From assembly GCA_001799845.1 (NCBI GenBank), contig MGUG01000014.1, positions 1 through 48,051 of the forward strand: DNA of 48,051 nucleotides, written 5' to 3'. Source of the stretch: Elusimicrobia bacterium GWC2_64_44. Its GTDB lineage: Bacteria > Elusimicrobiota > Elusimicrobia > Elusimicrobiales > UBA9959. Every line of letters begins with the position of its first letter. Position 1 is the first letter of the stretch. A program made the translations under genes and the position numbers. Shown piece by piece: positions 1 to 48,051 of the stretch. A model generated the notes under the pieces. The model was not told the DNA's origin. It saw only the letters and a list, made by a program, of their open reading frames with translations, and did no database searches.

Positions 1-777
1 GTTGTCGCTCCAGCCGTGCTCGTCGTCGCCGATGAGGCGGCGCAGCGGGTCGGAGGAGAGGGTGGTCTTGCCGGTGCCGGACAGGCCGAAGAAGATGGCC
101 GTGTCTTCGTTCTTGCCCACGTTGGCCGAGCAGTGCATGGGCATCACGCCCTTGAGCGGCAGCAGGTAGTTCATCACGGAGAAGACTGACTTCTTGATCT
201 CGCCGGCGTAGGCGGTGCCGCCTATCAGGATGACCTTGCGCTTGAAGTTGAGCAGGATGAACGCGGCGCCGCGGGTGCCGTCCACCTGTGGCAGGGCGTG
301 GAAGCCGGGCACGTTAATGACGGTGAAATCGGGCGCGAAGCCGGCGAGCTCGGCGGCCGGCGGTTCGATGAACATGTGGCCGGAGAACAGGCTGTGCCAG
401 GCGAGCTCGGTGTAGACGCGCACGCTCAGGCGGTTCTTGGGGTCGCTCCCGGCGTAGCAGTCGCGCTGGTAGAGCTCTTTGTCGGCCAGGTAGTTCTGCA
501 CCTTGGAGTAAAGCCTGTCGAAGGTGGCCTCGTCCATGGCGGCGTTGTTCTCCCACCAGACGTGCTTTTCGCTCGACGGCTCCTTCACCACGAACTTGTC
601 GTTAGCGGAGCGGGCGGTATGCTTGCCGGTGCGGGCGCACAGCGCGCCGCCGGCGGTGATCTCCGCCTCTTTTTTGGCTACCGCATGCTCGTAGATGGCG
701 GCGCCGGACAGGTTCTTGTAAATGGTCTTGGAAGTATTTATTTCGTTCATTACGGGTCTCTCTTTGGTCTCTAACAT
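1..777 (-). CDS. pckA: Phosphoenolpyruvate carboxykinase (ATP), N-terminal part
   Basis: Converts oxaloacetate and ATP to PEP, CO2 and ADP in the cytoplasm (gluconeogenesis, or the reverse in fermenters). The frame reads from 777 to the window edge, about 259 residues; the C-terminal half lies outside. The P-loop FGLSGTGKTTLSSDP, near the left edge, is the kinase-1a motif of the ATP-dependent family. The Arg-rich substrate region (ARTGKHTARSANDKF) lies near the N-terminus. I chose ATG 777 over the internal ATG at 750 because AGGAGGAGAGACC sits directly in front of it. That ribosome site overlaps the stop codon of the upstream aminotransferase, so the two genes are probably cotranscribed and translationally coupled. 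Confidence 0.95.
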   Translation of the reverse strand, partial: MLETKERPVMNEINTSKTIYKNLSGAAIYEHAVAKKEAEITAGGALCARTGKHTARSANDKFVVKEPSSEKHVWWENNAAMDEATFDRLYSKVQNYLADKELYQRDCYAGSDPKNRLSVRVYTELAWHSLFSGHMFIEPPAAELAGFAPDFTVINVPGFHALPQVDGTRGAAFILLNFKRKVILIGGTAYAGEIKKSVFSVMNYLLPLKGVMPMHCSANVGKNEDTAIFFGLSGTGKTTLSSDPLRRLIGDDEHGWSDN

Positions 778-788
778 GGTCTCTCCTC

Positions 789-1949
789 CTAATCCAGGAT
801 CTTGCGTATGCGGCTCACGCCTTCGACGATGTCAGCCTCGGCGCCGCAGTAGCTCAGGCGCAGATGGCCTTCGAGGCCGAACTCTATGCCGGGCACGGCC
901 ACCACCATGGCATCAGCCAGCAGCAGCTCGGAAAGCTTCTTGGAATCCGGCTCGTAGGCGCTGAAATCGGCGAAGCTGTAGAAAGTGCCCTGCGGCTTGT
1001 GCAGCTTCACTTTTTTGAGCTTCGCGAGCTCGGCCACCATCACGTCGCGCTTCTTCTGCAGGCTTTCGCGCAGCGTCTCCACGAAGCCGCTGCCTTCGCG
1101 CAGCGCGCCGGCGGCGGCCGCCTGGCTGAGCGCCGACGGGCAGGACGACACCTGCGCCTGCACCTTTATCATGGCCTGCGTCAGGGCTTCGTTCGCGACG
1201 CTCCAGCCTATGCGGTAGCCGGTCATCGAGAAGGTCTTGGAGACGCCGTTGATGGAAACTATGGGCGACTCGTTCAGCGGTTTCTTGGAGAAGGAGTAGG
1301 CCGACGGGGCTTTGAGCCCGTCGAAGACCAGGCGGTTGTAGATGTCGTCCATCAGCAGGTAAACGCCGCGGTCCTCGCAGACCTCCACCATGCGGCGCAC
1401 GAACTCCTCCGGGTACACCTGGCCGGAAGGGTTATTGGGGCTGTTGAGCAGGATGGCCTTGGTGCGGCTGGTGATGTGGGCCTCGATGTCCGCGGCCTTG
1501 GCCAGCAGCCCGCCGTCGCGCGGGCGCACTATGACTGGGTTGCCGTAGGCCAGGCGCACCATCTCGGGGTAGCTCACCCAGTACGGGGCCGGGAAGATAA
1601 CCTCGTCGCCGGGGTCTATGACAGAAACCAGGAAATTGTAGATGGCCTGTTTGGCGCCGGAGGCCACCACTATGTTCTTCGGGCCCGGCTTCACGCCGTA
1701 GTACTGCTCGGTGTAGGCGGCTATCTCTTTCTTCAGGGCGGCCGTGCCGGACGTCGGGGTATAGCGCACGAAGCCGGCGTCGAGCATCTTGCCGCTCTCT
1801 TCCAGCGCGCCGCGGGGTATTTTTTCCTCGGGCTCGCCGCCTCCCAGGTGGATGACGGGTTTGCCCTCGGCTTTGAGGTTATTGGCTACTTCGTTGAGCT
1901 TAAGGGTGGCCGACTGGCCGAGGGACAAGGCTAATCTGCTGAGGTTCAT
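789..1949 (-). CDS. Class I/II aminotransferase (aspartate aminotransferase type)
   Basis: PLP-dependent fold-type I aminotransferase of 386 residues, normal family length. Visible family features are the substrate-side GGGEP near 36-40, NSPNNPSG (169-176), the DDIYNRLVF segment (201-209) and SKTFSMTGYRIGW with the Schiff-base lysine at about 238. A C-terminal Arg (HLRLSY) fits binding of a substrate carboxylate. It probably interconverts aspartate/2-oxoglutarate and oxaloacetate/glutamate, which would supply oxaloacetate to the PEP carboxykinase encoded 11 bases downstream in the same operon. Exact substrate cannot be told from sequence. The only good purine-rich ribosome site lies about 20 bases before the ATG, next to a short hairpin. 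Confidence 0.9.
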   Translation of the reverse strand: MNLSRLALSLGQSATLKLNEVANNLKAEGKPVIHLGGGEPEEKIPRGALEESGKMLDAGFVRYTPTSGTAALKKEIAAYTEQYYGVKPGPKNIVVASGAKQAIYNFLVSVIDPGDEVIFPAPYWVSYPEMVRLAYGNPVIVRPRDGGLLAKAADIEAHITSRTKAILLNSPNNPSGQVYPEEFVRRMVEVCEDRGVYLLMDDIYNRLVFDGLKAPSAYSFSKKPLNESPIVSINGVSKTFSMTGYRIGWSVANEALTQAMIKVQAQVSSCPSALSQAAAAGALREGSGFVETLRESLQKKRDVMVAELAKLKKVKLHKPQGTFYSFADFSAYEPDSKKLSELLLADAMVVAVPGIEFGLEGHLRLSYCGAEADIVEGVSRIRKILD

Positions 1950-2005
1950 GGGCGTGTCAGGGGCCTGGGCCCCTCCTCCAGATTAAATGAGCGAAAAAAG
2001 AAGAC

Positions 2006-2077
2006 AGGCGCGGGCGGGAATCGAACCCGCGAATAGCAGTTTTGCAGACTGCCGCCTTACCACTTGGCCACCGCGCC
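2006..2077 (-). tRNA. tRNA-Cys (GCA anticodon)
   Basis: Complete cloverleaf on the minus strand. The 7-bp acceptor stem GGCGCGG/CCGCGCC is followed by a U discriminator, as expected for tRNA-Cys. The D-arm, an anticodon loop reading CTGCAAA (anticodon GCA), and a T-arm with GGTTCGATTCC are all present. The 3' CCA is not encoded. It lies just upstream of the aminotransferase gene on the same strand. Confidence 0.96.
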
Positions 2078-2151
2078 GTGTAAAAATATCTTATCAAATT
2101 ATGGCCCGGGAGTTAAGCGCCGGAGGTTATTTTTGATATGATAAAACCCGC

Positions 2152-2760
2152 ATGAAGAAGAAGAAATGCCCCAAGTGCGGCTATGAAAGCAAGCGGGACG
2201 CGGAGTACTGCGGCCTCTGCTACGAGCCCTTCAATAAGAAACCCGCGGCCGGAGAGCCGTCGCCGGCCAGGCCGCCGGAGTTCCCGCCGCACTCGGAGCC
2301 GGCAGCCGCCCCGCTGCCGCCGCTGCTGAAGGCCGTTTTCCTGCTGCTGGGCCTCGCTGCCGTCGGGTTCCTGCTGCCTTCCCTGCCCCCCATGCACCCA
2401 GGCGCGTTCAGCGCCGGTCCAGTGAACCACTTTCAGGCCAAGACCGACGCGGCGGAACAGCTGCTGGCGGGGCTGGCGCGGGACAGGGAAACGCTGCTGG
2501 CCGACATAGCCGCCGCGCCCCCGGACCCCGAGGGCTTCGGCCTGGACGGCAAGTACACCGCGAGGATGGTGAAGCTGGAAGAGGACTACGCCGCGGGGAT
2601 CAACGCGCTGGGGCTGCCCTGCCCCACCTGCGTCGACGAGAAAAAGGACGCCGCCTACCTGGCCTGGACCGCCGACTTCGCCCGGCGCGAGAACGAAGCC
2701 TCGCAGAATTTCAGCGGCCGCTACCAGCAGCACATCCAGACGGCTTTAAGCGGAAAATAG
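2152..2760 (+). CDS. Zinc-ribbon membrane protein of unknown function
   Basis: 202 residues. It starts with a short basic stretch and a CPKCG...YCGLC zinc ribbon (about residues 6-24), followed by a Pro-rich linker and one hydrophobic segment (about 63-82). The remaining 120 residues are hydrophilic and presumably extracytoplasmic, with an isolated CPTC pair. This 'zinc ribbon, linker, one membrane helix, soluble tail' plan is common in proteins of unknown role. The ribosome site is weak. It converges with the downstream minus-strand gene, leaving a 9-base gap. I do not recognise the C-terminal domain. Confidence 0.75.
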   Translation: MKKKKCPKCGYESKRDAEYCGLCYEPFNKKPAAGEPSPARPPEFPPHSEPAAAPLPPLLKAVFLLLGLAAVGFLLPSLPPMHPGAFSAGPVNHFQAKTDAAEQLLAGLARDRETLLADIAAAPPDPEGFGLDGKYTARMVKLEEDYAAGINALGLPCPTCVDEKKDAAYLAWTADFARRENEASQNFSGRYQQHIQTALSGK

Positions 2761-2769
2761 CTGGCGGCG

Positions 2770-3456
2770 TCAGCCGCCGCAATGCGCCTGCTTCAGGAGC
2801 TGCTCGGCCTTCTCGTAGCTCATCTTCCTGTCCAGCAGCTCCGAAAAAGTGATCTGCTCCACCTTCAGCGCCGTTTCCAGCATGAGCCCGTATTTAAAAT
2901 CCTCCAGGTCCGGGCTGCTGGCCGCGGTGCAGGCGTCCGCAGGCGAGAAATCGGTGGTCAGCCCGGCGACGCGCGCGGAGTAGCCGCGTATCTCCCAGTC
3001 TTCCCTGAAAAGGTAGGTAAGCGTCTGGAACCGGCGGCGGGCCTGGTCGCGCGCCGCGGCGCCGGCTATCTCGGAGCTCAGCTTGCGGAAGTCCCGCCCG
3101 CCCGGCTCGGCGCGGGCGTCGCCCTTGGCGAAGTCGGCCGAGGCCAGGAAGATGGCGCCGTGAAAAGGGTTCATGCGCGAATAGGTCCCGCTCATCAGCG
3201 GCGTGAAGAGCAGGAATTCCCAGCGGCTCGCGGGCACTATCACCTCGAAGCTGTCGGTCTCTTTGAAAAGCTCCGACGCCGCTATTTTTTCATAGGCCGC
3301 GTCCAGGCTGGCCTCGGTGGAAGGCGGCAGCGCGCCGTGCGCGCGCAGCGTGAAGCATTTGTAGGCCAGGCTCTTGCTGAAATAGAGCTCCGGCTTGGCC
3401 AGCAGCACCAGGTAGCAGAAGAGGAGTCCGGCCAGCAGCGTAAAAAATTTTTTCAT
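2770..3456 (-). CDS. Secreted or anchored protein, possible degenerate zinc peptidase relative
   Basis: 228 residues with an N-terminal signal or anchor (MKKFFTLLAGLLFCYLVLLA). I chose ATG 3456 because GGGGGATTT precedes it; an in-frame ATG at 3477 lacks a site. The middle reads like small gluzincin peptidases: a 'hGAIFLA' strand, then 'RKLSSEIAGAAARDQ' where relatives would have an 'SSVIAHExxH' helix, then 'WEIRGYSARVAG' in place of 'WxxEGYxEYVAG'. If this alignment by eye is right, the HExxH residues and the third Glu are all lost. The catalytic assignment is inference; secretion and the ORF are well supported. Confidence 0.65.
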   Translation of the reverse strand: MKKFFTLLAGLLFCYLVLLAKPELYFSKSLAYKCFTLRAHGALPPSTEASLDAAYEKIAASELFKETDSFEVIVPASRWEFLLFTPLMSGTYSRMNPFHGAIFLASADFAKGDARAEPGGRDFRKLSSEIAGAAARDQARRRFQTLTYLFREDWEIRGYSARVAGLTTDFSPADACTAASSPDLEDFKYGLMLETALKVEQITFSELLDRKMSYEKAEQLLKQAHCGG

Positions 3457-3576
3457 AAATCCCCCACGGATCCGCAAAGTGACGCTTCGCCGCCAGAAAG
3501 CGGCCCGCCTATATTCTACAGTTAAGGGCCGCCGAGGTAAAGCCCCGGCGGCCCCAAACTATGTACCGGACCGCGC

Positions 3577-4446
3577 TCAGGCCCAGTCTTCGCTCTTGAT
3601 GCCGCCCTGTATGCCGATGACTACGCTCTTCACCGGCACCTTGCGCGCGGAGGCCGCCGCGGCCTGTTTCACCAGGGCCAGCAGCCCGCCGCAGCAGGGC
3701 ACTTCCATGGTGACCACGGTCAGCGTGTTCACCTTGGCGTCCTCGATGAGCCCCTGCAATTTCTCGAGGTAGAGTTCCTGCCCGTCGTCGAGCTTGGGGC
3801 AGGCTATCACTATGGCCTTGCCCTTGATGAAGTCGTTGTGGAAGTTGCCGTAGGCGAAGGCGGTGCAGTCCGCCGCCACCACCACGTCGGCCTTCTGGAA
3901 GTACGGGGCCATCGGGGAGGCCAGGTGCAGCTGCACGGGCCACTGCCGCAGCTGGGACTTCGCGGCGGGATCCGCGCCGTCGTCGGCGCACTCGCCGCGC
4001 AAGTCCATGGTCCGGCCGCCGGGGCAGCCGCAGGGCTCGTGCCCGCCGTGCTTATGCTCTTTGTGCTCTTTATGCGCCATATCTTCCTCCAGGGGGTTGG
4101 GCAAATTGTGCTTTTTCAGGTAATCGACACCTTGCTTCAGGAAAGCTTTCTGGCCGTGGTCCCGCAGGTGGCTCAGGTGGGCCTTGATGGTGTTGGGGCC
4201 GTGCTTGACCATACCCGCCATCACCTTATCCTCGTCGTAGGGCTCGGCCAGGCGCTCCTCTATCTTTATGGCGCCCTGCGGGCATTCACCTATGCAGGCG
4301 CCGAGGCCGTCGCAGAGCAGGTCGCTGATCAGCCGGGCTTTGCCGTCTATCACCTGCAGTGCGCCTTCGTGACAGCCGGTCACGCAATTGCCGCAGCCGT
4401 CGCACTTACGCTCGTCTATCTTCACCATCTGGCGCTTGGTCTTCAT
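3577..4446 (-). CDS. 4Fe-4S dicluster protein with His-rich linker
   Basis: 289 residues. Two ferredoxin-like motifs lie at the N-terminus. The first is complete (CDGCGNCVTGC); the second reads CDGLGACIGECP and lacks one of the usual four cysteines. A His/Lys-rich linker (MAHKEHKEHKHGGHEPCGCPGG) follows, then a C-terminal domain with CTAFAY, ACPKLDD and CCGGL segments. The protein belongs to a family of small iron-sulfur electron carriers often found beside Rrf2 regulators. Its start codon overlaps the stop of the Rrf2 gene (ATGA), so both are read from one promoter. Likely a redox or metal-stress protein; the electron partner is unknown. The inverted repeat at 3525-3556 after its stop may be a weak terminator. 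Confidence 0.85.
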   Translation of the reverse strand: MKTKRQMVKIDERKCDGCGNCVTGCHEGALQVIDGKARLISDLLCDGLGACIGECPQGAIKIEERLAEPYDEDKVMAGMVKHGPNTIKAHLSHLRDHGQKAFLKQGVDYLKKHNLPNPLEEDMAHKEHKEHKHGGHEPCGCPGGRTMDLRGECADDGADPAAKSQLRQWPVQLHLASPMAPYFQKADVVVAADCTAFAYGNFHNDFIKGKAIVIACPKLDDGQELYLEKLQGLIEDAKVNTLTVVTMEVPCCGGLLALVKQAAAASARKVPVKSVVIGIQGGIKSEDWA

Positions 4447-4838
4447 AGCAGGTCCTTCACCGTGATAGCGTCTATCTCCGCGAGCAGCCGGGTTTCCACC
4501 GCGGCCATCTTATGGCGCAGCAGGCAGGCGCCGTGGTGCTGGCAGAGCTTTTTGTCGAAAAGGCAGTCATTGAGCTTCATCGGCCCCTGCAGCACCGCCA
4601 CCAGATCGCTCAGGCGGATGTTCTGGGGGGTGCGGGCCAGCGCGAAGCCGCCGCCCTTGCCCTTGACGGCCTGCAGTATGCCCGCTTTATGCAGTTTCTG
4701 CAGGGTCTTGCGCAGAAAGGGGCGGCTGACGCCCACTGAGGCTTCCATCTGCGCCACCGAAACGGTGGGTTTATTGGCCCTGGCCATGAAGACCAGCGCC
4801 CGCGCCGCGTAATCTACGTCCCTGTTTATCAATTTCAT
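4443..4838 (-). CDS. Rrf2 family transcriptional regulator with three cysteines
   Basis: 131 residues, typical for the family. A winged helix-turn-helix (KPTVSVAQMEASVGVSRPFLRKTLQKL) is followed by KGKGGGFALAR and a Cys triplet C-x6-C-x5-C (CLFDKKLCQHHGAC), the pattern that binds an iron-sulfur cluster in IscR and NsrR. It probably senses cluster status, iron or nitrosative stress and controls itself and the downstream 4Fe-4S gene, with which it overlaps by four bases. I chose ATG 4838. A GTG 21 bases upstream falls inside the predicted -10 box. With ATG 4838 the message would have only about a 5-base leader, so translation may be leaderless. Confidence 0.9.
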   Translation of the reverse strand: MKLINRDVDYAARALVFMARANKPTVSVAQMEASVGVSRPFLRKTLQKLHKAGILQAVKGKGGGFALARTPQNIRLSDLVAVLQGPMKLNDCLFDKKLCQHHGACLLRHKMAAVETRLLAEIDAITVKDLL

Positions 4839-4849
4839 AATGTTTATTA

Positions 4850-4878
4850 ATGATACCACAATAGTATCCTTCTGTCAA
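4850..4878 (-). promoter_or_regulatory. Sigma-70 promoter with overlapping operator for the Rrf2 operon
   Basis: On the minus strand TTGACA (4878-4873), a 17-base spacer and TATCAT (4855-4850) form a near-consensus promoter. The inverted repeat GATAC-N7-GTATC (4852-4868) covers the -10 box and part of the spacer. Its place fits an autorepression site for the Rrf2 protein; binding is inferred. Confidence 0.75.
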
Positions 4879-4936
4879 GGGCTTTCCGTGGCCCACCTTT
4901 TCGCCAGAGACGGTTTTCTTTGGTAGAATAAACTAT

Positions 4937-6061
4937 ATGAAACTGCTGCTACCCCTCCTTTTACTGCTCTCTCCCGGCCTATGCCGGGCGGACATCTTCA
5001 TCCTGAAAGACGGCGCCAGACTGGAAGGCGAAGTCACCGGCGAGATGGAAGGCGTGGTCATGGTGAAGACCAAGTACGGCTCGCTCACCATCAACCGGGC
5101 CGATATACAGGAGCAGCAGGCAGCCCAGCCGGCCCCGGCCCCGCTGCCGGCGGCCCCGGTGGAGATCTCTACCGCGCAGCCCGCGCAGGTGGAGGTATCC
5201 ACGGCCCAGCCGGCGCAGGTTGAGGTCTCCACGCAGGCCGCAGCGGTGGAACTTTCCACGGCGGCGCCTGAGGCAGTTGTGGCCGCGGCCCCCAAACTTA
5301 CCTTCCAGACCGTACAGGTCAGCACGGACGTGCGCCTGCTGGTCTACTCCGAGAACGGGGTCATAGTAGCCACCGAGAACTACAACGCCGAAGGCGCGCT
5401 GACCGGCCTCGAGGGCCTGATGGCCGACGGCACCTACACGGAATATTACCCCGAAGGCGCGCTGAAGACCGTGCGCACCATGATGGGCGGCAAGGCCAAC
5501 GGCACGCTGAAGTCCTTCTACCCCTCCGGCGGCACGCAGGCCGAGGCTTATTATTTCGTAGGCGGCCGCGAAGGGCAGTTCAAATATTACACCGAGGAAG
5601 GCCGGCCGCTGCTGCAGGCCGAGTACAAGAACGACAAGCTCAACGGTTGGAAGAAGGAATACGGCCCCGACGGCGCGCTGGCGTCCGAGGCCTACTACAT
5701 CGACGGCCGGCCGTCGGCGCCTCCCGGCGCGCAGGCCGCCACCGCGGCGGCGGCCGAGCTGGCCGGCGGCCAGGATTCCCAGGTAACCGTGCGCACCATC
5801 CGCCTTACCCGGGGCGAGCGCTTCGAGTTCCGCCTTAACGGCAAGCACGTGGGCCGCGCGCGCCTGGACAAGGACTATAACCTGATAGAGCTGGAAGGCA
5901 AGCTGCCCGACGGCAACGTGAAGGCCTACTCCAAGGACGGCCGCCTGCAGAAGGAGTTCATCTTCGAGGGCCGGGAGCTCAAGGGCCTGCGAGTCTACGA
6001 GGACGGCGGCCCGCTGCAGGCCGAATACACCTACGTCAAGGACAAGGCGATAAAGAAGTAA
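4937..6061 (+). CDS. Secreted MORN-like (YwqK-type) repeat protein
   Basis: 374 residues with a clear Sec signal (MKLLLPLLLLLSPGLCRA). Residues of about 19-55 resemble an SH3-like or Sm-like strand unit (FILKDGARLEGEV...). A low-complexity linker follows with three to four copies of a VE[IV]STAQPAQ-type repeat. The main body is a series of about 22-residue repeats of the form 'YYxEGxLKxVxxxxxGKxxGxxKxYxPxG', as in YwqK/MORN-variant proteins that form extended beta-sheets. Such proteins act as scaffolds or toxin partners; here no partner is adjacent, so the role is unknown. Transcription ends at the hairpin just after the stop codon. Confidence 0.8.
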   Translation: MKLLLPLLLLLSPGLCRADIFILKDGARLEGEVTGEMEGVVMVKTKYGSLTINRADIQEQQAAQPAPAPLPAAPVEISTAQPAQVEVSTAQPAQVEVSTQAAAVELSTAAPEAVVAAAPKLTFQTVQVSTDVRLLVYSENGVIVATENYNAEGALTGLEGLMADGTYTEYYPEGALKTVRTMMGGKANGTLKSFYPSGGTQAEAYYFVGGREGQFKYYTEEGRPLLQAEYKNDKLNGWKKEYGPDGALASEAYYIDGRPSAPPGAQAATAAAAELAGGQDSQVTVRTIRLTRGERFEFRLNGKHVGRARLDKDYNLIELEGKLPDGNVKAYSKDGRLQKEFIFEGRELKGLRVYEDGGPLQAEYTYVKDKAIKK

Positions 6062-6077
6062 GCCGCGCCCCGCGACA

Positions 6078-6113
6078 AAAAAAGGCCGCCCGGAAAACCG
6101 GACGGCCTTTTTC
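6078..6113 (+). terminator. Rho-independent terminator after the MORN-like gene
   Basis: Stem AAAGGCCG-C-CCGG / CCGG-A-CGGCCTTT with an AAAA loop and one mismatch, followed by a T run. A-run on the other side makes it potentially bidirectional. Confidence 0.85.
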
Positions 6114-6132
6114 ATTACTTCGCTGTAAAAAC

Positions 6133-6206
6133 TGGGCCCAGTAGGACTTGAACCTACGACCCAGCGATTATGAGTCGCTTGCTCTAACCAACTGAGCTAT
6201 GGGCCC
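6133..6206 (-). tRNA. tRNA with CAT anticodon (Ile2 or elongator Met)
   Basis: Complete cloverleaf with a 7-bp acceptor stem GGGCCCA/TGGGCCC, discriminator A, D-loop AGTTGGTTAGA, anticodon stem GCGAC/ATCGC with loop CTCATAA, and T-arm GGTTCAAGTCC. It is not an initiator: base pair 1-72 is intact and the anticodon stem lacks the three G-C pairs. The body resembles tRNA-Ile(CAU), whose C34 is changed to lysidine by TilS, but elongator Met is not excluded. Confidence 0.9.
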
Positions 6207-6333
6207 TTAAATCCATTGGTGACTGAATAATCATTCTACCAATTTCGCGGCCCCGTTGCCACTCCCGGGCAACCTCGGCACCCTTGTTCATTTCCATCAC
6301 GAGATCCCCCTTGAGCGTCTATGCCGCCGGTTA

Positions 6334-6663
6334 TCAGGACTTTTTCGCTGTGCTGTTAGCCGCGGCGGAAGACGCGCTGGGCTTGGCGGCGGAAGCGGCC
6401 GCGGGAAGGGCCGCGACGGCAGGCTGCGGCTTGGAGTCGGAAGAAGAAGCGCCGGCGGAAACCGCGGGCGCCTTGGCCTGCCCTGCGGCCGCGGCCTTCA
6501 CGCCCGCCACGGCGGTCGTGGCTTTCACCACTTCCTTCCCCTCAGCCAGGTCTTCGGCGCAGATGGCGGCGAGATTGCCGTTGAAATCTATCATCACCGT
6601 CTCGGCCTTCGCCGCTCCGGCCGCCGCCGCTATCAGTATCAAGGTGAACAGCATCTTTTTCAT
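6334..6663 (-). CDS. Small secreted Ala-rich protein
   Basis: 109 residues: signal peptide MKKMLFTLILIAAAAGAAKA, then ETVMIDFNGN, then a low-complexity Ala/Ser/Pro tail ending in Lys. The post-signal 'xIDFNG' stretch resembles 'IKVNFDG' at the same place in the six-cysteine protein encoded at 9064-9570, so the two may be recognised or exported alike. GGACCGGAAAAGAAT precedes the ATG. A TGGCAT element lies about 40 bases upstream. No known family recognised. Confidence 0.6.
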   Translation of the reverse strand: MKKMLFTLILIAAAAGAAKAETVMIDFNGNLAAICAEDLAEGKEVVKATTAVAGVKAAAAGQAKAPAVSAGASSSDSKPQPAVAALPAAASAAKPSASSAAANSTAKKS

Positions 6664-6692
6664 ATTCTTTTCCGGTCCTCACCCGGAACAGA

Positions 6693-6707
6693 ACATTTTT
6701 TATGCCA
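6693..6707 (-). promoter_or_regulatory. Sigma-54-like -24 element with altered -12 box
   Basis: Minus strand TGGCATAAAAAATGT: the -24 TGGCA is good, but the -12 dinucleotide is GT rather than GC at the correct 10-base spacing. It lies about 30-45 bases before ATG 6663. The gene at 9570 has nearly the same element at a similar distance. Weak alone; supported by true sigma-54 sites nearby. Confidence 0.35.
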
Positions 6708-6921
6708 GGCGACTAGCGACAGCCAGCTTTGATACTGAACCAGTCCATATTCAAGGCCTGGGACACTATCAGGTTATGCTCACTTGAAAATATTTTATTT
6801 CACCTGAAAAGGAAAAACCGGCCATGGGCCGGATTTTAATAGTTTTAGTGCGGTTTTAAGACCAGCCCGGAAGTTCAGCGCAAAAAGAACCCGGGACGGA
6901 TACAATTTTCAACGCGGTCGC

Positions 6922-8844
6922 TTAATTCCCGCGCAGAGACTCTATCGGGTTTACGGCCGCGGCTTTCAAGGCTGGCCAGAAACCGAACAGCAGGCCGCTG
7001 ACTCCCATCAGGACAAAGCCGTAAAACACAGAGCCCGCAGTAAAGGCCGGCTCCATCTTCATGAGGCTAGCCAGTTTGTATACCGCCGCCACGCCCGCAA
7101 CAGCGCCGGCCAGCCCGCCGGCCGCGTACAGAATGAACGATTCCATCAGGAACTGCGCCGCTATGTCCCTGCGCCGCGCGCCCAGCGCCTTGCGCAGGCC
7201 TATTTCGGCGCGCCGCTCCCCCACGCTCAACAGCATGGTGCTTACCACAGCCAAGCCGCCAAGCAAGATCGGAATGGCGGTTACCGCCAGCAGGAAGATC
7301 TTAAAGAAATTATTAGTGCGCTTCATCGCGTCCAGGAAGAATTTCGCCTGGTGAACTGTGAATTTTTTTTGCGCCTCCAGACCGGGTCCGGCCTCTCCGT
7401 TCAAGAGCTTTGAAAGTTCCGCCGCTGCGGCGGCCACGTTCTCTTCCCGGTCTATCCTAACCTCGAACAGTCTGGGCGTCCTGTCCGTTAAACCGCAGTT
7501 CTCCCCGGCCCCAGGCTGTATGACCACGCCGCGCGACGAATTAAGGCCCCTGGTCTCCTCCAGGTCCACGCCTTCTATGACCCCTGTCACCGTGAACTCT
7601 TTGCCGCCTATTTTAAGGCGGCGTCCCGGGGCGGACCCCTCGGCGCCGAACAGTTCCCGCGCGGTTTTGTACGTCAGCAAAGCCGCGTCGCGGTCGGCCT
7701 CGTCCGCCGCGAAAAGCCTCCCGGCGACTTCGCCGCTGTAGCTCGCCCTCATCCGGTTGGCGCTTATCTCGTAAACAGGCGCCGCGGTTTTATTATCTCC
7801 AGCGGCCACCGCGCCCCACGAGGCGACGGAGACTCCTACCGCCTCCACATTAGGGACCTTTTCCGCGATACGGCCCGCGTCCCCGAACGAAAGGCCGGCC
7901 GTCTTCGCCGCGGGGTAAACGCTGATCACGCGCGGGTCGATAGCGTCCAGGCGGCCGAAAACTTTCTTGCGAAAGCTCCCGGTAAGGCCCAGCACCGCCG
8001 TAACCGCGCCTATGCCTATAGAGAAGCAGGCGAAGATAAGCAGGCTGCGCAGCTTGTTGCGGCGCATACAGCCAAGGGTCGCCAGCGCCTGCCGTTTAAA
8101 AGTCCGGACCGAAAAGTAACTGACGGGCCGGGGCAGCCGCAGCGGTTCCGCGGCGGCGGAGGCGGCGGCGGTCCCGAGGCTATCAGCGGCTATCCGCCCC
8201 CCCTCTATCTTTATCACGCGGTTTGCGCGCGCCGCCACTGCCGGGTCATGAGTGATCAGGATGACGGTAATACCCTTTTTATGCATTTTCTCAAAAACCA
8301 AAAGTATTTCATCGCGAAGCAGGCCGTCCAGATTGCCGGTGGGTTCATCGGCTAATATGACGCGCGGGTTGTTTACCAGGGCCCGGGCTATCGCCATCCG
8401 CTGCTGCTGCCCGCCGGAAAGCTCGCCCGGGCGGTGATTGCGCCTGCCCGCCAGCTCTACCTGCGCCAGGCATTCCCGCGGATCCCGGCCTCCGGAAACG
8501 CCCGAATAGGCCAGGGGCAGCGCAACGTTCTCCTCCGCCGTAAGCTCCGGCAGGGCGTGAAAATTCTGAAAGACGAAACCGATAAGCCTGGAGCGCAGGG
8601 CGGAGAGCCCGGCGTCTTTCATGTCCGAGGTTTTATGCCCGGAGCAGTAATACTCCCCGGAGTCCGGCTGGTCAAGCAAACCGAGTATGTTTAATAAGGT
8701 CGATTTGCCGCTGCCCGAGGGGCCGGTAATGGCCACGAATTCACCCTGGGCGATCTCGAGCGAAATTCCGTCCAGGGCGGTTACCTCCCCGTCCCTGGTC
8801 TTATATTTTTTAGTGACTCCCGCAAGTTGTATCAATGGTTTCAT
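6922..8844 (-). CDS. macB: MacB-type ABC exporter, fused ATPase and permease
   Basis: 640 residues, the normal MacB length. Residues 1-230 are the ATPase: Walker [10 protein letters not shown] (41-49), signature [15 protein letters not shown], Walker B VILADEP and the H-loop THD. A first membrane helix follows near 266-288, then a large periplasmic domain (about 290-510). Three more helices (about 515-540, 572-595, 605-628) carry the FtsX-type [14 protein letters not shown] motif. MacB proteins drive substrates such as peptides, toxins or macrolides out of the periplasm through a TolC-like channel with a MacA adaptor; neither partner is in this window. The six-cysteine secreted protein gene upstream on the same strand makes that protein a candidate substrate (inference). 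Confidence 0.92.
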
Positions 8845-8883
8845 GGGAGCATCTCCGTTCCCGACTATTTTATCTTTTTAAAC

Positions 8884-8982
8884 TCAAATCTTTTCAGCCA
8901 GGAAACACGCTATCCCTGCCGCCAGGAAAGCCGCTATCACGAAAGATAATCCGGATGAAAACAAATATTTATATATTTCCAT
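8884..8982 (-). CDS. Putative 32-residue single-helix membrane protein
   Basis: Short frame encoding MEIYKYLFSSGLSFVIAAFL followed by AAGIACFLAEKI: one predicted membrane helix with a charged tail. It lies between the six-cysteine protein gene and the MacB gene, all on the minus strand. A weak GAAAG lies about 5 bases before the ATG. Small membrane proteins of this kind often regulate transporters, but at this length the frame could be chance. Confidence 0.35.
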   Translation of the reverse strand: MEIYKYLFSSGLSFVIAAFLAAGIACFLAEKI

Positions 8983-9063
8983 AGTCTTTCAAAACCGTCC
9001 CGGAATTGCCGTTCCGCGCTGCCATTTCTGGCACGGCGCGGAACGGGACCGGATATTTGCCGC

Positions 9064-9570
9064 TTACATCCACTTGCAGGAATCCACTATGATGTCCTGG
9101 CAGTCCTGCTTGCATCCGGGATCGCAAACCATCTTGCACACAGTTTTGGTTATAGCCGTGCAGACCCACTGGGCTACGCCTTTGTCGGAAGAAAAGCCCG
9201 GCAGACGGTAAACCTTGTAGCCGCCGTATACGAATTCATACTTCTGCTCCGGGGTCGCCTTTAGAAGGAACTTTTCAAGGGCGGTTTTCAGCTCGGCGTC
9301 GCCTTTTGCTTCGGAGTAAGCTATCGCGCTTTTAACAGAGGCGTCCAGTACGGACATCATGCGCGGGTTGAAAAAATCTTTCCCTTTAACCGGCTCCGGC
9401 TTTATTTCGGCGGCCGCAAGCGGAGAGTTCTCCTGCGCCTGGGCAAGCATCTGGGCAAACCCAGGCGAGTTGCCGCCGCCGTCAAAATTGACCTTTATCT
9501 CCTGGGCCCCGGCCACGGAAGCAGCCGCCATCACCGCGAACACCGCTACAAGCATATTACTCTTTTTCAT
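9064..9570 (-). CDS. Secreted protein with symmetrically spaced six-cysteine C-terminus
   Basis: 168 residues with signal peptide MKKSNMLVAVFAVMAAASVAGA, then QEIKVNFDGGG, a Gln/Ala/Pro-rich linker and a helical middle domain (about 70-115). The C-terminus has six cysteines at 137, 145, 149, 153, 157 and 165, with gaps of 7, 3, 3, 3 and 7 residues, a mirror-symmetric pattern. No cysteine occurs elsewhere in the mature protein. The pattern would suit a disulfide-knotted or metal-binding helix, or a modified peptide region. It is followed on the same strand by the micro-ORF and the MacB exporter. No family recognised. Confidence 0.75.
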   Translation of the reverse strand: MKKSNMLVAVFAVMAAASVAGAQEIKVNFDGGGNSPGFAQMLAQAQENSPLAAAEIKPEPVKGKDFFNPRMMSVLDASVKSAIAYSEAKGDAELKTALEKFLLKATPEQKYEFVYGGYKVYRLPGFSSDKGVAQWVCTAITKTVCKMVCDPGCKQDCQDIIVDSCKWM

Positions 9571-9617
9571 TTTTTTTCCTCGTCTCTATTTCGTTTACCG
9601 CGTATGCCAGCTATAGA

Positions 9618-9632
9618 TCATTTTTTATGCCA
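9618..9632 (-). promoter_or_regulatory. Sigma-54-like -24 element upstream of the six-cysteine protein
   Basis: Minus strand ATGGCATAAAAAATGA: strong -24-like TGGCAT, but the expected -12 GC reads GA. Thirteen consecutive bases (TGGCATAAAAAAT) match the element before the gene starting at 6663. It sits about 48-60 bases before ATG 9570. Confidence 0.35.
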
Positions 9633-9824
9633 TATACACCAAAAGTCAGCTCTCCACGCCATTACGGCATTAACCCCGGTATTTACCCGAAGAACAAGCT
9701 CTGGCAGTCCGCTCTAAAAAACGGACTCCAGAACCGGTTTAGCGCTTTTCAGGGAAAATCAGACGAGGAATTCAGTAAACAGGGGGGGTGACCGCAGTTT
9801 TTCCGCCATGCCGCCACATTTTCG

Positions 9825-9846
9825 TTTGAAAATAAATATTTTCAAA
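9825..9846. repeat. Perfect AT-rich palindrome in the 9571-9886 intergenic region
   Basis: TTTGAAAATA-AA-TATTTTCAAA, 10-bp arms around two bases, about 40 bases beyond the stop of the hybrid kinase gene. It is also about 195 bases upstream of the -24-like element at 9618-9632, a normal distance for an enhancer site. The 11-mer TGAAAATATTT inside it recurs at 6785-6795 and 17297-17307. The rest of the 316-base gap shows no further gene. Confidence 0.6.
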
Positions 9847-9886
9847 TGGAATATCTATAAACTCTCAAGCTTATCGCGGCGGCACT

Positions 9887-11902
9887 TCAGGCCCAGGGCG
9901 GCTCTTTGCCGGAGACTTTCAGCCAGGGAAGATGCGAGAACTTCTCCGCGTCGTGGCCGGTGGCCATGGTGATGTCGGTGAAGCCGCGCTCGTGCAGGCC
10001 TACGGCGATGTCTTCGCCTTTCACGCCGTCGCCCAGTTCGGAATCTATATACAAAGGAATATCGCGCGGCAGGGTTTCGGCAGCGGCGGCGAACTCCTGC
10101 GGGTTTTTGAAGGACTGCAACTCCGCACCGGCTGCCTTGGCAGCCAGTTTCCAGTTCATGTGCACCAGCGCGTCATCGTCGAGCAAGGCTATTTTTCCGC
10201 CGGCGCGGACGGCAGTTTGAATAACAGGCAGCTCCAAGGTCACTATAGTACCTTCGGCAGGGACCGAAGTGATCTGCAAGCTGCCGCCCCAGGCCTCCAG
10301 GGTGGAGCAGGCGTGATACAGCCCCAGCCCGGTACCACCGGCCTTGCCGTGCGTTTCGCCTTTGCTCCCCAGCCTGGCCAGCACCGCCGGCGCAATGCCA
10401 TTCCCATCGTCTTTAACCTTGATAAAAGCTTTCCCGTCCCGGGCCGTCAATTCCAACTGGACGGACCCGCCGGTCCCCAGCGCTTCCACGGCATTGTTAA
10501 GCAGGTTCGAGATTATCCGCTGGAATTCTTTCTTATCCACCAGCGCCGCGGGATAGGCGCCCGGCGCGCTGAAGCCCAGTTTTAAACCCGTCCTCTCGGC
10601 ATATTGCAGCTTTTTCTCCGCGACCACCGGCTCGATGATGGCGGCCAGGTCATGAACCTGCCGCGCGGAATGTTTTTCTCCGGGCGCACGGTAATGCTCT
10701 AGCAGGTCTTCGGCTATGTCCCGTATCCTGTCCACGGCCGCGCGGATAAGACCGCGCTGCTCCTGCGGCATGTCCAGGCCTTTGGCGGCCGCGCCCATGG
10801 CGGCCAGCGGAGAGCGGATGTCGTGCGCCACTTGCGCGGCTAATTTTCCCAGCGCCGCCAACTGCGCGTCCTTTCTGTGCGCCTCCTCATACGCCAGGAT
10901 TCTATCTATGAGCCCGTTCGCGTAGCTCACGTACCTGTCGCTCTCCGCCCCTGGCGTAGTTATCCGGCTGAAATCGCCCTTTGACATCTCCTCCATCTTC
11001 CTGAGCAGCGCCGCTGTAGAACGGGACGAATACTTGGTGATATACAGCACCAACAACCCCACCGCCAGGAGCAGGAAGGCGAAGAAGGCGAAGAAGATCC
11101 AGCGCAGTTCTGTTGCGCCGGAAACCAGCTGTCTGGCCGGCAGCTGGAAGTACACCCTCACGCCGTACGCGTGGCCGAAAGTATTGAATACGGTAAGCCG
11201 CCCGTCCTGCTCCCTGGACCCGGAATGCCACTCCGAAGCGGACGGCGCGGAACGCTGAAACCCGGGCGATGCCGCGAACGGCACATAACCGCTGCCGCTG
11301 TTGAACGCCGCAAGGTAATCCAGTTTTATCCCGCGCCACGACGCGTAGTACTCCGCGTACGAAGAGAACTCGGCCTCTAGCGCGCCGCGGTCAATGACAC
11401 CCAGTACATACCCCGCCGGCCGCCGCTTGGAAGCGCCCACCGGCGCGAACACGACAGGCACCGGGCCGGAGCCTGCGTCCGCGAACTGCCACGGCCATAC
11501 GCTTTTTAAATTTACCGCGCTGACCAGGCGGGGAAGCTCCTGCCGTATTTTCGCGTTGTTTGCGGCGGCGGCCCTCGTTTTCCCGCCTGCGTCCACGTAG
11601 CAGACGGCCACATACTGCGGGTTGCTTTTCAGCACGGACGCGAGCCGCTTTTCGACCAGCCCGAACTGCCCACTTGCGGCCGCCTCCTTGACCCCCAGCA
11701 GTGACACCAGCATGGCCAGGCTATCTCTGTCGCGGGATAGTTCAAGGCTGACGGTTTTCCCCCTGGAAGCGGCTTCGCCCGATAGCGCCCCAATAACCTG
11801 CCGCTCCCCCATTTTGACGACACCGCGGTAAATCACCGCCAGGGCGGCCGATAGAGGAACCAGGGAACACAGGATCACTACCGTTAAAGTTTTTTTATTC
11901 AT
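9887..11902 (-). CDS. Hybrid sensor histidine kinase with periplasmic sensor and C-terminal receiver
   Basis: 671 residues. Membrane helix at about 5-25; periplasmic sensor of roughly 240 residues of Cache-like appearance (about 27-265); second helix 268-289; HAMP-like linker to about 335; HisKA with QVAHDIRSPL (His 360); HATPase with NLLNNAVEAL, KDDGNGI and GGTGLGLYH. The last 100 residues are receiver-like (ALLDDD acidic pocket, LYIDSELGD, KEPPW). The kinase at 17334-19013 is a paralog with a near-identical C-terminus but a different sensor. Transcription starts from a near-perfect sigma-54 promoter (11948-11962), divergent from the secreted peptidase gene. No separate DNA-binding partner is in the window. 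Confidence 0.9.
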   Translation of the reverse strand: MNKKTLTVVILCSLVPLSAALAVIYRGVVKMGERQVIGALSGEAASRGKTVSLELSRDRDSLAMLVSLLGVKEAAASGQFGLVEKRLASVLKSNPQYVAVCYVDAGGKTRAAAANNAKIRQELPRLVSAVNLKSVWPWQFADAGSGPVPVVFAPVGASKRRPAGYVLGVIDRGALEAEFSSYAEYYASWRGIKLDYLAAFNSGSGYVPFAASPGFQRSAPSASEWHSGSREQDGRLTVFNTFGHAYGVRVYFQLPARQLVSGATELRWIFFAFFAFLLLAVGLLVLYITKYSSRSTAALLRKMEEMSKGDFSRITTPGAESDRYVSYANGLIDRILAYEEAHRKDAQLAALGKLAAQVAHDIRSPLAAMGAAAKGLDMPQEQRGLIRAAVDRIRDIAEDLLEHYRAPGEKHSARQVHDLAAIIEPVVAEKKLQYAERTGLKLGFSAPGAYPAALVDKKEFQRIISNLLNNAVEALGTGGSVQLELTARDGKAFIKVKDDGNGIAPAVLARLGSKGETHGKAGGTGLGLYHACSTLEAWGGSLQITSVPAEGTIVTLELPVIQTAVRAGGKIALLDDDALVHMNWKLAAKAAGAELQSFKNPQEFAAAAETLPRDIPLYIDSELGDGVKGEDIAVGLHERGFTDITMATGHDAEKFSHLPWLKVSGKEPPWA

Positions 11903-11947
11903 GGCGCTCGATAACTTTACCTATTTCCATACGTACTGTAAACCGGA

Positions 11948-11962
11948 GCAAGAACGGTGCCA
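11948..11962 (-). promoter_or_regulatory. Sigma-54 promoter for the hybrid kinase
   Basis: Minus strand TGGCACCGTTCTTGC followed by TCC is an essentially consensus -24/-12 promoter (GG-N10-GC). The predicted start is near 11936, giving a leader of about 34 bases before ATG 11902. Confidence 0.85.
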
Positions 11963-11972
11963 CGCGCTGGGC

Positions 11973-11986
11973 GGCACAAAAATTGC
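11973..11986 (+). promoter_or_regulatory. Sigma-54 promoter for the secreted peptidase
   Basis: Plus strand GGCACAAAAATTGC with exact GG-N10-GC spacing; only the first T of TGGCAC is missing. The predicted start near 11998 lies 25 bases before ATG 12023. It stands back to back with the kinase promoter, the two -24 boxes being 10 bases apart. Confidence 0.8.
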
Positions 11987-12022
11987 TCTGTTTGAACCAA
12001 GAACCATAAGGAACCATTTATA

Positions 12023-13507
12023 ATGATAAAACTATACCTGCTGACCGTGCTTATCTCGTCTTCTTTCACTGGGAACGCTGCCGCGGGCCTTTCGGCCTCG
12101 CATGCCGCTTTCCTTAAAGATCTGCAGCCTGCATCCTTCCGCTCAGTCACACCGGAAGTCTCCGAGCCGCAGTTGAAACAGATCACCAACGACTTCCCGC
12201 TGGTCTTCGCGAAGTCGGCCGGCAAGCTGAAGATAGGCATCAACCCCAACCGGGAATTGATGTATTCGATACTGCACCTGACGGAATACTCGAAGACCCT
12301 GCGCGGGGGCAACATGCACCCTTTGGCCGCGGCCGTATTGAAAAAGTTAGGCAAGTTCAGGGATCACCCGGCCGTTGCGGAGCTGGATAACGGCGGCCGC
12401 CTGAACTGGAAGAACGGCCTGCGCTACGACGCCTTCAGCGAATTCCCCGGCTACTTCTCTGCCCTGCCGGAGGGGCGCCGTATGCACCCTTACGACGACG
12501 CCTTCCTTGACAGAGTGCTGCGCGGTATGTCCAAAGAAGAGAAAGTAAATTACCTGGACGCGTACTGGGAAAAAGTCCTGGATTTCTACCAGGCATCAGA
12601 TTACGCGGATTTCTTCCGCGGAAACTCAGAACTGTACCGGTCCTACGTGGACTCTGTCTTCGAGCGCCTGCCCGCCGGCGACCCGGCCCGGCTGCACGAG
12701 GACTACCACGGCAATTACGGTTTTGAAAATTTCTATGTCGTGCCCTCACCTCTGAACCTGCCGCCGGGCGGCAGTTTCGGCGGCCGTATCGGCCCGTCGA
12801 TATTCAATTTCATGGGTTACGGCTACAGCGACGCCGACGCGGTCAAGTTCCTTATCCTGCACGAGTTCGGCCATTCGTTCTGCAACCAGGCCGTCTCCGG
12901 CCACCTCGGCGAAGCGATGAAATACGGCTTCCTGATGCAGGGTATATCCGCCGAGATGGGCGCGCAGGCTTATAGCGGCTGGGAAACCGTGATGTATGAG
13001 CTGCTGGTCCGCTCCGTGCACGCACGCCTTACACTGAAAACTGAAGGCGAGGAAGCCGCGGAACTGTTCCTGCTCAGGGAGGAGCACGAGCACAAGTTCG
13101 TCTTCATCCGGGACTTCTACGCCCTGCTCGCGGCCTACGAGCAAGAGCGCGGCCGTTACCCGACCGTCAACGATTTCTACCCGCGGTTGTTGGCCGCTCT
13201 GGGGAACTGGCGCCTGGCGGAGATAGAGGAGCCCGTCGCCACCGGGCTCTGGACCACGGGCACGGTGTCCGGACTAAATATCGACTGGGCCGACCCGGAA
13301 AAATACGCTTACGCTTATGGCCTGCGCGCGGGCGATACCGTCACAGAAGTCGACGGCGTAAAACCTGCCGCATCATTTTTCCTCACCCTTGAGAACGGGA
13401 GGACTTACCGCCTTACAATCAGGCGCCGCGACGGCGGCGCAGAAACGATGGCGTTCCCGGTTCAATCGCATAAAACGCTGCGCCCGGTGCGCATGGAGCC
13501 CCGCTGA
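12023..13507 (+). CDS. Secreted zinc metallopeptidase-like protein (DUF4932 type)
   Basis: 494 residues with a signal peptide (MIKLYLLTVLISSSFTGNAAA). The core has ILHEFGHSF (HExxH at 280-284) and downstream glutamates in WETVMYELLV (about 321 and 326), one probably the third zinc ligand, as in DUF4932-type gluzincins. The C-terminal 90 residues (YGLRAGDTVTEVDGVKPA) look like a PDZ-type domain, which often presents substrates to periplasmic proteases. It is driven by its own sigma-54 promoter, divergent from the hybrid kinase, so signal and protease are probably made under the same condition. AAGGAA precedes the ATG. The substrate is unknown; the nearby secreted Cys-rich proteins are candidates only by position. 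Confidence 0.8.
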   Translation: MIKLYLLTVLISSSFTGNAAAGLSASHAAFLKDLQPASFRSVTPEVSEPQLKQITNDFPLVFAKSAGKLKIGINPNRELMYSILHLTEYSKTLRGGNMHPLAAAVLKKLGKFRDHPAVAELDNGGRLNWKNGLRYDAFSEFPGYFSALPEGRRMHPYDDAFLDRVLRGMSKEEKVNYLDAYWEKVLDFYQASDYADFFRGNSELYRSYVDSVFERLPAGDPARLHEDYHGNYGFENFYVVPSPLNLPPGGSFGGRIGPSIFNFMGYGYSDADAVKFLILHEFGHSFCNQAVSGHLGEAMKYGFLMQGISAEMGAQAYSGWETVMYELLVRSVHARLTLKTEGEEAAELFLLREEHEHKFVFIRDFYALLAAYEQERGRYPTVNDFYPRLLAALGNWRLAEIEEPVATGLWTTGTVSGLNIDWADPEKYAYAYGLRAGDTVTEVDGVKPAASFFLTLENGRTYRLTIRRRDGGAETMAFPVQSHKTLRPVRMEPR

Positions 13508-13548
13508 CCTTCGTCTGATTAATTCCAAGGCAGGTCTACCGTGTCGAC

Positions 13549-14124
13549 CTAAGTGCAGGAGATTAGCCCCCTCGGGTCCGTGGCCAGTTTGGAGTATACA
13601 ATCGTGTTCCTCCTGGCTCCATTTTCAATGATATTGCCGCGCAAAACCCCTTCCCTCGAAAAGCCCAGCCGCTCAGCCACTTGGCAGCTCCGGAAGTTGC
13701 CCTCCGTGCACCGCACCTCCAGCCGGAAAAAACCTGCCTCGAACAGATAAGCAGCCAAAGCGCCGACAGCCCTGGAGACCAGTCCTTTGCCCTCGTACTC
13801 TCCGACGATCCAATAACCCAGCTCCGCGGCGGCATTAGGCCAGTTGAGATTAAGGACACCAACGCTTCCGACGAAAACCTCTCCGGGATTATAAAAGATG
13901 GAATAGTCGAAAAGCCTGTGCTGCTCCCAGGCTTTATGCGTGTAGTCTATGTAGTTGGCCTCATCCTGTACCGTTTTGATAGCCGGCGGCCAGGGAAGGA
14001 ATTTTGTAAGCCGCGCCCGGTCCTTGTCGATAGATTCAAAGATCTTCCCGGCATCGCTCATGCGGTGTTTTCGCAAGAGTATACTGTCGGACTCTATCGT
14101 ATCCTTTAGCAAAAACTTTTCCAT
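13549..14124 (-). CDS. RimJ/RimL-type GNAT N-acetyltransferase
   Basis: 191 residues, usual length. It has the order of this family: LLRKHRMSDAGKIFE at the N-terminus, the GSVGVLNLNWPNAAAELGYWI strand pair, the acetyl-CoA segment EYEGKGLVSRAVGAL, and the C-terminal NFRSCQVAERLGF...EGVLRG. Such enzymes acetylate N-termini of ribosomal proteins, small molecules or antibiotics. AGGAGACCGA before ATG 14124 supports the start. The gene sits between the secreted peptidase (convergent) and the small membrane gene; no functional link is evident. Confidence 0.9.
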   Translation of the reverse strand: MEKFLLKDTIESDSILLRKHRMSDAGKIFESIDKDRARLTKFLPWPPAIKTVQDEANYIDYTHKAWEQHRLFDYSIFYNPGEVFVGSVGVLNLNWPNAAAELGYWIVGEYEGKGLVSRAVGALAAYLFEAGFFRLEVRCTEGNFRSCQVAERLGFSREGVLRGNIIENGARRNTIVYSKLATDPRGLISCT

Positions 14125-14192
14125 TCGGTCTCCTATTCGACCAATAATTTCTCCTGTGGCAAGGGACCGGCGGACGCGGCCAGGCGCGCGGC

Positions 14193-14426
14193 TTACTGCC
14201 GCGGTTTCTCTTCCTGCGCGGGCGCGGAACCAGGCCGCAGGTCTATCCCGTAGGCGCGCATCCCTCCCTCTTTGACAGCCAGCGCGGTCACGATAGTGCC
14301 GGGCAGGCCGAAGAGGAAAGCGACTATGCGCCAGACCCTGTCCGGATTGTTCTGCGCCAGCATGCCGGCGTAGCTGATGTTAGCGAGCACCCAGACACCT
14401 GAAACCCCGGTGTGTATAACGTTCAT
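14193..14426 (-). CDS. Small two-helix membrane protein
   Basis: 77 residues with two hydrophobic segments (about 7-25 and 31-50) and a hydrophilic tail ending in QEEKPRQ. AGGAGGACT precedes ATG 14426. It follows the frameshifted FGE-like gene on the same strand with a 22-base gap. Not recognised. Confidence 0.6.
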   Translation of the reverse strand: MNVIHTGVSGVWVLANISYAGMLAQNNPDRVWRIVAFLFGLPGTIVTALAVKEGGMRAYGIDLRPGSAPAQEEKPRQ

Positions 14427-14448
14427 AGTCCTCCTGAAATATACTCAA

Positions 14449-15221
14449 CTACTCTTTCTTCTCGTCCTTGGCGGGCGCCGCATCCTTCACGCAGCGCCAG
14501 CCGGAGCTGTTCGCCACGCCCGGCTGCCGCACCCTCTCGCAGCGCCCGACCGAGGAGAAATACTCGCCGTACATCGATCTTACCCCGCCTTTCCAGCACG
14601 CGCCGCTCGTTATCTCCGTCACCTGACCCAGCATATCGTACAGGCCGTACGGATTCGGTTTTTTCTGGGCCACCGGCTCGGTGAAGACGCGCAGGCTGTA
14701 TCTGAGCGGGAACTGCTCGTAGTCCTGCATGTCTTCGTAATTGTCCCCCCAGTAATACACTGTCGAGGTTCCGCCGCGGGCGGCTTTCTCCCATTCGTAG
14801 GCAGGCGCTTGCCGAGGTACTTGCAGTAGGCCTCGGCATATTTCAACTGGTGACCGAAGGCCGGGTGATCGTCACGTTCACGCGGCGAATCCAATTCCCC
14901 GGAGTCCTTCGATACAGACATCATCCTTGTGGCAACAACTTGCCGACTAGTCACCTTACACTTGTCGATCAGGAAGGCGCCCGTAGTGGCCGTTGTCACA
15001 GGACGAGCCTTGGCCAGCAGGACTTTCGACAATTTTTTGGGGTACTTCGCCGCATAGGTGTCGCCGAAAGTGAAGGGCCCGGCGGGTATCTCCGCCATGC
15101 CGCGGCAGCGCTCCGGCGCCATCGCCTCCAACTGCTCGGGAGAGAAATAAGGAAGCTCCCGCTCCCCGGCGGCGGCGGGGAGAGCTATCAACAGAATATT
15201 TAGCGCGATTAGGGATATCAC
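14449..15221 (-). pseudogene. Frameshifted FGE-sulfatase-domain (SUMF1-like) secreted protein
   Basis: The 5' part (15221 to about 14790) encodes a signal peptide, PYFSPEQLEAMAPERCRGM and GPFTFGD, close to the intact neighbour at 15221-16000. After GKRLPT the frame is lost; the rest (YYWGDNYEDMQDYEQF..NPYGLYDMLGQ..GWRCVKD) continues in another frame to 14449. Compared with the neighbour's coding sequence for LPTEEEWEKAA, seven bases are missing near 14800. GTG 15221 overlaps the neighbour's stop codon (TAGTG), so the two arose as a tandem, translationally coupled pair. Either a real pseudogene or an assembly error in a single read context. Confidence 0.85.
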
Positions 15222-16000
15222 TATTGCGGCTCTGTGTCTTTTTTAACCGACTTGTTAGGAACAACATCCTTAACGCAGCGCCAGCCGTAATTGTGCGGCC
15301 GCCCGGGCTCCGCAGGCTTAGCGCAACGGCCGACGGCTGCATAATACTCGGACCAAAGCATTCTGCCTCCGCCTTTCCAGCACGAGCCGGAGGTCATTTC
15401 AGGCGCGTTACCAAGCATGTCGTAAAGCCCGTACGGATTCGGGAGTTTCTCGGCTACCGGCCCGGTCAAACGTCTCAAATTGAATTTGGACGTGCTTTGC
15501 TCGTATACCTGGCCATCGTCATAAACGTCGCCCCAGTAATATATCGTAGAGGTTCCGCCGCGGGCGGCTTTCTCCCATTCCTCTTCGGTAGGCAGGCGCT
15601 TGCCCAGATATTTGCAGAATGTCTCCGCATACTTTAGATTCATCGTTACCTGCGGATGTTCCGCTTCCGGATCCTTCGGATTCAACTCGCCGGCACTTTT
15701 TCCGAACGCCATCATCCAGGTTGCATGCGCCTGAAGCTGGGTCACCTCGCACTTGTCTATCAGGAAAGCGCCGGTGGTCTTGATGGTGACAGGTTTTATT
15801 AGCGGCTTGAACGCCGGCGGCGTGCGCCGGCCGGCGGCGGCATAGGAATCACCGAATGTAAACGGTCCGGAGGATATCTCCACCATTCCACGGCACCGCT
15901 CCGGCGCAAGCGACTCTATCTCTTCCGGCGTGAAATACGGCTCATTATCTTCTGCCATGGCCGGGGCGGCCAGCAGCAGTGTTAGTGCGAGAAGTTTCAT
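15221..16000 (-). CDS. Secreted FGE-sulfatase-domain (SUMF1-like) protein
   Basis: 259 residues from ATG 16000, which gives a good signal peptide (MKLLALTLLLAAPAMA); ATGs at 16006 and 16015 are alternatives and none has a clear ribosome site. The SUMF1/FGE fold is shown by FLIDKCEVTQ, the LPTEEEWEKAARGG motif, YYWGD, NPYGLYDMLGNAPEMTSG and GWRCVKD. True formylglycine-generating enzymes activate sulfatases, but many bacterial members of this fold have other roles, such as EgtB-like oxidases or ligand-binding scaffolds. I cannot see a clear second catalytic cysteine. The nearest sulfatase (42121-43530) is far away and has an atypical active site, so a sulfatase-activating role is doubtful. Probably cotranscribed with the upstream repeat protein. 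Confidence 0.8.
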   Translation of the reverse strand: MKLLALTLLLAAPAMAEDNEPYFTPEEIESLAPERCRGMVEISSGPFTFGDSYAAAGRRTPPAFKPLIKPVTIKTTGAFLIDKCEVTQLQAHATWMMAFGKSAGELNPKDPEAEHPQVTMNLKYAETFCKYLGKRLPTEEEWEKAARGGTSTIYYWGDVYDDGQVYEQSTSKFNLRRLTGPVAEKLPNPYGLYDMLGNAPEMTSGSCWKGGGRMLWSEYYAAVGRCAKPAEPGRPHNYGWRCVKDVVPNKSVKKDTEPQ

Positions 16001-16059
16001 ATGCATCGTGAACACCCAAATATAGCATTTAGAAAACGCCGACTTCGCGCCCGACTCTT

Positions 16060-16725
16060 TTACACGCGCGAAACTATCTCTTTTATCTTCTTGTTGCCGG
16101 CATCCAGCTTGGCCTGTTCAGCTTTGCTCAGCGCCGGAGTATCCCCGGACTCCAGGTTAACCTTCACTTTCGCCAGCAGCTCGTCGCTGACCTCTACGCC
16201 GCGCATCCAACTGTCGGAATACCCCTTCAGTTCGCTATAGGTGATGCTGCGCACCACAGCTATGCGCCAGGCCCAATGCTTCGCCTCGACCTCTAGAAAC
16301 TCGCGGGCGGCCTTGTCGATAGCGGCTTGTTTCTCCGCGCGCTGACCAGCTGACTTTTTAGCCATGGTGCGGCTGCCGGAAAGAATAGCACGCAATTCGG
16401 CGTTGGCGTTTTCCAAGTCTGAATCTTCCTTGACGGTAAGGCGGCGCACCTGGCCCTTATTAATGATTTCCCTTACCTTCGACAGCAGCTGGCCGCGCAC
16501 GGCTTCGCCGCGCCCCCATTTGGCCGACCTGGTTTCCAGGTCTTTGTAGCCGATATCTCCGGCTTTGTCTATGCGCCAGGCCCAGGACATCGCTTCAGCA
16601 TCAAGCACACTGGCGTGCACAGCGTCGGCTACACTCCGTATCTCGGTGCGGCCAGCGGCATCCTGAGCCGTGACCGGAACCGACGCCAGGCCCACCAAGG
16701 TTACTGCTATTAATAACTTATTCAT
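16060..16725 (-). CDS. Secreted protein built from two tandem 80-residue repeats
   Basis: 221 residues from ATG 16725, which has AGGAGG seven bases upstream; upstream in-frame ATGs lie before the promoter. A signal peptide (MNKLLIAVTLVGLASVPVTA) precedes two copies of one domain, about residues 36-115 and 139-218. They share a WAWRI motif, a Y.(D/E)L...S..W.RG..V segment, LL.KV and a closing helix with L...N..(I/L)..I. The copies are clearly diverged. Mostly helical, no cysteine, no recognised family. It is expressed from a sigma-54 promoter divergent from the CxxCxGxG protein and probably leads the FGE-like operon. Confidence 0.75.
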   Translation of the reverse strand: MNKLLIAVTLVGLASVPVTAQDAAGRTEIRSVADAVHASVLDAEAMSWAWRIDKAGDIGYKDLETRSAKWGRGEAVRGQLLSKVREIINKGQVRRLTVKEDSDLENANAELRAILSGSRTMAKKSAGQRAEKQAAIDKAAREFLEVEAKHWAWRIAVVRSITYSELKGYSDSWMRGVEVSDELLAKVKVNLESGDTPALSKAEQAKLDAGNKKIKEIVSRV

Positions 16726-16767
16726 TTGATTCCTCCTAAAGATCGCAAATGCTTCGCTGAGTTCGGA

Positions 16768-16782
16768 GCAATTTATATGCCA
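16768..16782 (-). promoter_or_regulatory. Sigma-54 promoter for the tandem-repeat secreted protein
   Basis: Minus strand TGGCATATAAATTGC with exact GG-N10-GC spacing, followed by TCC. The predicted start near 16756 gives a 31-base leader before ATG 16725. Confidence 0.85.
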
Positions 16783-16798
16783 ACAACGCGCTGGGGCC

Positions 16799-16813
16799 TG
16801 GCATAAATATTGC
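16799..16813 (+). promoter_or_regulatory. Sigma-54 promoter for the CxxCxGxG protein
   Basis: Plus strand TGGCATAAATATTGC with exact GG-N10-GC spacing, followed by TCC. The predicted start near 16825 gives a 35-base leader with AAGGAG before ATG 16860. It faces away from the minus-strand promoter; the -24 boxes are 16 bases apart and the two form an imperfect inverted repeat of 18-base arms. Confidence 0.85.
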
Positions 16814-16859
16814 TCCGCGAAGGGCATGCCAGACACTGGCAAAGGAAATAAGGAGAATT

Positions 16860-17255
16860 ATGAAGAAGCTAGAATTGATTATCGCAATATTTGTCGCCAT
16901 GAGCGTCACCGGGTTGGCCCATAGCGAAGCGTTTTCTCGGGCAGCTTGCCGAACATGCGGCGGCAGCGGCCAAACCGAACTGTCGCATCCGTGTGGCGCC
17001 TGCAGCGGGGGCGGAGAACAGCGCTGCTCCAACTGCCGCGGTAACGGCGAATACACTTGCGGCCAATGCGGGGGCGGCGGCACAGTTACTGTTTACGGCG
17101 AGGTGCAGACCTGCAACCTCTGCGGCGGCAGCGGCAGCGAGACCTGCGGCTCCTGCGGCGGCGCCGGCAGCAACACCTGCGGTTTCTGCGGCGGCTCCGG
17201 TGACATCGTTGCTAACTTCACCTGTAACGCCTGCGGCGGTTCAGGTGAGAATTGA
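16860..17255 (+). CDS. Secreted DnaJ-type zinc-finger (CxxCxGxG) repeat protein
   Basis: 131 residues with a signal peptide (MKKLELIIAIFVAMSVTGLA) and then eight CxxCxGxG-like motifs: CRTCGGSG, CGACSGGG, CSNCRGNG, CGQCGGGG, CNLCGGSG, CGSCGGAG, CGFCGGSG and CNACGGSG. In DnaJ, four such motifs fold into a hairpin that binds two zinc ions and unfolded polypeptide. Here there are twice as many and no J-domain. A secreted version could hold metal or act as a disulfide or peptide chaperone outside the cytoplasm. It is sigma-54 driven and lies in a cluster of Cys-rich secreted proteins. Function is inference. Confidence 0.8.
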   Translation: MKKLELIIAIFVAMSVTGLAHSEAFSRAACRTCGGSGQTELSHPCGACSGGGEQRCSNCRGNGEYTCGQCGGGGTVTVYGEVQTCNLCGGSGSETCGSCGGAGSNTCGFCGGSGDIVANFTCNACGGSGEN

Positions 17256-17333
17256 ACGATACGGAACAGATTTAATTGAGCAGAAATACTTTCAAATGAA
17301 AATATTTAGGATTGGGAGATAGCGCGAAGCATC

Positions 17334-19013
17334 TTAACACCAGGGCGGCTCTTTGCCGGCGATGTTTAGCCAGGGGAGGTGGGCGAACTTCTCGGCGCCG
17401 TGGCCGGTGGCCATGGTGATATCGGTGAAGCCGCGCTCGTGCAGGTCCACGGCGATGTCTTCGCCCTTCACGCTGTCGCCCAGTTCGGAATCTATATATA
17501 AAGGGATATCGCGCGGCAGGGTTTCGGCAGCGGCGGCGAATTCCTGCGGTGTTTTAAAGGACTGCAGCTCCGCACCGGCAACTTTGGCGGCCATGCGCCA
17601 GTTCATGTGCACCAGCGCGTCGTCGTCTAGCAGCACCGCCCGCAGGCCGGCCGCGGGCTTGGCCGCCGCCGGCAGAGCGATGGTCACTGAAGTGCCCTTG
17701 CCCGGTTCGGAGCCGATCTTCAGCGAGCCGCCCCAGCTTTCCGCCGCGGTCCGCGCGTGATAAAGCCCGAGGCCGGTGCCGCCGGCCTTGCCGTGGGTCT
17801 CGCCCTTTTGCCCGAGTTTCGCCAGCACCTCCGGCGATATGCCCTTGCCGTCGTCCGTTATCGTCAGCAGCACCCTGCCGTCTTCAGCCGTCAGCAGAAC
17901 GCTCACGCGGCCCGGCCCAGATAGAGCTTCCAGCGAATTATTCAGCAGGTTGGAAACGATGCGCTGCAGCTCTTTCGCGTCCACCGCGGCCTTGGCGCCG
18001 CGCGCGGCGTCTTCGAAATTAATTTTAACCCCGGCCTTGTCCTTATGCTGCAGGCGCTTCTCCGCCATCACCTGCTCTATCAGCCCGGCAAGCGCGTGGG
18101 TTTCCACCTTGGCCCCGGTCGCCGCGCCCGGCGCGCGGTAGCGCTGCAGCAGGTCGTCGGCTATGCCCTGCATGCGGCCCATGGCTCCGTCTATCAGCGT
18201 GCGCTGGTCTTCGGGCAGGTTCAGGCCTTTCGCCGCCGCGCCCAGCGCGGCCAGCGGCGACCGGATATCGTGCGCCACCTGCGCTGCCATGTCGGAGGTA
18301 GCTTTGCTCACTGCGAGCTCGCTTTCTAACCGGGCCGCCTGGCCCAGCGCGTCGCTCATGCGCTCGGTCATCTGCGCGAACGGCGTGCCGATAATGCCCG
18401 CCGGCAGCCGCGCGATGTTCTTCTTTATCGAATCGCGGATGATGTCGCTCTTGCCGGAACCCGTGATGGAGTTTATCTCTTTGACGGAGCGCTCGATGGC
18501 GGCCAGGGTCTGTATGGCCCCCATATTGGAGAGGATCAGCAGGCCCATGAAGAAGAAGACCACGGTGATGAACAGGATATAGTTCTGCGCGAAGACCGCC
18601 CCGTTCACGTCAACCAGGTCTATAACGCATTCAAGGCGGCCAAGCTCCGCGCCGTTGGAGACGAAGGGGACGCTTCTGCCAAGCTGTGCCCACGGCCGGT
18701 CGTAAAGATTGCCGACTATGGCCTCTTTGAAGATCCACCGGCTGCCCTCGAACTGCACCGGGTGGAAGGTGATGCGCTTAATACTGTCGTTCTTGACGCG
18801 CCACATGATGCGCTGCGTCTCGAACACGTCGCCTTCGAGAAAAGCTTTTTCGAAGTACGCCGCATTCTGCCGCATGGCCGTCAGCAGTTTGTCGTCGGCC
18901 ACACGCACGGCGGAGAAGGCCGAGAAGCCCTGCCAGAAGGCCACGAACACCAGCACCGCGACCGCGTAGTGCCGCCAATTATAGGCCAGGATGCGGGTAA
19001 AAAGTTTCACCAT
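17334..19013 (-). CDS. Hybrid sensor histidine kinase, last gene of the peptide operon
   Basis: 559 residues. Membrane helix about 17-37, periplasmic sensor of about 105 residues, second helix 145-163, a helical linker, HisKA with QVAHDIRSPL (His 248), HATPase with NLLNNSLEAL, TDDGKGI and GGTGLGLYH, then a receiver-like tail (VLLDDDALVHMNW, LYIDSELGD, KEPPW). The catalytic part is very close to the kinase at 9887-11902 while the sensor is unrelated, so they may converge on one output from two signals. Its ATG overlaps the end of the binding-lipoprotein gene by seven bases, which argues that the lipoprotein and the kinase work together, for example as ligand binder and signal transducer. Confidence 0.9.
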   Translation of the reverse strand: MVKLFTRILAYNWRHYAVAVLVFVAFWQGFSAFSAVRVADDKLLTAMRQNAAYFEKAFLEGDVFETQRIMWRVKNDSIKRITFHPVQFEGSRWIFKEAIVGNLYDRPWAQLGRSVPFVSNGAELGRLECVIDLVDVNGAVFAQNYILFITVVFFFMGLLILSNMGAIQTLAAIERSVKEINSITGSGKSDIIRDSIKKNIARLPAGIIGTPFAQMTERMSDALGQAARLESELAVSKATSDMAAQVAHDIRSPLAALGAAAKGLNLPEDQRTLIDGAMGRMQGIADDLLQRYRAPGAATGAKVETHALAGLIEQVMAEKRLQHKDKAGVKINFEDAARGAKAAVDAKELQRIVSNLLNNSLEALSGPGRVSVLLTAEDGRVLLTITDDGKGISPEVLAKLGQKGETHGKAGGTGLGLYHARTAAESWGGSLKIGSEPGKGTSVTIALPAAAKPAAGLRAVLLDDDALVHMNWRMAAKVAGAELQSFKTPQEFAAAAETLPRDIPLYIDSELGDSVKGEDIAVDLHERGFTDITMATGHGAEKFAHLPWLNIAGKEPPWC

Positions 19014-20404
19014 CTAAAATCCCCTATTTCGGGATATTCAAGAAATCCCCGGCCAACCACTAAATTTTTTATTTTTTTGGGATACCGGAATACCCGCACG
19101 CTTTGATAGAGCGGAAGCGCAACCGCTTTTCCGGACAGTTCACCGACAACCGACATGGCGAGCCGGTGCTTGCGCTCAGCATCTTCGGTACGGATCATGT
19201 TTTCAAAGTAGGCAGCACCGGCCGGCAGGTCAAAATCCAGATATCCATCATCGCGGAAGAAAACCTCTACAAAGGCCCGGTAGTCCGGCACCACGGCGTC
19301 TAGATGCATTATGGTGAGATGGTACGGCCGCGGCCTGGTATGAAGTATTTTTTTGAATTCCGCCGGTGGATAGCGCACAAGCCGCATCTGTACGCCGGTC
19401 TTCTTGAAGAACGCCTTTGCATAGTTGTCCATTTCCTGGTCGTTATCGGTCCGCCAGTTGGAAAAGACAATACTTCCGCCTTTATGGCGCATGGAGGCCA
19501 GGGCCGCGCGGCAGTCCTGTTTGGCCATCCCCTGTTGAGCTCCCGGCACGCCTATCGGCAACACCGTAGCCACATCGCTAAACTCCTTCTTCGCAGGAAG
19601 AAAAGACCGTCGCAGTGAATCTATATCCGTACAATGGTAAATCATACCGCGCATGGCAGGATCGAGATGATTTATTATCAGGTTGCCCGTCTTGAGTTCG
19701 GTATTTGTAAAACTCTGGTAACCGCGCTGAACGGAATGCGGCATTTCCACCCCGCTGAGCAGGTTCCAATCGGCGATCCCGCGGTCGTCGGCGGCGATGT
19801 CTGTGGAGTTCTGCAGCACGACTATCGTGTTATAGCCACGGAGCACAGGGCTCTTCCGCGCCAGCACAATGCTGTTCTTCTCTATCTTTTCAACAGTGAA
19901 GGGCCCAAGCCCGTCCTCGATGGCGCCATTTCTTGCCAAGGTAGGCGCATTTTCGTACCGGGTAAGAAACGACAGGTAGGTCGGCCGGCTAGATGCGAAG
20001 CTGACGCTGACGCATCCGTCCTGGGCGGTCAGCACGGCGGAATCGTCATATTTCTTCGCTGTAGCCTCCAACTGCGCGGCAAGCAGTTCCGTGGAGAATG
20101 TAACCTTCTGGTTAAACCGGAGGGATTGGTCCGGACAGAACGAGTACTCCCGGTTGTCCAGGCTGCGGGTCCATTTGCGCAGCACTCTGGACGAATAATT
20201 TTCGCCGTCATCCCTGCGCAGCAGGGGCTCATGCGTCTGCTTGAGTATATAAAGAACAATACTGACAAACGCCTGATCCGTGCGCACCTTTGGCGGCAGG
20301 CTGTTCGCCAGGACAACCCAGTTATCCTGGCCGCCACGGCAGCCGGCAGCGCAGGCCAGGCCGACCAGCATTAACGCGCGGAATTTTTTGTTATATGCAG
20401 ACAT
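19007..20404 (-). CDS. Family 5 (oligopeptide-type) solute-binding lipoprotein
   Basis: 465 residues with a lipoprotein signal (basic start, hydrophobic core, cysteine at 22 in CAAGC). The body has the DppA/OppA-like order: an N-terminal HEPLLRRD segment, 'W..SLDNREYSFC..Q.LRFNQ', 'GLGPFTVEKI' and C-terminal 'VAVPDYRAFVEVFF' and 'ALPLYQSVRVF'. Such proteins bind oligopeptides or nickel at the outer face of the inner membrane. No permease or ATPase genes accompany it; instead a histidine kinase gene overlaps its end. A ligand-sensing rather than import role is therefore likely. ATG 20404 is preferred over an ATG at 20371 (which overlaps the upstream stop as TAATG) because it gives a proper basic n-region. 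Confidence 0.8.
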   Translation of the reverse strand: MSAYNKKFRALMLVGLACAAGCRGGQDNWVVLANSLPPKVRTDQAFVSIVLYILKQTHEPLLRRDDGENYSSRVLRKWTRSLDNREYSFCPDQSLRFNQKVTFSTELLAAQLEATAKKYDDSAVLTAQDGCVSVSFASSRPTYLSFLTRYENAPTLARNGAIEDGLGPFTVEKIEKNSIVLARKSPVLRGYNTIVVLQNSTDIAADDRGIADWNLLSGVEMPHSVQRGYQSFTNTELKTGNLIINHLDPAMRGMIYHCTDIDSLRRSFLPAKKEFSDVATVLPIGVPGAQQGMAKQDCRAALASMRHKGGSIVFSNWRTDNDQEMDNYAKAFFKKTGVQMRLVRYPPAEFKKILHTRPRPYHLTIMHLDAVVPDYRAFVEVFFRDDGYLDFDLPAGAAYFENMIRTEDAERKHRLAMSVVGELSGKAVALPLYQSVRVFRYPKKIKNLVVGRGFLEYPEIGDFRW

Positions 20405-21057
20405 ACTGGTCTGAACCCTATTTTCACGAAGAATCTTTGCGACCTGAGGTTGAAAGAGTCGACAAAAGCGTCTATCGAGCGCCCTTTTTCTTTAAGCCAA
20501 CCGACCGCCAGGTAATGCGCGCAGGCGCGGTCAGGCCGGGAGAGCAGGGGATCGAACCATATCCAGTTAAGACAATAGGAATCTGTCCCCTCTCTCTTAT
20601 AGGTGGTCACTAAACCTACCGGAACAGAATCCTTTGCAAGACATAGTGAATTCTCCGGCAGCAGTTTATATTGCGCCACATCGCGCGAAAAGGCTACCCG
20701 GTCCGGAGTTACGTACTGCTTCCACTTCTCATACAGCTCCATAATTTTTTGGAGATACAGGCCGCGGATGAAATCTGTCTCGCATGTCATTGCCGCGACC
20801 CCGAACTCTGCCGCCGGGCGTGGCGGCAGAAGGAAGCGCTCTCCGGAGGCATGATAGTGTATCCTGACCGCATAAGAATCTGGAATGTTCTTTTTTATCG
20901 TATCGTACTCGCAGGCGTCGGAACCGGGAAGGTTGAACAGCAGCTTGGAGCAGTTTGTCAGGGAAAAACAACTCCGAAGGCTCTCTTCGGTTACATCGGA
21001 GAGAGCCGCCGCCTCATAATAGGCGCTCGAGCCTTTAATTTCAAGATGTTTTATCAT
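20371..21057 (-). CDS. GNAT-like acyltransferase in the peptide operon
   Basis: 228 residues. The C-terminal half looks like a GNAT fold: SVPVGLVTTYKREGTDSYCLNWIWFDP (beta4-5 hairpin), a helix ACAHYLAVGWLKEKG at the acetyl-CoA place, and the closing NLRSQRFFVKIGFRPV, typical of the last helix and strand of acetyltransferases. The N-terminal 100 residues are not recognised. The acetyl-CoA pyrophosphate loop (RxxGxG/A) is not obvious, so activity is uncertain. It lies between the radical SAM gene (14-base gap) and the lipoprotein gene (34-base overlap). In peptide clusters a GNAT protein can acylate the product or give self-protection; that is inference. Confidence 0.6.
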   Translation of the reverse strand: MIKHLEIKGSSAYYEAAALSDVTEESLRSCFSLTNCSKLLFNLPGSDACEYDTIKKNIPDSYAVRIHYHASGERFLLPPRPAAEFGVAAMTCETDFIRGLYLQKIMELYEKWKQYVTPDRVAFSRDVAQYKLLPENSLCLAKDSVPVGLVTTYKREGTDSYCLNWIWFDPLLSRPDRACAHYLAVGWLKEKGRSIDAFVDSFNLRSQRFFVKIGFRPVCLHITKNSAR

Positions 21058-21070
21058 TAGGAGATTTCTA

Positions 21071-21928
21071 TTATAAGTCAGAGTTCCCTTCCGTGCGGCT
21101 AAACAACTCCTCGCACAGGACGCAGGGCGAAGAGTGCGCTGGCGACAATGCTTCTCCGTTCAGCCCGGCTTTTTCGGCCAATTCCCCAAAAGTTAGGGAA
21201 GATATATCGCGATAAAAGCCGCTTGTCTGCAACTCATCCACGGTCTGATAGAAAAATCGCTCATAACCGCGGCGCGGGATATCGCACACGGAAAAACCTC
21301 GGCCGCACATATACACCATGCCGTCTTTATTCGGACAGCACTGAGAAAGAACTTCCTTATCGAACGACGGATAGGCGTACGCAATATTATTTTGCTTTGC
21401 CGCCCCGAACGGGACCACTTTCTGCACCCCTATAGGAAACTTGCCGAATTGGCGCAGTTGCCCTATCTGGGCGATGTCCATGGGCGACTGTATGGTCAGC
21501 ACAGCCCCGAACCGAACTCTGAGAATATCGCATGCCGCTTTAAGATTTCCGGCATTCTCTTTGCCGAGAAATTCATTGTGAAATTTATCATACGACAGCT
21601 GGACTTCGTTCAGACCGGGTATTTGCCGCAGCGTCTGCTCCGCGAGTTTCGCGGTAACTGCGAAACTCCCGTTAGTTGTAATAATTACCCGTGGCTTATA
21701 CGCGGCAGCCGCCAATATGGCGTTTATGGCCGGAATATACAGCGTCGGCTCCCCACCCACAAAAACGAGGGTTCCGAAGCGATAGCGATTTATGGATTCA
21801 CCCAGAAGGGCCAGTTCATCTGGCGACAGCTGCTGCTGTGCCGGCCCGATAATAGCGCAATGCCTGCACTTGAAAGTGCAGGCATAGCCAAGAACGATGC
21901 TTAAGGATTGCGCCACTTTGCTGCCCAT
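21071..21928 (-). CDS. Radical SAM enzyme with C-terminal cysteine cluster
   Basis: 285 residues. The SAM-cluster motif is C17-x3-C21-x2-C24 (YACTFKCRHC), followed by VFVGGEPTLY (GGE, 58-60) and VIITTNGSF. The C-terminus carries further cysteines at 197, 198, 208, 215, 269 and 272 (CC...C..C and CVLC), resembling SPASM/twitch domains that bind auxiliary clusters in peptide-modifying enzymes. The protein is shorter than full SPASM maturases and has no visible peptide-recognition (RRE) domain. It begins 24 bases after the stop of the 62-residue peptide gene, which is its most likely substrate. ATG 21928 lacks a clear ribosome site, so it may depend on coupling. Confidence 0.85.
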   Translation of the reverse strand: MGSKVAQSLSIVLGYACTFKCRHCAIIGPAQQQLSPDELALLGESINRYRFGTLVFVGGEPTLYIPAINAILAAAAYKPRVIITTNGSFAVTAKLAEQTLRQIPGLNEVQLSYDKFHNEFLGKENAGNLKAACDILRVRFGAVLTIQSPMDIAQIGQLRQFGKFPIGVQKVVPFGAAKQNNIAYAYPSFDKEVLSQCCPNKDGMVYMCGRGFSVCDIPRRGYERFFYQTVDELQTSGFYRDISSLTFGELAEKAGLNGEALSPAHSSPCVLCEELFSRTEGNSDL

Positions 21929-21952
21929 TTACAACAAAGCCGCAAAGGGGGG

Positions 21953-22141
21953 CTAGGCGGGAAGTTTGACTTCGTCGCAAGAGCCCACGGGCACGCACGC
22001 CTCTCCGGCGATATCAATCGTAGAGATCAGGGCGGTTTTATCGGCCTGAGAAATATTCGAAACGAAGTTGTCGGCCTGAGAAATGGACAAAGCTCCGAGA
22101 GAAACCAGGAAAGCCGCTATGATCTTATCTTTGTTAGTCAT
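21953..22141 (-). CDS. 62-residue secreted or precursor peptide
   Basis: MTNKDKIIAAFLVSLGALSI opens a Sec-like signal or leader, followed by two copies of ISQAD (20-24 and 30-34) and the tail GEACVPVGSC-DEVKLPA with only two cysteines, at 49 and 55. AGGGG stands about 8 bases before ATG 22141. It is first in an operon with a radical SAM enzyme, a GNAT-like protein, a binding lipoprotein and a kinase, which fits a modified peptide precursor, the CVPVGSC loop being the obvious target. Alternatively it is a plain secreted peptide with one disulfide. A weak promoter, TTGCAC-N17-TAAACT, lies upstream, after the terminator at 22203-22237. Confidence 0.65.
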   Translation of the reverse strand: MTNKDKIIAAFLVSLGALSISQADNFVSNISQADKTALISTIDIAGEACVPVGSCDEVKLPA

Positions 22142-22202
22142 TTTTTATCCCCTTAACCCCTGTTAGTTTATCACTTTTACGACTTTTGTGCAATTTGCCG
22201 AT

Positions 22203-22237
22203 AAAAAAAGGGAAAGCAAATGTTACTTTGCTTTCCC
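22203..22237 (-). terminator. Rho-independent terminator between the nitroreductase and peptide operon
   Basis: Perfect 11-bp stem GGGAAAGCAAA/TTTGCTTTCCC with a 6-base loop; on the minus strand it is followed by seven T. It isolates the peptide operon from upstream transcription. The 184 bases between it and the nitroreductase stop hold several small hairpins (for example GGGCC-TTTT-GGCCC) and no convincing gene. Confidence 0.9.
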
Positions 22238-22421
22238 TGGATACATCCGGTTACGGCCGGATCGTGGATACTCTGGGGCCAATCCCCCAAATTACAAGGA
22301 AGTGTTACGTATATAGTATGGCAGAACGCCCTAGGCGGGACAAGAGGCATAGGACCTTGCCAGGCGTGGGCCTTTTGGCCCGAAGCGACCGCCAGAACCC
22401 CAGGAGCGCCGCTGAACAGAA

Positions 22422-23276
22422 CTATGTTGTTTTTGTGTCAGGCCCAAAACAGGATAAGCCGGCCCTGGACAGCATCTTAAGCTGTTTCGGGGTATTCGAC
22501 AGCATTCTGTCCGCCTGGTAGTTCAGCCCGAAGTAGACCTGCGCCCTGTTTATATAGCCGAGTTTTTCAGCCGCTTTCACGCTCCGCTTCGCATACGCCT
22601 CTCCATGCACGCTCCGGCAAACACGATACAATGTCTCCAGGTCTTTTTTTGTGATCTCACGCCTTACGCCTTTATACTTTTCCGAAAAGCCCGCCAGGAG
22701 TTCCCTGTCAGTTATCTTACGATAAACCTCATTATGAACCACTATTTTTGCCCCGAGCCTTTTACGCGGAGCAGGCTGCACCGACGGGTAGCCTACCACC
22801 AGGGAAACGACCGGGACCACCCCCGCGGGAAGGCGGCACATTTTCCTGATCTCTGGTATTCTGTCGAATATGGGTCCGATATAAACGGAGCCCAGGCCGT
22901 GCGCGTCGGCCGCGGTGCACAGGTTCTGGGCACACAGGACGGTGTCCTGAAAGGCGATCCAGAAAGGCCTCAAGGAGCGATCCGCGGAGAACGGGGCTGA
23001 TTCCATCCTGGCCCAGCGCTTAAGCCTGTGAAAGTCCACACAAAAGATAAAATGCAGCGGGGCTTTCTTCATAAAGCTCTGCCCGCACAACTCTGCCAGC
23101 CGGTCTATCGAGGCGCGCCTCTCTATTTTGATCACGGAATATGGCTGAAGATTCCCCCCAGTGGGCGCCTGGATGCCGGCTGCAAGGATATTTTTTACTA
23201 CTCCAGCCGGGACCCGCTTACGGGTGAATGCCCGGCAGCTTGCCCTTTTTAACAGAAGTTGTAAGGTTTTATTCAT
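22422..23276 (-). CDS. Nitroreductase-family flavoprotein
   Basis: 284 residues. The FMN-binding fold is shown by RASCRAFTRKRVP, APTGGNLQPYS (FMN phosphate and ring contacts), QDTVLCAQNLCTAADAHGLGSVYIG and VVSLVVGYP. The C-terminal 100 residues extend beyond a minimal nitroreductase and contain a lid-like YFGLNYQADRML. Members reduce nitro compounds, quinones or flavins, and some oxidise azolines in peptide natural products. It is on the same strand as the peptide operon but separated by a strong terminator, so a shared role is only suggested. It carries seven cysteines, somewhat many for the family. Confidence 0.85.
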   Translation of the reverse strand: MNKTLQLLLKRASCRAFTRKRVPAGVVKNILAAGIQAPTGGNLQPYSVIKIERRASIDRLAELCGQSFMKKAPLHFIFCVDFHRLKRWARMESAPFSADRSLRPFWIAFQDTVLCAQNLCTAADAHGLGSVYIGPIFDRIPEIRKMCRLPAGVVPVVSLVVGYPSVQPAPRKRLGAKIVVHNEVYRKITDRELLAGFSEKYKGVRREITKKDLETLYRVCRSVHGEAYAKRSVKAAEKLGYINRAQVYFGLNYQADRMLSNTPKQLKMLSRAGLSCFGPDTKTT

Positions 23277-23337
23277 ACATAGTCCCTTAAGATTACAAGC
23301 CCGCCGCCACTGGCCAAAGCCATTCCGCCAGTCGGGT

Positions 23338-24543
23338 TCAGTGCTTGTGGCTATGGGCGTCGCAGGCGTCCATGCCGAACAGGGGTTTGCCGTCGGCGAA
23401 CGGGGAGATGGCGCGCAGGCGCTCTATCACCGGCGGCAGCTCGCGGAGGATGTAGTCCACTTCCTCTTCGGTGTTGTAGACGCTCAGCGAGAAACGCACC
23501 GAGCCGTGCGCGTAGGTCTGCGGCACGGCCATGGACATCAGCACGTGCGACGGCTCGAGCGAGCCCGAAGTGCAGGCGGAGCCGGAACTCGCGCAGATGC
23601 CCTTCTCGCTCAGCATGAGGAGGATAGACTCGCCCTCGATGTACTCGAAGCTGATATTGGTGGTATTGGGCAGGCGCACGGCGCCGCCGCCGTTGACGCG
23701 GGAATTCTTTATCTTGAGCAGGCCGTGCTCCAGGCGGTCGCGAAGGCCTTTCACGTAAGTGTTTTCCTTCTCCAGGTTGTTCTGGGCCAGCTCGGCGGCC
23801 TTGCCAAGACCTGCGATATACGGCACGTTCTCGGTGCCGGCGCGGCGGCCGTGCTCCTGGTGGCCGCCCATCAGGAACGGCGCGAAGCGCGCTCCCTTGC
23901 GGACATACAGCACGCCGATGCCCTTGGGCGCGTGCAGCTTGTGGCCCGACAGTGAGAGCATGTCTATCTTGGTCTCTTTGAGGTTGATGGGCAGCTTGCC
24001 CACGGCCTGCACGGCGTCGGTGTGGAACAGCGCGCCCTTGGCGTGGACTATGCGGGCGGCTTCTTCTACGGGGTAGACCACGCCGGTCTCGTTATTGGCC
24101 CACATGATGGAGACCAGCGCGGTCTCCGGCGTCAGGGCCACTTTCAGGTCCTCCAGGTTTATCTGACCGGTCGAATCCACCGGCAGGTAGGTGACGCGGT
24201 ACCCCTGCGTCTCGAGGTATTTAAAAACATTGAGCACCGCCGGGTGCTCCACCTTCGTAGTGATGAAATGCTTCTTCTCGGGGAAGGAGCGCAGCGCGCT
24301 CCAGATAGCGGTGGAGTCCGCCTCGGTGCCGCAGCTGGTGTAGATTATCTCGGAGGGCTCGCAGCCCAGGAGCTTCGCCACGCGCTCGCGGCCGAGGTCC
24401 AGGTACTTCTGGTTGCCCCCGCCGAAGAAGTGCATGCTAGACGGGTTGCCGTACAGCCCGTCGAAGAACGGCGCCATCTCGGCGGCCACTTCAGGCGCCA
24501 CGCGGCTGGTGGCGTTATTGTCGAAATAATAGACCTTGTCCAT
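23338..24543 (-). CDS. nifS: Cysteine desulfurase (NifS/IscS family)
   Basis: 401 residues. Removes sulfur from cysteine as a persulfide for Fe-S cluster assembly. FDNNATS at the N-terminus, the cofactor region TSCGTEADSTA, SGHKLHAPKGIG with the PLP lysine at 202, and the catalytic-cysteine loop SSGSACTSGS (Cys 324) are intact. The C-terminal DACDAHSHKH is a His-rich tail. It lies 10 bases downstream of nifU. The pair with a modular NifU marks a NIF-type assembly system; no nitrogenase genes are in the window, so it probably serves general or anaerobic Fe-S assembly. Confidence 0.95.
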   Translation of the reverse strand: MDKVYYFDNNATSRVAPEVAAEMAPFFDGLYGNPSSMHFFGGGNQKYLDLGRERVAKLLGCEPSEIIYTSCGTEADSTAIWSALRSFPEKKHFITTKVEHPAVLNVFKYLETQGYRVTYLPVDSTGQINLEDLKVALTPETALVSIMWANNETGVVYPVEEAARIVHAKGALFHTDAVQAVGKLPINLKETKIDMLSLSGHKLHAPKGIGVLYVRKGARFAPFLMGGHQEHGRRAGTENVPYIAGLGKAAELAQNNLEKENTYVKGLRDRLEHGLLKIKNSRVNGGGAVRLPNTTNISFEYIEGESILLMLSEKGICASSGSACTSGSLEPSHVLMSMAVPQTYAHGSVRFSLSVYNTEEEVDYILRELPPVIERLRAISPFADGKPLFGMDACDAHSHKH

Positions 24544-24553
24544 GAGCTCCCCC

Positions 24554-25387
24554 TTATTCCGCCTCTATCTCTATGGCCGGGTCGATGCGCTCGCGCAGCT
24601 CTTTCTCGACGACGTTCTTGAGCGTCGCGCCGGAAGACGGGCAGCCGTGGCACATGCCGAGGAAGCGCAGCTTTATCTTCTGGCCCTGCACGTCCACCAG
24701 CTCCATCCAGCCGCCGTCGGCCTTGAGCTTGGGGTTGATCTCCTCGGAGAGCACCTTCTCTATCATCTTGATCTTCTCCACCACGGTCATGGCGGAGAAC
24801 TTCTTGTGCTCGGCCTCGGCCCAGTAATCCTTGATGATCTTCTCTATCTCGCCCTTGCACTGGCCGCAGCCGCCGCCGGCCTTGGTGAAATTGGTCACTT
24901 CCTCCACGGTCTTGAGGTTATTTACCTTGATGGCCTTGAGGATGGCGTTCTCGGTTACGCTGAAGCATTTGCAGACCACCTTTTCCGCCATGCCCACTAT
25001 GACCTTCTCGGCCTTGCCGCCGCGGTAGTTCTTTATGGCGGCCTCCAGGGCTTCCATGCCCATCACCGAGCAGTGCATCTTCTCCCCGGGCAGGCCGCCC
25101 AGGAAGTCCGCTATCTGCTGGTTGGTGATCTTGGCCGCGTCGTCCAGCTTCATGCCCTTCACTATCTCGGTCAGGGCGGAGGAGGAGGCGATGGCGCTGG
25201 CGCAGCCGAAGGTCTTGAACTTGGCGTCCGTGATGGTGTCCGTGGCCTTATCTATCTTGAGGGTCAGTTTCAGCGCGTCGCCGCACACAATGCTGCCCAC
25301 CTCGCCCACGGCGTCCGGCTTCTCTACCTCGCCCACGTTGCGGGGGTTCTTGAAATGGTCGAACACTTTTTCTGTATAGTTCCACAT
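24554..25387 (-). CDS. nifU: Modular NifU Fe-S scaffold protein
   Basis: 277 residues, three domains. The N-terminal IscU-like scaffold has NPRNVGE, the CGD loop and LPGEKMHCSVMG with the expected cysteines. The central BFD-like [2Fe-2S] domain has CKCFSVTE and CGQCKGEIEKI. The C-terminal Nfu domain has LRFLGMCHGCPSSGATLKN (CxxC). This is full NifU architecture. It is the first gene of the nifU-nifS operon and passes clusters built with NifS sulfur to apoproteins; likely clients in the window are the dicluster protein, the Rrf2 regulator and the radical SAM enzyme. Confidence 0.95.
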   Translation of the reverse strand: MWNYTEKVFDHFKNPRNVGEVEKPDAVGEVGSIVCGDALKLTLKIDKATDTITDAKFKTFGCASAIASSSALTEIVKGMKLDDAAKITNQQIADFLGGLPGEKMHCSVMGMEALEAAIKNYRGGKAEKVIVGMAEKVVCKCFSVTENAILKAIKVNNLKTVEEVTNFTKAGGGCGQCKGEIEKIIKDYWAEAEHKKFSAMTVVEKIKMIEKVLSEEINPKLKADGGWMELVDVQGQKIKLRFLGMCHGCPSSGATLKNVVEKELRERIDPAIEIEAE

Positions 25388-25495
25388 AATGATACCTCTT
25401 TAGTCCTTTAAGCGCCCCGGGAGAGATCCGGGACCTGGCCGCCGCCTCGGCAGGGAGGGGGCACCCCTATATCTTATTAAATACCGGCCCGGTCT

Positions 25496-26032
25496 TCAAA
25501 TGAACTCGCGCTTCAGTGGCCCACGGTCCAGCGCCAGCGCCCCCCACAGGCAGAGCCCGCCCCCGGCAAAGGCGCCCAGCCGCAGCAGTCTGGCCGCCAG
25601 CTTTACCGACTCGTTGAACTCCGGGGCCAGCGACACCCCGCCGTACTCCAGCGGCCGCGGCACGGCCAGCCAGGGGAAAAGCAGCAGCAGCAGCGCGGCG
25701 GCCGCCAGCAGGTAGAGCATCAGGAAAGCGCCGCGGCGCCCCCACTCTTTGCGCGCCCAGACGCCCAGCGACAGCGACAGCCCGGATGTCCAGAACAGCA
25801 GCGAGAAGACGAAGGCCAGGCGCATGTGGTTGACCATGAAACCGGCCAGCGGCGGCATGTCCACCGGCAGGGTGGAGCGCCCGAGGGCCAGAAAGAAGGC
25901 GGGAGTGGAGAAGACGTCGAGCAGTGTGAGCAGGTCCCGCCCCGCCTTGAGCGACATGACGGCGCAGGCGGCGGCGGCCCCCAGGGCCCCGGCCGAAAGC
26001 GCTTTAGACTTTCCTTCGGGCAGCAGCTTCAT
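25496..26032 (-). CDS. Four-helix membrane protein of unknown function
   Basis: 178 residues with hydrophobic segments at about 14-30, 68-92, 101-122 and 150-168. A basic KEWGRRG loop between helices 2 and 3 suggests the topology. No motif recognised. It is divergent from the ACT protein gene. Confidence 0.6.
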   Translation of the reverse strand: MKLLPEGKSKALSAGALGAAAACAVMSLKAGRDLLTLLDVFSTPAFFLALGRSTLPVDMPPLAGFMVNHMRLAFVFSLLFWTSGLSLSLGVWARKEWGRRGAFLMLYLLAAAALLLLLFPWLAVPRPLEYGGVSLAPEFNESVKLAARLLRLGAFAGGGLCLWGALALDRGPLKREFI

Positions 26033-26134
26033 TAAAATTAATTATATAACTTTCCCCGCGCCTTGCCCCGCGGGCTTGAAAAGTTATTTAATGGAGAACG
26101 GGCTCGAGCCCGATCTTAGGCAGCCGGAGCGACC

Positions 26135-26545
26135 ATGTCGGTAAAACTTATCAGGCAATACACCGTGTTCCTGCCCAATGTCCCGGGCGCGCTTTCCAAG
26201 TTCGTGGAGCTGTTCGCCAACGAGGGCGTCAACATCATCGGCATAGCTTCGGAGATCCGCGACGACTCCGGCGTGGTGCGCGTGGCCGTGGACGCCGACC
26301 GCAAGGTCAGCCACATCCTGACCGGCGCGGGCTTCACCACCATCGAGACCCAGATGATCTCGGTGGAGCTGTCCGACAAGCCCGGCCAGCTTATGCGCAT
26401 GACCAAGCTCCTGGGCGAGCACAATATCAATATCACCACGGTCTACGGCACCGCGGACACCGGCCACACGGGCCGCCTGCTGATGAACGCCTCGGACGTG
26501 GACAGGGCGCTGGAGATCCTCAAGTCGGAGCTGAACGGCAAGTAG
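26135..26545 (+). CDS. Tandem ACT-domain protein
   Basis: 136 residues made of two ACT domains: residues 5-70 (QYTVFLPNVPGALSKFVELFANEGVNIIGI) and 72-134 (ISVELSDKPGQLMRMTKLLGEHNINITTVYG). ACT pairs bind amino acids at their interface and control enzymes allosterically; free-standing two-domain proteins are common and usually bind amino acids or related ligands. No enzyme domain is fused. A terminator follows directly. Confidence 0.9.
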   Translation: MSVKLIRQYTVFLPNVPGALSKFVELFANEGVNIIGIASEIRDDSGVVRVAVDADRKVSHILTGAGFTTIETQMISVELSDKPGQLMRMTKLLGEHNINITTVYGTADTGHTGRLLMNASDVDRALEILKSELNGK

Positions 26546-26568
26546 CCCGCTTTCTCCGCAAATAAAAA

Positions 26569-26592
26569 CCGCCGGCTGCCCGGCGGTTTTTT
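26569..26592 (+). terminator. Rho-independent terminator after the ACT protein
   Basis: CCGCCGG-CTGC-CCGGCGG followed by six T, with an A-run before it. Confidence 0.9.
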
Positions 26593-26676
26593 CTTTCCGG
26601 CCCGCGCCGTCCGGCCGTCCTTTGACGGCGGGCACGGCAAGTATGTAAGATACGCACAGGGCTGAATGCCCCGCCG

Positions 26677-28506
26677 ATGAAAAAAATTTACCTGCTGCTT
26701 TCTTTTGTAACCGCTGTCCCGCAGACCGCCGCCGCGGCCGAGAGCCTGCTCCTTAAGAGCATCCGTGGCGGCTCTGGCGTGATCTACTCGGTGGCTTTCG
26801 CCCCGGACGGCCGGCATATCGCCTCCGCCGGAGTGGACAAGGCCGTCAGGATCTGGGACGTGCAGACCGGCAGCCTCGTCAAAACGCTGAAAGGCCATTC
26901 CAATTTCATCGACTCCGTGGTCTTTTCCCCGGACGGCAAGCGGCTGCTCACCGCCGCGGAGGACGGCACCGTTAAGCTCTGGGACGCGGCCAGCGGGACC
27001 TGCACCGGCACGTTCCGGGGCCACCGCGACTCCGGCCTCTTCGCCGTCTTTTTTCCCGACGGGGAGCGGGTCGCTTCCGGCGGCTACGACGGCATCATCC
27101 GGCTCTGGCGCGCCGGGGCCAGGGCGCCCTACCGCACGCTCCGGGCCCACTCCGGCTACATCAACGCCCTCGCCGTCTCTCCGGACGGCCATACGCTGGC
27201 TTCCGGCAGCGCCAGCCCCGTAGTAAAGCTCTGGGACGCGGAGACCGGCGCGCCCAAGGCGTCGCTGGAGGGCCACAAAGGGCCCATCAACGCGCTCACC
27301 TTCTCCCCGAGCGGAGACCAGCTCGCTTCGGCCAGCGACGACAGGAGCGCCAAGATCTGGAGGCTCAAGGACAACCTGTGCCTCAAGACCCTGCCCGGCA
27401 ACAGCCCCGTGCTGTCCGCCGCCTTCGCCCCGGACGGCTCCCATATTTACACCGGGAACGCCGACAGCTCTATCAACGTCTGGGAAACCAATAATGAAAC
27501 CCCGCTGCGCACCTTTACCGACCATTCCGGGGCGGTCAGGGCCCTGGCCCTCTCCCCCGACGGCACCAATTTGGTGTCCGGCAGTTTCGACAAGAGCGTT
27601 AAACTCTGGCTCACGCCCTGGGAAGCGGACCGGCGCGAGCGCGAGGCCAGGGAAGAAGAGGAGCGGGCCAGGAATTACGCGCTGCATTATAAAGCCGGGA
27701 TGCAACTCCTGTTCGATCCCACGCTGGCGAACCTCCGCCTGGCCAGCGCCGAGTTCACCCAGGCCCTGACCTTCAAACAGGAGAAAGAGTGCGCGGACAA
27801 GCTGGGCGAAACCGCGGCGGCCATCAAGAGAATAGAGACGCAACAGCAGCGGCTGAAAATGCTGGGGCTGATGGCGCTGGGCGGCATAGCCGTCCTGCTG
27901 GTCATCTGGCGCGTTATAGCCGCGGCGCGCGGCAAGGCGCGGGCCCGCAGGGTTTATCCGGACGAGATAAAGCGGGAAACCCTGCTGGGAAACTACGATA
28001 AGGCCCTGGGGCTGTATACCGAGTTCAAAGCCCTGAAGGGCGACATGACGAAGCTGCACAAGCTGGAGCTTAAAGAGCTCTACCAGGCGCTGCGCATCAG
28101 CGAGGACCTGGCCAAGGAGAACCTGCCCTACGAGTACCTGCTCTCCTACGCCCAGGCTTACGCCGCCGACGCCAATTACCGCCTGGCCGCCGCCATGCTG
28201 CGTTCCGGCATGCTTGCCGACGATTTTACCCGGCCCGAAGAGTTCGACTCCTTCGCGGCCATCTACAAACAGGCCCGCGGCTCCGAGAGCCTGCTGGCGA
28301 TACGCCTGAAGCCCGCCACTTACTCCGCGCTGGCCGAGGCCTTCGTTCGCGCGCAGGATCACGCCGGCTGCGCGAAGGCGCTGGAGCTGAAGGCGAACTA
28401 CATGCCCGCCGACATGTCCCCGAGGGACAAGGAACTGCTGGAAACCGCCCGCAAGAACGCGCCGGTCCCGCAGCCCCCCCCGCCGCTGAAGATAATGGAG
28501 ATCTAG
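26677..28506 (+). CDS. WD40 beta-propeller membrane protein
   Basis: 609 residues. A signal peptide (about 1-21) leads into seven WD40 repeats (about 28-320), each ending in forms such as VRIWD, VKLWD or IRLWR, enough for a closed seven-bladed propeller. A charged coiled region follows (WEADRREREAREEEERARN), then a helical stretch, one membrane helix (about 390-411), and a 190-residue helical tail with TPR-like character. With a signal peptide, the propeller should lie in the periplasm and the tail in the cytoplasm. Likely a scaffold linking the two sides. Flanked by terminators, so monocistronic. Confidence 0.85.
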   Translation: MKKIYLLLSFVTAVPQTAAAAESLLLKSIRGGSGVIYSVAFAPDGRHIASAGVDKAVRIWDVQTGSLVKTLKGHSNFIDSVVFSPDGKRLLTAAEDGTVKLWDAASGTCTGTFRGHRDSGLFAVFFPDGERVASGGYDGIIRLWRAGARAPYRTLRAHSGYINALAVSPDGHTLASGSASPVVKLWDAETGAPKASLEGHKGPINALTFSPSGDQLASASDDRSAKIWRLKDNLCLKTLPGNSPVLSAAFAPDGSHIYTGNADSSINVWETNNETPLRTFTDHSGAVRALALSPDGTNLVSGSFDKSVKLWLTPWEADRREREAREEEERARNYALHYKAGMQLLFDPTLANLRLASAEFTQALTFKQEKECADKLGETAAAIKRIETQQQRLKMLGLMALGGIAVLLVIWRVIAAARGKARARRVYPDEIKRETLLGNYDKALGLYTEFKALKGDMTKLHKLELKELYQALRISEDLAKENLPYEYLLSYAQAYAADANYRLAAAMLRSGMLADDFTRPEEFDSFAAIYKQARGSESLLAIRLKPATYSALAEAFVRAQDHAGCAKALELKANYMPADMSPRDKELLETARKNAPVPQPPPPLKIMEI

Positions 28507-28532
28507 GCCGCCCGGGACCGGGCAAAGAAAAA

Positions 28533-28559
28533 CCGCCGGGCTTTCCCGGCGGTTTTTTT
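28533..28559 (+). terminator. Rho-independent terminator after the WD40 gene
   Basis: CCGCCGGG-CTTT-CCCGGCGG followed by seven T. Confidence 0.93.
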
Positions 28560-28626
28560 ACGCCGCCTTTCTGCTTGTTCTTCGCCCTGAAAAGCGCGAG
28601 CGCCCCTCAGGGGGCTTCAGGACGGC

Positions 28627-28998
28627 TCACTTCCCCAGAAGCTCTTCCACTTTCCGCTGCAGCTGTTCCAGCACCACCGGCTTGGCCACGAAAGCCCGGC
28701 AATTCCCTTCCTGGGAGAACAGGTTTATCATACCCTGGTCGAAATATTTGCCGCTCATCACCACCACCGGTACGTCCGTGGTCTCCTCGCCGGCTTCCAG
28801 CTCGCGCAGCACCTCTATGCCGTTCATCCCCGGCATCATGATGTCCAGCAGGATGATATCGGGTTTAACGGCGGCGGCCTTGGCCAGGCCGTCCTTGCCG
28901 TTCATGGCCACCTCCACCCTGTACCCCTGCTTGGTGAAATGCGCTGCCTCTATCGTGGTGAAATCCGCGTCGTCGTCTATAATCAGCAATGTCGGCAT
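28627..28998 (-). CDS. Single-domain response regulator (CheY-like)
   Basis: 123 residues: a receiver domain only. The acidic pair is in IIDDDADF, the phospho-acceptor in DIILLDIMMPGMNG, the switch Ser in VVVMSGK and the Lys in FVAKPV. No output domain, so it must act by protein contact or in a phosphorelay. The hybrid kinases in this window end in receiver-like domains and lack an obvious output partner, but a link is only a possibility. I chose ATG 28998 because GGGGGGTAAA precedes it; the ATG at 29016 has no site. Confidence 0.92.
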   Translation of the reverse strand: MPTLLIIDDDADFTTIEAAHFTKQGYRVEVAMNGKDGLAKAAAVKPDIILLDIMMPGMNGIEVLRELEAGEETTDVPVVVMSGKYFDQGMINLFSQEGNCRAFVAKPVVLEQLQRKVEELLGK

Positions 28999-29114
28999 TT
29001 TACCCCCCTGTAACATGGTTACCCCCCGCCGCCCGCTGACGGGGCAAACCTTCCCCGCGAGGCCGTTACCTCATCTTACCTAACAATCGGCCAAAAACGA
29101 AAGATCCGTCGCGC

Positions 29115-29148
29115 AAAAAAAACGCCGGGGTTTACCGGCGGTTTTTTT
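29115..29148 (-). terminator. Rho-independent terminator after ettA
   Basis: CGCCGG-GGTTTA-CCGGCG flanked by eight A and seven T; on the minus strand it ends the ettA transcript with a T8 run. It could also work on the plus strand. Confidence 0.88.
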
Positions 29149-29159
29149 CGGCTGGAGGC

Positions 29160-30848
<1,689 letters not shown>

Positions 30849-30889
30849 GTTGTTTTCCTTGTTCCGCTCGTCCGTCCGGATATCATTAT

Positions 30890-30924
30890 CCCAAATAAGA
30901 AACCGCCGGTAAACAACCCGGCGG
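30890..30924 (-). terminator. Terminator after the secreted protein gene
   Basis: Minus strand CCGCCGG-N8-CCGGCGG followed by TTTCTTATTT, 21 bases after the stop of the gene ending at 30945. Confidence 0.75.
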
Positions 30925-30944
30925 CTTCCTGCGGCGCTGGCCGC

Positions 30945-31787
30945 TTACTTCAGGTAGTAGATCTTGGTCAGATAGGAATACTGTTCTCCGCCGCTGGTCA
31001 CCGGCTGGTCCAGGCGGTCGGTCTTCACGCCTATCAGCGTCTCGCCGCGCTTCTTGATGAGGTCCCTGTAGTAGGCCTCCTGCCCGGGGATGATAGCGGG
31101 GTCCTTGGCCACAGCCAGCGTAACGCCCACGCGCGGGCCGATGTAGAAGGCGGCGTTCTCGCCGTAGCGGGCCACGAACTTTATCCCGGCGCCCTCCAGC
31201 AGCGCGAAGTCCAAGCGCACGGCGCTGTGGCGCACGGACATATAGCGCAGCTGCTTCTCGCGGTCCTGGTTCTCGCCCAGCGCCGTCAGGTAGTAGAGGT
31301 TGACAGTGGGCTTGGGGAAAATGTTATCGTCCGTGGGCACGCCGAACGAACCCACTACGCGCAGGCCCGCGGCCCTCAGCGCGGCCGAGAGTTTTTTCTC
31401 CATCTGCGCCGGGGGCAGCGGCATGTGCGCGGTGTCGCAAAGGAAGCTGCGGATCGCCAGGCCTCCGGTGGGCTCGTACTTCAGGGCGCCGAAGCCGGGC
31501 GAGAACTCGGGCGGCAGCGGTTTTAGCCCGGCTTTGGTTATCACCGGCGTCCAGGCGGCGGTGAACTCGGCGAATTGTTCCGGGGTGCCGGCCATCTGCG
31601 TATACAGCAGTTTGGGGCCGGTCAGCGCCATCAGCCGCAGGCCGGAAAGGGTGCCGTCGGCGTAGCGGGCGTCGCCCGCGGCCGGGGCCTGCGGCGCCGA
31701 GGCGGCCACGTCAGAGGCCCGCAGGGATTCGAGCTCGGCGGCGCCGGCGAAAGCGGGGAGCAGCAGCAAGGCGAGAAGCAGTTTCAT
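30945..31787 (-). CDS. Secreted protein of unknown function
   Basis: 280 residues from ATG 31787, supported by GGAGGAACC and a signal peptide (MKLLLALLLLPAFAGAAE). The frame stays open further upstream but only across the antisense of the transporter gene. Contains a DARYADGTLSGLRLMALTGPKLLYTQ strand region, a single CDTAH cysteine, and a C-terminal half with FALLEGAGIKFVARYG and FYIGPRVGVTLAV strands, mostly beta. I do not recognise it. It follows the MFS gene on the same strand. Confidence 0.7.
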   Translation of the reverse strand: MKLLLALLLLPAFAGAAELESLRASDVAASAPQAPAAGDARYADGTLSGLRLMALTGPKLLYTQMAGTPEQFAEFTAAWTPVITKAGLKPLPPEFSPGFGALKYEPTGGLAIRSFLCDTAHMPLPPAQMEKKLSAALRAAGLRVVGSFGVPTDDNIFPKPTVNLYYLTALGENQDREKQLRYMSVRHSAVRLDFALLEGAGIKFVARYGENAAFYIGPRVGVTLAVAKDPAIIPGQEAYYRDLIKKRGETLIGVKTDRLDQPVTSGGEQYSYLTKIYYLK

Positions 31788-31852
31788 GGTTCCTCCAAAA
31801 GTAAGCCCTATGTTATACCACCGGGCCGGCTGGTTTTCAAGTGCCCGGCTCC

Positions 31853-33061
31853 TTAGTCCGCGGTCAGCGGCGCCGGGGCGGCCGGTCCGCTGTTTTTTTG
31901 TCCGTCGTCCACGGCGAGCGCGGCGAAGAAACCGGCCACCGCCAGCAGCGAGGCCGCGATGAACACCGACCGGTAGCCGTAGGCCGCCCACAGCAGGCCG
32001 CCGGCGGCGGGTACGGCCATGGAGACAGCGTGGTCTATGGTCACGCCGAAGGAGACCGTGGGCGCTATGTGCGACTTTTCTTCGGCGATGCGGTTGAGGT
32101 AGGTGGTGCGCGCTATGCGCGTGGCGAACATCAGGCTGTCGAGGATGAAGATGGCGTAGAGCAGCGGGCGCCAGGGAGCGAACGCGAAGCCGGCGCAGAT
32201 GAACAGCAGGATCAGGGAGTCCGCGAGGAACATCCGGCGCTCGCCTATCCTGTCCGTCAGCGCGCCGAAGGCCTGACGGAAGACCACGCCGAGGCCCGCC
32301 GCTGCCATGCCCAGCGCCGCCATGGCGGCCGGGCTGGCGCCGTACTGCGTCACCAGCACCCAAGGGGCGAAGGTCAGGAAGATCTGCTTGCGCGCGCCGA
32401 AGAGGATGTTGAGCAGGTAGTACCACTTGTACTTCCAGCGGAACACGAAGCGCCGGCCGCCAGGCGCGGCCTCTCCCCCGCCGCCCGGTATGCGGGCGAA
32501 CAGGAAAGCAGAAGCCAGCGACGCCAGGGCCGCGGCGCCGAAGGACCATCTGTACAGGTCCGGTCCCGCCAGTTTGGCCATTGCCCAGAAGAAGCCGGCG
32601 CCCGCTATAGCCGCGAAGTTGGTCATGCCGCTGATCTGCCCTAGGCGGCGGCCCTGCCCGCCGTCCTTCGCGAAGCGCAGTCCCATCACGCTCTCCACCG
32701 TCATGAACAGGTGGCCGCCGGTGCTCCACAGCAGCATCCAGACCAGCATGGAGTTGTACCCCGGCGAGAGGAAGGCCAGGCCGGCCACGCCGATGGCGGT
32801 AAGCAGGCTGGTGATCACGGCCCAGTGCCGCACCGGCAGCGCCGCAAGCAGCCCCGTCATGAAGATAAGCAGGAAGCCCGGCAGCTCGCGCGGGAACTCC
32901 AGGAAGCCGCGCTGCTTCTCGGTCAGGCTCAAAGTGTCGTTGAGGTAATTATTGAAGGCGTTGGAGATCACGCCGGTGTTGATGCCGAGAAAGAAGACGC
33001 CCAGGAGGAAGGCCTTGAAGGCCGGGTCGGCGCCGCGCCACCGTTTAAGCAGGTTGCCCAT
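31853..33061 (-). CDS. Major facilitator superfamily transporter
   Basis: 402 residues with about twelve hydrophobic segments. The MFS cytoplasmic loop motif appears in the second half (FGALTDRIGERRMFL) and in a weaker form in the first (LRFAKDGGQGRRLGQISG). The N-terminus reads FKAFLLGVFFLGINTGVISNAFNNYLND. Substrate unknown. An upstream hydrophilic tail is absent. The gene 66 bases downstream on the same strand is the secreted protein. Confidence 0.88.
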   Translation of the reverse strand: MGNLLKRWRGADPAFKAFLLGVFFLGINTGVISNAFNNYLNDTLSLTEKQRGFLEFPRELPGFLLIFMTGLLAALPVRHWAVITSLLTAIGVAGLAFLSPGYNSMLVWMLLWSTGGHLFMTVESVMGLRFAKDGGQGRRLGQISGMTNFAAIAGAGFFWAMAKLAGPDLYRWSFGAAALASLASAFLFARIPGGGGEAAPGGRRFVFRWKYKWYYLLNILFGARKQIFLTFAPWVLVTQYGASPAAMAALGMAAAGLGVVFRQAFGALTDRIGERRMFLADSLILLFICAGFAFAPWRPLLYAIFILDSLMFATRIARTTYLNRIAEEKSHIAPTVSFGVTIDHAVSMAVPAAGGLLWAAYGYRSVFIAASLLAVAGFFAALAVDDGQKNSGPAAPAPLTAD

Positions 33062-33093
33062 ATTGTAATTTTATCAATTTGCCCGAAGGGAGA

Positions 33094-34206
33094 TCAGAGG
33101 CCCGGCGGGCCGGAGCGGCGCAGCGTCAGCAGCGGCAGCTCCGACCGGGTGAACAGCCGCAGCGGCGGGCCCCAGGTGCCGGCGCCGGAGGTGACGTAGA
33201 TATAAAAATCCCCGGCGCGGTAGAGGCCGTAAAAATACTTGAACATCCTGTACTCCAGCAGGCCCAACGGGAAGATCTGCCCTTCGTGGGTATGGCCGCT
33301 CAAGACCAGGCCAAAACCCGCGGCCGTTATGCCGTCGAAGCCCTCCGGCTGATGCGAAAGGAAGAGCAGCGGCTTGGCCCGGTCCAGCAGCGGCGCGAGC
33401 CGGGCCGCCGCGTCCCGGTCGCCGCGGCGCAGGTCGTCCACACCGGCCGCGAGCAGGCCCGGTACCGGCTCGTAAATTTCATTCCGCAGCGTTTTCACTC
33501 CGCAGCTTTCAAAGAAAGCGGCGGTCGGCTGACCGCCGCCGGAGAACATGTCGTGGTTGCCCAGTACCGCCGCCTTGCCGCGCAGGGCTTTCATGGAGCG
33601 CAGCATTTCGCAGGTCCCCTCGGGCATGCGCTCCCGCCGCTCGGAGAAGTCGCCGGTGAAGGCCACCAGGTCCGGCTTTACGGCCTCGGCGACGGCGGCT
33701 ATCTGCGCCAGGCGCTCCAGGCTGTTCATGCGCCCCAAGTGCAGGTCTGAGACCTGGAGTATGGAAAAACCGTCCAGCGCCTGCGGCAGATCCTCAAGCG
33801 GGATCTCCAGGCGCACCACTTCGGGGTCCTTTCGCCCCTGCCAGGAGGCCAGCCCGACGAGAAAGACCGCCGCGGCCAGGCAGGCCCCGGCCGCGCCCCT
33901 GGCGCGCACCCTGGCGGCCCAGAGCAGCAGATCGCACAGTGCCAGCCACCAGAAGACTATGAAAGAAGCGCCGAGGACGAAGAAGCCCAGCCACAGCGCG
34001 GCGTCCGCCAGTTGCCCGGGCAGGTATTGCGAATAGACCCTGGCGGAAGGGTAGAGCGCGGACAGCAGCAGCGCCGCCTCTATGGCCAGGAATCTCCCCG
34101 CGGATCTCAGCGCCAGCCGGCGCACCAGCCACCAGGCCGCGTAAAGGTTGAAGGCCAGGCAGAACAGGGACAGGCCCAGCCCGAAGAGGCTGAACGGGTT
34201 CCTCAC
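33094..34206 (-). CDS. Membrane-anchored metallophosphoesterase (YaeI/YkuE-like)
   Basis: 370 residues. Four hydrophobic N-terminal segments (to about residue 135) precede a calcineurin-like phosphoesterase domain with the full metal motif set: QVSDLHLG, FTGDFSE, LGNHDMF, SHQPEGF and LSGHTHEGQ. Relatives include UDP-diacylglucosamine-type hydrolases and YkuE-like enzymes. The C-terminal VTSGAGTWGPPLRLFTRSEL is typical of YkuE-like members. Its ATG overlaps the adenosine deaminase stop (ATGA), so the two are translationally coupled. Confidence 0.9.
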   Translation of the reverse strand: MRNPFSLFGLGLSLFCLAFNLYAAWWLVRRLALRSAGRFLAIEAALLLSALYPSARVYSQYLPGQLADAALWLGFFVLGASFIVFWWLALCDLLLWAARVRARGAAGACLAAAVFLVGLASWQGRKDPEVVRLEIPLEDLPQALDGFSILQVSDLHLGRMNSLERLAQIAAVAEAVKPDLVAFTGDFSERRERMPEGTCEMLRSMKALRGKAAVLGNHDMFSGGGQPTAAFFESCGVKTLRNEIYEPVPGLLAAGVDDLRRGDRDAAARLAPLLDRAKPLLFLSHQPEGFDGITAAGFGLVLSGHTHEGQIFPLGLLEYRMFKYFYGLYRAGDFYIYVTSGAGTWGPPLRLFTRSELPLLTLRRSGPPGL

Positions 34207-35219
34207 AGCCCCAGCTCCTTCGCGGCCTGCTGCCGCCGGTCGGGCGAGAGGAAGGAGCCCTCCACGGCGCAGCGCAGCGTGTAGCGAATATCGTCCAGGG
34301 ACAGGCCCATCTTATTCACCGCCAGGGAGTATTCCTTGTTCAGGTCGGTGTCGAGGATCTCGGGGTCGTCCGCGCCTATGGTGCATTTGACGCCGGCGGC
34401 GATGAATTTTTTAAGCGGGTGCGCCTCCACCGACGGCACCGCGCGCGTCAGGTAGTTGCTCCAGGGATTGGTCTCTATGGTCACGCCGGCGCGCTTCACC
34501 AATTCCACCGTGCGCCCGCTGGCGTCGTCGGCCGCCTTCACGCCGTGGCCTATGCGCCGCGGCTGCAGGGCCTTTATGGTGTCGGCCACCTGCGAGAAAT
34601 GCCCCTCCTCGCCGGAATGCACCGTCAGCGGTATGCGGGCGCGGTGCAGCTTCTGGACGGCGTCCTTGTAGAGGGAAGACGGGAACTCGCTTTCGTTGTC
34701 GGCCAGGTCGAAGCCGGCGACGGTCTTTTTATTGTCGGCGCAGAAAGCTATGGTTTTCTCCGCCGAGGCCAGGCCGTAACTGCGCGAGGCGATAACGATG
34801 ACGCCGCAGACCATATTGGAAGTCTTTTCGAATTTGGCGCAGGTGGCCGCTATCAGCTCGTGCGCCTTCGTCCAGTCCAGGCGGGCGCCTTTCAGCATGA
34901 AGTCCGGGCTGTAGCGCAGCTCCAGCAGGCGGATGTTCTCTTTTTTATAGGCGTCTTCCAGCGCCTCGTAGGTGATGCGCTCCACCGCCGCGTAGTCGGC
35001 AAAGCTCGCCTGCGCCAGGCCGAACATGCCGAGCACGGCCGAGAGCGACGCGCCCGGCGCGCGCAGCTTGTAGGAGAGTTCCAGCACGGCTGGATCGAAC
35101 GAAGGCAGGTTAAGGCCGTGCCGGCGGGCCAGGTCTATGACCGTGCCCACCCGCACGCAGCCCTCTATATGGCGGTGCAGCTCCGCCTTGGGCAGCCCCT
35201 TGATGGTTTTTTCGTCCAT
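34203..35219 (-). CDS. add: Adenosine deaminase
   Basis: 338 residues. Converts adenosine to inosine, a zinc amidohydrolase. KAELHRHIEG supplies two metal histidines, TVHSGEE the catalytic pair, and GHGVKA and GADDPEI the further metal and base contacts. Family length is normal. It lies downstream of a PfkB kinase on the same strand (51-base gap) and overlaps the phosphoesterase gene. The neighbourhood suggests nucleoside salvage, the kinase and the deaminase competing for or sharing nucleosides. Confidence 0.93.
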   Translation of the reverse strand: MDEKTIKGLPKAELHRHIEGCVRVGTVIDLARRHGLNLPSFDPAVLELSYKLRAPGASLSAVLGMFGLAQASFADYAAVERITYEALEDAYKKENIRLLELRYSPDFMLKGARLDWTKAHELIAATCAKFEKTSNMVCGVIVIASRSYGLASAEKTIAFCADNKKTVAGFDLADNESEFPSSLYKDAVQKLHRARIPLTVHSGEEGHFSQVADTIKALQPRRIGHGVKAADDASGRTVELVKRAGVTIETNPWSNYLTRAVPSVEAHPLKKFIAAGVKCTIGADDPEILDTDLNKEYSLAVNKMGLSLDDIRYTLRCAVEGSFLSPDRRQQAAKELGL

Positions 35220-35270
35220 AAATGTTTCGGGGACGGCCTATGCCGTCCCCGGAAACTCCGGCGGGGCCGC

Positions 35271-36182
35271 TTACTTTATGTGCAGCGCGCCAACGTACTT
35301 GTCGTAGCGGGAGTCTATTTCCTTCTTGGTGATGCCGCCCACGCGCTTGACGCTGAAGTCCTCCACGGAGAAGGAGCTCATGACCGTGCCGCAGGCCATG
35401 GCGCGGCGGATCACGTCGAAATTCTTCCAGTCGGGCGCGGCCGCCAGGTAGCCCATAAAGCCGCCGGCAAAGGTGTCGCCGGCGCCGGTGGGGTCCACCA
35501 CTTTCTCGATGGGGTGGGCGGGCACGGAAAGGACGTTGTCCTTGAAGAACAGCATGGCGCCGGCGTCGCCGCGCTTGACCACTATGCCGCGCGGGCCCAT
35601 CTTCATTATCCGCCGCGCCGCTTTTATAAGATTATACTCGCCGGTCAGCTGGCGGGCCTCCTCTTCGTTGACGAAGAGCATGTCCACCTTTTTGAGCAGC
35701 TTCAGCAGAGAGGACTTCTTGAGGCTGATCCAGTAATTCATCGTGTCGCAGGCCACCAGGCGGGGTTTGCCCATCTGGTCCAGCACCTCGCGCTGCAGGT
35801 CAGGGTCGATATTAGCGAGGAACAGCACGCCGCAGCGGGCGTGGTCGGCGTTGAGCTTGGGCTTGAACTGCTGGAAGACGTTGAGCTCGGTGGCGATGGT
35901 CTCGGCGTTCTTGTAGTCGCGGTCATAGCGGCCCACCCAGTGGAAGGTCTTGCCCGGCATGACCTCGAGGCCCTGCTGGCAGATATTCGGGCGCTTGAGG
36001 AACTTGCGGAACTGCGGCGGGAAATCTTCGCCCACAACGCCCAGCATCTTCACCGGAGAGAACTTCGAGGCGGAAAGCGAAAAGTGCACCGCCGAGCCGC
36101 CGAGGGCCCGCTTGGTGTCGCCATGTATGGTTTGTACGGAATCGAGAGCTACAGAACCGACCACCAGGATTGTGTTGTTCAT
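35271..36182 (-). CDS. PfkB-family sugar or nucleoside kinase
   Basis: 303 residues. The PfkB signature DPTGAGDTFAGGFMGYL with the catalytic Asp is present, together with the N-terminal GGSAVHFSLSASKF and the NEEEARQLTG segment. Proteins of this length with 'VVGSVALDSVQT' are close to adenosine/ribokinase-type members. With adenosine deaminase next door, a nucleoside kinase is the likeliest role, but the substrate is not proven by sequence. Confidence 0.9.
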   Translation of the reverse strand: MNNTILVVGSVALDSVQTIHGDTKRALGGSAVHFSLSASKFSPVKMLGVVGEDFPPQFRKFLKRPNICQQGLEVMPGKTFHWVGRYDRDYKNAETIATELNVFQQFKPKLNADHARCGVLFLANIDPDLQREVLDQMGKPRLVACDTMNYWISLKKSSLLKLLKKVDMLFVNEEEARQLTGEYNLIKAARRIMKMGPRGIVVKRGDAGAMLFFKDNVLSVPAHPIEKVVDPTGAGDTFAGGFMGYLAAAPDWKNFDVIRRAMACGTVMSSFSVEDFSVKRVGGITKKEIDSRYDKYVGALHIK

Positions 36183-36376
36183 TTCCTCGCCTCTGGGGAC
36201 CGCGAATTGCCGCAGTACTTAATGATACTAAATAACCCCCGGGGGGCGCTTTTCCGGCGCCGCTCCTGCGAGGGGGCGGCCGGGTATTTTTCGGCGTAAC
36301 AAGACGGCAATATCTATCCGGCCCCCGCGTTCTATACTATAGATGAGGCGGGGCGTTCCGCCCGGAGACCACAGTT

Positions 36377-36880
36377 ATGAGAACCACCATTTTCCTGCTC
36401 GCCCTTATCGTACCGGTGCAGACCTTCGCCACGGGCGCGCCCGACGGCGGCGCGCAGATGTACAGCGTCAGCTCCGAGCGCGCGAACATCCGCAGCGGGC
36501 CGGGGGCGGAGCACGAGGTGGCCTGGGAGGCCGGCAGGTATTATCCCTTGGAAGCGCTCGACAGGGAGGGCAGTTGGGTCCGGGTGGGCGATTACGAGAA
36601 CGAGGAGGGCTGGATCCATAAGTCGCTGCTCGCCAAGGTGCCGGCTGTGGTCATCATAACCAAGAAGGCCAACATCCGCGAGGGCGCCGGCCGGGACTAC
36701 GAGGTGGCCTGGACCGCCGACAAGGACTGCTCGCTTAAGGTTTTGGAAGCGCAGGACGGCTGGTACAAAGTTTCCGACGGCGAAGAGGAACTGGGCTGGC
36801 TGCACTCCAGCGTGACCTGGGGCTACGCCGACTCCGACGCCGGCGCCGGCCAGCTGGAAGAGCAGGACGCCGGGCTTTGA
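36377..36880 (+). CDS. Secreted double SH3-domain protein
   Basis: 167 residues with a signal peptide (MRTTIFLLALIVPVQTFA). Two bacterial SH3 (SH3b) domains of about 55 residues follow: SSERANIRSGPGAEHEVAWEAG...W and KKANIREGAGRDYEVAWTAD...W, each with NIR.G.G, a middle GSWVRV/DGWYKV strand and a closing GWIH or GWLH. SH3b domains usually bind cell-wall peptides. A short acidic tail ends the protein. A terminator follows. Confidence 0.9.
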   Translation: MRTTIFLLALIVPVQTFATGAPDGGAQMYSVSSERANIRSGPGAEHEVAWEAGRYYPLEALDREGSWVRVGDYENEEGWIHKSLLAKVPAVVIITKKANIREGAGRDYEVAWTADKDCSLKVLEAQDGWYKVSDGEEELGWLHSSVTWGYADSDAGAGQLEEQDAGL

Positions 36881-36902
36881 CGCCAGCCTCCGCCAGGAAG
36901 AC

Positions 36903-36932
36903 AGGCCCGGTCACCCCGGGCCTTCTTTTTTT
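36903..36932 (+). terminator. Rho-independent terminator after the SH3 protein
   Basis: AGGCCCGG-TCACC-CCGGGCCT followed by a T-rich run. It lies only about 25 bases before the next gene on the same strand. Confidence 0.88.
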
Positions 36933-36957
36933 GCCGCGCGGCGGGTATAATACTGGT

Positions 36958-37563
36958 ATGGCTAAAACGATACTGGTCACCGCTTTCGAACCTTTCGCCG
37001 GGCGCGGCCGCAACCCGTCGCTAGAAGTGCTGGCGCGGCTGAAGGCGCCGGCCGGAGCAAAACTTTTCAAGGCCCGCCTGCCGGTCAGCGGCAAGGCCGT
37101 TGGCAAGAAAATATCCGCGCTGGTCTCACGGCTGAAGCCGGACCTGGTGATCTCGCTCGGCCTGGCCGCCGGCGAAGCCGGGATACGGGTGGAGCGCTTC
37201 GGGGTAAACGCGGCCGATTACGGCATAAAGGACAACGAGGGCTGGCAGCCGGAAGGCCAGAAGCTCGACGAGCACGGCCCCGCCGCCTATTTCGTCACGG
37301 CCGACCCGCGCAAGCTCGCCGCCGCGGCCCGCCGGGCCGGGGCGCCCGCCTATGTCAGCAACCACGCCGGCTGCTATGTCTGCAACACTTTGATGTACCG
37401 CGCGCTGGCCGCCCTGGCCGGCAAGCGGGCCAAGTACGCCTTCATCCACCTGCCGCTCACCACGGAGATGGTGCTGGCGGAAAAACCGGGCAAGAGCCCG
37501 TCCCCCTCCCTGCCCCTGGCCCTGCTGGTAAAAGCGGTCCAGGCGGCCTTGCGGGCCGCCTGA
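36958..37563 (+). CDS. pcp: Pyroglutamyl peptidase I
   Basis: 201 residues from ATG 36958 (MAKTILVTAFEPFAGRGRNPS), normal length; the frame is open upstream but runs through the terminator. It is a C15 cysteine peptidase that removes N-terminal pyroglutamate. The catalytic triad is visible: Glu in RVERFGVNAADYG, Cys in GCYVCNTLMYRAL, His in FIHLPL. A TATAAT-like box lies 9-15 bases before the ATG, so the leader is very short or absent. Confidence 0.93.
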   Translation: MAKTILVTAFEPFAGRGRNPSLEVLARLKAPAGAKLFKARLPVSGKAVGKKISALVSRLKPDLVISLGLAAGEAGIRVERFGVNAADYGIKDNEGWQPEGQKLDEHGPAAYFVTADPRKLAAAARRAGAPAYVSNHAGCYVCNTLMYRALAALAGKRAKYAFIHLPLTTEMVLAEKPGKSPSPSLPLALLVKAVQAALRAA

Positions 37564-37621
37564 CAAGCGAAATCAATCAGGAAGAATAGGAAGCAGCGTC
37601 CCCTCAGCCCCTTAGCCGCCG

Positions 37622-38386
37622 CTAGCGCAGCAGGGGCTTGAGGGCTTTCATTTCGGAGACGAATTCCGGGGACTTCTTCAATTCTTTGTAGAGGGCGTCG
37701 GCCAGCGCCTTGCCGGCGGCGGTGTCGGTGGGGTGGTGCACGCCGCCCAGCACGCGGAACAGGGCGCTCTCGTCTGCCTTGGCCAGGAACTCGGCGCGGC
37801 GGGCGGGCGACAGGTCGGCGAGGATCAGAGCGAACAGCCGGGACATGGCGGAGTGTCCGCTTGGGTAGGACAGGCCTGCCACGCGCGGCAGGCAGGGCTT
37901 TATACCCGCGTCGCGCACGAAAGGCCGCTCCCTCTTGTAGACGTCTTTCAGGAATTTGTGGGCGGCCACCGAATCCTCTGCCACGTTCTTGAAGAACGCC
38001 GTCACCGGCGCGGGCGTCGGGCTGCCGAACAGCGCCAGCTTGCCGAAGAAGGTCTGGTAGTCGTGGCTCATCTCGCCTTTGGCCGCGGCGCATTGCGCGG
38101 CCGTGCGGCGGGCCTGCCAGTCGTAAAGCACCCTGAAATCTTCCTTGTCCGCGTAGGAGCCGTCGGCGGGGGCCGCGGGCACGGCGCGCAGGTCCAGGTC
38201 CGCGAGCACCAGGTAATGGCCGGAGGCCGCGGCGCGGGCTTCTACTGCAGTCGGCGCGGAAGGCGCCGGCAAGACGGCGGTCGGGCCCGAATACAGGTCG
38301 CTGTAAGCGCCGGCGCGCCCGAAGACGGGCAACAGCGCGGCCAGGGAAAGGGAAAGCAGCAGGCGGCGGGTGAACAGCTTGGTCAT
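37622..38386 (-). CDS. Secreted class A acid phosphatase (PAP2 family)
   Basis: 254 residues with a signal peptide. The phosphatase motifs are KRERPFVRDAG, SYPSGHSAMSR and RVLGGVHHPTD, the conserved KxxxxxxRP, PSGH and SRxxxxxHxxxD pattern of PhoN-type nonspecific acid phosphatases. The Arg and the two His are present. Soluble, no extra membrane helices. Neighbouring genes do not define a substrate. Confidence 0.92.
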   Translation of the reverse strand: MTKLFTRRLLLSLSLAALLPVFGRAGAYSDLYSGPTAVLPAPSAPTAVEARAAASGHYLVLADLDLRAVPAAPADGSYADKEDFRVLYDWQARRTAAQCAAAKGEMSHDYQTFFGKLALFGSPTPAPVTAFFKNVAEDSVAAHKFLKDVYKRERPFVRDAGIKPCLPRVAGLSYPSGHSAMSRLFALILADLSPARRAEFLAKADESALFRVLGGVHHPTDTAAGKALADALYKELKKSPEFVSEMKALKPLLR

Positions 38387-38473
38387 TACCTAAATTCTAC
38401 CCGTAAACGCGCCGCCCGCACAGGGCTTAAAGACCCAGGCGGGCGGAGGCAAAAGGACCCGTGGGCCCTGCGG

Positions 38474-39112
38474 TTAAACGGCCGCTTTCTCGGTGACGGG
38501 CGCGGGGGCGTGAGCCGGCGCGGGCGCGGGGCGGCCCAGGGCCGTCAGCGTCTCGCCCACTATCAGGTCGGCCCATTCCTTGCGCAGCTCGCTCGTGGGC
38601 GGGGGCAGGGTGCGGTGCTCCACCTTCAGCTCGTCGAGCAGGGCGTTGAGGCGGTCATAGATGTCCTGCTGGAACTCCACGCTCTTGGCGTCGCGGATGC
38701 CGTCGTCCATCAGCTCGCCTACCATGGGCAGCTTGTAGATGACGTCGTAGGGGAAAGTCTCGGCGTAGGCCTGCAGGAAATCGCGCAGGAACTGCTGCGT
38801 GCCGCAGCGGCGCTCCAGGTAGGCCAGGTTGTCGAACACGGAGCGGTCGCAGATCACCACCTGGTAGCCGCGCAGCGTGCCGCGCAGCTCCTCGGTGATA
38901 TGCTGCATCATGATGTACATCTGGGCGGGCAGCGTGGTGCTCTCGTTGATCGGGATGCCCTGCTCGAAGGCGGCGGCCGCGATCTCGGAGAAGACCTTAA
39001 CCTTGACGCCGCGCTTCTTGAGCTCGGCGGCCACCTCGTAGCAGAGGGTGGTCTTGCCGGTGCCGTGCGTGGAGATGAGGGAGATCTTGTAGGGCCGCTT
39101 CTTGTGGGGCAT
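38474..39112 (-). CDS. P-loop ATPase/kinase of the NadR-like AAA_28 type
   Basis: 212 residues. Walker A STHGTGKTT near residue 14-22, a Walker B-like VVICDRSVFDN, and an ARRC-like region. The order resembles AAA_28 / NadR-type nucleotide kinases. The C-terminus is a low-complexity Ala/Pro tail (PAPAPAHAPAP). Substrate unknown. ATG 39112. Confidence 0.8.
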   Translation of the reverse strand: MPHKKRPYKISLISTHGTGKTTLCYEVAAELKKRGVKVKVFSEIAAAAFEQGIPINESTTLPAQMYIMMQHITEELRGTLRGYQVVICDRSVFDNLAYLERRCGTQQFLRDFLQAYAETFPYDVIYKLPMVGELMDDGIRDAKSVEFQQDIYDRLNALLDELKVEHRTLPPPTSELRKEWADLIVGETLTALGRPAPAPAHAPAPVTEKAAV

Positions 39113-39202
39113 GGTACGCTCCGGGAAAACAAATTTGAAAAATCGGGATAGACAGATACTACACTTTTTCGGGCCGCGGTCAAAATTTTCCGCCGTAGGG
39201 GT

Positions 39203-39715
39203 TTACTTTCGCCTCCCGGCCGCCCTCAATTCCTTCAGGATCTGCGGCAGCGCGTCCCTGAGCAGCTGCCGCCCTACCACCAGCAGCGCCCCGCTCAGCG
39301 CCAGCGTGTCGTCGACAAAGCCGGGGATGTTCACCGGCAGCATTTCATAGAAGAAGACGGCGGCCGGCAGCGCCAGCAGCCACGGGCTGGTCCCCCAGCG
39401 CTTGTTTATGGCCAGGCAGGCGCCCAGCAGCAGCCCGGCCCCGACGAAGGCCGGCGCCGAGAAGACGCTGAGCCCCAGGCTGAACGGCGCCAGCGCGAGC
39501 GACCACAGCGCCGCGAACACGGCAGGCAGGGCCGCGTCGGCGTAGCTGTAGGTTTTTACGAAGAAGAGGTTCACCACCGCCGCCGCGAAGAAGACGGTGA
39601 AGACCGCCGCCCCGGCCAGCAGCCCGGTCTTAACGTCGGCCGCCGCCCAGCCGATCAGGAAGGACAGAACCGTAAAGGGGAAGGAAAGGGCCGCTATAGC
39701 GAAACTTTTCCACAT
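39203..39715 (-). CDS. Small membrane protein
   Basis: 170 residues with about five hydrophobic segments, ending in a soluble Lys/Arg-rich tail. The LPVNIPGFVDDTLALSGALLVV segment is faintly like DUF1232, which cannot be confirmed. It starts one base from the larger membrane gene behind it on the same strand. Confidence 0.6.
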   Translation of the reverse strand: MWKSFAIAALSFPFTVLSFLIGWAAADVKTGLLAGAAVFTVFFAAAVVNLFFVKTYSYADAALPAVFAALWSLALAPFSLGLSVFSAPAFVGAGLLLGACLAINKRWGTSPWLLALPAAVFFYEMLPVNIPGFVDDTLALSGALLVVGRQLLRDALPQILKELRAAGRRK

Positions 39716-39716
39716 G

Positions 39717-40796
39717 TCACTGCGCCAGCAGGCGCATCAGCCCGAGTTTTTCACGGAAGATCATAGCCAGGATGAGCAGCAGCAGCAGCGTCAGCGCCGC
39801 CGTCACCGCGTCAAAGCCCGTGGAGGCGCCCTTCGGCGGGGGCGGCAGCATCAGGTTCTCCTGCTTCTCCGCCGCGTAGTCGGCGTAGATGTCGCAGGCC
39901 GAGATGACGTAGATGGGCCGCAGGAACAGCATCACGCAGCCGACCGCTACCATCATCGGGATGCCCGCCCAGAAATAGAACTTGTAGATCTGGCTTTCCA
40001 CCGGCGCTTTGAAATTTACCAGCTCCGGGAAGGCGATGAAGAAATAGATGGTGCCGACATAGGCGGCGATGCCGACTATCCAGCAGAGGCCCGAGTAGCC
40101 GGCCCGCAGCAGCAGCACGTCCTTGAACTTGGTCCGCACCACGTCGATGGAGCGCTTGCCGGCGTCTATCAGGCCGCGCCCGGTCACCAGGCCGGGCAGG
40201 ATGCCGATGGTGGCCACCTTCCAGGCGTAGTAAATGGCCTCGCTCATGGCTTTCTGCGCGGCCGAGCGGCGGTCGTTCTTCTTGGGCAGCCGGTCGAGGA
40301 TGCGCTGCACGGTCCACCAGCCGTCTATCCAGTGGAAGATCCACAGGGGCCAGGCGCGCGGCAGCACTATCTTCAGGCACTGGAGGATGGTGGATTCCTT
40401 GCCCAGGCGGTTCTGGAAATGCACCGCGCCCATGCAGCCGCTCAGCAGCCCGAGCGGGAAGGCCGTGGCGCCGACCACGAAGAAAGACCAGACGAAGAGT
40501 ATTATGTCGCCGGGCGTGGCGCCGTTGGAATTGGAAGCTCGCCGCCAGGCCTCTTCCGGGATCCAGCCCAGCATCTGCAGCCACAGGTAATAGCCCAGGC
40601 CGATGCACGCCCACTGCAGCAGCGCGAAGGTGAGGAGTTCCTTCTCCAGGAACATCAGCCGCACAGCGAACTTGGAGCGTTCCCAGAAGCCGGCCAGGCC
40701 CGAGCCCAGCGACGGGCGGGCCTCGTCGGCGCCGGTCAGCGCGAACACCTCCGCCCGCACCGTGGTCAGTTCGTCGTAATAGTTCTTTATACCCAT
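39717..40796 (-). CDS. Multi-pass membrane protein of unknown function
   Basis: 359 residues, six or more membrane segments. N-terminal cytoplasmic stretch SKFAVRLMFLEKELL, then two helices near 85-110 and 125-150, two more around 215-260, a pair near 255-310 and one at the end. RxxDAGKRSIDVVRTKFKD looks like a cytoplasmic loop. Resembles glycerophosphoryl/YIP1-like membrane families only generally. Cotranscribed with the gene at 39203-39715. Confidence 0.65.
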   Translation of the reverse strand: MGIKNYYDELTTVRAEVFALTGADEARPSLGSGLAGFWERSKFAVRLMFLEKELLTFALLQWACIGLGYYLWLQMLGWIPEEAWRRASNSNGATPGDIILFVWSFFVVGATAFPLGLLSGCMGAVHFQNRLGKESTILQCLKIVLPRAWPLWIFHWIDGWWTVQRILDRLPKKNDRRSAAQKAMSEAIYYAWKVATIGILPGLVTGRGLIDAGKRSIDVVRTKFKDVLLLRAGYSGLCWIVGIAAYVGTIYFFIAFPELVNFKAPVESQIYKFYFWAGIPMMVAVGCVMLFLRPIYVISACDIYADYAAEKQENLMLPPPPKGASTGFDAVTAALTLLLLLILAMIFREKLGLMRLLAQ

Positions 40797-40876
40797 TGGT
40801 CCCTCGCTGGTTCAATGATACTAAATATTCCCGGCGGCGGCCGACGCCCTATCTTTGGTAAGATTATTTCAACTTT

Positions 40877-42124
40877 ATGACCCTCCGACCCGCCCTCCTG
40901 GCCTTGCTGCTCGCCCTCTGCTGCGCTCACGCGCGCGCCGCAGTGTTCGTCATCGGCCTCGACGGCACCGACCCGGCGCTGGCAGGGGAACTGGCCGCGG
41001 CCGGGCGGCTGCCCAACCTGGCCGCGCTGATGCGCGACGGTGTGACCGGCCGGCTGGACACCCTGTCGCCGCTGCCGCTCAGTTCCCCCTCCATCTGGAC
41101 CAGCGTGGCTACCGGCGCGGGCGAAGGCAAGCACGGCATCACCGGCTTTGTAAAATCGGACGGCGGCTGGTTCCGCAGCGGCGACCGCCGGGCGCCGGCG
41201 CTGTGGGGCATGGCCTCCGCCCGCGGCAAGAGCGCGGCCGTCGCCGGCTGGCTGCTGACCTATCCCGCCGAGCCGGTGAACGGCGTCATGGTGTCCAACA
41301 ATTATTTCATGGCCGTCGGCACGCACAGCGCGGTCTACCCGCCGGCGCTCAAGCTCAGAACGCCGCGCGCCTTCGCCTTCGAGAGCGGCGCCGCGCCAGC
41401 GCTGGCGGCGCGCCTGGCCGGCATGCCGCTGCCGGCACTGTTCCCCTTCATGCCGCCGCTCGGCGATTACGCTTCTCCGGATTTCCGGGCGCATTACCTC
41501 CTCGAGAAGCTGGGCGATTACGCGCTGGCCGACGAGGGCTTCGCCCGCGTGGCGGAAGAACTGCTGGAGCGCGGCGCTTACGACCTCTTCCTGGCCTACC
41601 TGCCCGGCACGGACCGCGTTTCCCACCTGGCCTGGGGCGCCTACGAGGCCGGCAAGAAAGGCGCCGTCCCTTTCTCCGGGCTGGTCCCGGCCTACTACGC
41701 CTACACCGACGCCCTGCTCGGCCGCCTGCTGGCCAAAGCCGGCAAGGACGACACCGTGATAGTGCTCTCAGATCACGGCTTCAAGCTCAGGGAGAAAGCC
41801 GGCCCGCTGACCGTGGTCTCCGGCGACCACCGACCCGGCGGCCTCTTCGTGGCTAAGGGCCCGGAGCTTAAAAAGGGAGCGCGGCTGGCCGGGCCTATCC
41901 TCGACAGGGACGTGGCGCCTACCGTCCTCTACCTGCTGGGCCTGCCGGCGGCGCGGACCATGGACGGCAAGCTCGCCGAAGGTATTTTCCGCGACGGCGT
42001 TTTGAAAGCCCGGCCGCAGGAATACCTGGACGCTTACCCGGCCGCGGCGCCGCGCGGAAACGAAAGCCTGCCCTTCACACCGCAGGAGCTGGAGCGCCTG
42101 CGTCTCTCGGGATACCTGCAATGA
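40877..42124 (+). CDS. Secreted phosphodiesterase-type enzyme, alkaline phosphatase superfamily
   Basis: 415 residues with a signal peptide (to about 22). FVIGLDGTDPALAGE provides the first metal Asp, LSPLPLSSPSIWTSVATGAGEGKHGITGF carries the nucleophile region (a Ser/Thr next to W.S.ATG), and VIVLSDHGFKL the second metal pair. This is the type I phosphodiesterase / nucleotide pyrophosphatase branch of the alkaline phosphatase superfamily. It overlaps the next gene by four bases, so the two secreted superfamily enzymes are made together. Confidence 0.88.
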   Translation: MTLRPALLALLLALCCAHARAAVFVIGLDGTDPALAGELAAAGRLPNLAALMRDGVTGRLDTLSPLPLSSPSIWTSVATGAGEGKHGITGFVKSDGGWFRSGDRRAPALWGMASARGKSAAVAGWLLTYPAEPVNGVMVSNNYFMAVGTHSAVYPPALKLRTPRAFAFESGAAPALAARLAGMPLPALFPFMPPLGDYASPDFRAHYLLEKLGDYALADEGFARVAEELLERGAYDLFLAYLPGTDRVSHLAWGAYEAGKKGAVPFSGLVPAYYAYTDALLGRLLAKAGKDDTVIVLSDHGFKLREKAGPLTVVSGDHRPGGLFVAKGPELKKGARLAGPILDRDVAPTVLYLLGLPAARTMDGKLAEGIFRDGVLKARPQEYLDAYPAAAPRGNESLPFTPQELERLRLSGYLQ

Positions 42125-43530
42125 AAAAAACCTGCCTGCTCCTGCTGCTTTGCCTGCCCGCCGCCGCGGCCGAGCCCGCGCCCAAGCCGCGCGGCGTGAT
42201 CTTCCTGGATATCTGCTCCGCGCGGGCGGACCATTTCGGGGCCTACGGCTACAAGCGCGGCACCACGCCCAACATCGACGCCATGGCCGGCAGCGCCGCG
42301 CTCTTTGAGAACGCGGTGGCGATGTCGAGCTGGTGCCTGCCCAACTATTCCAGCCTGTTCACCGGCCACGTGCCGGAGGTGCACGGCCAGTACGTCAGCA
42401 TCCCCTACCGCGGCATGCCGGGCTTCGAGACCACGCTGGCGGAAAAGCTGAAATCGGCGGGCTACGCCACGGCCGCCTTCAGCGGCGGCGTTTACTTCAT
42501 GCGCCCCTGGGGCCTGGACCGCGGCTTCGACAAATACGTCAACGTCTTCTCCACCGCCACCGCCGCGCCCGGCACCTTCGCCGAAACCCTGCCCGGAGTG
42601 ACGGAGTGGCTCGACGGCAACAAGGACAAGCCCTTCTTCCTCTTCATCGCGGTGGACGACCTGCACGTCCCCTTCCAGTCGCTGGAACCGAACATGTTCG
42701 ACCCGGGTTACGAGGGCATGGTCAACGACCCCGCCGTGCGCGGCGTGCCTTTCTTCCGCGACTATAACGATTATCTGCGCGGCGCGCTGCCGGAGGACGC
42801 CACCAACTACGCGCGCGTGGCGGCTTTCGCTGCCGACAAGGACAGCCTGGGCCACCTGACCGCCAAGTACGACGCCGCGCTGCACACGGCGGACAAGCGC
42901 GTCGGGGACTTCATAAATTATCTCAAGAAGAGCGGCCTGTGGGACGAGTCCGTCTTCATAGTGTCGGCCGACCACGGCGAGCAGCTGGGCGAGCACGGCC
43001 TGCTGGGCCACACCGAGGGCCTCTACGAGCCCATCACGCACGTGCCGCTGCTGGTGCGCGCGCCGGGCAGCGCCGCCGCCGGCAGGAGATTAAAGCAGCT
43101 GGTGCAGCGCGTCGACATGATGCCCACGGTGCTGGACCTCGCCGGCGTGCCCTACGCCGACCTGCAGCTGCAGGGCCGCAGCCTGCTGCCGCTGCTGGAG
43201 AACCCGGACCTGGAGTTCAGGCAATACGCCTACTCCAGCAGCAAGCGAAACCTCCCCGGCGTCTCGGACCCGCTGATAGAGGAGCGCACCATCCGCGACG
43301 GGCGCTGGAAGCTGCACTGGTACCTCTACAAGGACGCCTACGAACTTTACGACCTGGAGAACGACCCGCTGGAGACCAGGGACCTCGCCGGCGAACGCCC
43401 GGCGGAACTGAACCGCCTGGCCTTCGAACTGCTGAAGCGGGTGGAGCAAGTGCGCCCGCACGCGCCCGGCCTGCCGGTGGACAAGGATTTCAGCCGCTCC
43501 GAGGTTTCCCGCCAGCACGACCGCTATTAG
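42121..43530 (+). CDS. Secreted sulfatase-family enzyme
   Basis: 469 residues with a signal peptide. The domain has FLDICSARADHFGAYGY (first metal Asp), TPNIDAMA, SSWCLPNYSSLFTG at the active site, DLHVPF, DHGEQLGEHGLLGHTEGL (second metal set), VDMMPTVLDLAGV and a C-terminal DPLETRDLAGERP. In true sulfatases the site reads CxPSR and the Cys becomes formylglycine. Here it is CLPNY, with the Arg replaced by Tyr. Cys activation is thus uncertain and phospho- or other esterase action is possible. Begins inside the stop of the upstream superfamily enzyme (ATGA). Confidence 0.85.
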   Translation: MKKTCLLLLLCLPAAAAEPAPKPRGVIFLDICSARADHFGAYGYKRGTTPNIDAMAGSAALFENAVAMSSWCLPNYSSLFTGHVPEVHGQYVSIPYRGMPGFETTLAEKLKSAGYATAAFSGGVYFMRPWGLDRGFDKYVNVFSTATAAPGTFAETLPGVTEWLDGNKDKPFFLFIAVDDLHVPFQSLEPNMFDPGYEGMVNDPAVRGVPFFRDYNDYLRGALPEDATNYARVAAFAADKDSLGHLTAKYDAALHTADKRVGDFINYLKKSGLWDESVFIVSADHGEQLGEHGLLGHTEGLYEPITHVPLLVRAPGSAAAGRRLKQLVQRVDMMPTVLDLAGVPYADLQLQGRSLLPLLENPDLEFRQYAYSSSKRNLPGVSDPLIEERTIRDGRWKLHWYLYKDAYELYDLENDPLETRDLAGERPAELNRLAFELLKRVEQVRPHAPGLPVDKDFSRSEVSRQHDRY

Positions 43531-43548
43531 ACCACCCCGACGCAGGCA

Positions 43549-43943
43549 TAAAAAGCGAGAGCCCCCGTAAGCGGGGGCTCTTCACTCTGGCGCGAGGGCC
43601 AGGACTGCGACTTCGCAGGGGGAGGACCGGGGGACCGACGGGGCACGAAACGCCGCCGAAGGGCCGGAACACCCGCCCGGGACCGGGGCGCCAACCGCGC
43701 CGGGGAACCGGGGACCCCGGGGGAACCGCGTCGCCTGCAGCGAGACAGCGGACCGGGGGACTACGCCGGGGCCGGGACACCGCCCGACCGACCGCAACCG
43801 ACACCGCACCGCAGGGCCCGACCGCCACCGCAACCGCACCGCACACACACCACACACACCGCGACCAGACCGCGCCACACACACCACACACCGCGACCGC
43901 GGGGCCCACACTACCGGCGCAACCTTGAAAAGAGCAGGACTAC
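43549..43943 (-). ncRNA. Putative novel A-depleted structured RNA
   Basis: About 395 nt from a predicted start near 43943 to the terminator. From 43924 to 43614 (311 nt) the RNA strand has only four A residues (opposite T at 43731, 43736, 43762 and 43912). Runs of 149 and 117 nt have none. The 5' part is G/U-rich with GCGGU and GUGUGUGG units; the 3' part is C/G-rich. Near the end come hairpins CUGCG-AAGU-CGCAG (43605-43618) and CUGGC-N6-GCCAG (43587-43602), then the terminator. Without A there can be no AUG, UAA, UAG or UGA, so the open frames here are an effect of composition. Not a recognisable 6S, SRP, tmRNA or RNase P RNA. The promoter and terminator argue for a real transcript; RNA data are lacking. 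Confidence 0.7.
43550..43581 (-). terminator. Terminator of the A-poor RNA, between it and the sulfatase gene
   Basis: AGAGCCCCCG-CTTA-CGGGGGCTCT on the minus strand, followed three bases later by TTTTT. Strong for leftward transcription. The plus side has only TTC after the stem, so it ends the sulfatase transcript less well. Confidence 0.88.
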
Positions 43944-43949
43944 ATATCG

Positions 43950-43978
43950 AGTATAACAGACGACTGTTGACTTGTCAA
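43950..43978 (-). promoter_or_regulatory. Consensus sigma-70 promoter for the A-depleted RNA
   Basis: Minus strand TTGACA (43978-43973), 17-base spacer, TATACT (43955-43950). It is the best sigma-70-like promoter I noticed in the window. It points left into the A-poor tract and has no gene of its own otherwise. Confidence 0.88.
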
Positions 43979-44042
43979 GACCCAGGGCCAAAATACTTTA
44001 AAAATTCTTTTTTTACGTCGGGCTCGCGCCAAAAACAAAGAA

Positions 44043-44070
44043 AGTCCCGCGCTGCCGCGGGACTTTTTTT
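44043..44070. terminator. Bidirectional terminator after the GH104 gene
   Basis: AGTCCCGCG-CTGC-CGCGGGACT, with T7 on the plus side and TTTCTTT on the minus side. It closes the minus-strand GH104 gene, which ends at 44084, and separates it from the promoter at 43950-43978. Confidence 0.85.
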
Positions 44071-44083
44071 CGGAAACTTCCGC

Positions 44084-45004
44084 TCAATATTTCGCCAGCG
44101 CTGCCTTGTAATAGCGCCACAGCTCGGCTGTGGGGTGAGTGGGCTGACCGTAGGGGCTGCCGGGCAGCGAGGCCCAGGTGGTATTGAGCTTGCTCAGGGC
44201 CGAAGTGAAATTTTCGTAGACGCTTGAGCGCAGCACTTTGTTGTAGGCGCCCTGGCGGCGGATGATCTCCAGCGCGGCCTTCTCCTGGTTGGGCGGGGTA
44301 AAGTCGCCCAGGCCCAGGCCGGGCGCCAGGCCGTCCCAGGTCTTGGACAGGAACTGGTAGCGCCCCGCGGCGGTGGAGCAGAGCCCGCCGGAGCAGATCT
44401 TGCGGCGCGGGTGGTCGGCGTAGCTGTTGAAGGTGGCGAAGGTGAAGATATAGTTATAGTTCGCGCGCGTGCCCTCGGCGAAGGCCAGCGTGTCGAGGAA
44501 GGCCCGCACGGTGCGGGGCAGCTCCCAGATGCCGCCGGCGGAGCTGGAGGAGACGTGGGTCAGGAAGACATAGCCGCGGTCGAGCCCACAGCCGGGCAGG
44601 GCCGAGGCCAGCTGCACGGTCATGTGCTCGCCCTCGAAGCCGGGCTTCGCGGCGGCGCGGTAAAGCGTGTTGGGAGAAAGGGCGCAGCGGCTGGTGCCTT
44701 CCGCCAGGCCGTCGGCCTGGGCGGCCGAGGACTTCAGGAAAGTTGCAGCGTTGCCTATATAGAAAAAGTGCTCTTCGCCGGCCTTGGAGGTTTCGCCCCA
44801 GTCGAAGCCGGGCTCGTTATTATCGGCCGGCAGGTACTGCTGCGCCTCGAGGTCCAGCCCGGCGGGCTGCGGCAGCAGCGGGACTTCCGCCGGGGCGGTC
44901 AGTTCCGCGCCGGCATAGGCGCGCAGGTCTCCGAGGGCCTGGCCCTGGGAAAAGAGGGGCATCGCGGCGAGAAGGATGAACGTGGCTGGTATGATCCTGT
45001 TCAT
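44084..45004 (-). CDS. Secreted GH104 (lambda lysozyme-like) lytic transglycosylase
   Basis: 306 residues from ATG 45004, which gives a signal peptide. The C-terminal 140 residues match phage lambda R protein: LDTLAFAEGTRANYNYIFTF with the catalytic Glu at 177, SYADHPRRK, STAAGRYQFLSKTWD, and WASLPGSPYGQ. Lambda R cuts peptidoglycan to the anhydro form. The N-terminal 150 residues are extra and not recognised. They include ALSPNTLYRAA and YVFLTHVSSSSAGGIW, which could form an SH3-like fold. No holin, spanin or phage gene is near, so this is a host enzyme recruited for wall remodelling. Confidence 0.88.
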   Translation of the reverse strand: MNRIIPATFILLAAMPLFSQGQALGDLRAYAGAELTAPAEVPLLPQPAGLDLEAQQYLPADNNEPGFDWGETSKAGEEHFFYIGNAATFLKSSAAQADGLAEGTSRCALSPNTLYRAAAKPGFEGEHMTVQLASALPGCGLDRGYVFLTHVSSSSAGGIWELPRTVRAFLDTLAFAEGTRANYNYIFTFATFNSYADHPRRKICSGGLCSTAAGRYQFLSKTWDGLAPGLGLGDFTPPNQEKAALEIIRRQGAYNKVLRSSVYENFTSALSKLNTTWASLPGSPYGQPTHPTAELWRYYKAALAKY

Positions 45005-45092
45005 ACCTATAGTATGGCAGGCGGGTTGACGGCGGTTAAGGGTAGTTGGACCCAAAAAGAAATAGGCCCAAAGGCCCACGGGGCCGGCCTTC

Positions 45093-45692
45093 CTAGCTGG
45101 CCAGGAATTTTTTTATGCCGGTCATGATCATCTGCACCGAAATGGTCACCAGGATCATGCCCATCAGCTTTTCCATGGCCAGCAGGCCGCGGGCGCCCAG
45201 CAGGCGCGACAGCCAGCCCGACAGGCCGGCGAGGATCACGGCGTTGATGAGCCAGGAGACGCCCACCACGCCGGCCCACATGCCGATACGGCCCGGGTCC
45301 TGCAGCGAGAATAGCAGTATGGTGGTCAGCGTCGAGGGGCCGGCTATCAGGGGTATTGCCAGCGGCACTATGAACGGCTCCCCCTCCGGGCCATCGGCGA
45401 AGGTGGAATGGTGAGTGGGGAAGATCATCTGCATGGCGATAAGGAACAGCACTATGCCGCCCGCCACCGACATCGCGGTCAGGTCCAGCGCCAGCGCCGA
45501 GACGAAGTATTTGCCGAACAGTAAGAAGAAGACCATGATGCCAAGCGCTATGAACAGCTCGCGGGCGATGACCTTGCGGCGGCGCTCCTCGGGCACTCCC
45601 TTCAGAGAGGACATGAACATCGGGATATTGCCCAGCGGGTCCATGACCAGCGTGAGCGTGAAGACGGTGGAAAGAAAAAGCGTCAGGTCCAT
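45093..45692 (-). CDS. MarC family integral membrane protein
   Basis: 199 residues, six membrane segments. Family features include the start FLSTVFTLTLVMDPLGNIPMFMS, and VPLAIPLIAGPSTLTTILLF, plus the late LMGMILVTISVQMIMTGIKKFL. MarC proteins are inner-membrane proteins with unclear function, once linked to multiple antibiotic resistance. Standalone gene, between the GH104 enzyme and gyrA. Confidence 0.93.
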   Translation of the reverse strand: MDLTLFLSTVFTLTLVMDPLGNIPMFMSSLKGVPEERRRKVIARELFIALGIMVFFLLFGKYFVSALALDLTAMSVAGGIVLFLIAMQMIFPTHHSTFADGPEGEPFIVPLAIPLIAGPSTLTTILLFSLQDPGRIGMWAGVVGVSWLINAVILAGLSGWLSRLLGARGLLAMEKLMGMILVTISVQMIMTGIKKFLAS

Positions 45693-45732
45693 TGTTCAAT
45701 TCTAGCAAAACCCGCGCACGGCGCCGCGGCGC

Positions 45733-45770
45733 AAATAAAGCGGCCGGGGAGGTTTCCCTCTCCCGGCCGC
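45733..45770 (-). terminator. Terminator after gyrA
   Basis: Minus strand GCGGCCGGG, a loop of about 13 bases with partial pairing, CCCGGCCGC, then TTTATTT. It starts 20 bases after the gyrA stop. Confidence 0.82.
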
Positions 45771-45789
45771 TCTCTTTTAAACGCCGCCG

Positions 45790-48051
45790 CTACTTCTTCT
45801 CTTCGGCGGCGGGCTTCACATCCTCGCCGTCGTCGATGACGGGCTCCACGGAGGCGATCTTGTCGCCTTCTTCGAGCCGCACCAGGCGCACGCCCTGGGT
45901 GTTGCGGCTGATCACGCGCAGGTCCTTGATGGGCATGCGGATGATCTTGCCCTTCTCGGTCATCACCATCAGGTGGTCTTTGGTCTCCACCAGGTGGATG
46001 CCCACCACCGCGCCGTTGCGGTCGGTGGCCTTGATCGTGTAGACGCCGGAGCCGCCGCGGCCCTGGTGCCGGTACTCGTCGAGGTCGGTGCGCTTGCCGT
46101 AGCCGTTGAGGCAGACCGTCAGCAGCGTCTTCTTGGTCTTGGGCTCGGCCACTTCCATACCGACTACGGTGTCTTTGTCGTCGAGGCGGATGCCCCGCAC
46201 GCCCATGGCCCCGCGGCCCATGCTGCGCACGTCGGACTCACTGAAGCGGATGCTCATGCCCTCTTTGGTGCCGATGATGATCTCGTACTTGCCGTCGGTG
46301 TGACCCACGCTGGTCAGCACGTCGCCGTCCTCGAGCCCGATGGCGATGATGCCGCCGCGCCGGATGTTGGCGAAGTCGCCTATCGGGGTCTTCTTGATGT
46401 TGCCCTTGCGGGTGCACATCACGATGTAACTCTCTTTGCCTTTAGCTTCGGCGAAAGATTCTATAGCCAGCACCGAGGTCACCTTCTCGTCCTTGACCTG
46501 CAGCAGGTTCACTATGGCCTTGCCGCGCGAGGTGCGGTTGCCCTCGGGGATCTCGTAGCCCTTGAGCGCGTACACTTTGCCGCGCGTGGTGAACATCAGG
46601 ATGGTGGCGTGGCTGGAGGTCACGAAGAGCTTCTCGATGAAGTCCTCCTCGCGCACTTCGGAGCCGATGATGCCTTTGCCGCCGCGACCCTGCACCTTGT
46701 AGGTGTCGGCGGGGATGCGCTTGATGTAGCCGCCGTGGCTCATGGTGATGACGACCTTCTCCTCGGGGATGAGGTCTTCGATGTCGAGCTCGGCCGCTTC
46801 GCCGGTGATCTCGGTCTGGCGCTTGTCGCCATATTTAGCCTTCATCATCTGCAGCTCTTCGACGATGATCTTGAGGACTTTCTTGGGGTCGCCGAGGATG
46901 GCGCGCAGTTCGCCGATGAGCTTCATCAGCGCCTTGTGCTCTTCTTCGATCGCGCCCACTTCCAGGCGGGTGAGCTGGTGCAGGCGCATGTCCAGGATGG
47001 CCTGGGCCTGTATGTCGCTCAAGGCGAACTTGGCCATCAGCTTGGTCTTGGCTTCCAGCGAGTCCTTGGATTTCTTTATGATCTCGACCACGGCGTCGAT
47101 GTTCTGCAGGGCTATCAGGTAGCCTTCCAGGATATGGGCGCGGGCGAGGGCCTTCTTGAGGTCGTACTTGGTGCGGTTCACTACCATCAGGCGGCGGTGG
47201 CGCACGTACTGCAGCATCACTTCTTTGATGGGCAGCACGCGCGGGCGGCCGTCCACGATGGCCAGCATGATGACGCCGAAGCCGGTCTCCATCTGGGTGT
47301 GCTTGTAGAGCTGGTTCAGGACCACCTGGGCGTTGCCGTCGCGCTTGATCTCGATGACGATGCGCATGCCGCGGCGGTCCGACTCGTCGCGGAGGTCGGA
47401 GATGTCCGGGATCTTCTTTTCCTTGACGAGCTCGGCTATGTTCTCGATCAGGGTGGACTTGTTGACCTGGTAGGGGATCTCGGTGACCACGATGCACTCG
47501 CGGTTGCCTTTCATCTCCTCGATCTCGGCGCGGGCCTGGATGGTGATGGAGCCGCGGCCGGTCTCGAAGTAATCCCTGATGCCCTTGCGCCCGCGGATGA
47601 TGCCGCAGGTCGGGAAGTCGGGGCCCTTGATGACCTTCATCAGGTCTTTAACGTCTATCTCCGGGTTCTCGATGACGGCTATGGTGGCGTCGCAGACCTC
47701 GGTGAGGTTGTGCGTGGGGATGTTGGTGGCCATGCCGACCGCGATGCCCGAGCTGCCGTTGACCAGCAGGTTCGGGAGCTTGGCCGGCAGCACCGACGGC
47801 TCGGTCATGGAGCCGTCATAGTTGGGCACGAACTTGACCGTCTCTTTCTCGATGTCGGCCAGCAGCTCGCCGGCTATGCCGGAGAGGCGGGCCTCGGTGT
47901 AGCGCATGGCGGCCGCGGGGTCGCCGTCCACGGAGCCGAAGTTGCCCTGGCCGTCTACGAGCATGTAGCGCAGGCTGAAAGGCTGCGCCATGCGCACGAG
48001 CGTGTCGTAGATGGAGGCGTCGCCGTGCGGGTGGTACTTACCCATCACGTC
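45790..48051 (-). CDS. gyrA: DNA gyrase subunit A, 5' end missing
   Basis: 753 codons are visible; the start lies beyond the right edge, and the reading frame enters at 48051 ([11 protein letters not shown]). The breakage-reunion domain is shown by [30 protein letters not shown], and [11 protein letters not shown] with the catalytic Tyr, then the tower and coiled-coil region, and a C-terminal propeller domain with GyrA-box-like segments ([25 protein letters not shown]). QGRGG boxes identify gyrase rather than topoisomerase IV. The tail is acidic ([14 protein letters not shown]). At the quinolone site the residue equal to E. coli Ser83 is Ala. Confidence 0.97.

Follow-up and report, generated by a model that had tools for sequence, protein, structure and literature searches.

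A Multicopy Family of Structured, Adenine-Poor Noncoding RNAs in One Elusimicrobia Family

The minus strand of the window, the whole stretch of 48,051 nucleotides from Elusimicrobia bacterium GWC2_64_44 analysed here, carries a predicted transcription unit whose RNA is nearly devoid of adenine. Together with its homologs it belongs, on well-supported grounds, to a multicopy family of about 250-450-nt structured noncoding RNAs in one Elusimicrobia family, and the body of these RNAs avoids A almost INDEPENDENTLY of genome. These findings suggest that the structured RNA family is new and that the limit on its composition lacks a described precedent: neither an A-poor Elusimicrobia RNA nor an adenine-free RNA of this kind was described among the top matches listed from full-text literature, in which few subscription journals are represented.

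The Predicted Transcription Unit

Direct reading of the minus strand gives the hexamer TTGACA (43978-43973), a 17-nt spacer and the -10 hexamer TATACT (43955-43950), the latter also supported by 76 distinct homologous units, with a predicted start at 43943. The predicted RNA of 395 nt runs from 43943 to 43549 and ends in a GC-rich hairpin followed by a T run; its start is placed by the promoter and by the onset of 5' conservation. All the elements that the sequence-only reading had proposed, namely a TTGACA-N17-TATACT promoter, a length of about 395 nt and three hairpins including a terminator, are found on this strand, and we infer from the sequence that the window unit is transcribed. The extended -35 region (43967-43978) forms the inverted repeat TTGAC-AA-GTCAA, a possible operator, and is conserved at 97-100% per position in the 76 units, a value that is partly circular because the set was gathered largely via that motif. 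The RNA opens with a conserved, A-containing 5' leader, GUAGUCCUGCUCUUUU (43928-43943), proposed as a recognition end on the basis of the 76 units and of alignments that were not selected by leader.

The three 3' hairpins lie at 43618-43605, 43602-43587 and, for the terminator, 43580-43559. By eye, the first is kept among the 19 rows of the clade A alignment (A1) only in the nearest relative, L010. The second (CUGG...CCAG, 43587-43602) is present in both clade alignments, as helix 8 of A1 and helix 6 of the clade B alignment (A2). The intrinsic terminator as a whole (43550-43580), a GAGCCCCCG stem with its T run, is apparent from direct reading and from the clade A alignment.

The earlier statement that no AUG is present holds for the A-poor tract, although the unit does contain two GTG-started frames, 139 and 109 aa long. 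These open frames could be taken for a translated gene, in which stop codons would be nearly impossible owing to the scarcity of A. Of the 87 body indels that separate close relatives, only 15 have a length divisible by three, and the RNA helices covary, so that such a gene is extremely improbable; the frame-breaking indels in relatives rule out a protein-coding gene as a candidate.

Adenine Depletion

The A-poor tract (43614-43924, minus strand) contains 4 A, 104 C, 135 G and 68 U in 311 nt, in agreement, both in position and in count, with the sequence-only reading. On average, 311 nt of the window contain 58 A; the lowest 311-nt counts outside the locus are 30 A on the plus strand and 21 T, that is, 21 A on the minus strand. 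Since the U content of the tract is normal, the effect is a loss of A and not simply a high G+C content. Among 48,722 background windows of 200 nt (fetched loci, both strands, overlapping, with loci partly redundant), 11 hold at most 10 A, and two of these hold at most 5.

The same depletion is readily apparent in the 76 distinct units, which were selected by promoter and leader pattern with composition ignored; leader conservation in this set is partly circular, as the leader pattern was used for selection. In all 76, body A is below 0.6 of flank A, with a mean body A of 4.5% (maximum 10.0%) and flanks of 19.8%. Conservation of the A-poverty in relatives with the same promoter, proposed earlier as a check, is therefore found throughout the leader-defined units. 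Such homologs, sharing both promoter and A-poverty, strongly support the proposal of a complete transcription unit for an A-avoiding RNA, its transcription being predicted.

A second set of 79 units was selected by an A content below half of that of the flank. Among the 38 sites outside it, three (L050, L138 and L139; A 10%, flank 20%) also belong to the family. In this set, body A is 4.4% in the G+C-richest flank class and 6.5% in the G+C-poorest, where the matching flanks have 16.5% and 26.6% A; the body scarcely tracks its flanks (correlation 0.36), and general genome composition was rejected as the cause. Body U, at 22.6%, differs little from flank T, at 20.1%. Along the transcript, A amounts to 15.5% at positions +1 to +25, falls to 4.3% and 5.5% over the two halves of the body, and returns to 14.5% over the final 45 nt. 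Even at predicted-unpaired positions, A reaches just 7.4% and U 44.6%.

Phylogenetic Distribution and Gene Context

With the 430-base unit as query, matches are obtained in 31 of the 61 genomes of the relatives set, all within the window's genus, where 31 of 32 genomes are matched and the unmatched one is 66% complete. Some of these matches span promoter and leader alone; one such genome, G004, proved to contain a complete A-poor unit with 4.0% A. The nearest relative shares 90% identity in the unit. In a midpoint-rooted tree without support values, the units fall into two separate clades: the window copy belongs to clade A, and its genome's other copy, matched by the query in its initial part (G000:C32:38144), to clade B.

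The promoter pattern TTGACAAGTCAA-N7-CTGYTATANT, allowing at most two mismatches, occurs in all 32 genomes of the genus, where some sites drive other transcripts. A scan of a named species collection for this pattern yields 105 stretches; among the matches listed, most are Elusimicrobia/Elusimicrobiales MAGs, some are named only "bacterium", and a few come from unrelated groups and have no A-poor body. None of the six viral-contig stretches with the promoter pattern is A-poor (27-41% A downstream). Promoter plus leader start, at three mismatches, is found in 33 of 294 genomes of the phylum and 5 of 90 genera, all in one family, some of the sites being other transcripts. Beyond the window's genus, A-poor leader-bearing units occur in g3 (L192), g10 (L185, L186, L191, L193), g12 (L187, L188, L189, L194, L195) and g13 (L196, L197, L198), and the confirmed units of these four genera contain 0.4-9.6% A. 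In the genomes sampled from the sister family f2, there are zero hits. The homolog search that had been suggested as a check has, in this way, placed relatives in five genera of one Elusimicrobia family. Separate assemblies carry the unit with the same makeup, which makes an assembly artefact very unlikely.

A covariance model of the 3' part of the unit (R1), built from 15 chosen rows that comprise clade A and three outgroups, matches 19 of 196 genomes of the class and 3 of 61 genera. Of the clade B copies that were not used to train it, it recognises L060 (E 2.5e-19) and L103 (E 9.5e-14); it is weak on L045 (E 0.0028), L127 (0.11) and the clade B copy of the window's own genome, L030 (0.06), and misses true members in G013, G025, G030, G080, G250 and the g13 genomes. 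Two family-like copies were found through R1: L181 (G010:C19:126668-126895) has no recognisable promoter or leader, and L182 (G115:C13:14623-14767) has the promoter and a different 5' end. Both are possibly decayed or variant copies. At L170 (G014:C9:50579-64587), about 14 kb accommodate three A-poor units, with about 830 bases between two of them, and one more stands near 99.7 kb of the same contig; this arrangement is read as local duplication.

The window copy follows gyrA, marC and a 331-aa gene for which Pfam gives no match. Among the neighbours listed, a neighbour as at the window copy is common to up to 18 units, and other units follow different genes. In a 71-unit set, likewise selected by a composition threshold, the largest neighbour cluster comprises at least 19 units, some loci being short on one side. 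Gene contexts recur inside clades and differ between them. The lack of a constant protein neighbour among those listed suggests a trans-acting role, and the RNA would thus be a free transcript acting in trans.

Other transcripts use the same promoter type. One is a small RNA of about 100 nt with normal A content and the promoter TTGACAAGTCAA...CTGCTATA (L149, L063, L145, L054, L102, L117, L131, L180). In L149, L063, L145, L054 and L180, its 3' end is a CCCGCCAAAAGCGGG hairpin and the downstream gene is one that we take to encode glutamate formiminotransferase; no Rfam match is present in L063, L149 and L180. Another type carries a GAGGGAGGC motif near its start (L128, L143, L154, L052, L095, L099, L089, L146), with a strong terminator-like hairpin in L128, L154 and L095 and no Rfam match in L052, L099 and L128. 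The same promoter type also precedes c-di-GMP-I riboswitches in L051 and L092. The combination of TTGAC-N2-GTCAA with a TA at the -10 distance is over-represented in the genome of the window, with 19 rows, including some sites counted twice, versus 1 in the reversed control. This looks like a -35 region that also serves as an operator, or one that is the hallmark of a class of strong promoters. Elsewhere in the window (22232-22302, minus strand), a 2dG-II purine riboswitch aptamer gives a strong match of 85.5 bits.

Covarying Helices

Compensatory changes, suggested earlier as a check, are evident in both clades. In clade A (A1; 19 sequences, 49 named pairs), 93.6% of the cells are paired and 33 are double-changed, versus 13.8 in shuffles (0 of 500 reach 33); control structures slid along the alignment are only 40-55% paired. 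In clade B (A2; 24 sequences, 38 pairs), the corresponding values are 93.7% paired and 28 double-changed cells versus 11.0 in shuffles (0 of 500 reach 28), with slid controls at 42-55% (maximum across both clades 55.2%). Three of the ten shuffle measures fail to stand out clearly: the number of double-changed pairs in clade A is reached by 43 of 500 shuffles, and the pair-type counts by 348 of 500 in clade A and 74 of 500 in clade B. Covarying helices, one of them long-range, show in the alignments that the predicted transcript is a structured RNA.

The long-range helix P1 connects the end of the leader (5' strand GCGCCGG, 43914-43920) with the 3' half (CCGGCGU, 43763-43769), as supported by the alignments and by a table of strand pairs. 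It encloses a G/U-rich domain of variable length with GCGGU repeats (43770-43913), defined by alignment and motif counts. The table covers the 62 of 79 units from which both strands could be extracted by motif, 17 being dropped, and its evidence is supporting and not independent, as the 3' motif is broad but not free. All six pairs form in 58 of these 62 units and a mismatch occurs in 4; the strand combinations are GCGCCG/CGGCGC (31), GCGUCG/CGACGC (8), GCACCG/CGGUGC (4) and GCUCCG/CGGAGC (1), the others differing mostly by G-U pairs. In L191 of genus g10, GCGUCGG and CCGACGC were read directly as the P1 strands. The value for P1 in clade B is just 79.3% paired owing to misalignment of some rows, and in the combined two-clade alignment P1 is misaligned in some clade B rows as well.

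Downstream of P1, the clade A alignment contains a conserved stem with a covarying inner hairpin (43715-43758; helices 2-4), a conserved stem with a hairpin (43676-43713; helices 5-6), where a G-C pair is replaced by C-G in 9 of 19 rows, and a further hairpin (43640-43656; helix 7), with one covarying pair and another pair broken in 14 of 19. The earlier proposal of wholesale pairing between a G/U-rich first half and a C/G-rich second half is not borne out: the conserved structure consists instead of one long-range helix and local hairpins in the 3' half, and the window RNA is no more stable than its own dinucleotide shuffles (MFE z +0.91). A missing single-sequence energy signal may be expected at such a G+C content. 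The three-tier G-quadruplex pattern occurs in 0 of 74 units; two-tier patterns number 18.0 per unit versus 8.4 in mononucleotide shuffles, an excess that G-runs alone may explain.

Probable Selection Against Adenine

In the bodies of 17 close-relative pairs, 232 C/T differences are observed versus 48 A/G differences, and the upstream same-strand sequence, in the 8 pairs where it is alignable, contains 279 C/T and 239 A/G. Within these 8 pairs, whose flank is mostly coding, C/T differences per C are 0.073 in the body and 0.095 in the upstream flank, and A/G differences per G are 0.014 and 0.090, respectively (Fisher p 5e-6). The contrast is weaker at predicted-unpaired positions, with 27 C/T on 189 C and 9 A/G on 164 G. 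Part of the G/A deficit is due to pairing, since a G-C pair is lost on a change to A-C, whereas C-G stays paired as U-G.

The depletion is strand-specific and confined to the transcribed part, as would be produced by a strand bias linked to transcription, in which A-to-G and C-to-U changes of the non-template strand erase A at a very active locus. However, a mutational A-to-G excess would not cut G/A exchange six-fold, and C/T exchange is not raised. Furthermore, the same transcript keeps about 15% A in its first 25 and last 45 nt, and putative leader-less Elusimicrobia transcripts from the same promoter type contain 12-29% A. Such a bias is therefore a poor candidate, and as the sole cause it was rejected on the close-pair substitution rates. 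Reverse transcriptases of diversity-generating retroelements target A, so that an enzyme of this kind might have rewritten the locus from its own RNA and purged A in a ratchet. The RVT_1 domain is found in 8 of the 32 genomes of the genus and is absent from the window's genome (90% complete), yet the A-poverty is general; this scenario is scarcely credible, and it was rejected as most carriers have no RVT_1. The best reading of the sequence comparisons is that A is kept out of the body by purifying selection and not by mutation.

A further step is that direct selection excludes one nucleotide from the body and that A is kept just in the 5' recognition end and the terminator region, giving a functional three-letter RNA. 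We consider this almost, but not quite, an evenly balanced proposition. If it is true, synthesis past the start perhaps needs almost no ATP, and the RNA is perhaps invisible to nucleases and proteins that require A.

Putative Function and Relation to Known RNAs

The mechanism is a guess. Our tentative proposal, for which the balance tilts against rather than in favour, is a trans-acting RNA made of two parts, an A-containing 5' end for recognition and a long-lived, A-free, CGGU-rich body acting as scaffold or decoy. The short 5' end would recognise a target, and the body, with a median of 12 CGGU motifs, would bind and sequester a putative RNA-binding protein. Avoidance of A would free the body of the ribosome and protein sites AUG, AGGAGG and GGA and of single-stranded nuclease sites that contain A. 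Such a logic would resemble that of protein-sequestering RNAs.

The CGGU motif has a density of 4.34 per 100 nt versus 0.54 in the background, and GCGGU is present in 73 of 74 units. The number of CGGU motifs per unit ranges from 1 to 25, the observed/expected ratio from its trinucleotides is 1.06, and there is no clear loop preference, GG being unpaired at 0.207 versus 0.174 for other G; these three observations weaken the decoy idea. Like the CsrB/RsmZ sponge RNAs, the family RNAs are a few hundred nucleotides long, have sibling genes that are poorly conserved in sequence, their own promoter and intrinsic terminator, and many copies of a short G-rich motif. Unlike them, the family RNA has CGGU instead of GGA, a long-range helix and A depletion. 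GGA is absent from the window body and averages 1.04 per unit in 74 units, and CsrA (PF02599) has no match in the 90%-complete genome of the window, the model giving a match in 3 of 14 control genomes; membership in CsrB was rejected for the rarity of GGA and the absence of a CsrA match.

The leader offers another view of the RNA: unpaired GUAGUCYUGAUCUYUU could serve as the seed of a base-pairing regulator of several mRNAs, with the body merely protective and the siblings additive. In alignments not selected by leader, positions G7, G10, T17, T19, T21 and A9, T11, G15 show little or no variation in both clades, versus 58-83% conservation for the 5 bases that precede the leader in the 76 units; conservation begins at about the predicted first base, and many genomes hold sibling copies. 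However, 46 of the 66 exact 13-nt leader complements in 32 genomes are the units themselves. Among 7 loci compared of the 20 non-unit sites, no convincing conserved complement appears and only those of G004 and G027 are alike. Hfq (PF17209) also has no match in the window's genome (90% complete), and a leader seed leaves the A-free body unexplained, so that we regard this seed function as rather unlikely. The two similar loci (L210, G004:C80; L225, G027:C95) are a related, apparently coding repeat; L210 has the complement one time and L225 two times, which is probably due to chance.

Near-universal presence in the genus and the strong promoter, together with no match to 6S RNA (RF00013) in the window or its genome, would also fit an RNA with a housekeeping role, 6S-like or belonging to another RNP, whose appearance is unusual in this phylum. 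The 6S model gives a match in just 5 of 14 control genomes, so that its absence here says little. At the Rfam 15 gathering score, there is no match for the window unit or the units of L030, L082, L101, L103 and L125, and by E-value the A-poor strand gives just two chance-level hits at the terminator end. The several variable copies and the zero hits in the sampled f2 genomes speak against a housekeeping role as well, which we judge improbable, if slightly less so than the mutational origin of the depletion discussed above.

The trans-acting scaffold that we propose shares with OLE, ROOL, GOLLD and raiA RNAs that it is conserved, structured, noncoding and intergenic. Those RNAs use A freely, and, unlike them, the family units listed above match no Rfam model at gathering. 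A three-letter ribozyme lacking cytidine has been made in the laboratory (PMC4192621), and such ribozymes likewise fold on a reduced alphabet. They are artificial and lack C, whereas the family RNA is natural and nearly without A.

Conclusions

Structured RNAs usually depend on A for loops and tertiary contacts. If the interpretation given here is true, the family, whose host genomes are ordinary in composition, would represent a natural RNA for which little more than three letters suffice, and it would point to a selective force against A in RNA, such as a nuclease, a binding protein or the ATP supply. It also lends itself readily to comparison, since its natural variants, of which at least 76 are distinct, are spread over five genera and keep A at about 5%.
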